From Myxococcales bacterium (GTDB lineage: Bacteria; Myxococcota; Myxococcia; Myxococcales; Myxococcaceae), in NCBI GenBank assembly GCA_030681895.1, contig JAUXRI010000012.1, positions 1 to 64,000 on the forward strand: a stretch of DNA of 64,000 bases, read 5' to 3'. Under the pieces are notes generated by a model. That model did not search any database, was not told the DNA's origin, and was given only the letters and a program-made list of their open reading frames with translations. Positions within the stretch are counted from its first letter, which is position 1. Every line of letters begins with the position of its first letter. This document shows positions 1 through 64,000 of this stretch, piece after piece. The position numbers and the translations under genes are program-made.

Positions 1-189
1 GACCTTGTCAGCGCGGTCGCCGACGACGAGGAACTTGCCGCCAGGCAGCGCGACGACGTCAGACGCTTCCTTCACCGGGTACTTCGTCTTCTCGGCCACC
101 TCGAACTTCGCCGCACCGCGGGCGAGGTTGCGCGTGCCGCCACGGTTGGTGGCAGCGCCGATGTTCCAGCCAGCGATTCGGTTCGTCAC
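1..189 (-). CDS. Partial protein, N-terminal 63 codons only
   Basis: An open frame starts at a GTG (189-187) and runs off the left edge of the window after 63 codons without a stop. A GGAG element sits about five bases before the GTG. The visible protein has no signal peptide. Its last third (ASDVVALPGGKFLVVGDRAD) resembles the first beta-propeller blade of SdiA-regulated or phytase-like esterase proteins, but too little is present to name it. It begins 33 bases after the stop of the 575-residue gene on the same strand, so the two are probably co-transcribed. The function is unknown, and the family suggestion is only an inference from one short motif. Confidence 0.6.
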   Translation of the reverse strand, partial: MTNRIAGWNIGAATNRGGTRNLARGAAKFEVAEKTKYPVKEASDVVALPGGKFLVVGDRADKV

Positions 190-222
190 AGGAGCTCCGG
201 TTCGAGAGAAGGAGAAGACGCT

Positions 223-1950
223 TCACATCCAGAAGACGGGGCGATCGGTCTTCGCGGCGAGCGCTCCAGCGCGCTCTTCCTTCGACAGCTTGGTGGGCTC
301 TTCTTTCAGGTCGAGCGCGAGCAGCTGCTTCTTCACGACCTCGACCGTCGCCTGAACGTCCTTCTGGAACGTGGCGCGGAAACCTTCGAGGGCCTTCTTG
401 TCGGCCTCGAGTGAGGTCTTGTCGGCTGGCGTCGTCGCAGCGGCGAGGCGCTTGTCGACTTCCTTGAGCGCCTTCTCGAACGGGTCCGACGACGCCGAGT
501 CCCACTCGGCCTCGAGGTGGAGCGGCCCACGGCCGATGCGGCCAACGTCGTCGCCCGGGTCCGTCGGCGGCTTGCCCTTGCGCGCGGTCGGGTCGTACAC
601 CGAGTACTGATCAGCCGAGATGATGAAGCACTCGCCCGACGGCATGTACTGGTTGTACTTGCGGAGCGCGGCGCCGGCGTCGGTGAGGAACTTGATCTGC
701 TCATCGAGCTTCTTCCCGAACGCCTCCATCGCGGGAGGAATCGGCTTGTTGGCGGCCTTGAGCGCGTCCATCTCGGTCTGCAGGCCCGTGCGGCGCGACT
801 GCACCTCGCCGACCGAGTCGAGCTGCAGGTGCGTGCGACGGCGCTTCTGGAGCACCGTGTACTTCTCCTCGAGCACCAGGTTGCCGTCGGCGGGCAAGGT
901 GCCCTTGTCGTTGGCGAGCTTGTAGAGCTTGGCCGAGACCGCGAGCGTGCCGCCGCCGGCCTCTTTGCCAGTGGTGAGCTGCGCCTTCGCCGACTCTTCA
1001 TTGGTGGAGTTGCCTTCCCACCGCTTCTCGAACTTGTGGACCTCGGAGTTCCCGCCGGCCGAGACCGCGCGGCCCTCTTTGGCCTGCACCAGCACGCGGT
1101 TCACGGTGAAGGGCTCATTGTTGTCGAACCGAACGCGCGCACGCACCGACGCGCCGGCCTTGTCGAGGGCGCCGCTCTTGTCGTCGAAGTACGTGTCGCG
1201 GAACATCTCGTAGCCGTCCTGGAACTTCACCGTGCCGTCAGGGTTGTTGCCCTTGGTCTCGAGGTGGAGCGGCAGCGCGAACTGGTTCACCAGCTCCATC
1301 GCCTTCGGGTCGTCCCACTTCGGCGCGGTCAGCTTCGCGTAGGGCGCCGGGCCGGTGTTCGTCTTGAAGACGTCGCGCTCGGTGTTGCCGTTCTTGAAGT
1401 CCGCCCAGTTCTCCATCTCGGTGCGGTCGCGCTGCCAGTCCGACGCGATGGGCGCGGCGAGAATCTCTTTGCCGATGACGTTGACGCCGGCGGCCTGCGC
1501 GGTGCTCGTCGCGCCGTTGGCTCCGGTGAGCGCGACCGTCGCGTCCTTCGCGAGCTTCATGCCGTAGTCGCCGTCGGTCTTGTCGAGCGAGAGCGCCTTG
1601 CCGAGCGTGCTGGTCGGCCGAAGGTCGAGGGTCAGGCCCTTGTCGTCGCTGGCCGCCGCGTCGTCGATGGCGTTGATGAAGTCGCCGAACGTGATGCCGG
1701 TCTTCTTCGCGAAGGCGGCGGTCTGCTCCTTGTTCGCGCAGTTCTTCTCGAGGAAGCCCTTCCAGTCCTCAGCAGTCGCCAGGGTGACCTTGCGGTTGTA
1801 CGGCCCGCGCACGACGACCGAGATGTTCTGGCTGACCAGCTTGTCCGCCGCCTTCTGGAGGTACGTGCCGGCCTTGCCCTTGTCGTCGAGCACCTGCACC
1901 GATGCATCGCCGACTGCGAACTGCCGACCGCGCTGGATTTTGATCGTCAT
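223..1950 (-). CDS. Uncharacterised 575-aa protein with a CYTH-like core
   Basis: No signal peptide or membrane segment is visible, so it is probably cytoplasmic. Residues 1-220 are unlike anything I recognise. Residues about 226-370 read like a CYTH (triphosphate tunnel) domain: a strand with alternating charge (LPLHLETKG), then RDTYFDDKSGALDKAGASVR, then alternating Arg residues (ARVRF) and a later EEKYTVLQKRRRTHLQL. A further strand, GPLHLEAEWDS, lies near residue 478. The C-terminal 90 residues are helical and charged. CYTH enzymes bind triphosphates with acidic and basic residues pointing into a barrel. Here the core is split by long insertions, so catalytic activity is uncertain. The ATG start at 1950 follows a 177-base gap that holds a direct repeat. 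The gene probably forms an operon with the partial gene after it. Confidence 0.75.
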   Translation of the reverse strand: MTIKIQRGRQFAVGDASVQVLDDKGKAGTYLQKAADKLVSQNISVVVRGPYNRKVTLATAEDWKGFLEKNCANKEQTAAFAKKTGITFGDFINAIDDAAASDDKGLTLDLRPTSTLGKALSLDKTDGDYGMKLAKDATVALTGANGATSTAQAAGVNVIGKEILAAPIASDWQRDRTEMENWADFKNGNTERDVFKTNTGPAPYAKLTAPKWDDPKAMELVNQFALPLHLETKGNNPDGTVKFQDGYEMFRDTYFDDKSGALDKAGASVRARVRFDNNEPFTVNRVLVQAKEGRAVSAGGNSEVHKFEKRWEGNSTNEESAKAQLTTGKEAGGGTLAVSAKLYKLANDKGTLPADGNLVLEEKYTVLQKRRRTHLQLDSVGEVQSRRTGLQTEMDALKAANKPIPPAMEAFGKKLDEQIKFLTDAGAALRKYNQYMPSGECFIISADQYSVYDPTARKGKPPTDPGDDVGRIGRGPLHLEAEWDSASSDPFEKALKEVDKRLAAATTPADKTSLEADKKALEGFRATFQKDVQATVEVVKKQLLALDLKEEPTKLSKEERAGALAAKTDRPVFWM

Positions 1951-1977
1951 GTGCTGTCCCCGAGTGCTGCAGAAATC

Positions 1978-2009
1978 GTTCGACTACATTGTCGGCAGTT
2001 CGCCTACAT
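1978..2009. repeat. Pair of 12-bp direct repeats upstream of the 575-aa gene
   Basis: GTTCGACTACAT (1978-1989) and GTTCGCCTACAT (1998-2009) differ at one base and lie exactly 20 bp apart start to start, about two helical turns. They are 28-59 bp upstream of the ATG at 1950, in the 177-base gap between two minus-strand genes. The arrangement fits a binding site for a regulator contacting one face of the DNA. No clear -10/-35 pair was found beside them, so the role is inferred. Confidence 0.35.
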
Positions 2010-2127
2010 CGTTGCAGATTTGTGGCGTCGTGCCTGTTTTCAACAGCTTATCGACCGGCAAAGAGCGTCCTGTAACGTCACGGGACAGTTCCGAATCGGG
2101 GTCGCACTGTACCTTCGAACGCTGCGA

Positions 2128-2475
2128 TCAGGGGACGTCGAACGACGCCCGGAGCAGCAGTCCGCCGACGGCGCTCGCGGCGTTCACGACGAAGGCCCAC
2201 TTGAGCGACGCGCCCACGCCGTTGAGCCGCAGCCAGACCGTCTCGGCGACCACCGCAAAGACTTCGGCAGCCGCCACCATGCCCCAGTAGCCCCACGTCA
2301 ACGGACACACGTTGGGGAAGATGAACCACACGATGGGGTGCGTGAGGGTCGAGGCGAGGAACGACGTGCTCCAGCGGCCGTGCGTGACGCGAAGGTAGAG
2401 CGGCACCTCGATGGCCTGCGTGAAGACGAACCCGATGAGCCACGCTCCGAACGTGGTGCCGAAGAAGCCGCTCAC
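2128..2475 (-). CDS. Small integral membrane protein (115 aa)
   Basis: The GTG start at 2475 overlaps the TGA of the upstream gene (GTGA), so translation is coupled. A longer open frame exists upstream, but it lies wholly inside the preceding gene in another frame and is Arg/Pro-rich nonsense. The protein is almost entirely membrane: hydrophobic segments at about residues 3-24, 38-55, 60-80 and 88-108, with no soluble domain. No family is recognised. It is the last gene of a coupled cluster with a larger polytopic protein and two Cys-rich exported proteins, so it may work with the 333-residue membrane protein just before it. Confidence 0.7.
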   Translation of the reverse strand: MSGFFGTTFGAWLIGFVFTQAIEVPLYLRVTHGRWSTSFLASTLTHPIVWFIFPNVCPLTWGYWGMVAAAEVFAVVAETVWLRLNGVGASLKWAFVVNAASAVGGLLLRASFDVP

Positions 2476-3473
2476 GCCGCCCGCCCATGCGCGAACCACC
2501 GCGCGGCGATGGCGAGCTCGAGGTAGCCGTGGAACGCGGCGAGCTGCAGGTAGCCGAGGCGCGCCTCGGGCAGGCTGACGGCGCCCCACGCGGCCACCCC
2601 GAGACAGAGCCCGGTGAGCACGAGGAGCGGCGCGAGCCCGAAGTCGTCGACCAATGACGCCCAGCTCGCGCGGAACGTTCGCGGCGCCGGCCTCACGCGT
2701 TCGTCATCGGGCACCAGCCGCAGCCACACCGCGTAGTGAATGGACTGGAGAAAGCAGAACGACAACACGAGGCGCGCGGCGAGCGTCGGGTCGATCGCGG
2801 GCGTCGTCGTCTCGACGAACTCGGTGAAGCTGGTGCCAGTCCACGGCGCGCTCCAGCCGCCAGCCAGCGTGACGAGCGGGTCGAGTGCGCCGGCCATGAT
2901 GGCGAGCGTGCCCACCAGCGTGAGGCCCGGAATCCACGCCATCGACGGCGTTCGAGACGACAGGCTCCACCACAAGGCGATGGCGACGAGGTTGTGGCCG
3001 TGCACGAAGCCGAGCTGAAACTCATACGGAGCGACCCACGCCACCCACGAGAGCGCAGCCCAGACGAGGAGCGCGAGGCCCAGCCTCCAGCTGAACCGGA
3101 ACGCAGACGTGACGAGCAGCGCAGGGAGCATGGCGAGCACGCCGATGGCAGGAGGCGCTCCCAGCGACGTCGCCATCAACGGCGCCCCGACGAGAACCAG
3201 CAGCAGCGCGCGGCGATGCAGGCCCGGCCGCACCACCAGGTACCGAACGTCTGAGACGAGGTGCGGCACGCCGAGCACGACGGGCCCGAGCGCGAGGCTC
3301 CACAACGGCACCAGGCCGGTGACGGCAAAGGCGCTCACGATGGAGACGACGCCGAGCCACCACACGCGGCGATGGCGGTCGGCGTAGAGCGGACGGAGCC
3401 AGGGCGAGGCGAACCGCAGCACCGTGGACCGCGCCGAGTCCGCCGGGGCGAGCACGGCGTCGGCCAGGCTCAC
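2472..3473 (-). CDS. Polytopic membrane protein with intramembrane histidines (333 aa)
   Basis: The start is a GTG at 3473 that overlaps the TGA of the previous gene. The open frame extends further upstream, but that part is a shadow of the preceding Cys-rich protein. About nine hydrophobic segments are visible. Histidines recur at membrane borders: GVPHLVSDVRYL, GFVHGHNL, LQSIHYAVWLRL and AAFHGYLELAIAARW. Scattered membrane histidines recall the Brp/Blh carotenoid-cleaving dioxygenases and other membrane metalloproteins, but I cannot place it in that family with confidence. Translational coupling on both sides suggests it acts with its neighbours. Confidence 0.7.
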   Translation of the reverse strand: MSLADAVLAPADSARSTVLRFASPWLRPLYADRHRRVWWLGVVSIVSAFAVTGLVPLWSLALGPVVLGVPHLVSDVRYLVVRPGLHRRALLLVLVGAPLMATSLGAPPAIGVLAMLPALLVTSAFRFSWRLGLALLVWAALSWVAWVAPYEFQLGFVHGHNLVAIALWWSLSSRTPSMAWIPGLTLVGTLAIMAGALDPLVTLAGGWSAPWTGTSFTEFVETTTPAIDPTLAARLVLSFCFLQSIHYAVWLRLVPDDERVRPAPRTFRASWASLVDDFGLAPLLVLTGLCLGVAAWGAVSLPEARLGYLQLAAFHGYLELAIAARWFAHGRAA

Positions 3474-3817
3474 GCCGTTGCGCTCCGGCGCCCACGGCCA
3501 GCGAGCTTCACGCCGATGAGCGCGAGCATGGCGAGCATCACCAGCCCGGCCGCGAGAAACGGTGGAGCCGCGCGCACGGTCGCAGGCGCGCTCGCCACAC
3601 AGATGAGCATCTGCACCTGCTTCGTCTTCGGTGGAACGCCGTCGCTGTAGTCGAGGCGGCCCACCATCTGCGCGACGCACGTGCCAGCCGCGCCGTCGTC
3701 AGTCGTACACGCAGAGCCGGCGGTCGAGCTCTGGCACTGCGACGAATTGTCGGGAGGAATGTCGGCGAACGCGTGACCCGTGAGCAGCACCACAGACACC
3801 AGGAGGGCGCGCGTCAC
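3470..3817 (-). CDS. Exported Cys-rich protein with C-terminal membrane anchor (115 aa)
   Basis: The start is a GTG at 3817 overlapping the stop of the previous gene. Residues 1-17 form a signal peptide ending near HAFA. The middle has paired cysteines (SQCQSS, SACTTDDGAAGTC) and the segment LDYSDGVPPKTKQVQ. Residues about 83-103 form a transmembrane helix followed by GRGRR, giving a signal - Cys-rich - helix - Arg layout like MYXO-CTERM proteins, although the usual Cys before the helix is not obvious. The next gene upstream encodes a paralogue sharing YSDGVPPK and the preceding Cys pattern. The fold is probably disulfide-stabilised in the periplasm or at the surface. The function is unknown. 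Confidence 0.75.
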   Translation of the reverse strand: MTRALLVSVVLLTGHAFADIPPDNSSQCQSSTAGSACTTDDGAAGTCVAQMVGRLDYSDGVPPKTKQVQMLICVASAPATVRAAPPFLAAGLVMLAMLALIGVKLAGRGRRSATA

Positions 3818-4092
3818 TTCTTCGCCTTCTTCTTCGTGGCCGCCACTCCAGCGTCGCTCGGCGCCGTCGCTTCGAGGCACTTCAGACAGTCGACGACCTT
3901 CTGCTTCGGAGGCACGCCGTCGCTGTAGTCGTTGCGGCTGCACTTCGCGGCAGTGCACACGCCCGCGCCGGTGTCGGCTCGGCAGGCGTCACCAGCCTTC
4001 TTCTCCCGACACTCGGCTTCGGGGCCGATGACGAGGTCAGCCGAGGCGATGGTGGCGAAGGTCAACGCGCACGCCAGAACGAGACGATTCAT
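3814..4092 (-). CDS. Exported Cys-rich protein (92 aa), paralogue of the next gene
   Basis: The ATG at 4092 begins a clear signal peptide (MNRLVLACALTFATIASA). The mature part has about seven cysteines in the order AECREK, DACRAD, GVCTAAKCSRN and DCLKC, then the shared motif DYSDGVPPK, then a basic tail ending KKKAKK with no membrane anchor. Compared with its paralogue downstream it keeps the terminal CLKC pair but lacks the anchor helix. Its stop overlaps the GTG of that paralogue, so the two are made together, possibly as a soluble and an anchored form. No known function. Confidence 0.75.
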   Translation of the reverse strand: MNRLVLACALTFATIASADLVIGPEAECREKKAGDACRADTGAGVCTAAKCSRNDYSDGVPPKQKVVDCLKCLEATAPSDAGVAATKKKAKK

Positions 4093-4106
4093 CGGGCGAG
4101 TCTGCC

Positions 4107-4583
4107 TCAAGCCTCGAGGCGTTGCTCCGTGTACTTGCGCGAGAAGTGAATCCACTTCCGCGCGTCGATCTCGACGAACCACTCGGCGTTCGGCACGTAC
4201 GTGAAGCGCTTCGAGACGAACTGCTCGAGCAGCTCTGCCGCGTCCATCGGTGAGAGGTCAGGCCCACGAAACGACACGCGGATGAAGGTGTCGAGGGTGG
4301 GGGTGATGTCGAGAGAGGCGCACACCTGCACCGTGCCGACCTGACAGAGGTTGTCGCGGGTGACGCGTCGGGTGGGCAGCGCCCACCGCTCGGGGTCGAG
4401 GGCGCGCGTGAGCAGCTCGCCTCCGGCTTCGTCCATCGTCGCTGCGACGTTGACTTGAGGGCGCATCGGGTCGGCCTCCACTGCGCTTCGGTGAGAAGGC
4501 GTCACGAGACCGCACGCGCGCCGATGAAACAAGCCGGGCCCCGCCTTGACGTCGTCGATTCCGCTGTCCTCGTCGTTCGCCAT
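4107..4583 (-). CDS. Conserved hypothetical protein (158 aa)
   Basis: A soluble protein with no signal peptide. An ATG at 4583 is preceded by a weak GGAAAA element; a second ATG at residue 40 (MRPQVNVAATMDEAGG) may be the true start, because the first 39 residues are low quality and the later part looks well folded. The C-terminal half alternates strands and helices (VQVCASLDITPTLDTFIRVS, then AAELLEQFVSKRF, then EWFVEIDARKWIHFSRKY). I do not recognise the family. It ends 14 bases before the Cys-rich cluster and is probably its first gene. A divergent gene starts at 4674. Confidence 0.6.
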   Translation of the reverse strand: MANDEDSGIDDVKAGPGLFHRRACGLVTPSHRSAVEADPMRPQVNVAATMDEAGGELLTRALDPERWALPTRRVTRDNLCQVGTVQVCASLDITPTLDTFIRVSFRGPDLSPMDAAELLEQFVSKRFTYVPNAEWFVEIDARKWIHFSRKYTEQRLEA

Positions 4584-4673
4584 TCACTTTTCCGCGCGAC
4601 CGTTCAGGAACGACTCGTGACGGTTCGGTCAAGCGCGCCGCACGAGACGCGCGCGCCGGTGTTCCATCTGCAC

Positions 4674-5399
4674 ATGAACTGGAACGAGTGGAGACGACAC
4701 TTCGACGAGAACGCGCGGCGGCCGCTCCCCGCCATCACGCCGCCCTCGTTGTCAGAGGCGCATCGGGTCGCGCTCGCCGCGTCGCTGACGAAGTTCCAGC
4801 TCGGGGAATCGGGAGAAGGGCGCATCGCGCACGACATCGACTCGGCCCAACTGCCCGGCATCGACGACGACTACCGCGCCGCGCTCAAGCGCTTCGTCGC
4901 GGAAGAAGGCCGTCACGCGCGGCTGCTCGGGATGATGGTGAACGCGCTGGGTGGACGCCTGCTGGGCCGCCAGTGGACCGAGCGGTTGTTCGTGCGTGGC
5001 CGGCGCGCGCTCGGCGTTCGGTTCAAGCTGCTGGTGCTGCTCGCGGCCGAGGTCATCGGCATCTCGTTCTACGGCGTGCTCGCCGACGCGCTGCCGGCCT
5101 CGAAGCTCCGTGACGTGCTGAGGGACATCTGCGCCGACGAAGAGCACCACCTCGCGTTTCACGCCGCGTTCTTCGGTGCGCAGCGGCCAGACCCGGTGGC
5201 GGCTCGGCTGCTGTGGCTGGCGTGGTGGCCGCTCGCGCTCACCGCCGGGTTGGTGGTGTTCTTCGATCATCGGCGAACGCTGCGGGTGTTTGGAGTTCCG
5301 TCCTCGGCGCTGTTCCACCGCATGTGGAGCCGCATCGTCCTCGCAGGGCGCTTCGGGTCGCCGTCGCTCCCGGTGCTCGCGTCGAACGAAGTGGGGTAA
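4674..5399 (+). CDS. Ferritin-like di-iron protein (241 aa)
   Basis: A probable four-helix di-iron protein. The metal ligands can be read as a Glu near residue 48 (GESGEGR), E78-x-x-H81 in AEEGRHARLL, E126 in LLAAEVIGISFY and E156-x-x-H159 in DEEHHLAFH, the E/ExxH/E/ExxH pattern of ferritin-like oxygenases and desaturases. Two hydrophobic stretches (about 118-135 and 178-195) suggest membrane contact or a hydrophobic substrate. I chose the ATG at 4674; upstream codons in frame are poor. proB starts 10 bases after the stop, so they probably share a transcript, though no pathway link is evident. The substrate is unknown; AurF-like N-oxygenases and acyl desaturase relatives are alternatives. Confidence 0.75.
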   Translation: MNWNEWRRHFDENARRPLPAITPPSLSEAHRVALAASLTKFQLGESGEGRIAHDIDSAQLPGIDDDYRAALKRFVAEEGRHARLLGMMVNALGGRLLGRQWTERLFVRGRRALGVRFKLLVLLAAEVIGISFYGVLADALPASKLRDVLRDICADEEHHLAFHAAFFGAQRPDPVAARLLWLAWWPLALTAGLVVFFDHRRTLRVFGVPSSALFHRMWSRIVLAGRFGSPSLPVLASNEVG

Positions 5400-5409
5400 G
5401 CGGCGACGC

Positions 5410-6543
5410 GTGAGCTCGAGACGAAAGACGGGGCGTGAGGCGCTCGCGCAGGCCCGGCGGGTCGTCGTGAAGATCGGCACCAACGCGCTGACGCACGCGA
5501 CTGGGAAGTTCCACCGGCTGCACTTCGAGAAGCTCGCGAAGGAACTGCTCGCGCTCGGAGCAGGCCGTGAGCTCATCGTCGTCTCGTCTGGCGCCATCGC
5601 GCTGGGCGTCGAGCGCATGGGTCTTCCGTCTCGGCCCAAAGACATGCCGGGCAAGCAGGCGTGCGCGGCCGTCGGGCAGAGCCGGCTGATGCGCGCGTGG
5701 GAAGAGGCGCTCGCGCCGACGGTCGTCGCGCAGGTGTTGCTCACGCACTCCGACATGCAGGACCGGCGTCGCTACCTGAACGCGCGCCACGCCCTCGAGC
5801 GGCTCATCGAGCACGGCGTGGTGCCGGTCATCAACGAGAACGACACCGTGTCGGTCGACGAGATCAAGTTCGGCGACAACGACACGCTGGCCGGCCTCGT
5901 CGCAGGGCTCGTGCAGGCCGACGCGCTCATCATCTTGTCCGACGTCGACGGGCTGTATGACGCCGACCCGCGCACCAACCCCGACGCGAAGCGCATTCCC
6001 CTCGTCGAGCACGTCACGCCTGAGATGTTGAAGTCAGCCGGCGGCAGCGGCAGCACGGTCGGCACGGGCGGCATGGTGACGAAGCTGCGCGCTGCCGCGC
6101 GCGTGACCGAGCTGGGCCTGCGCTGCGTCATCGCCGAGGGCCACCGGAGCGGTGCGCTCACCGGCCTCTTCGCAGGCGCCGACGTGGGCACCGTCTTCGA
6201 GCCGACCTCGTCTCATCGCGACGCCCGCGCCGCGTGGATTGCGCACGCGCTCAAGCCGAAGGGCACGCTCGTCGTCGACGATGGCGCCCGCGTGGCGCTG
6301 GTGGAGAAGAAGAAGAGCCTGCTCCCGTCGGGTCTGCGTGAGGTGAAGGGGAACTTTGCGCACGGTGACCCGGTCGATCTCTGCGGGCCCGATGGCAGAG
6401 CGTTCGCGCGTGGACTGGTGGCGTATGGCGCCGACGACCTGCGCCGCATCGCGGGCCTCAAGAGCGGGCAGATCGAGTCGGTGCTTGGGTGGCGCGGGCT
6501 CGACGAGGCCGTGCATCGAGACGACCTCGTCGTCTTTGAGTGA
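5410..6543 (+). CDS. proB: Glutamate 5-kinase
   Basis: Phosphorylates L-glutamate to glutamyl 5-phosphate, the first step of proline synthesis, in the cytoplasm. The 377-residue length fits the amino-acid kinase domain (to about residue 265) plus a C-terminal PUA domain (about 285-372). Signatures include VVVKIGTNAL at the N-terminus, the feedback/substrate region VPVINENDTV followed by FGDNDTLAG, SDVDGLYDADP and the glycine loop STVGTGGMVTK. The start is the GTG at 5410, since the kinase begins immediately after and the upstream frame lies inside the previous gene. proA is not beside it. It is convergent with pilD, 15 bases away. Confidence 0.95.
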   Translation: MSSRRKTGREALAQARRVVVKIGTNALTHATGKFHRLHFEKLAKELLALGAGRELIVVSSGAIALGVERMGLPSRPKDMPGKQACAAVGQSRLMRAWEEALAPTVVAQVLLTHSDMQDRRRYLNARHALERLIEHGVVPVINENDTVSVDEIKFGDNDTLAGLVAGLVQADALIILSDVDGLYDADPRTNPDAKRIPLVEHVTPEMLKSAGGSGSTVGTGGMVTKLRAAARVTELGLRCVIAEGHRSGALTGLFAGADVGTVFEPTSSHRDARAAWIAHALKPKGTLVVDDGARVALVEKKKSLLPSGLREVKGNFAHGDPVDLCGPDGRAFARGLVAYGADDLRRIAGLKSGQIESVLGWRGLDEAVHRDDLVVFE

Positions 6544-6558
6544 TCAGGCTCCCAGGCC

Positions 6559-7647
6559 TCAACTTCCGAAGATCAGCTTCATCGTCATGCCGAACGGCGT
6601 ACCTGCGAACGTCGCGTGCAGCCACGGCGTGAGGAGCAGCACCTCGAGGCCAGCCAGCCCAATCCACGGGCCGAACGGGAGCGACGTGGCGCCAGGCACC
6701 CACTCTCCGAGTTCGTCGTCCGTCGTCGTCTCGCCCTCCACGGGCACCGGGTCGTCGGGGATCGGCTGGAACAATACCGTCCACGGAAACAGCACGAGGC
6801 GGCGGAGCACCGACAGGCCAGGCTTCAGGAAGTCGGGTGTGAAGGTGAACACCTCTTCCTCTTCTTCTTCTTCGACAGGCGCAGCGCCTTCGGTGGCGGG
6901 CGTCTCGGTGGGCTCGACTTTCTCTCCCTCGACCTCGGGCCCGGCGCGACCGCGCAGGAGCAAGTTGAGGCCACCGAAGATGGCGCCCTGCAGCGAGGAG
7001 AGGAAGATCACCCCGAACAGCGGTCGCCACCCGATGAAGGCGCCGAGCATCGCGAGCAGGTACTTGTCGCCCGCGCCGAGCGCCTCTTTCCGGAACAGCA
7101 GCCAACCGAAGTACTCCATCACGCGAAAGCCGAGGAAGCCTGCCGCCGCACCGATGAGCGCGTTACGCGTGACGTCCCAGCCGAGCGGAACTGTCAACGC
7201 CAGGCCCAACGCGATGCCAGGCAGGGTGAGCTCGAACGGCAGAATCCAGTGCTCCGCGTCGATGAAGACGAGCGGCACCACGAGCACCACCATCACGAGC
7301 GCAGGCAGCAGCGGGTACGCCCACCCGAAACGCACGAAGCACGCGAGGAAGAGCAGGCCGGTCATCAGCTCGACCAACACGTAGCGGGGAGAAATCGGCG
7401 CCTTGCACGCCGAACATTTCCCTCGCAGCGCGAGCCACGAGACCACGGGAATGTTCTCGTACCAGGTGATGGCGTGGCCGCAGTGCGGGCACTGCGAGCG
7501 GCGCGGGTTGACGAGGCTGCCGTAGCCGACCCACCACGTGCTGGTCTCGCTCTCGGCGCGCGGAATGCGGTGGATGACGACGTTCAGGAAGCTGCCGAAC
7601 AGCAGCCCGAGCGCGAAGAGGAAGACGGGGTAGATGAACTCCGGCAC
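6559..7647 (-). CDS. pilD: Type IV prepilin peptidase / N-methyltransferase
   Basis: An integral membrane aspartyl protease that cleaves type IV pilin and type II secretion pseudopilin leaders and methylates the new N-terminus. Visible: GSFLNVVIHR at residue 18, a zinc site with C53-x2-C56 and C78-x2-C81, and the two catalytic aspartates D130 (VFIDAEHWILP) and D194 (GAGDKY). The C-terminal helix has the family's LPFGPW motif near 323. Between the last two helices there is an insertion of about 90 residues (233-322), very acidic with a run of seven Glu; related enzymes have only a short loop there. At 362 aa it is longer than the usual 250-290. A lipoprotein gene is transcribed divergently. 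Confidence 0.93.
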   Translation of the reverse strand: MPEFIYPVFLFALGLLFGSFLNVVIHRIPRAESETSTWWVGYGSLVNPRRSQCPHCGHAITWYENIPVVSWLALRGKCSACKAPISPRYVLVELMTGLLFLACFVRFGWAYPLLPALVMVVLVVPLVFIDAEHWILPFELTLPGIALGLALTVPLGWDVTRNALIGAAAGFLGFRVMEYFGWLLFRKEALGAGDKYLLAMLGAFIGWRPLFGVIFLSSLQGAIFGGLNLLLRGRAGPEVEGEKVEPTETPATEGAAPVEEEEEEEVFTFTPDFLKPGLSVLRRLVLFPWTVLFQPIPDDPVPVEGETTTDDELGEWVPGATSLPFGPWIGLAGLEVLLLTPWLHATFAGTPFGMTMKLIFGS

Positions 7648-7738
7648 GGGACCGTGAGGTTACCTCGCAATGTGCGGTGGGCCTCCAGGCGTTTTGCTCA
7701 ACAACACCGGCCAGGGTGTCAGGCACACTGAGGTCTGC

Positions 7739-10405
7739 ATGCACACTGGATACAAGGTTCTCGTCGTGGTCGCGGTGCTGCTCGGCGCGGCATGTGGAGG
7801 ACCTCCGGCGACGCAGGTCTGCGGGCCGACGAATTGTGATGGGTGCTGCGACGCTGCGGGCGCGTGTCAGGCCGGCGTCGTCGACTCCGCGTGCGGACGA
7901 AGCGGCGCCGCGTGCGCGAGTTGCTCGAGCGGTCTGGTGTGCTCCGTCGGCGCATGCACGCCACGGTTCTCGTCTGGCGGTGGGTCGGCGGTCGGGGGCG
8001 GGAGCGCAGGCGGCGCGGTCGGTGGTGGAGTTGCCGGCGGCGCGGTCGCTGGTGGCGCTGCAGGCGGCGCGGTCGCTGGTGGCGCTGCAGGTGGCGCGGT
8101 CGCTGGTGGTGCTGCAGGAGGCGCGGTCGCTGGCGGAAGTGCGGGAGGCGCGGTCGCAGGTGGTGCTGCAGGCGGCGCAACCGCTGGTGGGGCCGCAGGT
8201 GGCGCGGTCGCTGGTGGCGCTGCAGGTGGCGCGGTCGCTGGTGGCGCTGCAGGAGGCGCGGTCGCTGGTGGCGCTGCAGGTGGCGCGGTCGCTGGCGGAA
8301 GTGCGGGAGGCGCAGTCGCTGGTGGAAGTGCAGGCGGTGCAGTCGCTGGTGGCGCCGCAGGTGGCGCAGTCGCTGGCGGAAGTGCGGGTGGCGCAGTCGC
8401 TGGTGGAAGTGCGGGAGGCGCCGTCGGTGGTGGCGCTGCAGGCGGCGCAGTCGCTGGCGGAAGCGCCGGTGGCGCTGTTGGTGGCGGGAGCAGTGGCGGC
8501 GGCTCAGGCACGTGCGATCCGGTCTGCCCGGGTGGCTTCGCCTGCACCACCGGTGGCTTCTGCAGCGGCGGCAATCTCAGCGGGCTGATCCTCAACGTCC
8601 TCACGTTCCAGGCGACGGGCACCGTGTTGCTCAACGGCATGACCCCGACCTCGGCGTGCAGCTCGGCGGTGCGCGCGACGGTGCGCTTCACCGAGGCCGC
8701 GAAGGGCTACTCCTTCGCGTACGACGTGCCGTGTCCTCCAGGTGGAGGCGCGACTGGCGCACCATTCACCTTCTCGGGCGCCATCTACCCAGGCACGTAC
8801 CGCGTCACGGTGAGTGGCGGGTTCTCCAACATGCCCTCCCAGTCCTTCGTCGTGCATGAGGCGCTCCCCGTCACCGGCAACGTGAACCCGACGTTGAACG
8901 TGGTGACGCACCAGGCAGGCGGCACCGTGTTGCTCAACGGCATCAACCCGACCTCGGCGTGCAGCTCTGCGGTGCGCGCGACCGTGCGCTTCACGGACTC
9001 GGCGAAGGGCTACGCGTTTGCCTACGACGTGGCGTGTCCTCCAGGCGGCGGCGCGACGGGAGCGCCGTTCACCTTCAACGGTCCCATCTTCCCCGGGACC
9101 TATCGAGTCACCGTGAGCGGCGGGTTCTCGAACCTGCCCTCGCAGCCCTTCGTCATCTCGGAGTCGTTCCCCGTCGCGGGCGACGTGCTCGGGCAGACCC
9201 TCAACGTCGTCACCCACCAGGCCGGTGGCACCGTGCTGCTCAACGGCGCGAACCCGACCTCGGCGTGCAGCTCCGCGGTGCGCGCGACGGTGCGCTTCAC
9301 CGACTCGGCGAAGGGGTACACGTTTGCCTACGACGTGGCGTGTCCTCCGGGGGGCGGTGCGACGGGAGCACCGTTCACGTTCAGCGGCGCCATCTACCCG
9401 GGCACCTACCGCGTCACCGTCAGTGGCGGCTTCTCGAACCTGCCGTCGCAACCTTTCGTCATCTCGGAGTCGTTCTCCGTCACGGGCGACGTGCTCGGCC
9501 AGAGCCTCAACGTCGTCACGCATCAGGCTGGCGGAACCGTGTTGCTCAACGGCGCGAACCCGACGTCGGCGTGCAGCTCTGCGGTCCGCGCGACCGTGCG
9601 CTTCACCGACGCCCTGAAGGGCTATGCGTTTGCCTACGACGTCGCGTGCCCTCCCGGCGGTGGAGCGACTGGAGCGCCGTTCACCTTCAGCGGCGCCATC
9701 TACCCCGGCACGTATCGCGTCACCGTCAGCGGCGGCTTCTCGAACCTGCCGTCGCAGCCGTTCGTCATCAACGAAGCGTTCCCGGTGACGGGCGCCGTGC
9801 TCAATCAGGTGCTCGACGTCATCACGTTCCAGGCTGGTGGCACGGTCCTCCTCAACGGCGTGAACCCCACGTCGGCGTGCAGCTCGGCGGTGCGCGCGAC
9901 CGTGCGCTTCACCGACGACGTGAAGGGCTATGCCTTCGCGTACGACGTCGCGTGCCCTCCAGGCGGCGGCGCGACGGGAGCGCCCTTCACCTTCAGCGGC
10001 GCCATCTACCCGGGCACGTACCGCGTCACCGTCGGTGGTGGGTTCTCGAACCTGCCGTCCCAGCAGTACGTCGTCAGCACGGCCTTCCCCGTCGCGGGCA
10101 ACGTCCTCGCTCAGACGCTCAACGTCCTGACGGTACCGTCGTCGGGCTCGGTGCTGCTCAACGGCTTCAACCCGACGTCGGCGTGCAGCTCCGCGGTGCG
10201 CGCGACGGTGCGCTTCACCGACGCCGCGAAGGGCTACTCGTTCGCGTACGATGTCGCGTGTCCTCCCGGCGGCGGCGCGACGGGCGCGCCGTTCACCTTC
10301 AGCGGGCCGCTCTTCCCCGGCACCTACGTCGTCACCGTGACCGGCGGCTTCTCGAACCTGCCGTCGCAGCCATACCTCGCCATCTCGGCGCTCATCGTTC
10401 CCTGA
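7739..10405 (+). CDS. Repetitive surface lipoprotein: Gly/Ala-rich linker plus six 102-aa repeats
   Basis: 888 residues from the ATG at 7739. Residues 1-19 are a lipoprotein signal (VAVLLGAAC). A Cys-rich segment follows (residues 25-75, with NCDGCCDAAGAC). Residues about 80-257 are a low-complexity Gly/Ala/Val linker. A short Cys segment (CDPVCPGGFACTTGGFC) leads into six tandem domains starting near residues 285, 386, 488, 590, 692 and 794. Each domain has TVLLNG, NPTSACSSAVRATVRFTD, FAYDVACPPGGGATGAPFTF and PGTYRVTVSGGFSNLPSQ. Two conserved Cys per repeat suggest a disulfide in a beta-sandwich resembling a carboxypeptidase-regulatory fold. Probably displayed on the outer membrane, with the linker spanning surface layers. 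Ligand unknown; adhesion is an inference. Confidence 0.85.
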   Translation: MHTGYKVLVVVAVLLGAACGGPPATQVCGPTNCDGCCDAAGACQAGVVDSACGRSGAACASCSSGLVCSVGACTPRFSSGGGSAVGGGSAGGAVGGGVAGGAVAGGAAGGAVAGGAAGGAVAGGAAGGAVAGGSAGGAVAGGAAGGATAGGAAGGAVAGGAAGGAVAGGAAGGAVAGGAAGGAVAGGSAGGAVAGGSAGGAVAGGAAGGAVAGGSAGGAVAGGSAGGAVGGGAAGGAVAGGSAGGAVGGGSSGGGSGTCDPVCPGGFACTTGGFCSGGNLSGLILNVLTFQATGTVLLNGMTPTSACSSAVRATVRFTEAAKGYSFAYDVPCPPGGGATGAPFTFSGAIYPGTYRVTVSGGFSNMPSQSFVVHEALPVTGNVNPTLNVVTHQAGGTVLLNGINPTSACSSAVRATVRFTDSAKGYAFAYDVACPPGGGATGAPFTFNGPIFPGTYRVTVSGGFSNLPSQPFVISESFPVAGDVLGQTLNVVTHQAGGTVLLNGANPTSACSSAVRATVRFTDSAKGYTFAYDVACPPGGGATGAPFTFSGAIYPGTYRVTVSGGFSNLPSQPFVISESFSVTGDVLGQSLNVVTHQAGGTVLLNGANPTSACSSAVRATVRFTDALKGYAFAYDVACPPGGGATGAPFTFSGAIYPGTYRVTVSGGFSNLPSQPFVINEAFPVTGAVLNQVLDVITFQAGGTVLLNGVNPTSACSSAVRATVRFTDDVKGYAFAYDVACPPGGGATGAPFTFSGAIYPGTYRVTVGGGFSNLPSQQYVVSTAFPVAGNVLAQTLNVLTVPSSGSVLLNGFNPTSACSSAVRATVRFTDAAKGYSFAYDVACPPGGGATGAPFTFSGPLFPGTYVVTVTGGFSNLPSQPYLAISALIVP
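7976..8512 (+). repeat. 27-bp tandem repeat (9-aa unit) coding the Gly/Ala linker
   Basis: About 19-20 imperfect copies of a 27-bp unit encode a nine-residue GGAVAGGAA-like motif inside the 888-residue lipoprotein gene. Variant units carry GGSAGG or GGGSAG in place of GGAAGG. Units differ mainly at third codon positions and at the Ala/Ser switch, which points to expansion by replication slippage followed by drift. Unit number is likely to vary between strains and is a place where short-read assemblies can be wrong. Confidence 0.85.
8591..10402 (+). repeat. Six tandem ~306-bp repeats encoding 102-aa domains
   Basis: Repeat starts lie at 8591, 8894, 9200, 9506, 9812 and 10118: spacings of 303, 306, 306, 306 and 306 bases, with the last copy shortened to 285. 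The DNA itself is strongly conserved (for example the segment coding SACSSAVRATVRFT), more than protein selection alone would need, so recent duplication or gene conversion between copies is likely. Copies 2-4 are closest to each other at the protein level (LNVVTHQAGG), while copies 1, 5 and 6 vary at the start. Confidence 0.9.
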
Positions 10406-10442
10406 GTGACAGCGCCTGCGCGGACGACGACACTTCGGCCCC

Positions 10443-11798
10443 ATGCGTTGGCTCGCCGTCGCGCTCCTCGTCTCGTGCACGCCGGTTCCACCGCCGGCGC
10501 CGAAGACGTTCTCGGTGCGTGACGGGTTCATTCGCGATCCTGAAGGCCGGGCCGTCATCCTCCGCGGCGTGAACGTGAGCGGCAAACACAAGGGGCCGCC
10601 GTACTTCGATTTCCACGAGGCGCCCGACTTCGCGCGGCTGCGTGACGTGTGGGGCTTCAACGCGGTGCGCTTCCTCGTCTCGTGGAGCGCCATCGAGCCC
10701 CGCCGCGGCGAGTACGACGCGAGCTACCTCGCCGAGTTGAAGCGTCGCGTGTCCCTCGCCACCGGTGCCGGGTTGCTCGTCTTCATCGACATGCACCAGG
10801 ACCTTTACGGAGAGGGCTTCGTCGGCGCGAACGGGGCTCCTCGGTGGACGTGCGACGAGAAGAACTACGCCGCGTACCGGCCGGTGACGCCATGGTTCTT
10901 GAACGCGCTCTCGGCGCAGGTCATCGCGTGCGTCGACGGTTTCTGGAGCAGCGCCGACTTGAAGTCCCGCTACGTGCAGGCGTGGCGACAGGTGGCCATC
11001 GCGTTGAAGGACGACGTCGGCGTCATCGGCGTCGACCCGATGAACGAGCCGCCGTGGGGCTCGATGCCGAACGACGTGTTCGAGAAGACGCGCCTGGCGC
11101 CGCTGTACCGTGAGGTGCTCGCGCAGGTGCGTGCGGAGCGGCCAGACTGGATTGGGTTTCTCGAGCCCGCCGCGAGCCGCAACCTCGGCCTGCCCACCGC
11201 CTTGCCGCGCTTCACCGAGCCGAACGTCGTCTACGCGCCGCATGCGTACGACCCCGACGCAGAGCGGGGGCTGGGGTTCAAGCCGGAGCGCCGTGCCGCG
11301 ATCCTCGAGAACGCGCGGGCCCTGAAAGCCGAAGCCGACGCCCTCGGCGCAGCCCTCGTCATCGGAGAGTTCGGCGGCAACGCGAGCCACCCAGGCATCG
11401 TCGAGTACATGGACGCGCAGTACGCCTCGCACGGCGCGGTCGCGGCGGGCGCGATGTACTGGGAAGACACGAGAGAAGACGACGGCTACGGCCTCGAGCA
11501 GGCCGACGGCGGCCTCAAGCCGGCGCTCGAGCGTGGCGTGGTGCGCCCCTTCCCCGAGCGCGTCGCCGGCACACCCGGCGCGTACGCCTTCGACGACGCG
11601 ACGCAGACGCTCACGTTCTCGTTCGAAGCCGACTCCACCGCGCGCGGCCCCACGGTGCTCTCGCTGCCCGCCTCGTGGCGCGGCCTCGACGTGACGTGCA
11701 CGGGGGGCGTGTGGACGCGCGAAGGCCGCGCCGTCGTCGTCTCGACGAGCACTGGCGCGTCGACGGTCTCTCTTTCGCTGCGCCGTCTGCCCGAGTGA
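10443..11798 (+). CDS. Endoglycoceramidase-like GH5 lipoprotein
   Basis: 451 residues with a short lipoprotein signal (MRWLAVALLVSC). The rest is a GH5 (alpha/beta)8 barrel of the endoglycosylceramidase type, followed by a C-terminal beta domain (from about residue 365). Marks are ILRGVNVSGKHKG near 40, VRFLVSWSAIEPRRGEYD near 75, VFIDMHQDLYGEGF near 113, the acid/base E202 in GVDPMNEPPWGS and the nucleophile E309 in LVIGEFGGNAS. Known members release the intact glycan from glycosphingolipids. The location would be the cell surface or periplasm, so the substrate could be host, prey or self glycolipid. Its stop overlaps the start of the next gene (GTGA), coupling it to a membrane glycosyltransferase-like protein. 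Confidence 0.85.
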   Translation: MRWLAVALLVSCTPVPPPAPKTFSVRDGFIRDPEGRAVILRGVNVSGKHKGPPYFDFHEAPDFARLRDVWGFNAVRFLVSWSAIEPRRGEYDASYLAELKRRVSLATGAGLLVFIDMHQDLYGEGFVGANGAPRWTCDEKNYAAYRPVTPWFLNALSAQVIACVDGFWSSADLKSRYVQAWRQVAIALKDDVGVIGVDPMNEPPWGSMPNDVFEKTRLAPLYREVLAQVRAERPDWIGFLEPAASRNLGLPTALPRFTEPNVVYAPHAYDPDAERGLGFKPERRAAILENARALKAEADALGAALVIGEFGGNASHPGIVEYMDAQYASHGAVAAGAMYWEDTREDDGYGLEQADGGLKPALERGVVRPFPERVAGTPGAYAFDDATQTLTFSFEADSTARGPTVLSLPASWRGLDVTCTGGVWTREGRAVVVSTSTGASTVSLSLRRLPE

Positions 11799-14065
11799 GC
11801 GCTCGACGGCACGTGGGGCTCGCGCTGGTCCTGGCGGTTGCTGCCGCGTGGCTGGCCTCGCGCTTCATCGCCGTCGACCCACTCCGTGACTGGGTGCTGC
11901 CTCGACTGCTCGCGAGCGGAGCGTGCGCGGTCGTGCTGGGGCTCGGGTGCGTGTTGGCGGGTCGACGGGTGCTCCGCTGGTTGCTGCCGGACGAGGTCAT
12001 CGACGGTGAGCTGGCGATCTCGTTCGCGCTCGGGCTGTTGGTGTTCTTCCTGATGGTCTTCGCGTGCGGCGTCTTGCACGTCTTCGGCACGGCGTTCTTC
12101 ATCGTGTCGGTCGCTGGGCTCTTCGCGGTCGGGCTCTGGAAGCAATCGGTGCCGTCACTTCCGAGTTTCGTCGTGCCGACGTCGGGCCCTGAGCTCGTGC
12201 TCTTCGTCGCGGGCGTCCTCGCGTGTGTGGTGGCGGCGCTGCCGGTGCTGGCGCTCGACAACCTCTCGTACGATGCGCGCTGGTACCACCTCGGGCTCGC
12301 CGAGCAGTACGCAGTCGCTGGTGGGCTGGTCGACTTCAAGGAAGGCCTCGTGCAGGCGAGCGTGAGCCACCTCACCTCATGGCTCGATGCGTGGGCGTTT
12401 CAACTGCCCGGCACGCTCTTCGACCGGTTGATGTTGACGCGATGGATCGAGGTGATGGTCCTGGTCGCGACGCTGACGGGCCTTCCTGCGCTCGCGCGAA
12501 CGCTGAGCCCTGAGCAGGGGCCGCAGCACCTCGCGTGGGTCGCGTTCTTCCTCTTCCCGTCCATCTACGTCTACGACACCGGGTTGCTCGGCGGCGCCGA
12601 CCACGTCTGCGCGGCGTTCGTGATTCCGGCGTGGCTCGCGCTGGTGCGCTTCTGGAAGCAGCCTGACGTGAAGAGCGGCCTCCTGGTCGCGGCGCCCATC
12701 GCTGGCCTCGCGCTCACCAAGTACACCGCCGTCATCCTCGTGGTGCCGGTCGCGCTGGGCGTGGTGGTGGCCGCCGCTCGGAGCCGCGAGCGTCGGGCCG
12801 CGTGGCTGGGCCTGGGCTCGTGCGTCGGTGCGGGGCTCGTCCTCACCGCGCCCCAGTGGCTGACGAACTTCGTGCTGCACGGGAGCCCCGTCTACCCGGC
12901 CCTGTGCGGCCACCTCGCCTGCACGCCGTGGACGCCGAACGCTGCAGCGTGGGTGCTTCGGTACGTCACCGAGGCCGTCGACCTCGATGCACAGCCGCAG
13001 TCGGTCGGCGGCGCGATGACGGCCCTGGTCGACTACTCGTGGGGCCGATACACGTTCCTCGACTTTCACGGCGCGCGCCCCGTCTTCGGCTCACTCTTCA
13101 CGCTGTGTCTGCCGGCGCTGCTGTTCCTCCGCGGCTCGAGGAAGGTGTGGGCGCTGGTGCTCGCGCTGCACGCGTCGCTGCTCCTCTGGTACCTGTTCGC
13201 CCACCAGGAGCGTTACCTCGTGCCGCTCGTCCCACTCATGGCCGGCGTCGTGGCGGTGACGTTCTCACTGGCGTGGGCACAGGGGACGCCGCTCGTGCGC
13301 GGGCTGGTGCTCATGCTCGTCGCGGTGCAGCTCGCGGGCACCGCCGATGTGCCGTTCCTCCCGACGCATCGCGCGCATGGAGAGTCGCCGCTCGCCCGCG
13401 CCGTGCACGGGTTGGGTGCCGGCTTCACGCACACGCGCGAGGAACAGCTCCGCGATTTTCGCGTGTTCGAGACAGTGGGAGCCGCGCTGCCTGCCGATGC
13501 GCTGGTGTTGCTGCACCGGAACTTCCTGCACCTCGGCATCGGACGACGCGTGATGACCGACACCGTGCCGCACACGCTGGGCCTCGACTACGCGACCCTC
13601 GGCACGCCGCGGGCGGTGCGCGATCGGCTCGCCTCGCTGGGAGTCACCCACGTCGGCACCAGCGAGGTGACTGATCAAGACAGCCTCGGCGCCGAGCTGC
13701 TCTTCCGCGCCTTCGTCGTGCTGGGCACGAGGCCGCTGCAGGCCGTCTCGGGGTGGCGACTGTCGACAGTCGAAGCCACGGTCTCGGAGACGCCGGCCCC
13801 CTTCGTCCTCGTCGCGGGCTGCGGGAAGCCGCTCTCCGACGGGCTCTACACGCTCAGTCAGCTCAGCACTCCGTGGCCTGCAGCCGGGCTCGCGATCGAG
13901 TGGCCAGCACCCCAGACGCCGGGCGCCTTACCGGAGTTGATCGATCGCGCCGGCTACGTGGTGGTGGACCCGCGCTGTGCAACGGCGCCGGACCCATCGA
14001 TCTTCGAGACACTCGGCACTCGCGACGGCCTGTCGCTCTTCCTGCGACGAGGGCCCGCGAAGTGA
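11795..14065 (+). CDS. GT-C-like multi-spanning membrane protein (756 aa)
   Basis: The start is a GTG at 11795 overlapping the previous TGA. About eleven to thirteen hydrophobic helices fill residues 8-530, followed by a soluble C-terminal part (about 550-756) with alternating strands and helices. The first large loop carries LDNLSYDARWYHLGLAEQYA, which resembles the acidic catalytic loop of GT-C glycosyltransferases such as ArnT/PMT-type enzymes that use lipid-linked sugars. LGGADHVCAAF and LTKYTAVILV are further GT-C-like segments. It probably transfers a sugar at the outer face of the inner membrane; donor and acceptor are unknown. Coupling to a glycolipid hydrolase suggests a shared glycolipid role, which is an inference. 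Confidence 0.75.
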   Translation: MSARRHVGLALVLAVAAAWLASRFIAVDPLRDWVLPRLLASGACAVVLGLGCVLAGRRVLRWLLPDEVIDGELAISFALGLLVFFLMVFACGVLHVFGTAFFIVSVAGLFAVGLWKQSVPSLPSFVVPTSGPELVLFVAGVLACVVAALPVLALDNLSYDARWYHLGLAEQYAVAGGLVDFKEGLVQASVSHLTSWLDAWAFQLPGTLFDRLMLTRWIEVMVLVATLTGLPALARTLSPEQGPQHLAWVAFFLFPSIYVYDTGLLGGADHVCAAFVIPAWLALVRFWKQPDVKSGLLVAAPIAGLALTKYTAVILVVPVALGVVVAAARSRERRAAWLGLGSCVGAGLVLTAPQWLTNFVLHGSPVYPALCGHLACTPWTPNAAAWVLRYVTEAVDLDAQPQSVGGAMTALVDYSWGRYTFLDFHGARPVFGSLFTLCLPALLFLRGSRKVWALVLALHASLLLWYLFAHQERYLVPLVPLMAGVVAVTFSLAWAQGTPLVRGLVLMLVAVQLAGTADVPFLPTHRAHGESPLARAVHGLGAGFTHTREEQLRDFRVFETVGAALPADALVLLHRNFLHLGIGRRVMTDTVPHTLGLDYATLGTPRAVRDRLASLGVTHVGTSEVTDQDSLGAELLFRAFVVLGTRPLQAVSGWRLSTVEATVSETPAPFVLVAGCGKPLSDGLYTLSQLSTPWPAAGLAIEWPAPQTPGALPELIDRAGYVVVDPRCATAPDPSIFETLGTRDGLSLFLRRGPAK

Positions 14066-14069
14066 GGCG

Positions 14070-14786
14070 TCAGAAGCTCTGGTTCGCGAAGTGAAAGAGC
14101 ACCCAGGTCGGCGCGGCCGAGGTCGGGTTCAGCACCAGCGCGCCATCGGTGTTCGAGCCGTTGCGATGAATCTTGTGGGCGCTCGCTGCGAAGCTGCCGC
14201 CAGAGCTCGTCGCGTACACCGCGATGGGCGCGCCGACCTCGACGAGCTCGTACACCCGCTGAGCCGCCTGCTGCAGCGCGAGCGCCTCCCACCCTCCGTC
14301 GGAGTGCACGCCGAGCTGGGTCGGGTAGTCGAGCGCGAGGCCCGGGTGCCAGCCGAGCGCGAACGCGGGTGAGGGGAGCGGCGCCGTCACCTCGCGAAGC
14401 CGGATGCGTGGGTCTCCGAAGCTCGACTCGACGTTGATGACCATGCGGTGCACGCCGCCGTCGAAGGAGACCTGCACGACGACGTGGTCGCTGTTCGGGA
14501 GCGCGCAGCCAGGGTCTCCCGGCGGCACCACCGCGACGACGGTTCCGTCGATGCGCCCGAACGCGTTGGTGAGCACGGCTCCGAACGTCGACGCGCAGGC
14601 GGCTTGTTTCCTCACACCCGCGTCGAGCCCGCCGTCGACCGTGCCCGCGTCGGAGCTCCCCGCGTCCACCAGGGTTCCAGCATCGACGGAGGCGCCCGCG
14701 TCATCTTCCGGCCCCGCGTCGCTCGAGGGGACGACGCCACTGCAGGCCGACGACGCGACGACGACCACGACGAGGAGCGCTCGCAT
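14070..14786 (-). CDS. Asp-Ala-Gly-rich lipoprotein (238 aa)
   Basis: The ATG at 14786 starts a lipoprotein signal (MRALLVVVVVASSAC); upstream in-frame codons are of poor quality. Residues about 22-60 are a linker of DAG-type repeats (SSDAGPEDDAGASVDAG). The folded part from residue 62 has strands such as DGTVVAVVPPGDPGC and DHVVVQVSFDGGVHRMVINV and a C-terminal WVLFHFANQSF. The style, Asp-Ala-Gly linker then a small domain, is common for surface lipoproteins of this group. No domain family recognised. It is convergent with the GT-C-like gene (4-base gap) and divergent from hflX. Confidence 0.75.
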   Translation of the reverse strand: MRALLVVVVVASSACSGVVPSSDAGPEDDAGASVDAGTLVDAGSSDAGTVDGGLDAGVRKQAACASTFGAVLTNAFGRIDGTVVAVVPPGDPGCALPNSDHVVVQVSFDGGVHRMVINVESSFGDPRIRLREVTAPLPSPAFALGWHPGLALDYPTQLGVHSDGGWEALALQQAAQRVYELVEVGAPIAVYATSSGGSFAASAHKIHRNGSNTDGALVLNPTSAAPTWVLFHFANQSF

Positions 14787-14978
14787 GTAGAGCGCTTCGC
14801 ACGCGGCGCGAACGAGGTCCACCCTGCGCACCGTCCGGTCAGCAACGCGACTCGCGCCCGTCAGCAGCACCGCCATGGTGATGCCGCGCGTCTGACGCCC
14901 ACTGCCGTTCCACCGACGCGCCCACCCTGATGGTTGCCGCGAGCAGCCCGCGACGCTATCGCCTCATCACACGGTCAC

Positions 14979-16661
14979 ATGAACGAACCCACCGGCAACA
15001 CCCTGGGCCTCAAGCCCAGCGAGCTCAAACACCTGCGCAACACGTTTCGGCGCCGCGTCTCTCCCCACGACATCGTGAGCGCCGAGCTCGCCCGCCACCT
15101 CACCGAGTTCAGCCACGAGACGAACCGGCAGGTCGGCGTGCTGCTCTCGCGCAAAGGCGAGGTGGAGCACGTCATCGTCGGCAACGCGCACAAGCTCGAG
15201 CTGCCTGACATCGGCCGCACGCGCGCGGGCCAGGTGCGCCTGCGTGGCCTGCGCCTCGTGCACACGCACCTCAAGTCCGAGGAACTCACCCGAGACGATC
15301 TCACCGACCTCGCGCTGCTGCGGCTCGACCTCGTCGCGGCCATCGGCGTGCAGGCTGACGGCGAGCCCGGCGTGCTGCACTACGGCCACCTGTTGCCTGA
15401 GAACCGTGACGGCACCTTGTGGCGAACCGAGTCGCTGCGCTCGGTGTTCGACGACCAACCCGACTTCGCGGCGACGGTGGAAGCACTGGAGGACGAGCTC
15501 GCCTCGAAGGCCACGGCGCGGCGCATCGGCGATCGTGAACGCGCGGTGCTGGTGGCCGTGTGTCTCGATGGGAAACGCGCCGACTCCGAAGCGTCACTGA
15601 CTGAAATGAAGGAGCTCGCGCGCACGGCTGGCGTCGAGGTGGTGGACGAGCTGCTCCAGGTGCGCAGACAGGCCGACCCGAAGTACCTCATCGGGCGCGG
15701 CAAGCTCGACGAGCTCAACCTGCGCTCCATGCAGCTGCACGGCGACGTGCTCATCCTCGACAAGGACCTCTCGCCCAGTCAGGCGCGCGGCATCAGCGAA
15801 GCGACCAGCATGAAGGTGCTCGACCGCACCCAGCTCATCCTCGACATCTTCGCGCAGCGGGCCCAGAGCGCCGAAGGCAAGCTGCAGGTCGAGCTCGCGC
15901 AGCTCAAGTACCTGATGCCGAGGCTCGTCGGCGCCAACGAGTCGATGTCACGCCTGATGGGTGGTGGCGTCGGTGGCCGTGGGCCGGGTGAGACGAAGCT
16001 CGAGATCGATCGCCGTCGCGTGCGCGACCGCATCACCATGCTGGAGCGCAAGCTCGACCAGCTCTCGGGCGACCGTCGCACCCGCCGCCGTCAGCGCAGC
16101 CGCCGCGAGCTGCCCATCATCTCCATCGTCGGGTACACCAACGCCGGCAAGTCGACGTTGCTCAACGCGCTCACGAAGTCAGACGTGCTCGCCGAGGACA
16201 AGCTCTTCGCGACGCTCGACCCGACCAGCCGGCGCTTGCGGTTCCCCAGAGAGCACGAGGTCATCATCACCGACACGGTGGGCTTCATTCGTGACCTCCC
16301 GAAGGACCTGGTGGCGGCGTTTCGCGCGACGCTCGAGGAGCTCGGCGACGCGTCGTTGCTCCTGCACGTCATCGACGCGGCGGACCCTGCGCGCGACGCG
16401 CAAGTGGAAGCGGTCGAGAAGATCCTGGGCTCGCTCGACCTCGGCGACCGGCCGCGCCTCAAGGTGTGGAACAAGGCCGACCGGCTCCCGCCGGAGCAGG
16501 TGGAGCAGCTCGTTCGGTCACACGGCGGGGTCGCGGTGAGCGCGGTGACGCGGTTCGGCTTCGACACGCTGCTCGAGAAGGCCGAGACGACGCTGTTCGC
16601 CGAGGGGCATGCCGAGAAGGCCGAGGCGCTCCACGCCGCGATGCACGAGCCCACTGCGTGA
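14979..16661 (+). CDS. hflX: Ribosome-associated GTPase HflX, long form
   Basis: A GTPase that binds the 50S subunit and splits or rescues stalled ribosomes. GTPase motifs are clear: GYTNAGKST (P-loop), [13 protein letters not shown] (G3), NKAD (G4), and the family signature [16 protein letters not shown] just before the G domain. The HflX N-terminal domain spans about residues 185-360 ([26 protein letters not shown]). At 560 residues it is about 130 longer than E. coli HflX because of an extra N-terminal region (1-165) with [10 protein letters not shown] and [15 protein letters not shown]. The ATG at 14979 is supported by conserved-looking sequence directly after it. It is convergent with a kinase gene 6 bases away. 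Confidence 0.95.
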
Positions 16662-16667
16662 TGGGCC

Positions 16668-18509
16668 TCACCCCGGCTGCGCGCGTTTGCTTCGACGCCA
16701 CAAGGCCAACACCGTCGCCAGCACGATGAAGTTCGCGATGCCCTGCCAGAGAAAGCGCAGGTTGGGGAGCGCCAGCGAGAACGCCATCGCGGCCACGTAG
16801 CCAAGCGGCATCGGCCAGACCTGCGGAATCATCGTCACCGCGAGCAGGCCCGTGACGAAGGCCCAGAACCCCATGACGAGGGGCGTTCCGTTCTCCACCG
16901 CGTGCCCCGTCACCAGCAGATAGGTGACGAGCGCAGCGCCCTGCGAGAGCCACGCGAAGCTGATGGTCGCCGCGAGCTGACGGTTCAGGGGTGTGAGGGC
17001 TTCATGAAACCGGACTCGAATGGCGAGCACGACGAGCCCCGAGAGCAGCGCGAACGGTGCCGACATCACGCCTTCGAGGTGCGGCGCGCGGTCGACGGCG
17101 AAGGTGCCGAACACCGGCACGACGACCCACACTGCGCCGAGAATCGACGAGGCGAGGAACCGCGTGGTGCTGCCCGTTCGCGGGTTCATCGCCAACTCGA
17201 GTGACTGGAGCCGTGCCTGCCGCGCCTGCTCCTCATCGACGGCGCGCGCGACCTCGGCCGAGAGGGCGTCGTTCGTGCCCTCGAGCGCCGCGAGGTGCAC
17301 CTGGGCCGCCCGGGCCGACCCTCGCGCGAGCTCGAAGCGCACCATCACCTCCACGGCCTCGGTGAGCCCGGCACGCGCCTCGACGTTTCCGCTCCACTCG
17401 CGCAGCGCCTGCTGAAAGCCGAAGCGGCAGGCGGCGAAGGCGCTGGCGACGGCCTCGACGTCAGGCGCCGCCGCACGAGACGCTCCCTCGAGCGCGCGCA
17501 GGCGAGCGACCGCTTCGTGGGTCAGCTCCCGCGAGCCCTGGTGCGCAGTAAAGGCCTCGAGCGCGAGTCGCACCGCGTCGGCGCTGGCGAGGCGGCTCGA
17601 CGCAGTGGGGTGCATGCACTGGCGCACCAGCTCAGCGAGCTCGCTCGGCACGGACGAGGGCAGGGTGGGCTGCGACGCCGTGATGCTCGCCACCATCTCG
17701 GCGGTGGTCGGCTTGAGGTGGGGCGGCCGCCCGGTGAGCACCTCGAAGAGCGTCGCGCCGAGCAGGTACACGTCGGTTCGCTCCGAGACGGCCGCGCCAT
17801 CACCTCCGAGCATCTCGGGCGCTGCGTAGGCCGGTGTTCCCGCGAGGGAGCGTGCAGGCCCTGGCGCCGTCGCGATGCCCCAGTCCACCAGGTACACCTC
17901 ACCGAAGCCGCCAAGCATGACGTTGTCGGGCTTCACGTCGCGATGCACGAGGCCGCGGGCGTGCGCGAAGTGCAGCGCGTGGCACACCTGACCGAGCACG
18001 AGCAGGTGCCGGTTCAACGCGTCTTTGCGCAGCGTCGCCTCGCCCTCGACGAAGGCCGGGTGCTCCCGAAGGTCGTCGGACCACGAGCGCCCCTCGATGC
18101 GCTTCATCACCAGCTCAGGCTGCCCGTTGTCGAGCAGGCGCAGGCTGTACACAGGGAGGATGTTCGGGTGCTCGAGGCGGCCGGTGCGCCAGGCCTCGGC
18201 GACGAGCGACTCGATGTGTTCGGCATCGGCGCGGTCTGGGCGCAGTGACTTCACCGCGACCTTCCGGTTGAGCGACAGTTGCGTCGCCAGCCGCACCACG
18301 CCCATGCCGCCTTGTCCGAGCAGGCCCTCGTCGACGAACGGCTCCACCTGGCCCACGAGGGACTTCAGCTGCGCGAACGCGCGGGCGCCTTCTTCGACGT
18401 CACGCGGCGGCTGCACCGTCGAGCGGGGGCTCCGCACCAGCGTCTGGGCGTTCTCGCCGAGGGTGTCGAGCAGCTCGTCGAGTGTGGACCCCATCGGCGC
18501 GCGGAGCAT
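16668..18509 (-). CDS. Membrane-anchored Ser/Thr protein kinase (613 aa)
   Basis: A Hanks-type kinase. Catalytic elements: glycine loop GQGGMG (65-70), VAVK with K87, HRDVKPDN (189-196), metal-binding DWG (209-211) in place of the usual DFG, and APE (230-232). The kinase domain ends near residue 315. A helical linker rich in Ala/Glu/Arg (330-460, TPR-like in feel) leads to about five hydrophobic helices (460-605). So the kinase should sit in the cytoplasm, tethered at its C-terminus, unlike PknB-type kinases with a single helix and an outside sensor. A second ATG at residue 6 is an alternative start; neither has a good Shine-Dalgarno. Targets unknown. Confidence 0.88.
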   Translation of the reverse strand: MLRAPMGSTLDELLDTLGENAQTLVRSPRSTVQPPRDVEEGARAFAQLKSLVGQVEPFVDEGLLGQGGMGVVRLATQLSLNRKVAVKSLRPDRADAEHIESLVAEAWRTGRLEHPNILPVYSLRLLDNGQPELVMKRIEGRSWSDDLREHPAFVEGEATLRKDALNRHLLVLGQVCHALHFAHARGLVHRDVKPDNVMLGGFGEVYLVDWGIATAPGPARSLAGTPAYAAPEMLGGDGAAVSERTDVYLLGATLFEVLTGRPPHLKPTTAEMVASITASQPTLPSSVPSELAELVRQCMHPTASSRLASADAVRLALEAFTAHQGSRELTHEAVARLRALEGASRAAAPDVEAVASAFAACRFGFQQALREWSGNVEARAGLTEAVEVMVRFELARGSARAAQVHLAALEGTNDALSAEVARAVDEEQARQARLQSLELAMNPRTGSTTRFLASSILGAVWVVVPVFGTFAVDRAPHLEGVMSAPFALLSGLVVLAIRVRFHEALTPLNRQLAATISFAWLSQGAALVTYLLVTGHAVENGTPLVMGFWAFVTGLLAVTMIPQVWPMPLGYVAAMAFSLALPNLRFLWQGIANFIVLATVLALWRRSKRAQPG

Positions 18510-18564
18510 GTCACGGGAGGTCGCGCCCCGGCTCCGCCAAGTTGTCCGTCGAGGCCCGGCCTGG

Positions 18565-20133
18565 TCAGCCGCAGAGCTCCGAACGGCGCCGCCTCGCCCG
18601 CAGCAACCAGAGCGCGCTCAGCATCGGCCACACGGCGAACGGGGCAGCGCTGCAGCCGGCAGCCTCGAGCACTTCGCGGTCGGCCTCGAGCAGGTCGTCT
18701 TCGAGCGGCGTCTCGTCGCCCTCCACGAGCTCACCCTCGAGATCGCCTTCCTCGTCGTCGAGCAGCGGCAGGTCAGCCTCGACGCTCTGAAGGAAGCTCA
18801 AGTCATCGGTCGCGAGCGGGAGCCACGCGTTCTCGAGGTCGAGCGGCTCGTCGAGCACGGCGTCGACGGGCCGCGGCGTACCGGGCGTCGAGTCGCAGAC
18901 ATCTCCCAGGCCATCACGGTCGGAGTCGACCTGATTCGTGTTCGCGCGCATCGGGCAGTTGTCGTCTTCGTCCGCCCTGGTGTCGTTGTCGTCATCGCCG
19001 TCGCAGGCATCACCAGCCGCGTCACCGTCGTTGTTCGCCTGCGTCGCGTTCTTCACGCGCGCGCAGTTGTCGCGGGAATCGAGCACGCCGTCCTTGTCGA
19101 AGTCGGCGGTGGCCGAGCGCTTGAGCGAGATGCTGCCCCAGATGGTGGTGCTCGCCGTGATGGTGCGCTTCACCGAGGCCGGTGCGAAGCCGGGCGCCGA
19201 GGCCGTGATGGTGTACGTGCCGACGGGCAGGGTGAAGTCGTAGAGCCCGTTGGTCGACGTCGTCGACTTCATGCCGTTCGAGACGCGCACCACGGCGCCG
19301 GTGATGCGAGTCGTCGCGCCGCTCACCATGATGGCGCCCTTCACGATGCCGGTGCGCACGGTGGGCTTCGCGAAGACGGCGAGGTGGTTGCCGACGACGC
19401 GCTCCTGGCCGTCAGACGGGCGGTTCACCGTGCCGAAGCCCTGCACGTACATCGCGCTCGAGCCGCCGCCGTCGAGGTTCATGCCCTCTGCCGCGCCGAG
19501 CGACTTGAGCAGCGCGCCGACCTCGGAGCACGTCATGCCGATCGCCACCGACGAGCGGCCATCGACGACGACCATGAAGAGCTTCTTCTTGTCGGCCGAG
19601 AGGCCGATGGCGGTGCGCGGGTGCCGCACGTTGTTGGCGCAGACCGAGACCGACGACGAGAGCACCTGACCTGCCGCGAGCACGCGAGGGCGGCCTGAGA
19701 CGACGCCCTTCATCCACGCGGCGGGCTGCATCACGTGTTCGGGCGGCTGCAGCTCCACGCGGGGCGCGAGCGGCGTCGTGTCGAAGGCGAAGGTGCCGTA
19801 CGTGCGCGAGTCGTTCGTGTCGGGCCACTTCACGCCGTTGCCGACCGCGAGGCCGCTCGTCTTGTAGCCATTCCAGTTGAAGAAGTCGGCGTTGATGGCG
19901 ACCTGCGCTCCGACGAGGCGCGCGTACGACGACGGCGTGCGGCCGCGCTGCGACGACGCGGTGGACTGCAGCTTCACGCCCGCGACGGAGAGATCGACGA
20001 CGACGGCGTGAATGCGCTGGTTCGAGGTGGCGCGCTCGAGGCGGCGCACGCCCTGGAACGGAGTCGTCCACTGATCAGCGGCGAAGGCGAGCTGCGAGAC
20101 GACGAGGACTGCAACGAGGAGCAATCGGTTCAT
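18565..20133 (-). CDS. Exported phosphodiester glycosidase with TSP3 repeats and MYXO-CTERM tail
   Basis: 522 residues. The signal peptide is residues 1-18 (VVSQLAFA). A NAGPA-type phosphodiester glycosidase domain spans about 25-260, with INADFFNWNGYKTSGLAVG, GRSSVAIGMTCSEV and the family hallmark GMNLDGGGSSAMYV. These enzymes remove GlcNAc-type caps from phosphodiesters, or act on cell-wall phosphodiesters in bacteria. A carboxypeptidase-regulatory-like beta domain follows (270-345). Calcium-binding thrombospondin type 3 repeats follow at 350-412 (DFDKDGVLDSRDNC, DSDRDGLGDVCD). An acidic stretch and a MYXO-CTERM-like end (GCSAAPFAVWPMLSALWLL then RARRRR) finish it. Expected to be sorted to the cell surface. 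The start ATG at 20133 begins the signal. Confidence 0.88.
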   Translation of the reverse strand: MNRLLLVAVLVVSQLAFAADQWTTPFQGVRRLERATSNQRIHAVVVDLSVAGVKLQSTASSQRGRTPSSYARLVGAQVAINADFFNWNGYKTSGLAVGNGVKWPDTNDSRTYGTFAFDTTPLAPRVELQPPEHVMQPAAWMKGVVSGRPRVLAAGQVLSSSVSVCANNVRHPRTAIGLSADKKKLFMVVVDGRSSVAIGMTCSEVGALLKSLGAAEGMNLDGGGSSAMYVQGFGTVNRPSDGQERVVGNHLAVFAKPTVRTGIVKGAIMVSGATTRITGAVVRVSNGMKSTTSTNGLYDFTLPVGTYTITASAPGFAPASVKRTITASTTIWGSISLKRSATADFDKDGVLDSRDNCARVKNATQANNDGDAAGDACDGDDDNDTRADEDDNCPMRANTNQVDSDRDGLGDVCDSTPGTPRPVDAVLDEPLDLENAWLPLATDDLSFLQSVEADLPLLDDEEGDLEGELVEGDETPLEDDLLEADREVLEAAGCSAAPFAVWPMLSALWLLRARRRRSELCG

Positions 20134-20170
20134 GCACCGAGATGTCTCGCATCGAGTTCGTTCGGGGAAG

Positions 20171-20203
20171 AGGAGCACTCCTCAGCGTCACTCGCTCGTG
20201 ACG
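20171..20203. promoter_or_regulatory. Two inverted repeats in a divergent intergenic region
   Basis: AGGAG-CA-CTCCT (20171-20182) and CGTCAC-TCGCTC-GTGACG (20186-20203) lie between the divergent genes at 20133 (minus) and 20256 (plus). Arms are perfect in both. The second shares its half-site, CGTCAC/GTGACG, with a perfect palindrome at 31703-31718. Operator function is inferred from position and symmetry only. Confidence 0.35.
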
Positions 20204-20255
20204 TGAACTCGCGAAGACACCTGTCACGCTCGGGTTTCGGTGCTGAACTCCAGGC

Positions 20256-20813
20256 ATGCGCGCTGATGAGAAGCGAGTGGTCGCCATTCGACGTTCGTTC
20301 GATGCAACGAATCGATTGGGCGTGGTGTGCCGTGTGGGAGCGGAGTGGGCGCTCGTTCGAGTCGTGAACGACCTGCGCCTCGATGGCTGGGAGTGTCTTC
20401 GCGTGCGCGACGTCGAGTCGACGCGTCGTGGTTCGCACGAGCGCTTCGCCCAGAAGGTGCTGCGGCTGGGCGCGGCTCCGCCTCGGGTTTCACTGGGGAG
20501 CACACGGGCGTTGGTTGAGAGCCTGCCGCCTCGCCGTCTCGTGGTGGTCGAGTGCGAAGCCGATGACGACTTTCTGCTCGGGCGCATTCTCGGGTTCGAC
20601 GATCGCTTCGTCGACGTCCACAGCATCGACGCGTCGGGGCGTTGGGCCGGGCACGCCACGCGCGTGAGCCTCGAGGAGATCACGAGGCTTCAGTTCGGAG
20701 ATCACTACTCCCGCAGCTTCGAGCGTCACGGAGCGAAGTGGAGGGCGCCTCGTTCAGCGCCCGCGATCGCGCCTGACTTCAGCTGTTCGACGAGACCTCG
20801 CTCGAGAGAATGA
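20256..20813 (+). CDS. Conserved hypothetical protein (185 aa)
   Basis: A soluble protein starting at the ATG at 20256. Two beta-rich halves are visible: residues 8-60 (GVVCRVGAEWALVRVVNDLR, then LDGWECLRVRDVES) and residues 95-150 (LVVVECEADDDFLLGRILGF, then RVSLEEITRLQFGDHYSRSF). The second half, with a barrel-like strand pattern and an ITRLQFGDHY ending, is typical of a small uncharacterised family found in many bacteria that I cannot name. The last 20 residues are probably not conserved; the gene overlaps the end of the convergent kinase-like gene by 35 bases. Confidence 0.7.
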   Translation: MRADEKRVVAIRRSFDATNRLGVVCRVGAEWALVRVVNDLRLDGWECLRVRDVESTRRGSHERFAQKVLRLGAAPPRVSLGSTRALVESLPPRRLVVVECEADDDFLLGRILGFDDRFVDVHSIDASGRWAGHATRVSLEEITRLQFGDHYSRSFERHGAKWRAPRSAPAIAPDFSCSTRPRSRE

Positions 20814-22242
20814 CATCACCCTTGGTGAGGTATTCCTTGCCCGAGAACGCGGCGTAGAAGTCGTCGAGCGTCGCCTCGAAGTCGGGGTAGCGCGAGTCCT
20901 TCCGGTCCTGCGTCATCTTGTCGAAGATGGGGTCGAGCTTGGTCGGGCAGTCGGAGTTGATCTCACTCGGCAGCGGCGAGCGGCGACCGGGAATCTGACC
21001 CGTCAGCATCTCGTAGAGCAGAATGCCGATGCCGTAGACGTCGGACGACGGGCCAATCTCCTTGCCGCGCGCCATCAACTCAGGGCTCATGTAGCCCATG
21101 CCGCCAGTTCCCACGAAGACCTGCGGCATGCCCTTGGTCTGGTCGACCTCGATGACGCGCGAGAGGCCGAAGTCTCCGAGCTTCACGTTGCCGTAGGCGT
21201 CGAACAGCACGTTCTCGGGCTTGATGTTGTGGTGCGTGAGGCCCTGCTGATGCGCGGCGCGCAGGCCGTACGCCAGCTGCAGGAAGTACCGAATCGCCAA
21301 CGGCACGGGGATGCCCTTGCCGTTCGCCGCGTCGAGCTTCTCGCGAAGGCTGCCCTTGCAGAGCTCCATCACGAAATAGGGGCGGGCGACGTCGGTGTTC
21401 TGATCGAGCACCTGCACGATGGCGGGGTGCTTCACCTGCGCCTGCGCGCACAGCTCCTTCTTCAGGCGCTTGATGACCTCGCCGCGCTGCAGGAACGAGA
21501 AGTAGCCGAAGATGTCTTTGAGCTCCTTCACGCACACGTCGAGGCCGAGGGCGTTGTGCTTGCCCTTGAAGACGGTGCCGAGCGGGCCCTGACCGATGGG
21601 GTCGTGCTTCTGGTACCGCAGGTCGAGGTCCTGGCCTTTGCCGGCGGCGGACATGTTCGACATGCCCGAGGGGCTCGAGACAGGTTGGTTCAGTTGCATG
21701 GGTTGTGGGGACACGACGGCCGCCGTGAGTGGAAGGGGAGCAGGAGCAAAGCCACGCTGCGGCGCCACTTCGGGCGCGGTGACGTGGGGCATCGAAGGCG
21801 GTGCGAACTCGTCGGACTGGGGCGGCTTGCGGCCACCACGCGGCGGAGGAGGAGGCATGACGGTGGGTTCCTCGAGGATGAGATCGGTAGCTGGAGGCTC
21901 AGGCGGCTGCATCAACGTCGAGTTGCCATCATCGGACTCGCCCGTGATCTGATCAGCGAAGAACTCGCCGACCTCACCGGTGAACTTGTCGAGGTAGTCG
22001 CCGCCGACGACCCGCTCACCCTGGTCGGTGAGCTTCAGCTGCGCCTCGCGGTCCATCGCGATGTAGTGAAATTTGCGGAGGAAGAAGAAGTAGCTGTCGA
22101 ACTCGAGGGAGACGGTGCTTTCCAGCGACGTCTTGACCTCCGCCAGCTTGTTCGAGCGGCCGAGCCGCCCGTTCTCCTTCAGGCTCTTCAGAATGAAGAG
22201 CGCGTCCCCGCTGACCTTGTCTCTCGTCATGGCCTGGGACAT
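20779..22242 (-). CDS. Protein kinase-like protein, probable pseudokinase (HHN)
   Basis: 487 residues. Residues 5-80 look like a winged-helix or small helical domain (ALFILKSLKENGRLGRSNKL, LTDQGERVV); 95-205 is a Pro-rich linker; 210-465 is a kinase fold. The glycine loop (IGQGPLGTVF), VCVKEL Lys (about 239), DFG (357-359) and SPE are present, but the catalytic loop reads THHNIKPENV, so HRD has become HHN (337-339). The codons CAC CAC AAC are unambiguous. Loss of the catalytic Asp predicts little or no phosphotransfer while ATP binding is kept. Start: the ATG at 22242 has GAAGGA at 22252-22247; a TTG five codons upstream overlaps the regulator's stop. Coupled to the receiver protein upstream. 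Confidence 0.88.
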   Translation of the reverse strand: MSQAMTRDKVSGDALFILKSLKENGRLGRSNKLAEVKTSLESTVSLEFDSYFFFLRKFHYIAMDREAQLKLTDQGERVVGGDYLDKFTGEVGEFFADQITGESDDGNSTLMQPPEPPATDLILEEPTVMPPPPPRGGRKPPQSDEFAPPSMPHVTAPEVAPQRGFAPAPLPLTAAVVSPQPMQLNQPVSSPSGMSNMSAAGKGQDLDLRYQKHDPIGQGPLGTVFKGKHNALGLDVCVKELKDIFGYFSFLQRGEVIKRLKKELCAQAQVKHPAIVQVLDQNTDVARPYFVMELCKGSLREKLDAANGKGIPVPLAIRYFLQLAYGLRAAHQQGLTHHNIKPENVLFDAYGNVKLGDFGLSRVIEVDQTKGMPQVFVGTGGMGYMSPELMARGKEIGPSSDVYGIGILLYEMLTGQIPGRRSPLPSEINSDCPTKLDPIFDKMTQDRKDSRYPDFEATLDDFYAAFSGKEYLTKGDVILSSEVSSNS

Positions 22243-22246
22243 TCGT

Positions 22247-22252
22247 TCCTTC
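22247..22252 (-). promoter_or_regulatory. Shine-Dalgarno deciding the pseudokinase start
   Basis: GAAGGA, four bases before the ATG at 22242, lies just inside the TTG-initiated alternative reading. It favours the ATG over the TTG at 22257, which has no such element. It sits immediately after the stop of the response-regulator gene, so terminating ribosomes could re-initiate there. Confidence 0.6.
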
Positions 22253-22253
22253 T

Positions 22254-22736
22254 TCAAGTGATGCGCAGCAACTGCTTCACGGTGTCCATCACGTCGGCGA
22301 AGCGTACGGGCTTCTTGAGGTAGCTCGTCACGCCGAGCTTCATCGCGCGGTCCTTCGCGTCCTGGCCGCCGGCCGAGATGGCCACGACAGGCAGGTTTTT
22401 CAGCGCCGGCTCGGAGCGGATCTTCTCGATCAACTGAAACCCGTCCATCACGGGCATGTAGAGGTCGGTCATCACGAGCTGAAACGACGACTCGGTGAGC
22501 AGCGCGAGGGCGGCGTGCCCGTCAGCGGCGAAGTGCACCTCGAGCGGCGTCGCGCCCTTGAGCTCGTTCGCCGCGAGCTTCTTGAGCACGTAGCTGTACA
22601 TCTCGATGATGTGCGGGTTGTCCTCGACGATGAGCACGCGGTAGCCAGACGGCGCGGTGCCGGTCGCCAGCTGGCTCTGTTCCTGACCCACGCTCAAAGA
22701 GAGAACCTCGTCACGCCAAGGAAGCGCACAGGCCAC
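22254..22736 (-). CDS. Receiver-only response regulator
   Basis: A single CheY-like receiver with no output domain. It begins at YRVLIVEDN (about residue 32) and carries the acidic pocket, the phospho-acceptor Asp in VMTDLYMPVMDGF, the switch residue in VVAISAGGQ and the invariant Lys in SYLKKPV. The longest reading starts at a GTG at 22736. A TTG at 22697, preceded by GAGG eight bases away, or a GTG at 22691 would give a shorter leader and fit the family better. It is followed at once by the pseudokinase gene, so phosphorylation of the receiver may control that protein by contact. No sensor kinase is nearby. Confidence 0.9.
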   Translation of the reverse strand: MACALPWRDEVLSLSVGQEQSQLATGTAPSGYRVLIVEDNPHIIEMYSYVLKKLAANELKGATPLEVHFAADGHAALALLTESSFQLVMTDLYMPVMDGFQLIEKIRSEPALKNLPVVAISAGGQDAKDRAMKLGVTSYLKKPVRFADVMDTVKQLLRIT

Positions 22737-22833
22737 ACCGCTTCGTGCCTCGCGTCAACTTCCTTGAGGGCCGAGCCAGCTGAATCCACTCAGGTTCCGC
22801 ACGAGGTGGAGACACAGTGCTACAGCGCGGCAC

Positions 22834-23277
22834 ATGCGCGCGTGGCTGGTGCTGGGGCTGGTGATGTGCTCGGGCTGTTCGTGTTCGGAGAAGAAGATCG
22901 AGCCGGTGGTGGCGCCCGTCGAGCCGCCGATCACGCCGGCTTTGCCCGTCGTTGCCGCCCCTCGTGTCACCGCGACATGGATGCAGCAGACGCTCACCCC
23001 GACCCAGATGGAGCTCGCCGCGCGCCTCGAGTACGGCCCGTCTGCGTCGGCGATCACGGTGCAGCTCGAGCTGCCGCCGGGCCTGCAGGTGACCCGTGGC
23101 CGCACGTTCTTCACGCTGGAGCCGACGACCGAGGCGAAGACGCATGTCGAGTCGTTGTCGCTGGTGTCGCAGGCGCTGCCGGTGAGCGACCTGGTGATGG
23201 TGGTGACGGCTCCGGGGCTGACGGTGCGTGAGCCGTACCGCTTCGGTCGCCCTGGTCCGCCGCCTGCCCCGCCTTGA
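22834..23277 (+). CDS. Small lipoprotein (147 aa)
   Basis: The signal MRAWLVLGLVMCSGC ends in a lipobox. A Pro/Val-rich spacer (residues 22-45) leads to one beta-sandwich-like domain (MELAARLEYGPSASAITVQL, LELPPGLQVTRGRTFFTL) ending in a Pro-rich tail. It resembles the small Ig-like lipoproteins common here; no named family. It lies divergent from the response regulator and upstream of nuoE, but a 131-base gap with its own promoter-like sequence separates it from nuoE, so it is probably not part of the nuo operon. Confidence 0.7.
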   Translation: MRAWLVLGLVMCSGCSCSEKKIEPVVAPVEPPITPALPVVAAPRVTATWMQQTLTPTQMELAARLEYGPSASAITVQLELPPGLQVTRGRTFFTLEPTTEAKTHVESLSLVSQALPVSDLVMVVTAPGLTVREPYRFGRPGPPPAPP

Positions 23278-23370
23278 TTGACGTGTCGTCGCGCCAGGTG
23301 ATCCACCACGAGATCATTCGATGCGCTCATGCGTGAGGCGATCGAAGTGCGCCTGACACTTGGGTTTTCG

Positions 23371-23399
23371 TTGACGCGAGGGGTGCACGCTTCTACGAA
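23371..23399 (+). promoter_or_regulatory. Possible sigma-70-like promoter for the nuo operon
   Basis: TTGACG (23371-23376) and TACGAA (23394-23399) are separated by 17 bases. The -35 matches consensus at five of six positions, the -10 at only three. If real, transcription would begin within about 3 bases of the nuoE ATG at 23409, giving a nearly leaderless mRNA; no Shine-Dalgarno is visible before that ATG, which agrees. Otherwise this may be a chance match. Confidence 0.35.
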
Positions 23400-23408
23400 C
23401 CCGCCGCC

Positions 23409-23897
23409 ATGTCGGAGCCCCTCTTCACCGCCGCAGAGCAGAAGCGATTCGACGACGAAATCGCGGTCCTGCTCTCCCACTACCCGAATGATCGCAAGAG
23501 CGCGTCGATGCTGCCCGCCTTGCGGGTGCTCCAGACCATCAAAGGCTGGTTGCCGCCCGAGGGCATGAAGCTCGTCGCCGAGCGCCTCGAGACGACCGTC
23601 GCGCACTGCTACGAGGTCGCGACGTTCTACGTGATGTTCCACACCGAGAAGCCGGGCAAGTACGTCATCGACGTCTGCACCAACCTCTCGTGTGCGCTCC
23701 GTGGCGCCGAGGGCATGCTCAAGTACCTCGAGGGCAAGCTGAACACGCCCGCCGGCACCCGCGGTGAGAAGTACTTCCTGCGTGAGACCGAGTGTCTCGC
23801 GAGCTGCGGCACTGCGCCGTGCCTGCAGATCAACGAAGACCACCACGAGAACCTCACCAAAGAGAAGCTCGACGGCCTGCTGGAGAAGCTCTCATGA
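23409..23897 (+). CDS. nuoE: NADH-quinone oxidoreductase subunit E
   Basis: The thioredoxin-fold [2Fe-2S] subunit of the NADH-oxidising arm of complex I. The four iron ligands are visible as VCTNLSC near residue 95 and ECLASC near 130. The helical N-terminus with MLPALRVLQTIKGWLPPEGM and VAEVATFY-like YEVATFYVMFH is typical. Its 162 residues match the family. It is the first gene of the nuo block; the stop overlaps the nuoF start (ATGA). No ribosome-binding site is obvious before its ATG. Confidence 0.96.
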   Translation: MSEPLFTAAEQKRFDDEIAVLLSHYPNDRKSASMLPALRVLQTIKGWLPPEGMKLVAERLETTVAHCYEVATFYVMFHTEKPGKYVIDVCTNLSCALRGAEGMLKYLEGKLNTPAGTRGEKYFLRETECLASCGTAPCLQINEDHHENLTKEKLDGLLEKLS

Positions 23898-25231
23898 GCG
23901 TGCTGCAAGAGAAGGTGATGACGCGCGACTGGGGCAAGCCCGGTCAGCACACGTTCAAGGGCTACCAGGAGCGTGGCGGCTACCAGCAGCTGAAGAAGGT
24001 GCTGGAGATGCAGCCAGCGCAGATCACCGACGAGGTGAAGAAGTCGAACCTGCGCGGTCGCGGCGGCGCCGGCTTCCCCACCGGCCTCAAGTGGAGCTTC
24101 GTTCCTTCCCTCGAGAAGAACACCAAGCCCCGCTACCTCGCGATCAACGCCGACGAGTCCGAGCCCGGCACCGCGAAGGACCGCTTCATCCTCGAGTTCG
24201 ACCCGCACCTCATGCTCGAGGGCATCGGCATCGCCTGCTACGCGCTGGGCGCGCACACTTGCTACATCTACGCGCGCGGCGAGTTCAAACACCCGTCGGC
24301 CGTGCTCGAGAACGCCATCGCCGAGGCCTACGCGAACGGCATCTTCGGCAAGAAGCTGATGGGCAAGGACTTCGAGCTCAACGTCTACCAGGTGCGCGGC
24401 GCAGGCGCGTACATCTGCGGCGAAGAGACGGCGCTCCTCGAGTCGCTGGAAGGCAAGAAGGGCTGGCCCCGCCTCAAGCCGCCGTTCCCCGCCGTCGTCG
24501 GTCTTTTCGGCTGCCCCACGGTCGTGAACAACGTCGAGACCATCGCCGCGCTGCCGCGCATCTTCGAGAAGGGCGCTGACTGGTTCTCGAAGATCGGCGC
24601 CGCGAAGTCGGGTGGCACGCGCCTCGTCACGCTGTCGGGCACGGTGAAGCGCCCGGGCACGTACGAAGTGTCGATGGACACCTCGATGAAGGAGCTCATC
24701 TTCGACAAGGAGTACGGCCAGGGTCTTCCTGAAGGCCGCTCCGTGAAGGCCGTGATCCCCGGCGGCAGCTCGGCGCCCGTGCTCACGGCCGACGAGCTCG
24801 ACGTGAAGCTCGAGTTCGACGCTTTCAAGCCGCTGCAGTCGATGGCCGGCTCGGGCGGCATCATCGTGATGGACGACTCGACCTGCGTCGTGCGCAGCCT
24901 CTGGCGCGTCGCGCGGTTCTACGCAGAAGAGTCGTGTGGCCAGTGCACGCCGTGCCGCGAAGGCCAGCCGTGGATGGCGCGCCTCATTCGCAAGATCGAA
25001 GAAGGCCGCGGTGAGATGGCCGACCTCGACACCTTGATGCACGTCGCGCAGTCCATCGCGCCGTGGCCGCCGATCGGTCTGGGCAACACCATCTGCGCGC
25101 TCGGAGACGCCGGCGCGTTGCCCGTGCAGTCCTTCGTGCAGAAGTTCCGCAAGGACTTCGAAGACCACATCACCCAGAAGCGCTGCCCGCACGGGGACAA
25201 GCCCTGGGGTTCGTACGGAGAGTTCCAGTGA
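23894..25231 (+). CDS. nuoF: NADH-quinone oxidoreductase subunit F
   Basis: The NADH-binding flavoprotein of complex I: it carries FMN and a [4Fe-4S] cluster and passes electrons from NADH to the hydrophilic arm. Motifs: GRGGAGFPTGLKW (NADH/FMN), GAGAYICGEETALLESLEG (FMN), SGGIIVMDDSTCV, and the cluster ligands ESCGQCTPCREG plus a later Cys in NTICALGDAG. Its 445 residues are the normal length. The start ATG overlaps the nuoE stop. Unusually, the next gene is nuoJ, joined by a GTGA overlap, rather than nuoG. Confidence 0.97.
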   Translation: MSVLQEKVMTRDWGKPGQHTFKGYQERGGYQQLKKVLEMQPAQITDEVKKSNLRGRGGAGFPTGLKWSFVPSLEKNTKPRYLAINADESEPGTAKDRFILEFDPHLMLEGIGIACYALGAHTCYIYARGEFKHPSAVLENAIAEAYANGIFGKKLMGKDFELNVYQVRGAGAYICGEETALLESLEGKKGWPRLKPPFPAVVGLFGCPTVVNNVETIAALPRIFEKGADWFSKIGAAKSGGTRLVTLSGTVKRPGTYEVSMDTSMKELIFDKEYGQGLPEGRSVKAVIPGGSSAPVLTADELDVKLEFDAFKPLQSMAGSGGIIVMDDSTCVVRSLWRVARFYAEESCGQCTPCREGQPWMARLIRKIEEGRGEMADLDTLMHVAQSIAPWPPIGLGNTICALGDAGALPVQSFVQKFRKDFEDHITQKRCPHGDKPWGSYGEFQ

Positions 25232-25743
25232 TCGCCGAACAGATTCTGTTCTGGATCTTCGCGGTCGGCACCATCGGCGCGGCTGGCGGCGTCATCGCGC
25301 TCCGCAACCCGGTCGCCAGCGCGATGTCACTCGTCGCGAGCTTCTTCTTTCTTGCCGGCACGTACGTGCTGCTCTGGGCGCACACCATCGCCGTCATTCA
25401 GGTGCTCGTGTACGCCGGCGCCATCATGGTGCTCTTCCTCTTCGTCATCATGCTGCTGTCGTTGACCGACCACGGGCCCATCGTGCAGTTGTCTCCGTCG
25501 CGCGTGGCCGGTGGGCTCGCCACGTTGGCGCTGCTGGTGTCTCTCTTCGGCGTGTTCCGCAAGCTGCCCGCGAGCGACACCGTGACGTGGGCGAGCGACG
25601 CAGGCCGGCTCGCCACGTTCGGCACGCTGAAGGAAATGGGCGCCGTCCTCTACACCCAGTGGTTGTTCCCGTTCGAAGCCGTCTCGCTGCTGCTGCTCGT
25701 CGCCATTCTCGGCGCGGTCGTGGTCGCGAAGGCCCGCGTCTGA
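25228..25743 (+). CDS. nuoJ: NADH-quinone oxidoreductase subunit J
   Basis: A membrane subunit of the complex I proton-pumping arm, with five predicted helices. The helix-3 region around HTIAVIQVLVYAGAIMVLFL contains the conserved GAIMVLFLF segment that forms the pi-bulge near the E-channel. The GTG start at 25228 overlaps the nuoF stop, so the two are translationally coupled. 171 residues, within the normal range. The longer upstream reading in this frame lies inside nuoF. Confidence 0.95.
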   Translation: MIAEQILFWIFAVGTIGAAGGVIALRNPVASAMSLVASFFFLAGTYVLLWAHTIAVIQVLVYAGAIMVLFLFVIMLLSLTDHGPIVQLSPSRVAGGLATLALLVSLFGVFRKLPASDTVTWASDAGRLATFGTLKEMGAVLYTQWLFPFEAVSLLLLVAILGAVVVAKARV

Positions 25744-25762
25744 AGCCCCCCGGAGCGAATTC

Positions 25763-26071
25763 ATGAGCGTCGTCCCCACGGCCAACTACCTCATCCTCGC
25801 GGCGGCGCTGTTCTGCGTCGGCATGCTCGGCGTGCTCGTGCGCCGGAACGCGCTCGTCGTCTTCATGTGCATCGAGCTGATGCTGAACGCGGCCAACCTG
25901 ACCTTCCTCGCGTTCGCGCGTGAGAAGGGCGACACGGTCGGTCACATCGCTCCCTTCTTCATCATCGCCGTCGCTGCCGCCGAAGCGGCCGTCGGGCTCG
26001 CCATCGTCATCGCCGTCTTCCGAAACCGCGGCACCGTGAACATCGAAGAAATCCAGTCCATGAAGCACTGA
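25763..26071 (+). CDS. nuoK: NADH-quinone oxidoreductase subunit K
   Basis: A three-helix membrane subunit, 102 residues. The two buried acidic residues important for proton transfer are seen in the second and third helices: VFMCIELMLNAANL and AAAEAAVGLAIVIAVF. It starts at an ATG 19 bases after nuoJ with a GGAGCG element in between. Order J-K-L-M-N is the standard one for the membrane arm. Confidence 0.96.
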   Translation: MSVVPTANYLILAAALFCVGMLGVLVRRNALVVFMCIELMLNAANLTFLAFAREKGDTVGHIAPFFIIAVAAAEAAVGLAIVIAVFRNRGTVNIEEIQSMKH

Positions 26072-26117
26072 CGGGAGAGTCCGGGCGCTTGAAACGGCTC
26101 GGGCACGGGAAAACGCC

Positions 26118-28318
<2,201 letters not shown>

Positions 28319-28322
<4 letters not shown>

Positions 28323-30061
28323 CGAGCATCTACGATTCCAGAATCCTGAACCTGGTCATCTTCTCGCCGCTGCTGGTGGCGGCGCTGGTGATGTTCCTGC
28401 CCAAGACCGAGAAGCGGCAGATTCGCGCCGTCACGTTCATGGGCATGCTGTTCAACTTCGCCACCTGCATCTGGGCGTGGACGCGCTTCGTTCCGCGCAG
28501 CGGCACCGAGTTCCAGATGGAGTACCGCCTGCGGTGGATCGACGACCTCGGCGTCAGCTTCCACGTCGGCGTCGACGGCCTGGCGATGACGCTGGTGCTG
28601 CTGACGGGCGTGCTGGGGCCCCTCGTGGTGCTCGCCAGCTGGACGTTCGTCGAAGAGCGCGTGAAGGAGTTCCACCTCGCACTGCTGGTGCTGCAGACGG
28701 CGCTCATCGGCGCGGTGTGCTCGCTCGACGTGCTCCTCTTCTACGTCTTCTTCGAGGCGATGCTGATTCCGATGTACCTGCTCATCGGCGTCTGGGGCTC
28801 GGAAGAGCGTCAGATGGCGGCGACCAAGTTCTTCCTCTACACGCTCATCGGTTCGCTGCTCATGCTGGTCGCGCTGCTGGCCGCGTACTTCCTCGCCGCG
28901 CCGGCTGGCTCGCGCAGCTTCGATTACTCGACGCTCTACAACGGCCTCATGGCGCTCAACCGCGAGGTAGCGGCCTGCACCGCCGCGGGTGACTGCAACA
29001 ACATCTCTGCTGGGGCCGCCGCGCTGCACCGCTGGGGCCCGCTGATGTTCATCGCGTTCTCCATCGCGTTCGCCATCAAGGTGCCGATGTTCCCCGTGCA
29101 CACGTGGTTGCCTGACGCGCACGTGCAGGCGCCTGTCGCTGGCTCGATGATCCTCGCCGGCGTGATGCTGAAGATGGGCACCTTCGGCTTCTGGCGCTTC
29201 GCGGTGCCGTTCTTCCCCGTCGCCGCGCGGCAGTACCAGTTCGCCATCAGCCTGCTGGCCGTCATCGGCATCGTCTACGGCGCGTTGATGTGCCTGGCTC
29301 AGAAGGACATCAAAAAGCTCATCGCCTACTCGTCGGTCAGCCACCTCGGCTACTGCATGCTCGGCATGTTCGCCTTCACCAGCGAAGGCGCGAGCGGCAG
29401 CGCGTACCAGATGCTCAACCACGGCGTGTCGACCGGAGCGCTCTTCCTCCTCTTCGGCTTCCTCTACGAGCGCCGCCACGCGCGCCTCATGGCCGACTAC
29501 GGCGGCATCGCGAAGGTGATGCCCATCTTCACGGCGTTCTTCCTCGTGGTGACGTTCTCGAGCATCGCCGTGCCCGGCACCAACGGCTTCGTCGGCGAGT
29601 TCCTCGTGCTGCTCGGCACCTTCAAGTCGAACCTGCCGATGGTGTTCGGCATCGCGGCGACCACCGGCGTCATCCTCGGCGCGGCGTACATGTTGTGGAT
29701 GGTGCAGAAGGTCTTCTTCGGCACGGTGACGCACCAGGAGAACCTGGGCCTGAAGGACTTGAACCGTCGCGAGATCCTCGCGGCCGTTCCGCTCCTCATC
29801 CTCATCGCGGTGATGGGCCTTCGCCCGCAGCCGTTCCTCGACATGTTGAACCCGTCGACCGAGCGCTTCATCGCGCGCGCGCAGTACGCCTCGGGCAAGG
29901 CCGTCGACGCCTCGCTCGAGGACATGAAGGTGCGCGTGAAGGTGATGCAGCTGCCGCCGAAGCTGGCCGTGGTGGCCGACGCAGCGCCCATGCCCACGCC
30001 TCGCTTCCTGCCGCCGGGTCGAATCCTCCCCGCGGCCGCGTTGAACCCGCAGACTCCCTGA
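28319..30061 (+). CDS. nuoM: NADH-quinone oxidoreductase subunit M
   Basis: An antiporter-like proton-pumping subunit. The helix-5 acidic residue is in FYVFFEAMLIPMYLLIGVWG, the broken-helix motif is IKVPMFPVHTWLPDAHVQAP, and KKLIAYSSVSHLGY follows. The GTG start overlaps the nuoL stop (28319-28322). At 580 residues it has a C-terminal tail of about 70 residues beyond the last helix, Pro-rich at its end (PTPRFLPPGRILPA), which E. coli NuoM lacks. The role of the tail is unknown. Confidence 0.96.
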
Positions 30062-30076
30062 CCTGGTGACCCAACC

Positions 30077-31636
30077 GTGCTGAACACACCCACGTTCACG
30101 ATGTCGGAGATGATGACGGTGGTGCCAGCGGCCGTGCTGGTCATCGGCGCCATCGTCTTGATGCTCTCCGAGGTGTTCCTCTCGGCCGCGAACCGCACGT
30201 ACATGGCGGTCATCGGCGTCATCACCTCGGCCATCGCCGGCCTGTTCGCGCTGCAGAACGCGTTCGAGCCTGCGCGCCTGGTGCTGCAGGGCTTCGCGGT
30301 GCTCGACCCGTTCTCGAGCTTCATGACGGTGATGGTGTGCCTCGGCACCGGCTTGGCGTGTCTGCTGGCGTCGGGTTTCCTCAAGCACCGCAACGCCGAG
30401 CGCGGAGAGTTCTACGCACTGATGCTCTTCGCAGCGGCCGGCATGAGCCTGCTCGCGGCGTCGAACGAGTTCATCACGCTCTTCATCAACCTCGAGGTGC
30501 TGTCGATTGCGACGTACGCGCTGACGGCGTTCCTGCGACGCGGCCCGCGGCCTGCCGAAGCCGGCTTCAAGTACTTCATCCTCGGCGCGTTCGCGGCGGC
30601 GCTGCTGCTGTACGGCGCGTCGTTGCTCTATGGCGCCACCGGCAGCACGCGGTTGTCGGACCTCGCGACGCTGCTCCCCGGTGCGATGGCGACGAAGTCT
30701 GGCCTCGTCTACGCAGGCTTCGGGCTCGTGCTCGCGGGCTTCGCGTTCAAGGTGGCGGCGGTGCCGTTCCACATGTGGACGCCGGACGTCTACGAAGGCG
30801 CTCCCACGCCCGTCACCGCGCTGATGAGCGTTGGTGTGAAGGCCGCGGCGTTCGTCGCGATGGTGCGCACGTTCCTCGCGCTGGTGCACGGCCTCGACCC
30901 GCAGGTGCCGTTCATGTTGTTCAGCATTCTGGCGCTGCTGACGATGGTGGCGGGCAACCTGCTCGCGATGCCCCAGCGCAACGTCAAGCGCATGCTGGCG
31001 TACTCGTCGATCGCCCACGCCGGTTACCTGTTGCTCGGCGTCACGGCGCTCTTCGTTCCTGCGGCCGCGAAGGCCTCGGACCCGGGTGGCGTGCTCTCGG
31101 CGACGCCGCTGCTCGCGAACGCGGCGGTCAACGCGAGCGTCTACAAGGGCATTCTCTTCTACCTGCTCGGCTACACCGTGACGTCCATCGGCGCTTTCGG
31201 CACCCTGGCCGCCATCGAGCGCCGTGAAGACGAGACGCGCGGCAACACGTGGGACCTGGAGCGCTTCGCCGGCCTCGCGCAGCGTCAGCCCGGCTGGGCG
31301 GCGGCGATGGCGGCGTTCATGTTGTCGCTCGCGGGCGTGCCTCCGACGGTGGGCTTCCTCGGGAAGCTGTTCATCTTCAGCGCGGCGGTCGACGCGGGCC
31401 TCATCTGGCTGGCCGTCGTCGGCGTGCTCTCGAGCGTCGCGGGCACGTATTATTACCTGCGCGTCGTCGTTTACATGTTCATGCGGCCGGCTCCGGCAGA
31501 TGCACCCGCGCCGTTCCGTCACTGGACGACCGAGGTCGCGCTGGTGGTGTCGGCGGTGGCGACGGTGGCGCTGGGCATCGTTCCTGGCCCGATTTCGGAG
31601 TGGCTGTCGCGCGCAGGCATGGTGTTCGGGAACTAG
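30077..31636 (+). CDS. nuoN: NADH-quinone oxidoreductase subunit N
   Basis: The third antiporter-like subunit, 519 residues. Motifs: FINLEVLSIATYALTAF with the helix-5 Glu, FKVAAVPFHMWTPDVYEGAP and TALMSVGVKAAAF for the broken helix, and KRMLAYSSIAHAGYLLLG. The GTG start lies 15 bases after nuoM. It is the last gene of the block; 166 bases follow before the next gene and I see no clear intrinsic terminator there. Confidence 0.96.
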   Translation: MLNTPTFTMSEMMTVVPAAVLVIGAIVLMLSEVFLSAANRTYMAVIGVITSAIAGLFALQNAFEPARLVLQGFAVLDPFSSFMTVMVCLGTGLACLLASGFLKHRNAERGEFYALMLFAAAGMSLLAASNEFITLFINLEVLSIATYALTAFLRRGPRPAEAGFKYFILGAFAAALLLYGASLLYGATGSTRLSDLATLLPGAMATKSGLVYAGFGLVLAGFAFKVAAVPFHMWTPDVYEGAPTPVTALMSVGVKAAAFVAMVRTFLALVHGLDPQVPFMLFSILALLTMVAGNLLAMPQRNVKRMLAYSSIAHAGYLLLGVTALFVPAAAKASDPGGVLSATPLLANAAVNASVYKGILFYLLGYTVTSIGAFGTLAAIERREDETRGNTWDLERFAGLAQRQPGWAAAMAAFMLSLAGVPPTVGFLGKLFIFSAAVDAGLIWLAVVGVLSSVAGTYYYLRVVVYMFMRPAPADAPAPFRHWTTEVALVVSAVATVALGIVPGPISEWLSRAGMVFGN

Positions 31637-31702
31637 TCGGGCGGCCACGGATTTCGGGTCGACGGTTAGCTCGGTCCACGTTCATCAACTCGGCACGGAA
31701 CT

Positions 31703-31718
31703 CGTCACGGCCGTGACG
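31703..31718. promoter_or_regulatory. Perfect 16-bp palindrome downstream of nuoN
   Basis: CGTCACGGCCGTGACG is identical to its own reverse complement. It lies 67 bases after the nuoN stop and 85 before the ATG of the FlgE-like lipoprotein leader. There is no T-run, so it does not look like an intrinsic terminator; an operator for the downstream gene is more likely. Its half-sites CGTCAC/GTGACG match the inverted repeat at 20186-20203. Confidence 0.4.
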
Positions 31719-31792
31719 TCAGCCGCGTGACACACGTCGTGCAGGCCCTCGACTTCACGGGGCGGCGCACGACTTGCTCTTCCCATCGGCAC

Positions 31793-31800
31793 GGGAGGGG
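31793..31800 (+). promoter_or_regulatory. Strong Shine-Dalgarno of the FlgE-like gene leader
   Basis: GGGAGGGG ends two bases before the ATG at 31803, and the GGAGG core is four bases away. It is one of the best ribosome-binding sites in the window and marks 31803 as a real translation start, although the frame opened there stops after 31 codons. Confidence 0.65.
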
Positions 31801-31802
31801 TG

Positions 31803-31898
31803 ATGCACAAGGAACTGCTGCTCGTGGCGTTGGTCTGCGGCTGTGGCGTGGAGCGCCCGGCGACGGACTCGTCGGCTGCTGCCATGCGCACAGAATGA
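31803..31898 (+). other. Lipoprotein leader in a frame different from the gene body
   Basis: The ATG at 31803 opens 31 codons: MHKELLLVALVCGCGVERP followed by a short spacer and a TGA at 31896-31898. The first 14 residues form a lipoprotein signal with Cys at 14, and a Ser/Ala/Asp spacer follows. The FlgE-like body continues in the frame reached by skipping one base. The two open frames overlap between 31843 and 31895, so one extra base (or two missing) anywhere there would break an originally continuous lipoprotein. It could be a sequencing error, a true mutation or programmed frameshifting. Confidence 0.6.
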
Positions 31899-32859
31899 AG
31901 GCCACTGGGCCCAGTGCGATCCGCTCAGCCGCGGCGCCGTCGTCGAGACCGGCGTCGAAACGGACCTCGCCATCGACGGCTACGGCTACTTCCTCGTCAT
32001 GAATAGGGGCCAGTTGTTGCTGACCCGCGACGGCGCCTTCACCATCGACTTCGACTCGCACCTCGTCAGCCGTGACGGCTACTCGCTGCAGGGGTTCGGG
32101 CCGGGAAGCATCGTGGCGAGCGACCTCACCATCACGCCGACGACGCTACTGGCCACACCGACCTCGCAGGTCTCGATGCTCGCGAAACTCGATCCGAACG
32201 CGGCGATTCTCACCTTCGATCCGCTGAATCCGACGACGACCAGCAACTTCACGGCCTCGGTCACCGCGTACGACTCACTCGGGGCCAGCTTCGACGTCAC
32301 CGTCTATTTCAATCGGACGGCGAGCGGCTCGTGGGACTTCCACGCCATGGTGCCCGACGGCGCGGCCTTGACGGGCGGCACGGCAGGGCAACCGGCGGAG
32401 TTCGCGAGCGGCGCGATGACCTTCGATACCCAGGGGCGTCTCTTCACCATCACTCAAACCTCGAACTTCAACCCGCTGAACAGCGTGAACCCCCAGCCGC
32501 TGTCCTTCAACTTCGGTGACGACCTCATGAGCGGTGGAACGGGGCTCGCTGGCGTCGTGCAGAACATCGGCGGCAACGGGAATGAGCTGACTTTCACCAG
32601 CCAGGACGGTTCTGGCGCCGGTACCCTGAAGGGCGTCTCCATCGACTGGCGGGGGAGCGTGCTCGGCGAGTACTCCAACGGGCATCACGTCGAGGTGGCC
32701 CGACTGGCGCTCGTGCGTGTCTCGTCACCGAACCTTCTTCGCCACGTCGGCGGGAAGCTCTTCGCGCCGAAGGACAGTCCGAGACTTCTGGTCGGGCTGC
32801 CGGGCGACGGGCTCTTCGGCACGATTCGTTCGGGAGTGCTGGAGCGGGTGTGTGAGTGA
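31843..32859 (+). CDS. FlgE-like flagellar hook-type protein without D0 helices
   Basis: The body is homologous to FlgE/FlgF/FlgG proteins. VETDLAIDGYGYFLV, then LTRDGAFTIDFDSHLVSRDG and LQGFGPGS, match the conserved N-terminal core. SVTAYDSLGASFDVTVYF and GSWDFHAMVPDGA match the FlaE domain. VLGEYSNGHHVEVARLALV, then VGGKLFAPKDSP and GDGLFGTIRSGVLE, match the C-terminal core. Both coiled-coil D0 ends that polymerise into hooks are absent: it stops right after SGVLERVCE. The nominal GTG start at 31843 gives an Arg-rich leader that looks artificial; real translation probably starts at 31803 in the other frame. No other flagellar gene is in the window, so a non-flagellar surface role seems likely. 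Confidence 0.75.
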   Translation: MAWSARRRTRRLLPCAQNEGHWAQCDPLSRGAVVETGVETDLAIDGYGYFLVMNRGQLLLTRDGAFTIDFDSHLVSRDGYSLQGFGPGSIVASDLTITPTTLLATPTSQVSMLAKLDPNAAILTFDPLNPTTTSNFTASVTAYDSLGASFDVTVYFNRTASGSWDFHAMVPDGAALTGGTAGQPAEFASGAMTFDTQGRLFTITQTSNFNPLNSVNPQPLSFNFGDDLMSGGTGLAGVVQNIGGNGNELTFTSQDGSGAGTLKGVSIDWRGSVLGEYSNGHHVEVARLALVRVSSPNLLRHVGGKLFAPKDSPRLLVGLPGDGLFGTIRSGVLERVCE

Positions 32860-33149
32860 AAGGCTGCCGAATCGGGGCACGACAGGTCTCTTCGGAACAG
32901 CACACACTCGAGCGCCCCCCCGGCAGAAGCCGGAGCCGTGAAGCGCCGACTGCGGCTCGATTGTTACCTCCACCCGTGAGCTCGCCAACGAGCTGCATCG
33001 CTGGGAGCACGAGCTCCAGCAGCTGTTGACGGTTGCCGTCGATGCGGCTCCAGAGACCTGCGCCGTCCTTCAGGCGTGTGCTGGTCGCGTACCGTCCATC
33101 GAAGTGCCACAGCTTCGGGTTCCCTCGGTGCGCTACGCTTCCGTTCTCG

Positions 33150-34214
33150 ATGCGTGCGCTCCTCGTGCTTCTCGTGTTCACGCTCTCGTGCGGAGCGACC
33201 TCGGTGCGTGTCGGCGGCGCGGGTGGCGGCTCGACGACGGGAAGTGACGCAGGCGCTGTTGGCTCGGGTGGAGGCGGCGCTGCAGGCGGAAGCGCCACGG
33301 GTGGCGGAACCGGTGGAGGCGAGTTCGACGCCGGCCTCTCGTGCCCTCCGCTGCCGCAGCCTCCCGACGACGCCGGCGTGGTGATGCACCCCGACTTCGC
33401 CGCCAACTACACCTTCTCGGAGCTCGGCCCGGTGCCCGGAGTGCCCGGCCCGCTCGGTGGCTGCGTGGTGCTGCAGAACGATCGCGACCACCTGCTCATC
33501 GCCGGCGCTTCGGAGCGCCCGAACGGCGGCCTCTACCGCGTGCGCGTTCGCCGCAACGCGTGTGGCCACATCATCGGGTGGGACGGCACCGCCACGAAGA
33601 TCGCCGACACGCCTTACATCGACGCGAACATCCTCGAGCTGCCCGGCAGCTCGCTCCTCTACACCGGGTGGAACGTCTCGCAGCTGAGCCAGCTGAGGCT
33701 CGACGCGGGCGCTCCGCTGTGGACGACCGACCTCACCACGCGCGGCCAGATGGGCTCGAGCGCGGGCGGCCTCGGGCGCGTTCCTCCGTGGCTCGCCGCC
33801 GCGGGGCAGTTCCGCATCGTCGGCTGGCCCGACGGCAAATGGCACCGGCTCACGTTGACCGCCGACGCGGGCGTCTACGCCGTCGGCGGGGTTGCCGACT
33901 CCCAGGTGCCAGCGCTCTCGGGAGGGCCCGGTGGTTTTGCCTACGTGCCGCTGGGCTCCGCTCAGTTCATGCGCGCCTCCATCATCCTCTCGGAGTGGAC
34001 TGCCAACGAGGTGTCGATCATCGAGGTCGACGCGCAAGGCAACCCGCAGCAAGGCACGCGACGCCGGCTCTTCACGCGTTTCCCCCGCCCATGGGGCGCC
34101 TACTTCGAGCCCGAGACCGGCGACTTCCTCTTCATGACGTGGGGCCGCCCGGGTCTGCCCGACAGCGTCTTCATCGTGCAGGGCTTCGAGAAGCCGCCGC
34201 CGGTCATCGAGTGA
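33150..34214 (+). CDS. Lipoprotein with beta-propeller-like domain (354 aa)
   Basis: The ATG at 33150 starts a lipoprotein signal (MRALLVLLVFTLSC). Residues 20-60 are a Gly/Ser linker (GGAGGGSTTGSDAG). The remainder has repeated strand-rich blocks (HLLIAGASERPNGGLYRVRV, ANILELPGSSLLYTGW, KWHRLTLTADAGVYAVG, GDFLFMTWGRPGLPDSVF) that read like propeller blades. Pairs of Cys (LSCPPLP, GGCVVL, NACGH) may be disulfides. No family recognised. A 290-base gap separates it from the FlgE-like gene. It ends 4 bases before the next gene, which is probably co-transcribed. Confidence 0.72.
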   Translation: MRALLVLLVFTLSCGATSVRVGGAGGGSTTGSDAGAVGSGGGGAAGGSATGGGTGGGEFDAGLSCPPLPQPPDDAGVVMHPDFAANYTFSELGPVPGVPGPLGGCVVLQNDRDHLLIAGASERPNGGLYRVRVRRNACGHIIGWDGTATKIADTPYIDANILELPGSSLLYTGWNVSQLSQLRLDAGAPLWTTDLTTRGQMGSSAGGLGRVPPWLAAAGQFRIVGWPDGKWHRLTLTADAGVYAVGGVADSQVPALSGGPGGFAYVPLGSAQFMRASIILSEWTANEVSIIEVDAQGNPQQGTRRRLFTRFPRPWGAYFEPETGDFLFMTWGRPGLPDSVFIVQGFEKPPPVIE

Positions 34215-34218
34215 GCTG

Positions 34219-35193
34219 ATGTCGACGAAAGAGCAGCGTCGCAAGTGGGGCCTGTTCCCGGCGCAAGACGTCGACGTCACCACTGCGTTCCAGTTGCTCG
34301 AGTGGAGCTGGTACCGCTTCGCCCGCTCGACGGAAGCGCTCGAGGCCGTCGTGGTGCGGGCGATTCTGGGTGAACTCGAAGGGTGGTCCAAAGAGGCGCC
34401 GGCCAACCCACGAGACATCGAGCGGCGTAAAGCAGCCTCCATCTTCCTGCGCGCGGCGGTCGATGACGCGAACGACGAGACACTGCTCACGACGTGGCGC
34501 GCGGCGGTGAACGCGCTGAAGGTGTTCGAGTCGCAGTACGCCTGGGGCTCGAAGGAGAAGGCGTCGCGCCTTCGCGATGTGCAAGGCGACGCGCGGCTGG
34601 TCGAGGCCTCGCGCGCGGCGGCGGTCGGCTCGCAGGTCGTGCCGCTCGAGCTGTTGGCGGTGCTGGCCCTCGACGGCTCCGAGGCATCGGCCGACGCGCT
34701 GCTCCCACACGTCGAGCGCGCGCTCACCGACGAAGCCCAGCTCGAGCCGCTCTCCCGACTCGGGCGCTACGCCGCGACGACGAAGGCGATGACGTCGCTG
34801 ATGGCGCTCATCACCGACCGCCTCGAGGCCGCGCGCACGGCCTCACCGGTGATGGAGCTCGCGAAGTCGCTCGGCCTCGCCTCGGGCCCACGCTTTCGCG
34901 TCGACGTGCGCATCGTCGGCGATGGGAACACGGGCGTCACGCTCAGCCTCGACAGCGCCCGCCCTGGGGCTGCGTTTCGCGGCTGGGTCGATACCGGGCA
35001 ACGCACGAAGCACCGCATGCTCAACCTCGAAGACGGCACCACGGTGTGTGCGCTCTCGGAGCTCCCGATGTGGCTGCGCAGCGCCGCGAAGGATCTCGGC
35101 ACCTCATGGAAGTTCGAGACGGTGTCGGCGCAGCACCTGCGTGGCCCCCGGTTGAAGGCGTTTGTGTCGTGGCTCAAGGGCGTCACCGGCTGA
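34219..35193 (+). CDS. Uncharacterised cytoplasmic protein (324 aa)
   Basis: Starts at the ATG at 34219, 4 bases after the lipoprotein gene. No signal or membrane segment. Residues 1-190 are helical, in the style of HEAT-like repeats (AFQLLEWSWYRFARSTEALE, PLELLAVLALDGSEASADAL). Residues 230-324 are a beta/alpha domain (RFRVDVRIVGDGNTGVTLSL, TVCALSELPMWLRSAA). I do not recognise it. Tight spacing suggests a shared transcript with the upstream lipoprotein, but a functional link is not evident. Confidence 0.7.
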   Translation: MSTKEQRRKWGLFPAQDVDVTTAFQLLEWSWYRFARSTEALEAVVVRAILGELEGWSKEAPANPRDIERRKAASIFLRAAVDDANDETLLTTWRAAVNALKVFESQYAWGSKEKASRLRDVQGDARLVEASRAAAVGSQVVPLELLAVLALDGSEASADALLPHVERALTDEAQLEPLSRLGRYAATTKAMTSLMALITDRLEAARTASPVMELAKSLGLASGPRFRVDVRIVGDGNTGVTLSLDSARPGAAFRGWVDTGQRTKHRMLNLEDGTTVCALSELPMWLRSAAKDLGTSWKFETVSAQHLRGPRLKAFVSWLKGVTG

Positions 35194-35582
35194 CACGTCA
35201 TCGCTGTGCCGTGCGCTCGGGACTCGTCTGGCGAATCGATCCAACGGCTCCGCTGACGTCGTCGTCGCGCCGGTTCAGTGGCCGCTCATCGACTGTGAAA
35301 AGAAGCACATTGAATGTCGTCGTTTTCAGACTCGAGTCGAGCCGACCGGAAATGGCCTCGGTGCGAAGCATGGGAGCACCGCCTCGCGACGGTGGCGAGG
35401 CGACTCCGTGTGCGTGGCTGAGGCGGCAACGCCCGAGTTGGGCCGCGCCGCCGCGCAGCTCTCGTGAATGAGCCGGCCATCCGCGAACGGCGGCGGCCCC
35501 TGACGTCGAGGTCGAGCACCTTCCCGACGGCACGATGCTTCGGTCACCGTCTCGCAAGAGGGGACGCGGCCGCGTGATCGAC
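35194..35582. other. 389-base intergenic region between convergent genes
   Basis: No convincing gene is present. Open frames here are short, Arg/Ser-rich and lack ribosome-binding sites. The only structure seen is the hairpin at 35380-35402. Base composition is slightly less biased than in the flanking genes (for example around 35295-35340), consistent with non-coding DNA. Confidence 0.6.
35380..35402. terminator. GC-rich hairpin between convergent genes
   Basis: CGCCTCGC and GCGAGGCG form a perfect 8-bp stem around a 7-base loop. It is placed between two genes that converge (ends at 35193 and 35583). There is no T-run on either side, so it is a weak candidate for a bidirectional terminator; it may also be only a stable RNA fold. 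Confidence 0.35.
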
Positions 35583-36140
35583 TCAGAACGAGGTCGCGAC
35601 CGTCAGCGTCGCGCCCACGCTCAGTCGCTGCAGCGCGTTGAGCGCGATGAACCAGTCGAACGAGCCGTGAAGCCGCACGGAGATGGAGTGCCCCGCATCG
35701 AGCTCGAAGCCCGCGTGCCCGCCCGGCCCAAACAGCAGGTGACTGGTGCTCGCCCCCGACGCCAGGACATACAGGCCGGTCACCTGAGCGCCGACGAACG
35801 GTCGCACCAGCGAGGCGCTGAACAGATATCGCGCGCCCACCTGGCCGCCGGTCAGCAGCACGAGCCCCTCGCCAGAGCTCGTCGGCGCGCCGATCTTCAC
35901 GTGCCCGATGCCGAATGGAACCGCGAGGAAGACCTGCGCCCAGTCGTCGGCGAGCCACGCGCCTTCGAGCCAGAGTGTTCCGATGACGTCTGGCATCGTC
36001 GAGTCGTCGGTGAAGAGCCGGGTGACACCGGCGCCAAGGCCGAGGCTGCGGGAGGCGCCGACCGAAGCCGTCGCGAAGACGTCGGGAGCTGGAAAGTGAG
36101 GTGCAGCGATGACGAGGGTGCTGATCAGCGTGGCGAACAT
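35583..36140 (-). CDS. Outer-membrane beta-barrel protein (185 aa)
   Basis: A signal peptide (about residues 1-13, LISTLVIAAP) precedes a series of amphipathic strands: FATASVGASRSLGLGAG, GTLWLEGAWLADDWAQVFL, LLTGGQVGARYLFSASL, ISVRLHGSFDWFIAL. The C-terminal residue is Phe after alternating hydrophobics (VGATLTVATSF), the usual barrel-assembly signal. The size suggests eight strands, like OmpA/OmpW-type barrels. Function unknown. The ATG start at 36140 fits the signal. Confidence 0.78.
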   Translation of the reverse strand: MFATLISTLVIAAPHFPAPDVFATASVGASRSLGLGAGVTRLFTDDSTMPDVIGTLWLEGAWLADDWAQVFLAVPFGIGHVKIGAPTSSGEGLVLLTGGQVGARYLFSASLVRPFVGAQVTGLYVLASGASTSHLLFGPGGHAGFELDAGHSISVRLHGSFDWFIALNALQRLSVGATLTVATSF

Positions 36141-36338
36141 GAAGGTCTCCTGCGCGCTCCAGAAGTGGAGGACGTGCAGGGACCAACGACGAGCTCAGGC
36201 CTCAGCGGTGCGACCGTGGCGTTCCCGACCTGCTGCTCGACGCAGCGCTCCGGCGTTCGCACCGGAGACAGCATCGAGTTGAAGGCGGGCAACAAGCGCA
36301 CACCCCAGTATCGACGGCGGCGCGCTCCGAGTTGCGTC

Positions 36339-37094
36339 TCAGGCGGATGAGGGCAGGGCGCTCGCGCTCGCCGCCCGCTCCGACCAGAGCCGTCGCCACA
36401 GCATCACGTGCCCGGCCATCGCCAGCAGCACCATCACGGTCGGCAGGGTCGTGAACGGCAGGTACGCGATGAACGTGTTGAGCGCAGGGCCATCACCGAA
36501 CGCGGAGAACACTGGCGTCGACGCCACCGCGATGGCGACGATGGTCACGAGCAGCCCCGTACCGAGCGCGTTCCACACCACCACCAGCCTTCGCCCGCCG
36601 ACGCCGAGCGCGAGCAACACCGCGACCACGATCGCCGACGCGCCCGTGACGATGTCGAAGTTCCACCCGGTGAACGTCATCTGTGCGGGCATCACGCCCT
36701 CGACTGCGGCCTGATGCATGAGGAGCTCGAGCGGCAGACGAAATGCCTGAAAGCCGACCAACGCGGCGAGCGGCAAGCCATGCGTCAGCGTCGCGCCGAC
36801 CGACGAGCGGGCCAGCGCCTGGCCGCACAGCGCGACGCCCAGCAGCAGGAAGACGAGGGGCGGGGGCATCGCGTCGAACCGCGCCAGCACTCCCGCGCGC
36901 GCGAGCCAGGCCACGGCGAGCTGCCACGCGAGCGCCGCGCCGAGGAACAGCACCGTGCGCCGCAACGCCAGCCCCGGCTCGACGCCGAGCCTCGCTGCCG
37001 CCACCCGGTGCCCCAGCGCCACCAGCGTGACGAGGCCAACCGCCAGCACTGGAAAGCCCCACAGCACCCCTGTCGACGCCGGTGATGGAGTCAT
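36339..37094 (-). CDS. Multi-spanning membrane protein (251 aa)
   Basis: Chosen start is the ATG at 37094, preceded by GAGG nine bases upstream; an ATG 20 codons further upstream would overlap the regulator's promoter region. Seven hydrophobic helices fill the protein (for example VLAVGLVTLVALGHRV, PLVFLLLGVALCGQALA, PTVMVLLAMAGHVMLW). A polar loop has LPLELLMHQAAVEGVMP and QMTFTGWNFDIVTG. No known family. It is divergent from an HxlR-type regulator with 58 bases between starts, which suggests regulation by it. Confidence 0.75.
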   Translation of the reverse strand: MTPSPASTGVLWGFPVLAVGLVTLVALGHRVAAARLGVEPGLALRRTVLFLGAALAWQLAVAWLARAGVLARFDAMPPPLVFLLLGVALCGQALARSSVGATLTHGLPLAALVGFQAFRLPLELLMHQAAVEGVMPAQMTFTGWNFDIVTGASAIVVAVLLALGVGGRRLVVVWNALGTGLLVTIVAIAVASTPVFSAFGDGPALNTFIAYLPFTTLPTVMVLLAMAGHVMLWRRLWSERAASASALPSSA

Positions 37095-37123
37095 GACGTT
37101 CGTCCTCGTTGGTTGAGAATGAA

Positions 37124-37138
37124 ATAGCGCCATGCTAT
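37124..37138. promoter_or_regulatory. Inverted repeat ATAGC-GCCAT-GCTAT between divergent genes
   Basis: Five-base arms are perfect and the 15-bp element lies in the 58-base gap between the membrane-protein gene (start 37094) and the HxlR-type regulator (start 37153). It covers the alternative regulator start ATG at 37132, which argues for the later start. HxlR proteins bind such short dyads as dimers, so autoregulation and control of the membrane gene are plausible. Inferred from position only. Confidence 0.4.
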
Positions 37139-37152
37139 CTGAAAGTAAAGTC

Positions 37153-37830
37153 ATGGCCGAGAAACGACGCCGCTATCACCAGTTCTGTGGGCTCGCCCGC
37201 GCGCTCGACCTCGTCGGCGAGCGGTGGACGCTCTTGCTCGTTCGCGAATTTCTTCTCGGTCCCCGCCGCTACTCGGAGTTGCTCGAGGCGCTCCCCGGGC
37301 TCACCACCAACCTGCTCGCCGATCGCCTCAAGGCCATGGAGGACGAGGGCTTCATCGAACGAACCGACGCCGGCTATCAGCTCACCGCGGTCGGCGCGGC
37401 GCTCGAGCCCGTGGTGATGGAGCTCGCCCGCTTCGGAGGCCGGTACCTGGGCACCCCGAAGCGCACCGACCGCGTCGACCTCTCGTGGGGGCTGCTCTCG
37501 CTCAAGCGCCGCTACCGTGGGGGCGTCGACCTCACCCTCGCGCTCGACGTCGCGGGCACCTGGTACACGCTGGCGTTCGAGCCGACGTGGCTGCGGGTCT
37601 TCAAGTCGCGTCCCGACCGGAGCGCGGCGACCCTGCATCTGACGCTCGACCAGGCGCGCGCCCTCTTCTTCGGGGGCACCTCGCTCGCGGCCTCAGGCGC
37701 GTCGGTGGACGGAGACCGCGCCGCCGCCACGGCAGCGCTGGCGTCGCTCCTCCCCATGGCCTTCGCTCACCAGCCCGTGCCCGCCGACTCGCGTGCACGG
37801 TGGACGCAGCAAACCCCAACGAAGCGATGA
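37153..37830 (+). CDS. HxlR-type winged-helix regulator with SCP2-like C-terminal domain
   Basis: Residues 5-90 are an HxlR winged helix: FCGLARALDLVGERWTLLLV, then LLGPRRYSELLEALPGLTTN and RLKAMEDEGFIERTD. Typical HxlR proteins end there at 100-120 residues. Here residues 115-215 add a domain like sterol carrier protein 2 (VDLTLALDVAGTWYTLAFEP, ATLHLTLDQARALFFGG), which may bind a hydrophobic ligand and act as the sensor. A Cys at the start of the DNA-binding domain is conserved in this group. I chose the ATG at 37153; one at 37132 falls in a palindrome. The neighbouring divergent membrane protein is the likely target. Confidence 0.85.
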   Translation: MAEKRRRYHQFCGLARALDLVGERWTLLLVREFLLGPRRYSELLEALPGLTTNLLADRLKAMEDEGFIERTDAGYQLTAVGAALEPVVMELARFGGRYLGTPKRTDRVDLSWGLLSLKRRYRGGVDLTLALDVAGTWYTLAFEPTWLRVFKSRPDRSAATLHLTLDQARALFFGGTSLAASGASVDGDRAAATAALASLLPMAFAHQPVPADSRARWTQQTPTKR

Positions 37831-37864
37831 CCTCGCGCGCCGGGTGTGCGATGGCGCCCGCGAC

Positions 37865-39490
<1,626 letters not shown>

Positions 39491-39677
39491 GGCGCAGTCA
39501 CTTCGACCGGCCGCTCACTCGTTTTGAAGTGGCCAGCGGCGCGGCAGGTCGGGCATCTGCGCACCTGTAGCGGCGTGTGCGCAAACAACGCCCCTGACAC
39601 GGCGCAGTCCTCTTCCTACACTTGCCCCACGCCGTCGCTGATTCCGGGCCGCTTCCGTCAGCGCGTTTCGAGGTGCC

Positions 39678-41144
39678 GTGGTGATCCACCAGACCCGTGT
39701 TCTCTTCACGTCGCTCGTCGTGTGCGCGTCGAGCGCGTTCGCTCAGTTCGAGCTCGACCTCTCGGGCTCCTCTGAGAAGAAGCCTGAGGCGACGAAACCC
39801 GCCGACGCGAAGAAGCCCGCGAAGGCCGAGAAGGCACCGCCTGCCGCCGCCGCGAAGCCCGCCGCCGAGGTGGAGCTCGACCTCTCGTCCACCGCCGACG
39901 TGAAGGCGGTGCTGTTGCTCCCGCCCATCGTGCGCGTCACGCAGAGCCAGGGCGGGTTCAGCGGGTTCGACACCAAGAAGACGTTCGAGAAGTTCGACTA
40001 CGCCGCTCACAAGCGCTTCGTCGCGAGCCTGCAGAAGCCGCTCGGCGGCAAGGTGATTTCGCCCGAGGCCACCCAGACGCTCATCGTCAAAGAGGGCATC
40101 ACCATCGCCATGGTACGCACGAGCGCCGGGCTCTCGAAGCTCGCGAAGGCCGCGAACGCCGGCTTCATCGTGCAGCTCGAGTTCAGCAAGACCGCCGCGC
40201 TCGTCGCCACGGTGCACGACGCAGAGGGCACGCAGAAAGGCGAGCCGTACTCCGTGTCCAACGCCGGGAGCCTCACCCAGAAGAACGCCGACGAGCTCGC
40301 CGAGAGTCTCGGCAAGGGCCTCCTCGAGCTCTCGAAAGAGAAGCCCGCTGGAGCGGTGGCGGTCGTCGAAGCGCCGCTCCCTCCGCCCGAAGAAGACGTC
40401 GTCGACTCGCCGCCTGAGATCGTGAAGGAAGCTCCGAAGACGTGGACGCCAGACCCCGACAAGACGCGCGTCGTCGTCGCCGTCGGTGCGGGTGGTGTGC
40501 TTCGCGGGCTGACGGTCGGTGGTGAATCCGCCAGCCAGCTCGCCGAGCTGCGCAACAACGGCGTCGCGGGCGTCGGCGTGTACGCGCAGGTCCAGCCGTT
40601 GCAGTTCATTCCGGCCTTCGCAGGCAAGCGCTGGGCTGACTTCGAAATTGAAGTGAACTTCCGCCGCGCCTTCGTGCGGGCCACGGGCGTCGAGGGCTCG
40701 GCGCAAGGGACGAGCTGCTCGATGACCGACGACGATCTGCAGCTGCGCGGCACGTACCGCTTCAAGGTTGCAGACTCGACCTACGCGCCGTCGGTCGGCG
40801 TCGGCGGCGGCTGGAGCCAGGAGCGCACGCTGTTCGACGCCTGCACGTTGCCGCTCGTCTCGGCGACCTACCGCGGCATCGACGCGCAGCTCCGAGTCCG
40901 TCAGCCACTCTTCCGCAACCTGCTCGCCCTCGACCTCGCCGCCGGCCCCCGCTTCCTCCAGGGCGGCGCGGGCACGTCGACGAAGCTCTCACTCTCGGGT
41001 GAGGCGTGGCTCGAGCTCAAGCCAGTGTCCGTGCTCTTCGTCCGCGGTGGCGCGCGAGGCTCACGCCTCTCAGCCGAGCTGCCCGGCATCTCCATCACCG
41101 AAAACCGATTCTTCTTTGCGCTCGAGGCGGGGGCCTTCTTCTAA
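39678..41144 (+). CDS. Exported protein with C-terminal beta-barrel-like domain (488 aa)
   Basis: The start is a GTG at 39678, with a second GTG next to it. A signal peptide ends at SSAFA (about residue 23). An Ala/Lys/Pro linker (30-68) follows. Residues 70-215 are an alpha/beta periplasmic-like domain (VKAVLLLPPIVRVTQSQ, KLAKAANAGFIVQLEFSKTA). After another Pro-rich linker, residues about 255-488 alternate strands (RVVVAVGAGGVLRGLTV, VSVLFVRGGARGSRLSAEL) and end FFFALEAGAFF, as outer-membrane barrels do. The next gene starts 2 bases later, so it is translationally linked to the MopE-like giant protein and may export or anchor it; that is an inference. Confidence 0.75.
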   Translation: MVIHQTRVLFTSLVVCASSAFAQFELDLSGSSEKKPEATKPADAKKPAKAEKAPPAAAAKPAAEVELDLSSTADVKAVLLLPPIVRVTQSQGGFSGFDTKKTFEKFDYAAHKRFVASLQKPLGGKVISPEATQTLIVKEGITIAMVRTSAGLSKLAKAANAGFIVQLEFSKTAALVATVHDAEGTQKGEPYSVSNAGSLTQKNADELAESLGKGLLELSKEKPAGAVAVVEAPLPPPEEDVVDSPPEIVKEAPKTWTPDPDKTRVVVAVGAGGVLRGLTVGGESASQLAELRNNGVAGVGVYAQVQPLQFIPAFAGKRWADFEIEVNFRRAFVRATGVEGSAQGTSCSMTDDDLQLRGTYRFKVADSTYAPSVGVGGGWSQERTLFDACTLPLVSATYRGIDAQLRVRQPLFRNLLALDLAAGPRFLQGGAGTSTKLSLSGEAWLELKPVSVLFVRGGARGSRLSAELPGISITENRFFFALEAGAFF

Positions 41145-41146
41145 TC

Positions 41147-44100
41147 ATGCGACTCCTTCGACTGACCTGCTTCCTCTCCGCGCTCGTCCTGTTCACCGCT
41201 GCGCCCGCCCTCGCTCAGACGTGCTCCGCGCAGATCGGCGGCGTGCAGTGCAACGGCAACGACAACGAGAACGACTGTGACGGCGACGGCTGCCGCCGAG
41301 GCTTCGGCGACTGCAACGACTGCGACTCCACCATTCGTGGGCCTGCGTGCCCGGGTGGCGGGCCTCGCATGCCGCCGATCCCTGGAGGCGCAGGGCCGGA
41401 GATCTGCGACGGCAAGGACAACAACTGCAACGCGGGCGTCATCGACGAAGGCCCGACGGGAACGCCAGGCACCGTCGACGGCGGCATCGCCTGCACCATC
41501 GGAAGCAACCAGGGCGTCTGCCGGCCGGGCACCACCGCGTGTCTGGGCGTGATGGGCGTCGTCTGCCAACAGAACGTGATGTCGTCGATGGAGGTCTGCG
41601 ACGGTCGCGACAACGACTGCGACGGCGACACCGACGAGACCGGCGGCTCGGGCAGCCCGAAGCTGACGCAGAACTGTTACCCGACGCCCGTCGCCACCTT
41701 CGGCACGCCGAACGTCGGCGTCTGCCGCAACGGCCAGCAGGCGTGCAACTCGGCCGCGAACTCCGGAGTCGCGAGCTACACCGCGTGTGGAGTCTGCGGC
41801 GCCCTGGCCACCTGCATGACGCCCGTCACCGCAGCGAACCCGCCTGGCGGCAACGAGGCGACCTGCAACGGCGCTGACGACGACTGTGACGGCACCAACG
41901 ACGACGGCGTGCCCGGCGTCGGCGCGGCGTGCACCGTGGGGGGCCAGCAGGGGCGCTGCGCGCAGGGCACGCAGCAGTGCAGCGGCGGCGGAGGGCTCAC
42001 CTGCACGCAGGTGAACATGCCGCAGATGGAGACGTGCAACGGCATCGACGACGACTGCGATGGCTTCATCGACGAGGTGGGCGCGACCGACTTCCCGAAG
42101 CTGAAGCGCTCGTGTTTCCCCGGCCCCGGGACGGCAGGGCAGGGCATCTGTACGAATGGTGAGCAGGCGTGCAACGCGGCGGTCGGCAGCGGCGTGTCGT
42201 CGTTCACTGCGTGTGGCTCGTGCGGCGCGCTGGCGACGTGCTCCAGCCCCGTCACCGCAGTCGCCGAGGTCTGCGACACCCTCGACAATGACTGCGACAA
42301 CGTCGTCAACAACGGCAACCCCGGTGGTGGCGCGGCGTGCACCAACATGGCGGCCTTCGGCGTCTGCCGCGCAGGAACGCAGACGTGTCAGGCGAACGGG
42401 ACGATCGCGTGCAACTCGACCATCGCGCCCGGCTCGCAGACCGAGGTCTGTGACGGCCTCGACAACGACTGCGACAACGCGGTCGACGAGACGGCAGGCG
42501 TCGGCAGCCCGACCTTGAGCCGGGTCTGCTACGCCGGCCCGAACGGCACCTTCACGGGCACCTGCGGCGCCAACCCCAACGCGTGTAGCCCTCGCGGGGA
42601 GTGCCGCGGCGTGACGCAGGTGTGCCCAGGCGTTGGTGGCTTCCCCGCCTGTGGCGCCGCCACGTCGGGCGCCGACGGTGGCACCCAGCGCTTCAACGTG
42701 GCCGAGATCTGCAACGGCCGAGACGACGACTGCAACGGCGCCAATGACAACGGCGCGGCGGGCACTGGCGGCATGTGCAGCAACGACGCCGGCGTCGGCG
42801 CGTGCACCGGCGGCACCGTGCAGTGTGTGGCTGGCGCGCTGGTCTGTCAGGGCGCCGGCGGGACCGCGGAGATCTGTGACGGCATCGACAACGACTGCGA
42901 CGGCGACGTCGACGAGTCTGGCGCTCCCGGCAGCTTGAGGTTGTCGAGGCTCTGCTACGGCGGCCCCGCGGGCACCTTCACCGGCTCGTGCCAGACGATG
43001 CCTCCCGCGACCAACTGCGCGCCTCGCGGCATCTGCCGTGGCGTGCCCATCTTCTGTCAGGGCGCGGCGTTCCCCGCGTGCTCGATGGCGACGATGGCTC
43101 CCGACGGCGGCGTCCAGGTCTTCCCCGGCATCGAGGTCTGCAACACGCTCGACGACGACTGCGACGGCACGCTGAACGACGGCCTCTCGGGCATGGCGTG
43201 CGACACGGGCCTGCAGGGCGTCTGCCGGCCGGGGACGGAGCAGTGCACTCCGGCCGGCAATATCCTCTGTGTTCGCAACCGCGACGCTGGCCCCGAGCTC
43301 TGCAACACCCAGGACGACGACTGCAACGGCATTCCCGACGACAACGTCGCGCCGCGCATCTGCTTCGACGGCCCGGCTGGAACGTTCAACGGCCAGTGCG
43401 GCCTGTCCGACGGTGGCACCCAGGGCTCGGGCGCGCAGTGTCTGACGCGTGGCCTCTGCCGTTCGTCCACCCAGCAGTGCAATGGCGCGGGCAACTGGCT
43501 CGCGTGCGGTCTCGGCCTGCCCGGCAACCAGCAGCAGCTGCTGCCCACGGCTGAGATCTGCAACGGCCTCGACGAAGACTGCAACGGCTCGGCTGACAAC
43601 GGGCTCATCGTCGATGCCGACAACGACATGGTGCGCGCGTGCGGCACCTGCGGCGCCAACCCCGACGGCGGCTGTGACTGCGCCGACAACAACCCCAACG
43701 TGCGCCCCGGCCGCATCGAGCTCTGCAACGGGCTCGACGACAACTGCAACAGCGGCGTCGACGAGGCCTCGACGGGCGTCGGGAAGATCTCTCAGAACTG
43801 CTACTCCGGCCCCGCCAACACGGCAGGCCGCGGCGTCTGCGTGCAGGGCAGCCAGGAGTGCAACGCCACGCCTGACGGCGGCATGGCCACCTTCGGCGCC
43901 TGCATGGGCGAGCGCGTGCCCTCGATGGAGACGTGCAACATGTTGGACGACGACTGCGACGGCACCGTCGACGACGGCTTCGACGTCGACAACGACACCT
44001 TCCGCGTCTGCATGGCGTGCGGCTTGTCGATGAACTGCGACTGCGACGACACGAACCCCAACATCCGCCCGGGCGCGACGGAGCTCTGCGACAACGTCGA

Positions 44101-47100
44101 CCAGAACTGCAACGGCCGGCTCGACGACGTCACGCCGCGCGGCTGCTTCGCCGACCCGGCGGGCATGATTCCTCCGCCCACCACGTACACCGGCACCTGC
44201 CCTGGCCCGACCTGCGTGCCCAAGGGCGTCTGCCGCACCGGCACCCAGAGCTGCACCATGGCTGGCGACTGGGGCTCGTGCATGAACGTGACGCTGCCCC
44301 GCGCCGAGCAGTGTGACGGCACCGACGACGACTGTGATGGCACCGTCGACAACGGCACCTTCGACGTCGACATGGACCGGTACGTGTCGTGCGCGCTCTG
44401 CGGCAACCGCGTCGCGCCCGACGGCGGCATCGGCTGTGACTGCAACGACGCCAACGCGGCCATCAACCCTGCGGCGCCTGAGATCTGCGACGGCATCGAC
44501 AACAACTGCGACATGGTCGTCGATGGCACCGACACGGCCTGCTACTCGGGCCCGCCGCTCACCCGTTCGCAGGGCCTCTGCGTCGACGGTCTGCAGACGT
44601 GCACCAACGGAATGGGCAGCGGCGTCTGCCGCATGGAGCGCCTGCCCACTGCGCTCCCCGACGGCGGCTCTCCGGCCTTCCAGCCCGACGCCGGCGTCAA
44701 CGACCCTGAGTTCCGCTGCGATGGCATCGACGAAGACTGCGACGGCGTCGTCGATGACGGCTTCGACCAGGACGGCGATGGCGTGACGACCTGCCAGAAC
44801 GACTGCGACGACACCGACTCGTTCAACAAGCCGGGCGGCAAGGAGATCTGCGACTGCAAGGACAACAACTGCAACGCGACGGTGGACGACGCCGACGCGT
44901 GCCGCGGTGCCCCGTGCTTCGACTTCGACGGCGACGGGTTCACCAACTGTCAGGGCGACTGCAACGACGACCCGAACGGTGGCGGCCGTACGGTCGGCCC
45001 GACGAAGAGCGAGCGCGTGGGTGACGGCCTCGACAACGACTGCGACGGGCAGGTCGACGAGAACACCGACGAAGACGGCGACGGCTTCACCACCGGCGGA
45101 GCGATGGCGACGCGCGACTGCAACGACAAGCTCGGCGACGTCAACCCGGGCGCGGTCGAGCGCTGCGACGGCTTCGACAACAACTGCGACGGCGTCGTCG
45201 ACGAAGGCTTCGACCAGGACATGGACTTCGTGGCGGTCTGCGCTGGTGACTGCAACGACATGAACCCGGCCATCAACCCGACGCGCGCCGAGGTGTGCGG
45301 CAACGCCGCCGACGACAATTGTGACGGCCGCATCGACGAAGACACCGACAACGACGCCGACGGTGTCAGCACCTGCGCGGGTGACTGCAACGACTTCAAC
45401 GCCTCGGTGCACGGCGCCGCAGGGCCCATCTCAGCCGCGATGGAGGTCTGCGACGGCCAGGACAACAACTGCAACCGGCTCTTCGACGAGGGCTTCGACG
45501 TCGACAACGACGGCACGCCCGGCTGCTTCGGCGACTGCGACGACACCAACGTGAACATCGGGCCGCGCTCCTTCGAGGTGCCAGCCAACATGATCGACGA
45601 CGACTGCGACGGGCAGACCGACGAGGGCCAGGCCGACCGCGACATGGATGGCTTCTCGCCGACGTGTGGCGACTGCAACGACTTCGACTCGCGCATCAAC
45701 CCGCGCGCGATGGAGGTCTGCAACCGCGTCGACGACAACTGTGACGCCTACGTCGACTCGGCGCCCGGCCGCTTCAACCTCTGCTCGGTGTGCTTCGATG
45801 CCGATGGCGACGGGCAGACCAACTGCGACGGCGACTGCAACGACGCCGACCGCGCCATCTTCCGCGGCGCGCCCGAGGTCTGCGACCTGAAGGACAACGA
45901 CTGCGACATGCAGGTCGACATCGACCCGAGCACCGGCCGGCGCGTCTGCACCGGCATGGAGGACGCTGGCGTCGACGGCGGCGCCGATGCGGGCTCCGAC
46001 GGCGACGGTGGCACCATCGCGCCTGACGGTGGTGGCATGACGGGCGAAGACGACGCGGGCATCGTGGGCCCGATGACGCCGGGCGTGGTGACGACTGGCT
46101 GCGGCTGCGGTGCGACCGACGGCAGCGCGGTGCTCCTCGCCATGGGCGTGTTGACGGTCTTCGCGCGTCGGCGCCGCCAGCTCCGTCGGGCGGCTGTCAC
46201 GCGTGGGGGCGCCTTCTTCACGCTCGCGCTCGTCGCGCTCCTCACCACGGGCTGTCCGTCGTCGCTCACCACGCCGATGTTCGGCAGCGACGGCGGCTCG
46301 ACGGGTGGCGGCGCAGGTGGAGGTTCCGGTGATGGTGGCGCCGACGCCGACGCCGGTTTCGACGCCGGCTTCGTCGAGCCCGAGAACTGGCCGTGCCCGG
46401 GGCTCGCGCCGCAGACCCAGGTGCCGCGCAGCGTGCCCGGCACCACCAACCTCTTCGCCCTCTCGTCGCGCTTCGCGGTCGTCGAGAACGCAGCGGCGAA
46501 TGCGCTCGTCTACGGTGACGACTCGGCCGACCTCGCTGGCTTCGTGTTGCAGCGAGACATTCCCAGCTCGGTCGACCCGCTCAACCCGAGCAGCCTCGAG
46601 GTCGTCGCCAACGCCGAGGTCGACGCGCTCATTCAGCTCAGCGGCTCACCGCTCGTGCGCGACCGCCTGGAGCGCTCGAGCCGCATCTTTGTCAACGCCG
46701 ACCGCCCGCTGCGCGTGTTGCGCACGTTGTCGACGTCACAGCTGCTCACCTTCGGCACGCCCACCACGGCGTTCGCGGTGCGCAACCGCCTCCTCGGGGT
46801 TCTCGCGGGCAAGGACCCCGGCATGCTCGGCACGGTGCCGATGGGCCCTGCGACCGCGACCCAGGACGTCGAGCAGATCGTCAACCTCTTCTTCCGGTTT
46901 GGCAGCGGCAAGCTCTTCATCGGCGTCGTCGTCTCTCCGTCGACGAAGCTGCGTGAGAACCTCGCGCCGCTGAACGACTTCTCGAACGGCTCGCACCTGG
47001 CCGACGAGAGCGCCGCGCTCGCGACGCGCTGTGAGAAGCGCACCACGCCCGCGCTCAAAACCGACTTCCTCTTCGTCATCGACAACACCATCTCGATGGT

Positions 47101-47848
47101 CGAGGAGCAGCAGGCGCTCCAGGAGGCCTCCGACGGCCTCTTCGCCGCGTTCCAGCGCGCGGGCCTCGACTTCCGCCTCGGCGTGGTGACGACGGACAGC
47201 GACATTCTTCGCGGCAACGGCTTCGTCACCACCCTCAACGACTTCAAGGCCGCGGCGCGCGTCGGCCTCGACGGCAACACCACCGAGCTCGGCATCGAGT
47301 TCGGCCTGAGGGCGCTGCGCCGGGCGCGCATGTCGATGGTGCCGAACCTGACGTTGCGCGACCCGATGACGACTGGCCTCGTCGTCATCTTCATGTCGGA
47401 CGAGGACAACAAGAGCATCCGTCCCGGTACGTTCGGCTCGTACATCTCCGACTACCGCCTCGAGGGCGCGGTGACGTTCTCCATCGTGGGGCCCAAGCCG
47501 ACGGGGTGCATTCGTGTCGGTCGCGGCGAGGCACAGCCGGGCGATCAGTACATCGACCTCGCCAACGGTACCGGGGGCAGCTCGGGCAGCATCTGCAACC
47601 CGAACCTCACCGAGGTCATCGAAGAGGTCGTCATCGGTGCGCTCGGGGCGTCGAGCCGGTCAGCGCTGGAGCGTCGCCCCATCTCGGGCTCGCTGGCCGC
47701 CCGCACCATGATGGAGCTGATGCGAAACCGCTCGAACGGCTTCGACTACGAGCCTGCCGCGAACTCGATTCTCTTCTTCGGCATGGCCGCGCCTTCGGTG
47801 GGCGGGCCGTACGACGCCGCGTACCAGTTCTTCAACTACATCGACTGA
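41147..47848 (+). CDS. MopE-like Cys/Asp-repeat protein fused to a VWA-type lipoprotein (2233 aa)
   Basis: Signal peptide 1-23 (TAAPALA). Residues 30-1600 carry about 25 copies of a metal-binding motif of the form EICDGxDNDCDGxxDE, as in MopE-type and many myxobacterial surface proteins; Asp-rich loops and Cys pairs suggest calcium-dependent, disulfide-rich folds. At 1651-1680 there is a MYXO-CTERM-like tail (TGCGCGATDGSAVLLAMGVL then FARRRRQLRR), normally the very end of a protein. The frame continues without stop into a second lipoprotein signal (FFTLALVALLTTGC, Cys 1703), a Gly/Ser/Asp linker, then a von Willebrand A-like domain (DFLFVIDNTISMVEE, Asp about 1979; LVVIFMSDEDN). The C-terminus is YQFFNYID. 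Probably two ancestral genes now in one frame. Confidence 0.85.
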   Translation: MRLLRLTCFLSALVLFTAAPALAQTCSAQIGGVQCNGNDNENDCDGDGCRRGFGDCNDCDSTIRGPACPGGGPRMPPIPGGAGPEICDGKDNNCNAGVIDEGPTGTPGTVDGGIACTIGSNQGVCRPGTTACLGVMGVVCQQNVMSSMEVCDGRDNDCDGDTDETGGSGSPKLTQNCYPTPVATFGTPNVGVCRNGQQACNSAANSGVASYTACGVCGALATCMTPVTAANPPGGNEATCNGADDDCDGTNDDGVPGVGAACTVGGQQGRCAQGTQQCSGGGGLTCTQVNMPQMETCNGIDDDCDGFIDEVGATDFPKLKRSCFPGPGTAGQGICTNGEQACNAAVGSGVSSFTACGSCGALATCSSPVTAVAEVCDTLDNDCDNVVNNGNPGGGAACTNMAAFGVCRAGTQTCQANGTIACNSTIAPGSQTEVCDGLDNDCDNAVDETAGVGSPTLSRVCYAGPNGTFTGTCGANPNACSPRGECRGVTQVCPGVGGFPACGAATSGADGGTQRFNVAEICNGRDDDCNGANDNGAAGTGGMCSNDAGVGACTGGTVQCVAGALVCQGAGGTAEICDGIDNDCDGDVDESGAPGSLRLSRLCYGGPAGTFTGSCQTMPPATNCAPRGICRGVPIFCQGAAFPACSMATMAPDGGVQVFPGIEVCNTLDDDCDGTLNDGLSGMACDTGLQGVCRPGTEQCTPAGNILCVRNRDAGPELCNTQDDDCNGIPDDNVAPRICFDGPAGTFNGQCGLSDGGTQGSGAQCLTRGLCRSSTQQCNGAGNWLACGLGLPGNQQQLLPTAEICNGLDEDCNGSADNGLIVDADNDMVRACGTCGANPDGGCDCADNNPNVRPGRIELCNGLDDNCNSGVDEASTGVGKISQNCYSGPANTAGRGVCVQGSQECNATPDGGMATFGACMGERVPSMETCNMLDDDCDGTVDDGFDVDNDTFRVCMACGLSMNCDCDDTNPNIRPGATELCDNVDQNCNGRLDDVTPRGCFADPAGMIPPPTTYTGTCPGPTCVPKGVCRTGTQSCTMAGDWGSCMNVTLPRAEQCDGTDDDCDGTVDNGTFDVDMDRYVSCALCGNRVAPDGGIGCDCNDANAAINPAAPEICDGIDNNCDMVVDGTDTACYSGPPLTRSQGLCVDGLQTCTNGMGSGVCRMERLPTALPDGGSPAFQPDAGVNDPEFRCDGIDEDCDGVVDDGFDQDGDGVTTCQNDCDDTDSFNKPGGKEICDCKDNNCNATVDDADACRGAPCFDFDGDGFTNCQGDCNDDPNGGGRTVGPTKSERVGDGLDNDCDGQVDENTDEDGDGFTTGGAMATRDCNDKLGDVNPGAVERCDGFDNNCDGVVDEGFDQDMDFVAVCAGDCNDMNPAINPTRAEVCGNAADDNCDGRIDEDTDNDADGVSTCAGDCNDFNASVHGAAGPISAAMEVCDGQDNNCNRLFDEGFDVDNDGTPGCFGDCDDTNVNIGPRSFEVPANMIDDDCDGQTDEGQADRDMDGFSPTCGDCNDFDSRINPRAMEVCNRVDDNCDAYVDSAPGRFNLCSVCFDADGDGQTNCDGDCNDADRAIFRGAPEVCDLKDNDCDMQVDIDPSTGRRVCTGMEDAGVDGGADAGSDGDGGTIAPDGGGMTGEDDAGIVGPMTPGVVTTGCGCGATDGSAVLLAMGVLTVFARRRRQLRRAAVTRGGAFFTLALVALLTTGCPSSLTTPMFGSDGGSTGGGAGGGSGDGGADADAGFDAGFVEPENWPCPGLAPQTQVPRSVPGTTNLFALSSRFAVVENAAANALVYGDDSADLAGFVLQRDIPSSVDPLNPSSLEVVANAEVDALIQLSGSPLVRDRLERSSRIFVNADRPLRVLRTLSTSQLLTFGTPTTAFAVRNRLLGVLAGKDPGMLGTVPMGPATATQDVEQIVNLFFRFGSGKLFIGVVVSPSTKLRENLAPLNDFSNGSHLADESAALATRCEKRTTPALKTDFLFVIDNTISMVEEQQALQEASDGLFAAFQRAGLDFRLGVVTTDSDILRGNGFVTTLNDFKAAARVGLDGNTTELGIEFGLRALRRARMSMVPNLTLRDPMTTGLVVIFMSDEDNKSIRPGTFGSYISDYRLEGAVTFSIVGPKPTGCIRVGRGEAQPGDQYIDLANGTGGSSGSICNPNLTEVIEEVVIGALGASSRSALERRPISGSLAARTMMELMRNRSNGFDYEPAANSILFFGMAAPSVGGPYDAAYQFFNYID
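41399..45930 (+). repeat. About 25 MopE-type Cys/Asp motif repeats
   Basis: Within the 2233-residue gene the motif C-D/N-x-x-D-D/N-D/N-C-D/N-G-x-x-D recurs at irregular spacing, roughly 40-110 codons apart. The first copy is ICDGKDNNCNAGVIDEG and the last VCDLKDNDCDMQVDID. Between copies are blocks with CRPGTTAC- or GPAGTFTGTC-type Cys pairs in the first half, and DxDGDGxxxCxxDCND calcium-loop patterns in the second half, so the array has two sub-types. Confidence 0.85.
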
Positions 47849-47860
47849 CCGGAGCCGTTC

Positions 47861-48646
47861 ATGGTCGCGCTGCTCGTCTCTCTCTCCGTCTTCGCGGGAG
47901 CGCCACGCGGCCTCGCCGTGAAGGACTCCCTCGAGCTCGTCACGCAGGTCGACGCGCGACTGGCGAAGTGGATGACGCATGGTGGAGACCGCAAGGCGCA
48001 GCTCGCGAACAAGCAGGAGCTGACGGTCTTCGCCGCGACGTTCCCCGTTCAGCCTGACGACCGGAAGCGGCTCATCGCGGCGATGCTCAAGGAGCAGAAC
48101 GACAAGCCCGAGCTGAAGACCTTCGTTCCAGTGAAGGCGCTCGTGACGGTGACGAGTCAGACGTCGCTCGACTTCTTCGACGCCGAGGCGCGTCGCTGCT
48201 CGATGGGCTTCGCGGCGGTCGGGAAGGAGCAACGCCTGGTGCTCCTCGGCGGGCCGTTCACCGACGACCGGACGCTCGAGAAGGAGATCGCGTCGGCAAA
48301 GTCGCTCGAGGGCACCGTCGCCCTCTTCGAGAAGAAGGACGGCGCGTGGGCTGCCGTCGACCTTCCCGCGCCGCCGCCGCCCACCTGTCTCGACCTGCTC
48401 AAGAAGGCCGCGAAGGCTGTCCTCACCGCAGAGGAGTCGTACCTCGCCGAGAAGGACTCGTACTCGAAGGACCTCTCGGAGCTCGGCGTCAACGTGAAGG
48501 ACCTCGGGTTGAGTTCGGTGAAGATCGAACTGAAGGGCGCCGGCCCCACGGGAACCTTCACCGCCGAGGTCGCCGCGAAAGACGGCGTCGTGCGCATCAA
48601 CGAGCAGGGAGAGACGACCGTCGTGAAGCCCTGCGCGGCGCCCTGA
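47861..48646 (+). CDS. Exported protein with pilin-like C-terminal segment (261 aa)
   Basis: The ATG at 47861, 12 bases after the giant gene, has GGAG just upstream. Residues 1-14 are a short signal peptide (MVALLVSLSVFAGA). Residues 15-170 are helical then beta (ALVTVTSQTSLDFFDAEARR, KEQRLVLLGGPFTDDRTLE). After a Pro-rich joint, residues 180-255 contain LDLLKKAAKAVLTAEESYLA followed by EKDSYSKDLSELGV, the pattern seen in the alpha1-C/alpha-beta loop of type IV pilins, without the pilin N-terminal helix or leader. Probably periplasmic or surface. Function unknown; it is likely co-transcribed with the upstream VWA protein. Confidence 0.7.
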   Translation: MVALLVSLSVFAGAPRGLAVKDSLELVTQVDARLAKWMTHGGDRKAQLANKQELTVFAATFPVQPDDRKRLIAAMLKEQNDKPELKTFVPVKALVTVTSQTSLDFFDAEARRCSMGFAAVGKEQRLVLLGGPFTDDRTLEKEIASAKSLEGTVALFEKKDGAWAAVDLPAPPPPTCLDLLKKAAKAVLTAEESYLAEKDSYSKDLSELGVNVKDLGLSSVKIELKGAGPTGTFTAEVAAKDGVVRINEQGETTVVKPCAAP

Positions 48647-48754
48647 CGTCCGACTGAGGCGTCGCGGAGCCTGAAGCAAAGGCATGAAGAGGTTTTCCCC
48701 GGGCCGTGTTGCGCCGCCCGTTTCGAGGCGCTACTCCGCGCTCGGGGAGAAAAC

Positions 48755-50998
48755 ATGACCACTCATTCACGGTTTTTCCGGGCGTTCGCCGCTGTCCTCA
48801 TGGCCGGCTGTGGAGCGCCCGAGCCGACCTTCCAGGTCCGCGAGACGGTGCAGCAGCTCTACGTCACGCACGCCGAGCCGGGCGCCACGCTCGAGGTCTC
48901 GCGCAACGGCACGCCCGTCACCACCGGCGTCGCCGACGAGCGCGGCAGCCTCGTCGTACGTAACCTCGAGCCGGGCAGCGGCTACGTCGTGAAGGTGCAG
49001 GGCGCGAAGGAGCAGACGCGGACCCTCACGGTGAAGTCCGTCGAGTCGAGCACGCCGAAGGCCGAGCTCTACACGGGCCAGACGCTCAAAGAGGGCTTCA
49101 ACTACCTCACGATGCGCGACGGCACGACGCTGTCGGCGTGGGTGACGTTGCCGAAAGGCAAGGGGCCGTTCCCGACGGTGGTGAACTATTCGGGCTACGC
49201 GGCGTCCCGGCCCGGCGAGCCCATCAAGGACTTCGCGTTTCTGTGCGACGAGTTCCCCGTGGTGTGCGCCACGCCGCAAGACGCCTCGGCGTTGTTCGCC
49301 GGCATTATGGGCTACGCGACGGTCAGCGTGAACATGCGCGGCACCGGGTGCTCCGGCGGCGCGTACGACTACTTCGAGACGCTCCAGCTTCTCGACGGCT
49401 ACGACGTCATCGAGACGGTCGCCGCGCAGAGCTGGGTGATGCACCACCAGGTCGGCATGGTGGGCCTCTCGTACCCCGGCATCTCGCAGCTCTTCGTCGC
49501 GGCGCAGCGCCCACCCGGGCTCGCGGCCATCGCGCCGATGTCGGTCATCGGCAGCACCACGACGACGTTGCTCCCCGGCGGCATCTTGAACGACGGCTTC
49601 GCGCTGTCGTGGGTGAAGAACGTGTTGAGCAAGGCCGTACCCTATGGCCAGGGCTGGGAGCAGGCGCGCGTCGATGGTGGCGACGAGACGTGCCGCGAGA
49701 ATCAGCTGCTCCACGGTCAGCTCGTCGACAACGTCGCGCAGGCCCGGATGATCGAATTCCACGACCCGGCGCAGCACGACCGCTTCGACCCGACCCACTT
49801 CGTCGACCGCATCCAGGTGCCCACCTTCCTCACCGGCGCGTGGCACGACGAGCAGACGGGGCCGTACTTCTTCCTGCTCTTCGACAAGTTCACCGGCAGC
49901 GACGCGGTTCGGTTCACCGCCCTCAACGGCGTGCACATCGACGGCTTCGCGCCCGAGGTGCTCGCCGAGTGGCACGCGTTCCTCGAGCTGTTCGTCGCCA
50001 GGCGCGTGCCGAGAGACCCGGCGACGTTCCGCAACTTCAGCCCGTTCATCTTCGACGAGGTGTTCAAGTCGAAGCAGACGATGCCGCCGACGAAGTGGTC
50101 GTCGTTCACCTCGAAAGAAGAGGCGATCGCCGCGTGGAAGGCCGAGCCGCGGCTGAACGTCATCTTCGAGAGCGGGGCTGGCGATGCGAAGGACCTCGGG
50201 GCGCCGCGCGGCACCTTCACGCACGGCTTCCGGCAATGGCCGCCCGAGGGGCAGCGCGCGAACGTGCTCTTCCTGCAGGCCGACGGAACGCTGAGTGACG
50301 CGATGCCGCCGCCGATGATGATGCCGTCGAGGTTCCTGCACGACCCGCTGTCCGGCACGCGCGGCATCCTCGGCATGGGTGGAGACGTCTGGGACAAGCT
50401 GCCTCGCTACGAGTGGCGTGACTCGATGGCTGACCACGCGGTGGTCTTCGAAGGCGGCACGTTCGCGCGCGACACGGTGTTGCTCGGCACGGCGAGCGTC
50501 GACCTCTGGTTCCAGGCGCCGGTCGACGACGCGGACCTGCAGGTGACGTTGAGTGAAGTGCGCTCCGACGGAAAAGAGGTCTACGTGCAGTCAGGGTGGC
50601 TGCGGGCGGGGCATCGTCAGCCGGGTCCGGGCGCCACGGAGCTGTGGCCCGCGCAGTCGTACTCCCGCGAGGCCTGGGCGCCGCTTCCGCTGAACGAGTG
50701 GGCGCAGGTTCGCATCGGCACGGCAGGCTTTGCCCACGTGGTGCGCGCCGGCTCGAAGGTGCGTGTGACGGTCGATACGCCGGGTGGAACGCGCGCCGAC
50801 TGGCGCTTCGCCGTCAAGCGCTACCCCGGAGAAGTGGCCTACCTCGTGGGCCACGACGCGCAGCACCCGTCACGCCTGGTGTTGCCCGTCGTCGACAACG
50901 TCGCCGTCCCGTCGATGCCGCCGCCGTGCCCGTCGTTGCGTGGGCAGCCGTGCCGTGACGTTCGCCCGCACGTGAACCTCGTCGGCACGGGTCGCTGA
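48755..50998 (+). CDS. X-Pro dipeptidyl-peptidase (S15)/CocE-type hydrolase lipoprotein
   Basis: Lipoprotein signal AFAAVLMAGC (Cys 19). Residues 25-100 form an Ig-like or carboxypeptidase-regulatory-like domain. The alpha/beta hydrolase core (about 108-410) has the nucleophile S239 in GMVGLSYPGIS, D365 in TGAWHDEQTGP and H394 in NGVHIDGF. A C-terminal jelly-roll domain (about 520-720) is typical of S15/CocE enzymes. Members cleave X-Pro dipeptides or act on esters and beta-lactam amides; substrate cannot be told. 747 residues. The surface or periplasmic location suits nutrient breakdown. Stand-alone gene, 108 bases after the previous one. Confidence 0.87.
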   Translation: MTTHSRFFRAFAAVLMAGCGAPEPTFQVRETVQQLYVTHAEPGATLEVSRNGTPVTTGVADERGSLVVRNLEPGSGYVVKVQGAKEQTRTLTVKSVESSTPKAELYTGQTLKEGFNYLTMRDGTTLSAWVTLPKGKGPFPTVVNYSGYAASRPGEPIKDFAFLCDEFPVVCATPQDASALFAGIMGYATVSVNMRGTGCSGGAYDYFETLQLLDGYDVIETVAAQSWVMHHQVGMVGLSYPGISQLFVAAQRPPGLAAIAPMSVIGSTTTTLLPGGILNDGFALSWVKNVLSKAVPYGQGWEQARVDGGDETCRENQLLHGQLVDNVAQARMIEFHDPAQHDRFDPTHFVDRIQVPTFLTGAWHDEQTGPYFFLLFDKFTGSDAVRFTALNGVHIDGFAPEVLAEWHAFLELFVARRVPRDPATFRNFSPFIFDEVFKSKQTMPPTKWSSFTSKEEAIAAWKAEPRLNVIFESGAGDAKDLGAPRGTFTHGFRQWPPEGQRANVLFLQADGTLSDAMPPPMMMPSRFLHDPLSGTRGILGMGGDVWDKLPRYEWRDSMADHAVVFEGGTFARDTVLLGTASVDLWFQAPVDDADLQVTLSEVRSDGKEVYVQSGWLRAGHRQPGPGATELWPAQSYSREAWAPLPLNEWAQVRIGTAGFAHVVRAGSKVRVTVDTPGGTRADWRFAVKRYPGEVAYLVGHDAQHPSRLVLPVVDNVAVPSMPPPCPSLRGQPCRDVRPHVNLVGTGR

Positions 50999-51139
50999 AC
51001 CAGAGACCCGCGGCGGCCCCCGCCGCAGCACCACGACGACTTCGGGGAAGCGCGCTGCGCGTGGAGAGGGCGGAGCACGGGCTCGCACGACGTGGGGCGC
51101 TTCGAGTGAGGGGATTGAGGGCTCCCCGGCGTTCGCTCG

Positions 51140-51751
51140 CTACGGCGCTGGGGTCGGCGCGAGCTCGAGCTGCACTTCGTTCGTGCGCATGAACCACGGC
51201 GTGTACGGCGGGTCGTACCGGGCCCACACCGGCTCGCCGACCGTCGTCAGGCCCGCAGCCGTCACCCGCTTCTTCAGCTTGTCGAGGTGCTCGACGTAGT
51301 TCGCCTCTGACCAGGTGCCCGAATAGCGAAGTACGGCCATCGTCTTCGGCGCCACCTCACGCAACGTCACGCGCGCGTCGTTGGGGACGGGGAGCGTCTG
51401 CATCGTCCACGACGACGGCATCGAGAACTGCACCACCCACTTCGAGCCGCTCGCCACTTGAGTCACGGGTGACGTCATCGCGATGCGCTGCGACTGGGTG
51501 ACGGGGGCCGTCATGGCGATCTCCTTCTTCGCCGTGTTGCCGCCGAAGATGTACCCGCCGAGGCGACCGAAGGCCTGGTTGCCGGCTTCTCCGCGGCTCG
51601 CTTCGACCTCGGTCTCGGCGACGACGAAGCCCGCGTATTGCCGCACCTCGAAGCCGTCGTACTTCTTCAGCACCTCGTACTTCGGAGATTCCGTGGCCAT
51701 CGCGAGCGCGCTCCAGGTGAGGACGGCGAAGACTGAGAGTCGTGCACCCAT
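51140..51751 (-). CDS. SOUL family heme-binding-like protein (203 aa)
   Basis: Residues 1-19 form a signal peptide (VFAVLTWSALAMA). The SOUL fold follows: YEVLKKYDGFEVRQY at the start, FGRLGGYIFGGNTAKKEIAM, then MTAPVTQSQRIAMTSPVTQV, and TMAVLRYSGTWSEANYVEHL with the C-terminal NEVQLEL. SOUL/HBP22 proteins bind heme or porphyrin, although many bacterial ones are untested. The export signal makes a periplasmic role likely. The ATG start at 51751 suits the signal peptide. It is downstream of the MocR-type regulator gene on the same strand, 51 bases away, and may be co-transcribed. Confidence 0.9.
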   Translation of the reverse strand: MGARLSVFAVLTWSALAMATESPKYEVLKKYDGFEVRQYAGFVVAETEVEASRGEAGNQAFGRLGGYIFGGNTAKKEIAMTAPVTQSQRIAMTSPVTQVASGSKWVVQFSMPSSWTMQTLPVPNDARVTLREVAPKTMAVLRYSGTWSEANYVEHLDKLKKRVTAAGLTTVGEPVWARYDPPYTPWFMRTNEVQLELAPTPAP

Positions 51752-51802
51752 GCGTCATCACTAACGAGGCGAACGTTCAGCGCCAGCAGGACCCGCGAAC
51801 TG

Positions 51803-53224
51803 TCAGCGCGCGCGAGTCAGGCGGCGCACCGCGTCGACCAGCTCCGTCTCGTTCAGGTTCGCGAAGCCAAGCCTCAGGTTCGGTAGACGTCTGCGCGTCG
51901 GAGAGAACGCGCGGCCCGGGAAGAACCGCACGCCTGCGACCAGCGCCCTCGCTGCCCACGCCTCGACGTCGAGCGCCGGGTCGACGTGCGCCCAGAGCCC
52001 CAGCCCTCCGCGTGGAACGTCGAAGGTGAGCGTGTCGCCGAGCTGGCGGCGCAGGAGCTCGACCAGCAGGTCTCTGCGCGCGAGGAAGACGCGCCGGGCT
52101 TTGAGCGAGTGGCGCTGCACCTCGCCGTCCTCCACCATCTGGGCGAGCGCGCGCTCGAGGCCCGCGTCACCGGTGCGGTCGACCTGCCCGCGCACGGCCA
52201 GCAGCGTGTCTCGCAGCGCCGGCGGGGCCACCACGAAGCCGGTACGGAGGCCCGGCGCGAGCGCCTTCGACAGCGTGCCGACGTAGACGACGACGCCCGA
52301 GGTGTCCTGCGACGCGAGCGGCAACACCGGCGGCCCGTCGAAGGTGAACTCGAAGTCGGTGTCGAGCTCGATGACCGCGAACCTTCGGCGACGCGCGAGC
52401 TCGAGCAGCGCCAGCCGTCGTCGCGCCGACAGCGTCACCGTCGTCGGGTCCTGCGTATGCGGCGTCACCAGCACGGCCTTGAGCGCGCGAGGCCGCGACA
52501 GCTGCTCCACCACGAGCCCTTCACCATCGACGGGAATCGGCACCACCTTCACGCCGAGACACGCGAACGCGTCGCGATACGACGGGTAGCCGGGCGCCTC
52601 GACGGCGATGGCGTCGCCCGGCCGGGTCAACGCGAGCGCGAGCAGATGCATCGCGAGCTGGCTGCCTCGGGTGATGAGCACGTCGTCGGCCGTCACCGCG
52701 AGGCCACGGCGTGAGGCGAGCTGCGAGGCGAGCGCCCGTCGAAGCCGCTCGTCACCCGCCGGGTGCCCGAAGCCCAGCAGCTGCCCCTTCGTCTGTCTCA
52801 AGGAGCGCCGGTACGCGCGTGCCAGCGCCGCCGCGTCGAAGAGCCGGGGGTCCGGCAGCCCCGCGCTGAAGTCGAGCACGCCTTTCGGCACCGCCTCGAA
52901 GGCGCGAGAGGCGCCGGGCCACGGACGCACCGGAAAGCCCAGGCGCGTCTTCGGCGTCGCCACCGCCACGTCAGCCGAGAGCGGGAGCGACGAGGTGACC
53001 CTCGACGGCAGGCCCTGATGCGTCTGGAGCCAGCCCTGCGCTTCGAGCTCCTCGACGGCGGCGATGACGGTGTTGCGGTGAACGCCCAGGGTCTCCGCGA
53101 GCGAGCGGGTGCCGGGCAGCGACGCCCCTGGCGGGAGCCGGCCGGAACGAATCGCCAGCACCACCTGCTGCACGAGCTGCTGCGGCAACGAGACGTGGGA
53201 GTGGCGATCGAGCTCGAGCTGCAT
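51803..53224 (-). CDS. MocR/PdxR-type GntR regulator with aminotransferase domain
   Basis: 473 residues. The N-terminal GntR winged helix (1-70) has LPQQLVQQVVLAIRSGRLPP and RSLAETLGVHRNTVIAAVEE. A linker leads to a fold-type I aminotransferase domain (110-470) that binds PLP: ARRRRFAVIELDTDFEF carries the pyridine-binding Asp, and YVGTLSKALAPGLRTGFV the Schiff-base Lys. The usual EDDYD motif reads ELDTD, a mild variation. Family members sense PLP or an amino-acid adduct and bind two direct repeats plus an inverted one; such boxes lie just upstream at 53245-53292. The divergent gene encodes an exported nuclease/phosphatase-like lipoprotein, so the usual pdxST target is not adjacent. Confidence 0.92.
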   Translation of the reverse strand: MQLELDRHSHVSLPQQLVQQVVLAIRSGRLPPGASLPGTRSLAETLGVHRNTVIAAVEELEAQGWLQTHQGLPSRVTSSLPLSADVAVATPKTRLGFPVRPWPGASRAFEAVPKGVLDFSAGLPDPRLFDAAALARAYRRSLRQTKGQLLGFGHPAGDERLRRALASQLASRRGLAVTADDVLITRGSQLAMHLLALALTRPGDAIAVEAPGYPSYRDAFACLGVKVVPIPVDGEGLVVEQLSRPRALKAVLVTPHTQDPTTVTLSARRRLALLELARRRRFAVIELDTDFEFTFDGPPVLPLASQDTSGVVVYVGTLSKALAPGLRTGFVVAPPALRDTLLAVRGQVDRTGDAGLERALAQMVEDGEVQRHSLKARRVFLARRDLLVELLRRQLGDTLTFDVPRGGLGLWAHVDPALDVEAWAARALVAGVRFFPGRAFSPTRRRLPNLRLGFANLNETELVDAVRRLTRAR

Positions 53225-53244
53225 GCGAGCGAGAACAGCACGTC

Positions 53245-53292
53245 ACTGGTCCAAAGGAAATGTCGAGACTGGTCCTGTCGTGATGGACCAGT
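53245..53292. promoter_or_regulatory. Three-box MocR-type operator
   Basis: ACTGGTCC occurs at 53245-53252 and again at 53268-53275 (23 bases apart), and its reverse complement GGACCAGT at 53285-53292, leaving a 9-base gap. All three are perfect 8-mers. Two direct repeats plus one inverted repeat is the arrangement described for PdxR and other MocR-type regulators. The site sits 21 bases from the regulator ATG (53224) and 47 bases from the divergent gene's ATG (53339), so it could control both. Confidence 0.7.
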
Positions 53293-53338
53293 CAAAGGCA
53301 CGGTCCGCTCCATCGCTGAACCACCGAAGGAGCCCGTC

Positions 53339-54307
53339 ATGACCCACCGCGCCGCCGCCCTCATTCTCGCCCTCTGCTGTGCCTGTGGCCTCGAGGCGCC
53401 GCCGGTTGGAGGCGTCATCACCATCTCTCCCGAAGACCTCGAGCAGGGAGAGGTGCAGTCCGAGCTGCGGCTCGCGAAGGAGGACCGCAGCGACACCCTC
53501 GACGTGATGTCGTGGAACGTCGAGTGGCTGGGCTCGGTCGAGAACGGGCCGACCGACGAGGCGCTGCAGCAGGCGAACGTCGCGAAGGTGCTGAAGCAGA
53601 CCGCGCCCGACCTCATCGGCCTGGTCGAGGTTGTTTCGGAAGACGCTTTCACCGCAGTCGTCGCGAAGCTGCCGAGCCATCGCGGCCTGCTGGTGACGGC
53701 TCCCACCGTCGCCTCGGGCAGCGCGTACTACTCGGCGAACGAGCAGAAGGTCGGGCTGGTCTACCACCAGCGCTTCACCGTCGAGTCGGCGCGCGTGGTG
53801 TTGGTCGACTCCCAGTATTCGTTCGCTGGCCGGCCTCCGCTCGAGGTGAGGCTGCGCTTCGAAGAGAACGGCAAGCCGCGCACGCTGGTGGTGGTGGTCG
53901 CGCACTTCAAGGCCATGGCGAACCTCGACGGCTACACGCGCCGCACCGAGGCCGCCGCCGCCATGAAGCGCTGGCTCGACGCCGAGTACTCGGGCCGCTG
54001 GGTGCTCGTCATCGGTGACTTCAACGACGACCTCGACGTGTCGACCTATCGCCGCAGCGCGACCCCGTTCGCGCCATTCCTCGCCGACTCGAATTACCGC
54101 TTCACCACTGACGCGCTGACGAAGGCGAACGTGTCGACGACGCTGACCTTCTCGTCCACCATCGATCACCACCTCGCCACGGCGTCGCTCGCGTCACGCT
54201 TCCTCGAGGGCTCGGCGAAGGTGGTGAAGGTGCCCGACGTCATCCCCGACGCAAAGACGACGACGAGCGATCATCTGCCGGTGTTGACCCGGTACGACCT
54301 GCGCTGA
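53339..54307 (+). CDS. Endonuclease/exonuclease/phosphatase-family lipoprotein (322 aa)
   Basis: The ATG at 53339 has GAAGGAG nine bases upstream. Lipoprotein signal LILALCCAC. Residues 50-320 are an EEP fold: LDVMSWNVEWLG (metal-binding Asn), LIGLVEVVSED (catalytic Glu), VVVVAHFKAMAN (His), WVLVIGDFNDDLD (Asp/Asn) and TTSDHLPVL (terminal Asp-His). The family includes DNase I-like nucleases and phosphodiesterases. Anchored outside the cytoplasm, it may degrade extracellular DNA or phospho-compounds. Divergent from the MocR-type regulator and its operator, so probably regulated by it. It is convergent with the M28 peptidase, 2 bases apart. Confidence 0.87.
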   Translation: MTHRAAALILALCCACGLEAPPVGGVITISPEDLEQGEVQSELRLAKEDRSDTLDVMSWNVEWLGSVENGPTDEALQQANVAKVLKQTAPDLIGLVEVVSEDAFTAVVAKLPSHRGLLVTAPTVASGSAYYSANEQKVGLVYHQRFTVESARVVLVDSQYSFAGRPPLEVRLRFEENGKPRTLVVVVAHFKAMANLDGYTRRTEAAAAMKRWLDAEYSGRWVLVIGDFNDDLDVSTYRRSATPFAPFLADSNYRFTTDALTKANVSTTLTFSSTIDHHLATASLASRFLEGSAKVVKVPDVIPDAKTTTSDHLPVLTRYDLR

Positions 54308-54309
54308 TT

Positions 54310-55323
54310 CTAGCGAAGCGACGCGAGGTCGCGCACCACGGCCTCGAGCCCGACCGTCACGCGCGCCAGTCGAGCGAAGTCCATCGTCGCGGGCAGGTCG
54401 GTGGCCTCGTGGTAGTGCGGGTTTCGAAACGGCGCGGTGTCGGTCACCATCAGCGCCTGGTAGCCGGCTCGCCAATACGGGCCGTGGTCCGACCAGTCGA
54501 TGCCCTTGATGAAGCGCGGCGGCGTCGAGCCCTCTGACGCAATCGTCGCGTGCGCGCGGAACGTGCCGGCGACCTGGTGCGCGAGCGCTCTGGACTCGGT
54601 GTCGGCGACGAACCCGATGAAGTGGCCGGTCGATGGGTAGAAGGTCGAGAACGGCCACGGGTAGTGCTGGGTGTTCGGCGCGTCGGTGAAGTACCCCATC
54701 GTCTCGAGCGAGAGCATCGCGCGCACGTCGTCACCGCGGGCCCGAGCGTTCTTCGCCGAGACGTCGCTGCCCATGGCTGGCGTGCGGAAGTAGGGCGGCT
54801 CCTCGTTGGTGAAGAAGATGAAGCGAACCGTGCGGGCCTGTGGCGTCGCGTGGAGCGACCGCGCGAGGGCGAGCGCGACGGCGACTCCCGAGGCGTTGTC
54901 GTCTGCGCCAGGCGTGCCTTCGGCCGAGTCGTAGTGCGCTCCGATGATGACGAGCTCTTTCGGCGCGCGCGTACCGGGCAGGTCGGCGACGAGGTTCTTC
55001 ACCGCGCGGCCGTTCACCTCGTACGGCTCGGGCGTGAAGGCGTAGCCCGCGTCGAGGAGCTCGCCTTCGACCCAGCTCGCAGCGGCTTCGAGCTTGGCGG
55101 GCGTGTTGCCGAGATTTCGCTCGCCGATGCCGACCGCGAGGTGCGTGACGTCAGCCTCGAGCGACTTCGCGAGCGCGGCTTCCTCGGCGGTGAGCGCAGG
55201 CGCAGGCCCCGCGAAGGACGCGCCCGGCATCGTCGTCATCTGGGTGAGGCACGAGAAGCCGGAGCCGCCGATCAGCACGACTCCGACCAACGCGATCAAG
55301 CCGCCGCGACGGGCGGCGGTCAC
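54310..55323 (-). CDS. M28 family zinc aminopeptidase-like protein (337 aa)
   Basis: The GTG start at 55323 overlaps the stop of the upstream FHA gene. An N-terminal hydrophobic segment (GLIALVGVVLIGGSGFSC) ends in a Cys that could be a lipobox or just a signal anchor. The M28 di-zinc site: His/Asp in LVIIGAHYDSAEG, the bridging Asp in TPGADDNASG, Glu pair in FFTNEEPPYF, Asp in FVADTES, and His in NPHYHEATD. These peptidases remove N-terminal residues from peptides in the periplasm. Coupling with a signalling membrane protein is unusual; a functional link is unproven. Confidence 0.88.
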   Translation of the reverse strand: MTAARRGGLIALVGVVLIGGSGFSCLTQMTTMPGASFAGPAPALTAEEAALAKSLEADVTHLAVGIGERNLGNTPAKLEAAASWVEGELLDAGYAFTPEPYEVNGRAVKNLVADLPGTRAPKELVIIGAHYDSAEGTPGADDNASGVAVALALARSLHATPQARTVRFIFFTNEEPPYFRTPAMGSDVSAKNARARGDDVRAMLSLETMGYFTDAPNTQHYPWPFSTFYPSTGHFIGFVADTESRALAHQVAGTFRAHATIASEGSTPPRFIKGIDWSDHGPYWRAGYQALMVTDTAPFRNPHYHEATDLPATMDFARLARVTVGLEAVVRDLASLR

Positions 55324-57230
55324 TTGCCGAACAGCGCCTTGTAGAGCGTGTCGACGGTCGGCTTCGAGGTGTCGTACAGCTCAGCGTCGCGGAGGTGGGC
55401 CTGCGTGCGGGCGTCGATCTTCTTGTAGTCCTTGCGCACCTTGGCGTCGGCGTCGGCGGTCTTCTCCTGGAGCTCCTGGTACGCCTTGAGGACGTCGCCC
55501 TTGCGGAGGACCGTCGGGTCGTCGGTGACGCGCTTCTCGATGCTGTCGAACTTCGAGCGCCACGCGGGGTAACCGCCACCAGAAGGAATGGCAGGGGGCG
55601 GCGGCTTGGGCGAGTCGGGCTCCACGGCCTTCACGACCGGCTTGGGGTCTTCCTTCGGGTCTTCGGGAGGAGGCGGCGGCTTCTTCGCGTCGACCTTGAC
55701 CTCGTCGGTGCCCTTCTTGACCTCGTCGGCGCCCTTCTTGACCTCGTCAGCGCCCTTCTTCACCTCGTCGGCCCCCTTCTTGACGACCTCGTCGGCGCCC
55801 TTGGTGGCCGCCTTGATCTGCTCGGCGTTCTTCTTCGCCGATTCGAGGGTGGTCTTGAACGCGTCCTCGGCGACCTTGATGCTCTCCGCAGGAGTTCCCG
55901 CCGCCCGCATCTGCTCGATGCTGTTCTTGGTCGCGACCAGCGCGGCCTTGGTGCCTTCGTCCAGGCCCTCGGGAATCTCGAGGTCGTCGCTGTCACCACT
56001 CGAGCCCGACGTGGAGCCAGACGTCGAGGCCACTCCACCCATGCCGCCACCACCTGAGAGCGCGCCGGGAATCCCAGCGAGCGCCGAGAGGGCGGTCAGC
56101 GCGAGCAGCACGAGGCCGACGATCTTCACCCACTTCGCCGTGTTGAAGGCTTCCATCCACTTGATGAAGACGAAGAGGCTCAGCGCGCCGGTGGCCGCCG
56201 ACAGCACGACGGGAATGAGGCCGATGAAGGGAATGCCAAACCGCGCGCGAACGGCGGTGATGATGATGGCGAGGCCGCTCGGGAGCACCGCGAGGATGAT
56301 CGAGGTCTGCGTCTGCAGGAAGTAGTTGGTGCGGCCGCGCGCGTCGCTCTCGCCCTTGAACAGCTTCTCGATGACCCACTTGAAGAGCGGGTGCCAGATG
56401 AAGCCGGTGATGACCGACGCGACCACCGCGACGACCGCGCCGACGACCAGACCGCTGATGAGGCTGCCGACGCTCAAGGCGCCGAGGACGAGCTGTGAGA
56501 TGAGACCCGCAATGAAGCCCATCGCGCCCGAGAACAGGTTGCCGGGGAGCGCCCAGGCAATCAGCTCCATGCGGCCCATCGGGTCGCGAGGCTGCTCCTC
56601 GATGGCTTTGCGGATGGTGCCGAAGGGGTTCAACAGCAGCAGCGGCACGTTGACGAGGTAGTACGCGATGGCCTTGGGCACGCCGGCCATCACCTGGCCC
56701 ACGCTCGCGTTGGCCATCTCTTCTTCGTCGCCGCCTCCACCGGCCTCCGGGCCAGCGCGGGTCGGCTCACGGCTCGGAGCCGCAGGAGCCAGCTTCTGGC
56801 CAGCGGGCTTCTTGGCCGGTGGCGGCGCGGACTTGGCAGCGGCCTTGGGCGCGGCCTTCGCGGGCGCCTTGCGCTCCGGCTCCGTCATGGGCGGATCGTC
56901 TTGCTGATCGTCGCCCTCGTCGCCGGCGTCGTCTTCGACGACCTTGAGCACTTCGAACTTGCGCTTCGAGAGCTGGAAGACGTCGCCCGGCAGAATTTCG
57001 GTCGCGTCGCCGATGCGCTCGTTGGCGAGCATGGTGCCGTTCGAGCTGCCGAGGTCTTTCAGGAACCAGGCGCCGGCTTCACAGAACACTTCGGCGTGGC
57101 GCTTCGACACGCCCATGTCGGCCACCTGCACCTGCGCATCTCCGCCTTCGCGGCCGAAGGTCATGCCCTCTTCGGGAACGGTGATGAGCTTCTGGCTCGC
57201 GAGGTCTTTCAGCTGAAGGAACATGTACAT
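55320..57230 (-). CDS. FHA-domain membrane protein with YIP1-like core (636 aa)
   Basis: The FHA domain occupies residues about 10-100: MTFGREGGDAQVQVADMGVS, KRHAEV and DLGSSNGTML, with the Arg, Ser and Asn that read phospho-threonine. A Lys/Ala/Pro linker (120-170) leads to about six hydrophobic helices (185-420) in a YIP1-like arrangement (ELIAWALPGNLFSGAMGFIA). After a Ser/Gly hinge, residues 430-530 are a charged helix containing KKGADEV repeats, then a Pro-rich stretch and a helical C-terminal domain. It could bind a phosphorylated kinase at the membrane. A second ATG at 57224 is an alternative start. Its stop overlaps the M28 peptidase start. Confidence 0.8.
   Translation of the reverse strand: MYMFLQLKDLASQKLITVPEEGMTFGREGGDAQVQVADMGVSKRHAEVFCEAGAWFLKDLGSSNGTMLANERIGDATEILPGDVFQLSKRKFEVLKVVEDDAGDEGDDQQDDPPMTEPERKAPAKAAPKAAAKSAPPPAKKPAGQKLAPAAPSREPTRAGPEAGGGGDEEEMANASVGQVMAGVPKAIAYYLVNVPLLLLNPFGTIRKAIEEQPRDPMGRMELIAWALPGNLFSGAMGFIAGLISQLVLGALSVGSLISGLVVGAVVAVVASVITGFIWHPLFKWVIEKLFKGESDARGRTNYFLQTQTSIILAVLPSGLAIIITAVRARFGIPFIGLIPVVLSAATGALSLFVFIKWMEAFNTAKWVKIVGLVLLALTALSALAGIPGALSGGGGMGGVASTSGSTSGSSGDSDDLEIPEGLDEGTKAALVATKNSIEQMRAAGTPAESIKVAEDAFKTTLESAKKNAEQIKAATKGADEVVKKGADEVKKGADEVKKGADEVKKGTDEVKVDAKKPPPPPEDPKEDPKPVVKAVEPDSPKPPPPAIPSGGGYPAWRSKFDSIEKRVTDDPTVLRKGDVLKAYQELQEKTADADAKVRKDYKKIDARTQAHLRDAELYDTSKPTVDTLYKALFGK
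55697..55801 (-). repeat. 21-bp repeats coding KKGADEV heptads
   Basis: About five consecutive 21-bp units encode VKKGADEV-like heptads (one with Thr for Ala) in the FHA protein. A seven-residue period with Val and Ala in register is what a coiled coil or amphipathic helix would show. The near-identical DNA units suggest recent slippage expansion. Confidence 0.75.
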
Positions 57231-57481
57231 GACCTACCGCACCTCAGGCGGGCCTCCCAGTGTTGCGAACGTGTGGGTTCGGTCGGACTGGAAGGGGTGG
57301 AAAATGGGAAAAACCGGGGTTGACGTGCGTCGATGCAGCGACCTCTGAAACCGTGCACGAGGGAGCGCCGCGGCCTGCCACCTCCCGTGGGCAGTGGAAG
57401 GTCCAGGCACCATTCCAGCGGCGCCAACACCCGCGATCACGGAGCGCCCTGGGTGGCACACCGGTTGCGAGGTGGCCGGGC
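57231..57481. other. Divergent 251-base intergenic region
   Basis: It separates the FHA gene (start 57230, minus) from the DUF1592 gene (start 57482, plus). A slightly A/G-rich patch (57292-57312) lies near the middle and a TTGACG at 57320-57325 could be a -35 element for the plus gene, but no matching -10 is seen at 16-18 bases. No other structure was found. Confidence 0.4.
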
Positions 57482-59140
57482 ATGCACCGCGTCTGGTTTA
57501 CACTGTTGTTCGCGATGGCCGGCGGGTGCGCTGGCGACATCTTCGGTGGCGGAGCATCCGGCACGCGCTCGACCCCGGGTGACGTCACGAAACCTCCGCG
57601 CCAGATGGGGACGCCGCCCACGCCGACGCCGGCTCCAGTGGAGCTGCCGGTCGTTCCTGTCACCGCGCTCCGGCGCCTCACCGCGGCTGAGCTCGATCGC
57701 ACCCTCGAGGACCTCACGGGCGATCGTTCGCGCCTGGCCGTCACGCTCCTGCCGGGCACCACCTTCACGCCGTTCGACAACGACACCGCGCTGCAGCAGC
57801 CCTCAGCCATCTGGGTCGAGGCGGTCGAGCGCCTCGCCGACACCATCACCACGCAGACCCTCTCGGACCCTGCACGTCGGCAGCGCGTGCTGCCCTGCAC
57901 GCCGACGAGCAACCAGGACCTCGCCTGCCTCGACCGCTTCATCACGTCGTTCGGCCGCCGGGCGCTGCGCCGGCCGCTGACCGCCGCCGAGGTGACCGAG
58001 TTCCGCAGCCTGCACACCCAGGCGCTCGAGCGCGGAGACTTCATGACCTCCGTCGCGCTCATCATGCGCCGCCTGTTGCAGGACCCCGAGCTGCACTTCC
58101 GCGTCGAGCTGGGTTCGCCCGAGGTTGATGGGTCGCTGAAGCTCAACGCGTTCGAGGTCGCGAGCCGGCTCTCGTTTTTCCTGCAGGGCAGGGCGCCCGC
58201 CGACTGGTTGCTCGACGTCGCGGCGAGCGGCGCGCTGGGGACGACCGAGGGCGTCCGCACCGCGGCGACCCGCCTCGTGAGCGAGCCAGCCGGGCGAGCG
58301 CGCGTCGAAGAGTTCCACGCGATGTGGCTCGGCTATCTCACGCTGCCGCACGACGCCGCGCTCAACCAACGGCTCGTCACCGAGTCGACCGCGCTCGTTC
58401 GCCGCGTGGTGTTCGAGCAGCCGGGTGACTACCGCAGGCTCTTCCTCAGCACCGAGACGTACGTCGACCCCGCGCTCGCCACGCACTACGGGCTGCAGCA
58501 ACCGGCTGGTGGTGCTGCGGGTTGGGTGCCGTACGGCTCGAGCGGGCGCAAAGGCATTCTCTCGCACGGCGCGTTGCTCTCGAACGGCGTGAAGCAGTCC
58601 GACACCAGCCCGACGCTGCGTGGGTTGTGGATTCGCAATCGCCTGTTCTGCTCCGAGGTGCCGCCACCGCCGCCGAACGTGGTCGCTGACGTGCCACCGC
58701 CCGCCCAGAATGGAGCCGTGTGCAAGAAGGCGCGTTACGCCGTTCACGACTCGGTGGCGAGCTGCGCGGCCTGTCACAACTCGATGGACCCCATCGGCTT
58801 CGGGCTCGAGCAGTTCGACCGCACCGGCAAGTTCCGCTCGGTCGAGGTCGACCACCCCGAGTGTCAGATCGACGGCAAGGGAGCGCTCGATGGTGTCGGC
58901 TCTTTCACCGGTCCAGGCGAGCTCGCGGACCTGATGATCACCACCGGCGCCGTCGAAGACTGCACCGTGAAGCAGCTCTTCCGCTTCGTGAACGGCCGTC
59001 GCGAACGTGGCGAAGACGCGCCGCTCCTCGCGCTGCTCACCGAGAAGTTTCACGCCGGCGGCCGGCGCTTCGATTCACTGCTGGTCGACGTGGTGAGCCA
59101 CGACACGTTCCTCAAACGACGCCTGGAGGCCACCCCGTGA
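57482..59140 (+). CDS. DUF1592-type exported protein with CxxCH motif (552 aa)
   Basis: The ATG at 57482 starts a lipoprotein signal (MHRVWFTLLFAMAGGC); the frame is open further upstream but is Arg-rich and unlike a signal. A Pro/Thr linker is followed by VTALRRLTAAELDRTLEDLT (the DUF1587/1595-like start), then DUF1592 (LSFFLQGRAPADWLL), DUF1588 (RKGILSHGALLSNGVKQSDT, PPPPPNV) and DUF1585 near the end. SCAACHNSMDPIGFGLEQFD contains CxxCH, a c-type heme site. Such proteins occur in Planctomycetes and Myxococcota in pairs with DUF1552 proteins. The stop overlaps the DUF1552 gene. Biochemical role unknown; a periplasmic redox or catabolic function is inferred. Confidence 0.85.
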   Translation: MHRVWFTLLFAMAGGCAGDIFGGGASGTRSTPGDVTKPPRQMGTPPTPTPAPVELPVVPVTALRRLTAAELDRTLEDLTGDRSRLAVTLLPGTTFTPFDNDTALQQPSAIWVEAVERLADTITTQTLSDPARRQRVLPCTPTSNQDLACLDRFITSFGRRALRRPLTAAEVTEFRSLHTQALERGDFMTSVALIMRRLLQDPELHFRVELGSPEVDGSLKLNAFEVASRLSFFLQGRAPADWLLDVAASGALGTTEGVRTAATRLVSEPAGRARVEEFHAMWLGYLTLPHDAALNQRLVTESTALVRRVVFEQPGDYRRLFLSTETYVDPALATHYGLQQPAGGAAGWVPYGSSGRKGILSHGALLSNGVKQSDTSPTLRGLWIRNRLFCSEVPPPPPNVVADVPPPAQNGAVCKKARYAVHDSVASCAACHNSMDPIGFGLEQFDRTGKFRSVEVDHPECQIDGKGALDGVGSFTGPGELADLMITTGAVEDCTVKQLFRFVNGRRERGEDAPLLALLTEKFHAGGRRFDSLLVDVVSHDTFLKRRLEATP

Positions 59141-60603
59141 AGCGCGCTCCCCTGAGTCGTCGGTTCGTGTTGCGGGGCGCCGCAGGGGTGGGCATCGCGT
59201 TGCCCTTCCTCGAGGCGATGATGGGCAACGGAGCGCTCGCGCAGGCTGCGAGTCCGAAGCGCTACCTGTTGGGCTTCGCGGGGTGTTCGCTCGGTGGCTA
59301 CGACGGCAACATCAACGACACCATCTTGCCTGACACGGTCGGCGCGGGCTTCGCGTTGAAGCCGGGCCTCGCGGCGCTCACTCCGGTGAAAGACCACGTC
59401 AGCCTCGTCACCGGCCTGCGAATTCCCACGGCCACCAACGGCGTCGTTCCCTCGGGTGGACGGCCGGTCGCGTTCCACGGCAACTCGCACGCACCGCAGC
59501 TGAGCGGCATGCGCACGACCAATGGCAACTTCGGTGGACCGTCGACGGAGCACATCGCGGGCGAGCTGCTCGGCACCACGACGTTTCCAGCGCTCGTCGT
59601 TCGGGTGCAGGTCTCGTCGTACGTCGGCGCGGCGTCGGCAGGCAGCGGAGAGGTCGTCTCGTACCGCCGCAACGGGACTTCGATTCAAGCCGTGCCCGCG
59701 CGGTACAGCCCGCAGCAGCTCTTCCAGGCGCTCTTCAGCAACTTCTCACCCGGAGGCCTCACGCCTGCGCAGGCCGCCGAGCAGGAGTGGCAGCTGAAGA
59801 ACCGCAAGAGCGTGCTCGACAGCGTGAAGGGCCGGTACGAGCGCCTGTCGCCGAAGCTCGGTGCTGCCGACAAGCGTCGCGTCGACGATCATCTGCAAGA
59901 GGTCCGTGAGCTCGAGCGCCGCGTCAGCGCGATTCCTCCGCCCGTCGCCGGCGTCTGCCAACGCCCGATGGATCCCGGCGCCGATCCGTCGGTCGGGGGT
60001 GGTCAGGCGACGCCCAACGGCAACATCACCTACTCGCAGAACCTCGGGTACAGCGGCGAGGAGCAGCGCGCCGTCGCGATGGTCGACCTCGTGCACATGG
60101 CCATCGCGTGCGACCTCACCCGCAGCGTGCTGTTCCAGTTCACCAACCCGCAGAGCTTCATGAACATGGCGCAGACGACGGGGCAGCGGTCTGACCTGCA
60201 CGAGCTCTCGCACGGCAGCCACGGCAACAGCACCGACTCGAACACCACCGTCGCGTTGGGCCGCGGCATCAACTGGCACATGAAGCACTGGGCCTCGTTG
60301 CTCGGGAAGCTGCAGGCGACGCGCGAAGGTGGCGGCACGATTCTGGACAACACGGCTGCGGCGTTCACCTTCGAAGGTGGGCACGGCTTCGACCCGGCGG
60401 ATGGACGGATGATCAGCGCGCACAGCACCGAGAACATGGCGGTGGTGGTGGCGGGTGGCGCGGGAGGACTCCGCAAGGGCGTTCACCTTCGCGGCAACAA
60501 CGGCCACCCGGCGAGCGTGTTGCTGAGCTGCCTGAAAGCGGTCGGCTCGACGCAGAGCGCGCTCGGAGAAATCAGCACCGAGATCCCCGGCCTGCGCGCC
60601 TGA
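59137..60603 (+). CDS. DUF1552-type Tat-exported protein (488 aa)
   Basis: The GTG start at 59137 overlaps the previous stop. The N-terminus LSRRFVLRGAAGVGIALPFL is a twin-arginine signal, so it is exported folded. The remainder matches DUF1552: YLLGFAGCSLGGYDGN, SGMRTTNGNFGGPSTEHIA, SRLSPKLGAADKRRVDDHL-like region, and near the end MVDLVHMAIACDLTRSVLFQ and HLRGNNGHPASVLLSCLKAV, a sulfatase/DUF1501-like layout. It is always found with DUF1592-type partners, as here. The Tat route suggests a metal or cofactor. Substrate unknown. Confidence 0.87.
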   Translation: MKRAPLSRRFVLRGAAGVGIALPFLEAMMGNGALAQAASPKRYLLGFAGCSLGGYDGNINDTILPDTVGAGFALKPGLAALTPVKDHVSLVTGLRIPTATNGVVPSGGRPVAFHGNSHAPQLSGMRTTNGNFGGPSTEHIAGELLGTTTFPALVVRVQVSSYVGAASAGSGEVVSYRRNGTSIQAVPARYSPQQLFQALFSNFSPGGLTPAQAAEQEWQLKNRKSVLDSVKGRYERLSPKLGAADKRRVDDHLQEVRELERRVSAIPPPVAGVCQRPMDPGADPSVGGGQATPNGNITYSQNLGYSGEEQRAVAMVDLVHMAIACDLTRSVLFQFTNPQSFMNMAQTTGQRSDLHELSHGSHGNSTDSNTTVALGRGINWHMKHWASLLGKLQATREGGGTILDNTAAAFTFEGGHGFDPADGRMISAHSTENMAVVVAGGAGGLRKGVHLRGNNGHPASVLLSCLKAVGSTQSALGEISTEIPGLRA

Positions 60604-60670
60604 GCGCCGGTCGAACGGACTGGAACGCGCTGCTTGATCATCTCTGCACAGCCGTTCAGTCTACGCGCCC

Positions 60671-63600
60671 ATGACAGCCCCCCAGCTGCCCATCGACTTC
60701 TCGGCCTCGGCGCAGGTGCCGGTGCACGACGCGCTCGCCCCGTTTCACCCCGTGGTGCGCGCGTGGTTTCAGCAGACCCTGGGTGAGCCGACCGAGCCGC
60801 AGATTCGGGGCTGGCCGCTCATTCGTGCGCATCGTGACGTGCTCATCGCGGCGCCGACGGGCTCAGGCAAGACGCTCACCGCGTTCCTCGCCTGCCTCGA
60901 CGAGCTGTTCAAGCTCGCGGCCGACGGGAAGCTGACCGACCAGACGCACGTGCTGTACGTCTCTCCGCTCAAGGCGCTGGGCAACGACGTGCAGAAGAAC
61001 CTGCTCGAGCCGCTCGCGCAGTTGAAGGAGCGCGCGAAGGAGGCCGGCGTCGAGCTGCCCGAGATTCGCGTGATGGTGCGCTCGGGTGACACGAGCCCTG
61101 CCGAGCGGGCGCAGATGGTCAAGAAGCCGCCGCACATTCTCATCACCACGCCCGAGTCGCTGTACCTCTACCTCACGGCCGACAAGTCCCGCGCGACGCT
61201 GGCCTCGGTGCGCACGGTGGTGGTCGACGAGATTCACGCGCTCGCACGCGACAAGCGGGGCTCGCACTTCGCGCTCTCGATGGAGCGCCTCAAGTCGTTC
61301 ATCACGAGGAAGGATCCAACGGCACGGCTCCAGTGCATCGGCTTGTCGGCGACGACGCGCCCGCTCGAGCGGCTCGCGCAGTTTCTCGTGGGCGGCTCCG
61401 AGGCGCCGTGTGAGCTCGTGCAGGTCGGTCACGTTCGGCCGTGGGAGCTGTCGCTCGAGACGCCGGAGGAAGAGCTCGGCGCGGTGCCGACGCACGAGAT
61501 GTGGGGGCAGGTCTACGACCGGCTCGTCGCGCTGTCGGCGAGCCATCGCACGATGCTCATCTTCACCAATACGCGGCGCCTCTCGGAGCGGCTCGCGCAC
61601 GACCTCGGTGAGCGCATGGGCCATGAACACGTGCGCGCGCACCACGGCTCGATGGCGAAGGAGCTGCGGCTGTCGGCGGAAGAGCTCCTCAAGTCCGGCA
61701 AGCTGAAGGTGATGGTGGCGACCGCCTCGCTCGAACTCGGCATCGACGTCGGCTCCATCGACCTGGTGGTGCAGCTCGGCAGCCCGCGAAACATCGCCGT
61801 GATGCTGCAGCGCCTGGGACGGTCCGGACATCACAAGTCGGCCATCTCGAAGGGCATTCTCTACGCGATGACGCGCGATGAGCTCGTCGAGAGCACGGCG
61901 CTCCTTCGTGCGATTCGTGAAGGTCAGCTCGACGCCGTGCGCTTGCCTGACGCGCCGCTCGACGTGCTCGCGCAGCAGGTGGTCGCAGAGATCGCCGCCG
62001 AGGAGTGGGACGAGCGCGCGCTCTACGAGGTCTTCCGCCGCGCGATGCCGTACCGCGCCTTGTCGATGGAGGACTACGAGAAGGTGCTGCACCTCGTGTC
62101 CGAAGGCGTGTCGACGAACCGCGGGCGCTCGCGCGTGCACGTGCACCGCGATCGCGTGAACGGAAAGCTCAAGCCCCGAAAAGGCGCGCGGCTGATGGCG
62201 TTGCAGAACGGCGGCGCGATTCCCGACCTGTTCAGTTACCCCGTCATCGTCGAGCCCGAAGAGAAGGTCGTCGGCACCGTGGACGAAGACTTCGCCATCG
62301 ATTCGAGGGCGGGTGATGTCTTCGTCCTCGGCAGCACCTCGTGGCGCGTACGGCGCATCTACGACGGCGCGGTGCGGGTCGAGAACGCGCACGGGCAGGC
62401 GCCGAACGTTCCTTTCTGGCGAGGTGAAGCGCCGGGCCGCACCGATGAGCTGTCGTTCGAGGTCGGCCGGCTGAGAGAAGACGTGTTGAAGCGCGACGAC
62501 GCGGCGGGCTGGCTCGAAGAGGAGCTGAAGGTGCCGGCGCACGCGGCTGAGTTGTTGGTGCGCTACCTGCGCGTCGCGAAGGCCGCGCTCACCGAGATGC
62601 CCTCGACGACGTGCCTCGTGGCCGAGCGGTTCTTCGACGAAGCCGGCGGCATGCAGCTCATCATTCACGCGCCGTTCGGAGCCCGCATCAATCGCGCGTG
62701 GGGCATGGCGCTGCGCAAGAGCTTCTGCCGCGCGTTCGACTTCGAACTGCAGGCGGCCGCGAGCGACGACGCGATTCTGTTGTCCCTGGGTGAGCAGCAC
62801 AGCTTCCCGTTGATGGACATCTTCGACTTCGTGTCTCCGGGGAACGCCGAGAAGGTGCTGACGCAGGCGGTGCTCCAGGCGCCGGTGTTTGGAGCGCGGT
62901 TCCGTTGGGCGGCGGGCCGCGCGTTGACGCTGTCGCGACTGCAGAACGGGAAGCGGGTGCCGCCGCCGATTCAGCGCGCGCGCGCGGAAGATCTCATCGC
63001 GGCCGTGTTCCCCGAACAGATCGGCTGTCAGGACAACCATGGCGGCCAGGAACTCGAGCCGCCCGACCATCCCCTCGTCACCGAGACGATGAAGGACTGC
63101 CTGCGCGACTTCATGGACATCGACGGGCTCGTCACCGTGCTCAAGGGCATGCGTGAAGGGCGCATCATGAAGGTCGCCGTCGACCTGCCGGAACCGAGCG
63201 TGCTCTCGCACCAGATGTTGAACTCGGCGCCGTACACGTTCCTCGATGACGCGCCGCTGGAAGAGCGCCGGGCCCGCGCGGTGTCGGTGCGCCGCACGTT
63301 GCCGTCGACCGACGAAGCCGCGTTCGGAGCCCTCGACCAGTCGGCGATCGATCAAGTCCGCGAAGACGCGAAGCCGGTGATTCGTGACGCGGAAGAGCTT
63401 CACGACGCGCTGCTGCAGTTGGGTGTGATGCCTGACGATCAGCACGACGTCGTCGCGTGGAATGAGACGCTCGAGGCGGGCCTGGTGTCGCTCGCGACGG
63501 AGCGCAGGGCAGGGGTCTTTGAGTTCCAGGGCCGGCGCTTTCTCTTCGCCGCCGAGCGGGTTCCCCTCGTGCAGGCCTTGTTCCCCGAGGCGCAGTTGCC

Positions 63601-64000
63601 GCTCGCGCCATTGCCGGGAGACGCGCCGGTCGATCGTGAGAACGCAGCTCGGCAGATCGTCCGTGGATGGATGGAGGTGCTCGGCCCTTCCACGCCCACC
63701 GAGGTGATGGAGCGTCTCGCGCTCGGTCGCTACGACGTCGAAGGTTCGCTCACCCGCATCGAAGCGCAGGGCCAGGTGCTGCGCGGTTCGTTCAGGCCAG
63801 GTCGCGCGCCCGAGGCCGAGGTCGAGTGGTGCGATCGCCGGCTGCTCCAGCGCATTCATCGCCTCACGGTGGGCCGGCTGCGTCGCGACATCGAGCCGCT
63901 CTCGCAGCAGGACTTCATGCGCTTCCTGTTCCGCTGGCAGCAGGTCGGTCCGCACGCGACGGCGCGAGGTCCACGTGGGCTCGTCACCGTGGTCGGCCGC
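60671..64000 (+). CDS. lhr: Lhr-type DEAD/DEAH helicase, C-terminus beyond window
   Basis: 1110 codons are open from the ATG at 60671 to the window edge. Superfamily 2 helicase motifs: QIRGWPLI (Q-like), APTGSGKT (Walker A), TTPESLY, DEIH (motif II), LSATTRP (III), FTNTRRLSERLAHDL (IV), ATASLELGIDVG (V) and LQRLGRSGH (VI). The first 860 residues are the Lhr core (two RecA folds, winged helix, beta-barrel domain); DNA-repair helicases of this type unwind 3'-tailed DNA or DNA:RNA hybrids. The following part (RQIVRGWMEVLGPSTPTEVM) is the start of the long Lhr C-terminal region. Stand-alone gene, 67 bases after DUF1552. Confidence 0.92.
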   Translation, partial: MTAPQLPIDFSASAQVPVHDALAPFHPVVRAWFQQTLGEPTEPQIRGWPLIRAHRDVLIAAPTGSGKTLTAFLACLDELFKLAADGKLTDQTHVLYVSPLKALGNDVQKNLLEPLAQLKERAKEAGVELPEIRVMVRSGDTSPAERAQMVKKPPHILITTPESLYLYLTADKSRATLASVRTVVVDEIHALARDKRGSHFALSMERLKSFITRKDPTARLQCIGLSATTRPLERLAQFLVGGSEAPCELVQVGHVRPWELSLETPEEELGAVPTHEMWGQVYDRLVALSASHRTMLIFTNTRRLSERLAHDLGERMGHEHVRAHHGSMAKELRLSAEELLKSGKLKVMVATASLELGIDVGSIDLVVQLGSPRNIAVMLQRLGRSGHHKSAISKGILYAMTRDELVESTALLRAIREGQLDAVRLPDAPLDVLAQQVVAEIAAEEWDERALYEVFRRAMPYRALSMEDYEKVLHLVSEGVSTNRGRSRVHVHRDRVNGKLKPRKGARLMALQNGGAIPDLFSYPVIVEPEEKVVGTVDEDFAIDSRAGDVFVLGSTSWRVRRIYDGAVRVENAHGQAPNVPFWRGEAPGRTDELSFEVGRLREDVLKRDDAAGWLEEELKVPAHAAELLVRYLRVAKAALTEMPSTTCLVAERFFDEAGGMQLIIHAPFGARINRAWGMALRKSFCRAFDFELQAAASDDAILLSLGEQHSFPLMDIFDFVSPGNAEKVLTQAVLQAPVFGARFRWAAGRALTLSRLQNGKRVPPPIQRARAEDLIAAVFPEQIGCQDNHGGQELEPPDHPLVTETMKDCLRDFMDIDGLVTVLKGMREGRIMKVAVDLPEPSVLSHQMLNSAPYTFLDDAPLEERRARAVSVRRTLPSTDEAAFGALDQSAIDQVREDAKPVIRDAEELHDALLQLGVMPDDQHDVVAWNETLEAGLVSLATERRAGVFEFQGRRFLFAAERVPLVQALFPEAQLPLAPLPGDAPVDRENAARQIVRGWMEVLGPSTPTEVMERLALGRYDVEGSLTRIEAQGQVLRGSFRPGRAPEAEVEWCDRRLLQRIHRLTVGRLRRDIEPLSQQDFMRFLFRWQQVGPHATARGPRGLVTVVGR

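Follow-up and report, generated by a model that had tools for sequence, protein, structure and literature searches.

We have found that positions 31803-32859 of the window (the whole 64,000-nucleotide stretch of Myxococcaceae DNA analysed here) consist of a lipoprotein-type leader followed, out of frame, by domains D1 and D2 of the flagellar hook protein FlgE without D0. The architecture of this gene, its intact relatives, the flagellar genes of its host and a marked contrast between D1 and D2 are established by sequence.

A FlgE body without D0 behind a lipoprotein-type leader

The leader ORF opens at ATG 31803, begins MHKELLLVALVCGCG in translation and ends at TGA 31896-31898, and the body ORF lies in the frame one base later (Table 1). 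A preliminary description of this DNA had reported a lipoprotein signal with a Shine-Dalgarno sequence and a leader one base off the body, and the sequence confirms this. The break falls between the lipobox and the leader stop. The element CGGCACGGGAGG is common to the upstream regions of the window gene and of its counterparts in two genomes of the same genus, G004 and G001.

Table 1. Coordinates of the D0-less FlgE gene and its parts in the window
Feature	Position	Strand	Remarks and evidence
Sigma-54-like promoter, GG-N10-GC	31763..31778	+	24 bases 5' of leader ATG; sequence only
Shine-Dalgarno GGGAGGG	31793..31799	+	sequence
Lipoprotein-type leader ORF, out of frame with body	31803..31898	+	MHK start as in G004 leader
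Presumed lipidated Cys codon in leader	31842-31844	+	sequence
Body ORF, mechanical GTG start; FlgE D1-D2 without D0	31843..32859	+	sequence, Pfam, PDB sequence and fold matches
Linker Cys codon, before D1	31915..31917	+	body residue 5, counting from 31903
D1 first half, fast-evolving	31924..32181	+	domain match, alignment/tree
D2, 84% identity to host FlgE D2	32182..32607	+	domain match, alignment/tree
D1 second half, fast-evolving	32608..32844	+	alignment/tree
Tail Cys codon	32851..32853	+	body residue 317, counting from 31903

In Pfam scans the body matched FlgE_D2 (E 2e-16) and the FlgE/F/G D1 domain (E 1e-9), with no match to the D0 families Flg_bb_rod and Flg_bbr_C; the host's own FlgE, in the same scan, matched both D0 families as well. 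All 19 NCBIfam matches of the body were to FlgE/F/G models, of which the general subfamily model alone passed its cut-off. The likeness to FlgE is not due to chance, because the body shares about 60% identity with the full-length FlgE of the host over residues 28-335. A PDB sequence search gave FlgE, FlgF, FlgG or named flagellar proteins in 15 of 16 matches, the sixteenth (E 0.28) being unrelated. Structure prediction, suggested earlier, was carried out with AlphaFold: the model of the window body had a mean pLDDT of 85.6 and was confident except at both ends, and that of the protein from a relative, G015, had a mean of 86.7 and was likewise weak at both ends. Every fold match at E 0.001 or better (26/26) came from a flagellar entry, mostly FlgE. 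The earlier claim that the FlgE core is kept without either D0 end is thus borne out, and from its sequence the body, lacking D0, would be expected to fail to form a hook.

The gene does not adjoin flagellar genes, and Pfam scans of 32 of the 40 predicted ORFs of the window revealed no further one, in agreement with the preliminary description. The window also contains, at 41006-47848, a 2280-residue ORF with 13 Cu-binding_MopE motif stretches, which would encode a very long repetitive protein.

Relatives of the gene and the flagellar genes of the host

Complete intact copies are known from two genomes only, G015 (L025/L075) and G018 (L030/L072), which belong to a second genus of the same family. 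Each is a one-frame gene running from a lipobox Cys-Gly through a linker Cys and FlgE D1-D2 to a tail Cys, and in Pfam each protein matched FlgE_D2 and D1 and none of the D0 families. In the congener G004, the leader MHKGLSLTLVVVVGC is in frame as far as the contig runs, which is into the first body residues; another contig carries a C-terminal piece with LEQPCRP at its end, and we infer that the two belong to one gene. The copy in G001 is decayed, lies in three frames, lacks a start codon at the matching place and ends VELPCIE. By reading, then, the lipobox is in frame with the mature protein in G015, G018 and the G004 leader, and not in the window as assembled; the earlier question of whether homologues carry lipobox and FlgE core in one frame is answered affirmatively by G015 and G018, with the G004 leader in frame with the start of its body. 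When G004 is counted from its two contigs and G001 from its broken pieces, in all five copies the lipobox Cys is followed directly by Gly, and D1-D2 is flanked on either side by one Cys or more (two in the linker of G004). Among the full-length FlgE proteins counted, 16 of 22 had no Cys and six had one or two.

Searches in nested sets of genomes (96 from the family, 145 from the order, 147 from the class and 195 from the phylum) recovered D0-less forms in five of the 195 (G000, G001, G004, G015 and G018 only); the G004 piece was recovered with the window query and missed by the G015 query. Sixty-one loci, of which L021 and L071 appear to be one place, were inspected for D0, an inspection that covered matches longer than FlgF/FlgG length (the sole match in G169, for example, is of that shorter kind). 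Two were the lipoproteins, 49 had a D0 tail by motif, six (L138, L140, L145, L148, L149 and L152) were missed by the motif and have a tail that reads as D0, and four (L027, L028, L155 and L157) are cut off on the 3' side. A pattern scan of 84,980 species genomes, which demands close peptide matches and which distant forms outside the phylum could escape, found 16 related loci, two of them the known lipoproteins and all titled Myxococcales, Myxococcaceae, Archangium or Myxococcus MAGs. A second match in G184 was rejected as a further member because its C-terminal end is that of flagellin. In that genome, an 839-residue open frame (L063:1198-3714, minus strand, contig C335) that the contig edge cuts at its 5' end contains FlgE D2 (E 7e-16), the helix of a flagellin C-terminus (E 3e-16) and, besides these, a Flagellin_IN motif, and is, by its predicted domains, a flagellin bearing a hook-type D2 domain.

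The location of the gene differs among three genomes of the genus: after nuoN in the window (31636-33153), after an acyltransferase-like ORF in G004 and after a repeat-protein ORF in G001 (the latter two by eye; loci L104 and L059). About 110 upstream bases are common to the window and G004 (73%). In G002 and G004, nuoN is separated from the downstream gene by about 510 and 740 bases, respectively, with no lipoprotein gene between. A clean insertion at nuoN was considered and set aside, as the flanks in G002 and G004 fail to align and no junction can be named.

The preliminary description had called myxobacteria typically non-flagellate gliders and had suggested a domain reused for a surface structure. 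The non-flagellate premise is wrong for this host, whose genome codes for a FlgE of 431 residues that has both D0 families and adjoins FlgD and MotA, and further encodes FlgF, FlgG, FliL, FlhA and flagellin. Judged by these genes the host is flagellated, which corrects the non-flagellate view of this corner of the Myxococcaceae, and since the set includes a FlgE with both D0 ends, the hook domain was not reused to replace a lost flagellum. What stands of the earlier reading is that a D0-less protein of FlgE type sits behind a lipoprotein signal. FlhA-family genes were present in all 13 genomes tested of the two genera concerned and flagellin-type genes in 11 of the 13; several of the FlhA-family matches may represent other type III systems instead of a flagellum. 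Most of these genomes (G000-G006 and G014-G019) have two or three FlhA-family genes, so most of them probably carry type III secretion systems beside the flagellum.

Divergence of D1 and D2 and a candidate promoter

Identity between the window copy and host FlgE is far higher in D2 than in D1 (39%), and the end branches of the window copy in the tree are 0.11 for D2 and 3.66 for D1. Values of NG86 dN/dS for this pair were 0.14 (D2) and 0.64 (D1), compared with 0.17-0.22 (D2) and 0.02-0.44 (D1) in four FlgE pairs within the genus; in the second genus, measured against G018 FlgE, they were 0.32 and 0.69 for D2 and 0.73 and 1.17 for D1. All these ratios are rough, as dS is near saturation (1.10 in D1 and 0.90 in D2 between the window copy and host FlgE). 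The window D2 groups with the host genus in the tree (100/100). GC3 of the window copy is 86-87%, against 88-89% in host FlgE, which argues that the copy is not long dead. In a neutral simulation a stop-free body had P 0.05 at 0.3 substitutions per site and is hence not rare, so that an open frame by itself says little. Conversion of D2 by flgE was tested and is not supported (identical fourfold sites 19/45 in D1 versus 41/71 in D2; Fisher p 0.13). Placement of the three lipoproteins in one clade was rejected for D2 (AU p 2e-6) and not for D1 (p 0.41), which is saturated in this test. All three lack D1 loops and carry a GxPGD motif near the C-terminal end (by eye), two features that would favour a single origin.

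A GG-N10-GC site stands shortly 5' of the start codon in the window (score 14.8), G015 (16.2), G018 (13.9) and G004 (13.1), the window and G004 sites not being independent because their upstream regions are homologous; the site upstream of the G001 remnant scores 10.5 and has GA instead of GG. Scores were calculated with home-made weights from the sigma-54 consensus, and the motif had been noticed by eye in three genes before scoring. The window site ranks top among 39 predicted gene starts in the window (next 12.4), where a score of at least 13 occurs in 0.6% of 60-base stretches. Around the gene in G001, G015 and G018, no score above 12.4 was obtained for any of 33 ORFs, a set that uses mechanical starts, with the lipoprotein ORFs starting upstream of their own sites. 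Such sites also precede the host flagellar genes flgF (15.6) and fliL (14.0); host flgE (9.7) and the gene for MotA (10.6), both internal to a cluster, lack them. Telling against the sigma-54 reading, high scores also occur inside genes and before some non-flagellar ORFs, for example 15.2 at 12 bases 5' of a 412-residue ORF in L062. A host-genome scan for TGGCNCNNNNNTTGCW adds nothing to the case for sigma-54, the reversed pattern being commoner (84 sites versus 26); the window site, which starts with C, is not among the 26. Taken from sequence, a sigma-54 promoter probably places the lipoprotein gene in the flagellar regulon.

Proposed role and its alternatives

The explanation that we tentatively prefer, with somewhat less than even confidence, is an outer-membrane lipoprotein that belongs to the flagellar regulon, displays a D2 domain of hook type, is probably disulfide-closed and perhaps touches the hook. 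A copy of flgE would have lost the coding for both D0 helices and gained a lipoprotein signal, and its product should neither form a hook core nor use the FlgE export signal. By the lipoprotein sorting rule, Gly at +2 directs a protein to the outer membrane; in the intact relatives the lipobox Cys would carry the lipid, and their Gly at +2 would send them there. The linker and tail Cys flank D1-D2 where the D0 helices would leave, and this presence of Cys at both cut ends suggests a probable disulfide, which would substitute for the D0 coiled coil and close the base; the pair lies in the ends of low confidence in both the window and G015 models. Lipidation, location, disulfide, sigma-54 control, hook contact and function are all things that we infer.

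In the Salmonella hook (PMC6769732), D2 domains form continuous surface arrays along 6-start lines, D1 is arranged as a loose mesh, and the tube is held together by its D0-Dc core. The lipoprotein has dropped D0, relaxed D1 and kept a D2 like that of the local hook, which suggests that it retains the surface contact domain; D2 would be held close to the local hook with D1 free to diverge. An outer-membrane anchor combined with D2 suggests hook contact at the cell exit, or hook-like surface display, and the likeliest use would be to touch, close to the outer membrane, the array of D2 domains at the surface of the hook. In its most specific version, flagellated Myxococcus relatives would make a disulfide-closed, D0-less outer-membrane subunit whose D2 docks on the lattice of D2 domains of the cell's hook, linking hook and outer membrane, and in each genus this D2 would stay like that of the local FlgE through gene conversion or a twofold origin of the design; that full version we consider quite unlikely.

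Several observations would also fit a truncated flgE duplicate, briefly expressed and being lost without a specific role: the frame break in the window, the state of the G001 copy, absence from most genomes searched, a near-neutral D1 and an open body that is not rare by simulation. The low dN/dS of D2 and the retained GC3 speak against such decay, as do the unbroken one-frame copies of the second genus, which share the leader, the Cys pair and the type of promoter, and we regard it as unlikely. The break and the decayed G001 copy do indicate that the gene is, on present sequences, dispensable in some lineages. Display without hook contact, in which the hook-like D2 would mediate adhesion or act as a decoy to phages or other hook-recognising agents, would suit a domain that is the outer one of the hook (PMC6769732) and the part kept like local FlgE, and lipoproteins can reach the surface; the sigma-54-like sites, which suggest timing with the flagellum, count against it, and it seems rather unlikely. 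As to the break itself, the preliminary description had offered an assembly error, a new pseudogene or programmed +1 frameshifting. A body in the +1 frame behind a leader that ends at TGA is what frameshifting would give, but no slippery +1 site was seen by eye at the break, and leader and body start share one frame in G015, G018 and G004, so that there is no conserved shift. Programmed frameshifting is thus highly improbable, and recent inactivation or mis-assembly of the window copy fits best.

The protein of our preferred explanation resembles hook protein FlgE (PF07559; PDB 1wlg, 6k9q) in having D1 and D2 by sequence and predicted fold, with a D2 derived from the genus's own FlgE, and differs from it in lacking D0 at either end, in its lipoprotein signal, its linker and tail Cys, its stand-alone gene and its fast D1. 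Helicobacter pylori FlgE2 (PDB 5npy), both a fold and a sequence match of the window body, is likewise a FlgE relative beside the main hook protein and, to our knowledge, is not a lipoprotein. FlgH of the L ring and FlgP are flagellum-associated outer-membrane lipoproteins, and thus similar in route and in proposed place of action; neither, as far as we know, is built from hook protein. Titles and opening parts of abstracts in the open-licence literature did not mention any FlgE with a lipid anchor. What normally defines the axial proteins of the flagellum is their D0 ends together with the flagellar export channel. A D0-less FlgE that has taken the lipoprotein route, with flagellar control apparently retained, would reuse an axial subunit in a new way. 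The intact copies in relatives point, by sequence, to a surface protein that has gone unrecognised and has a link to the flagellum, and make it a testable question whether an outer-membrane protein binds the hook surface.
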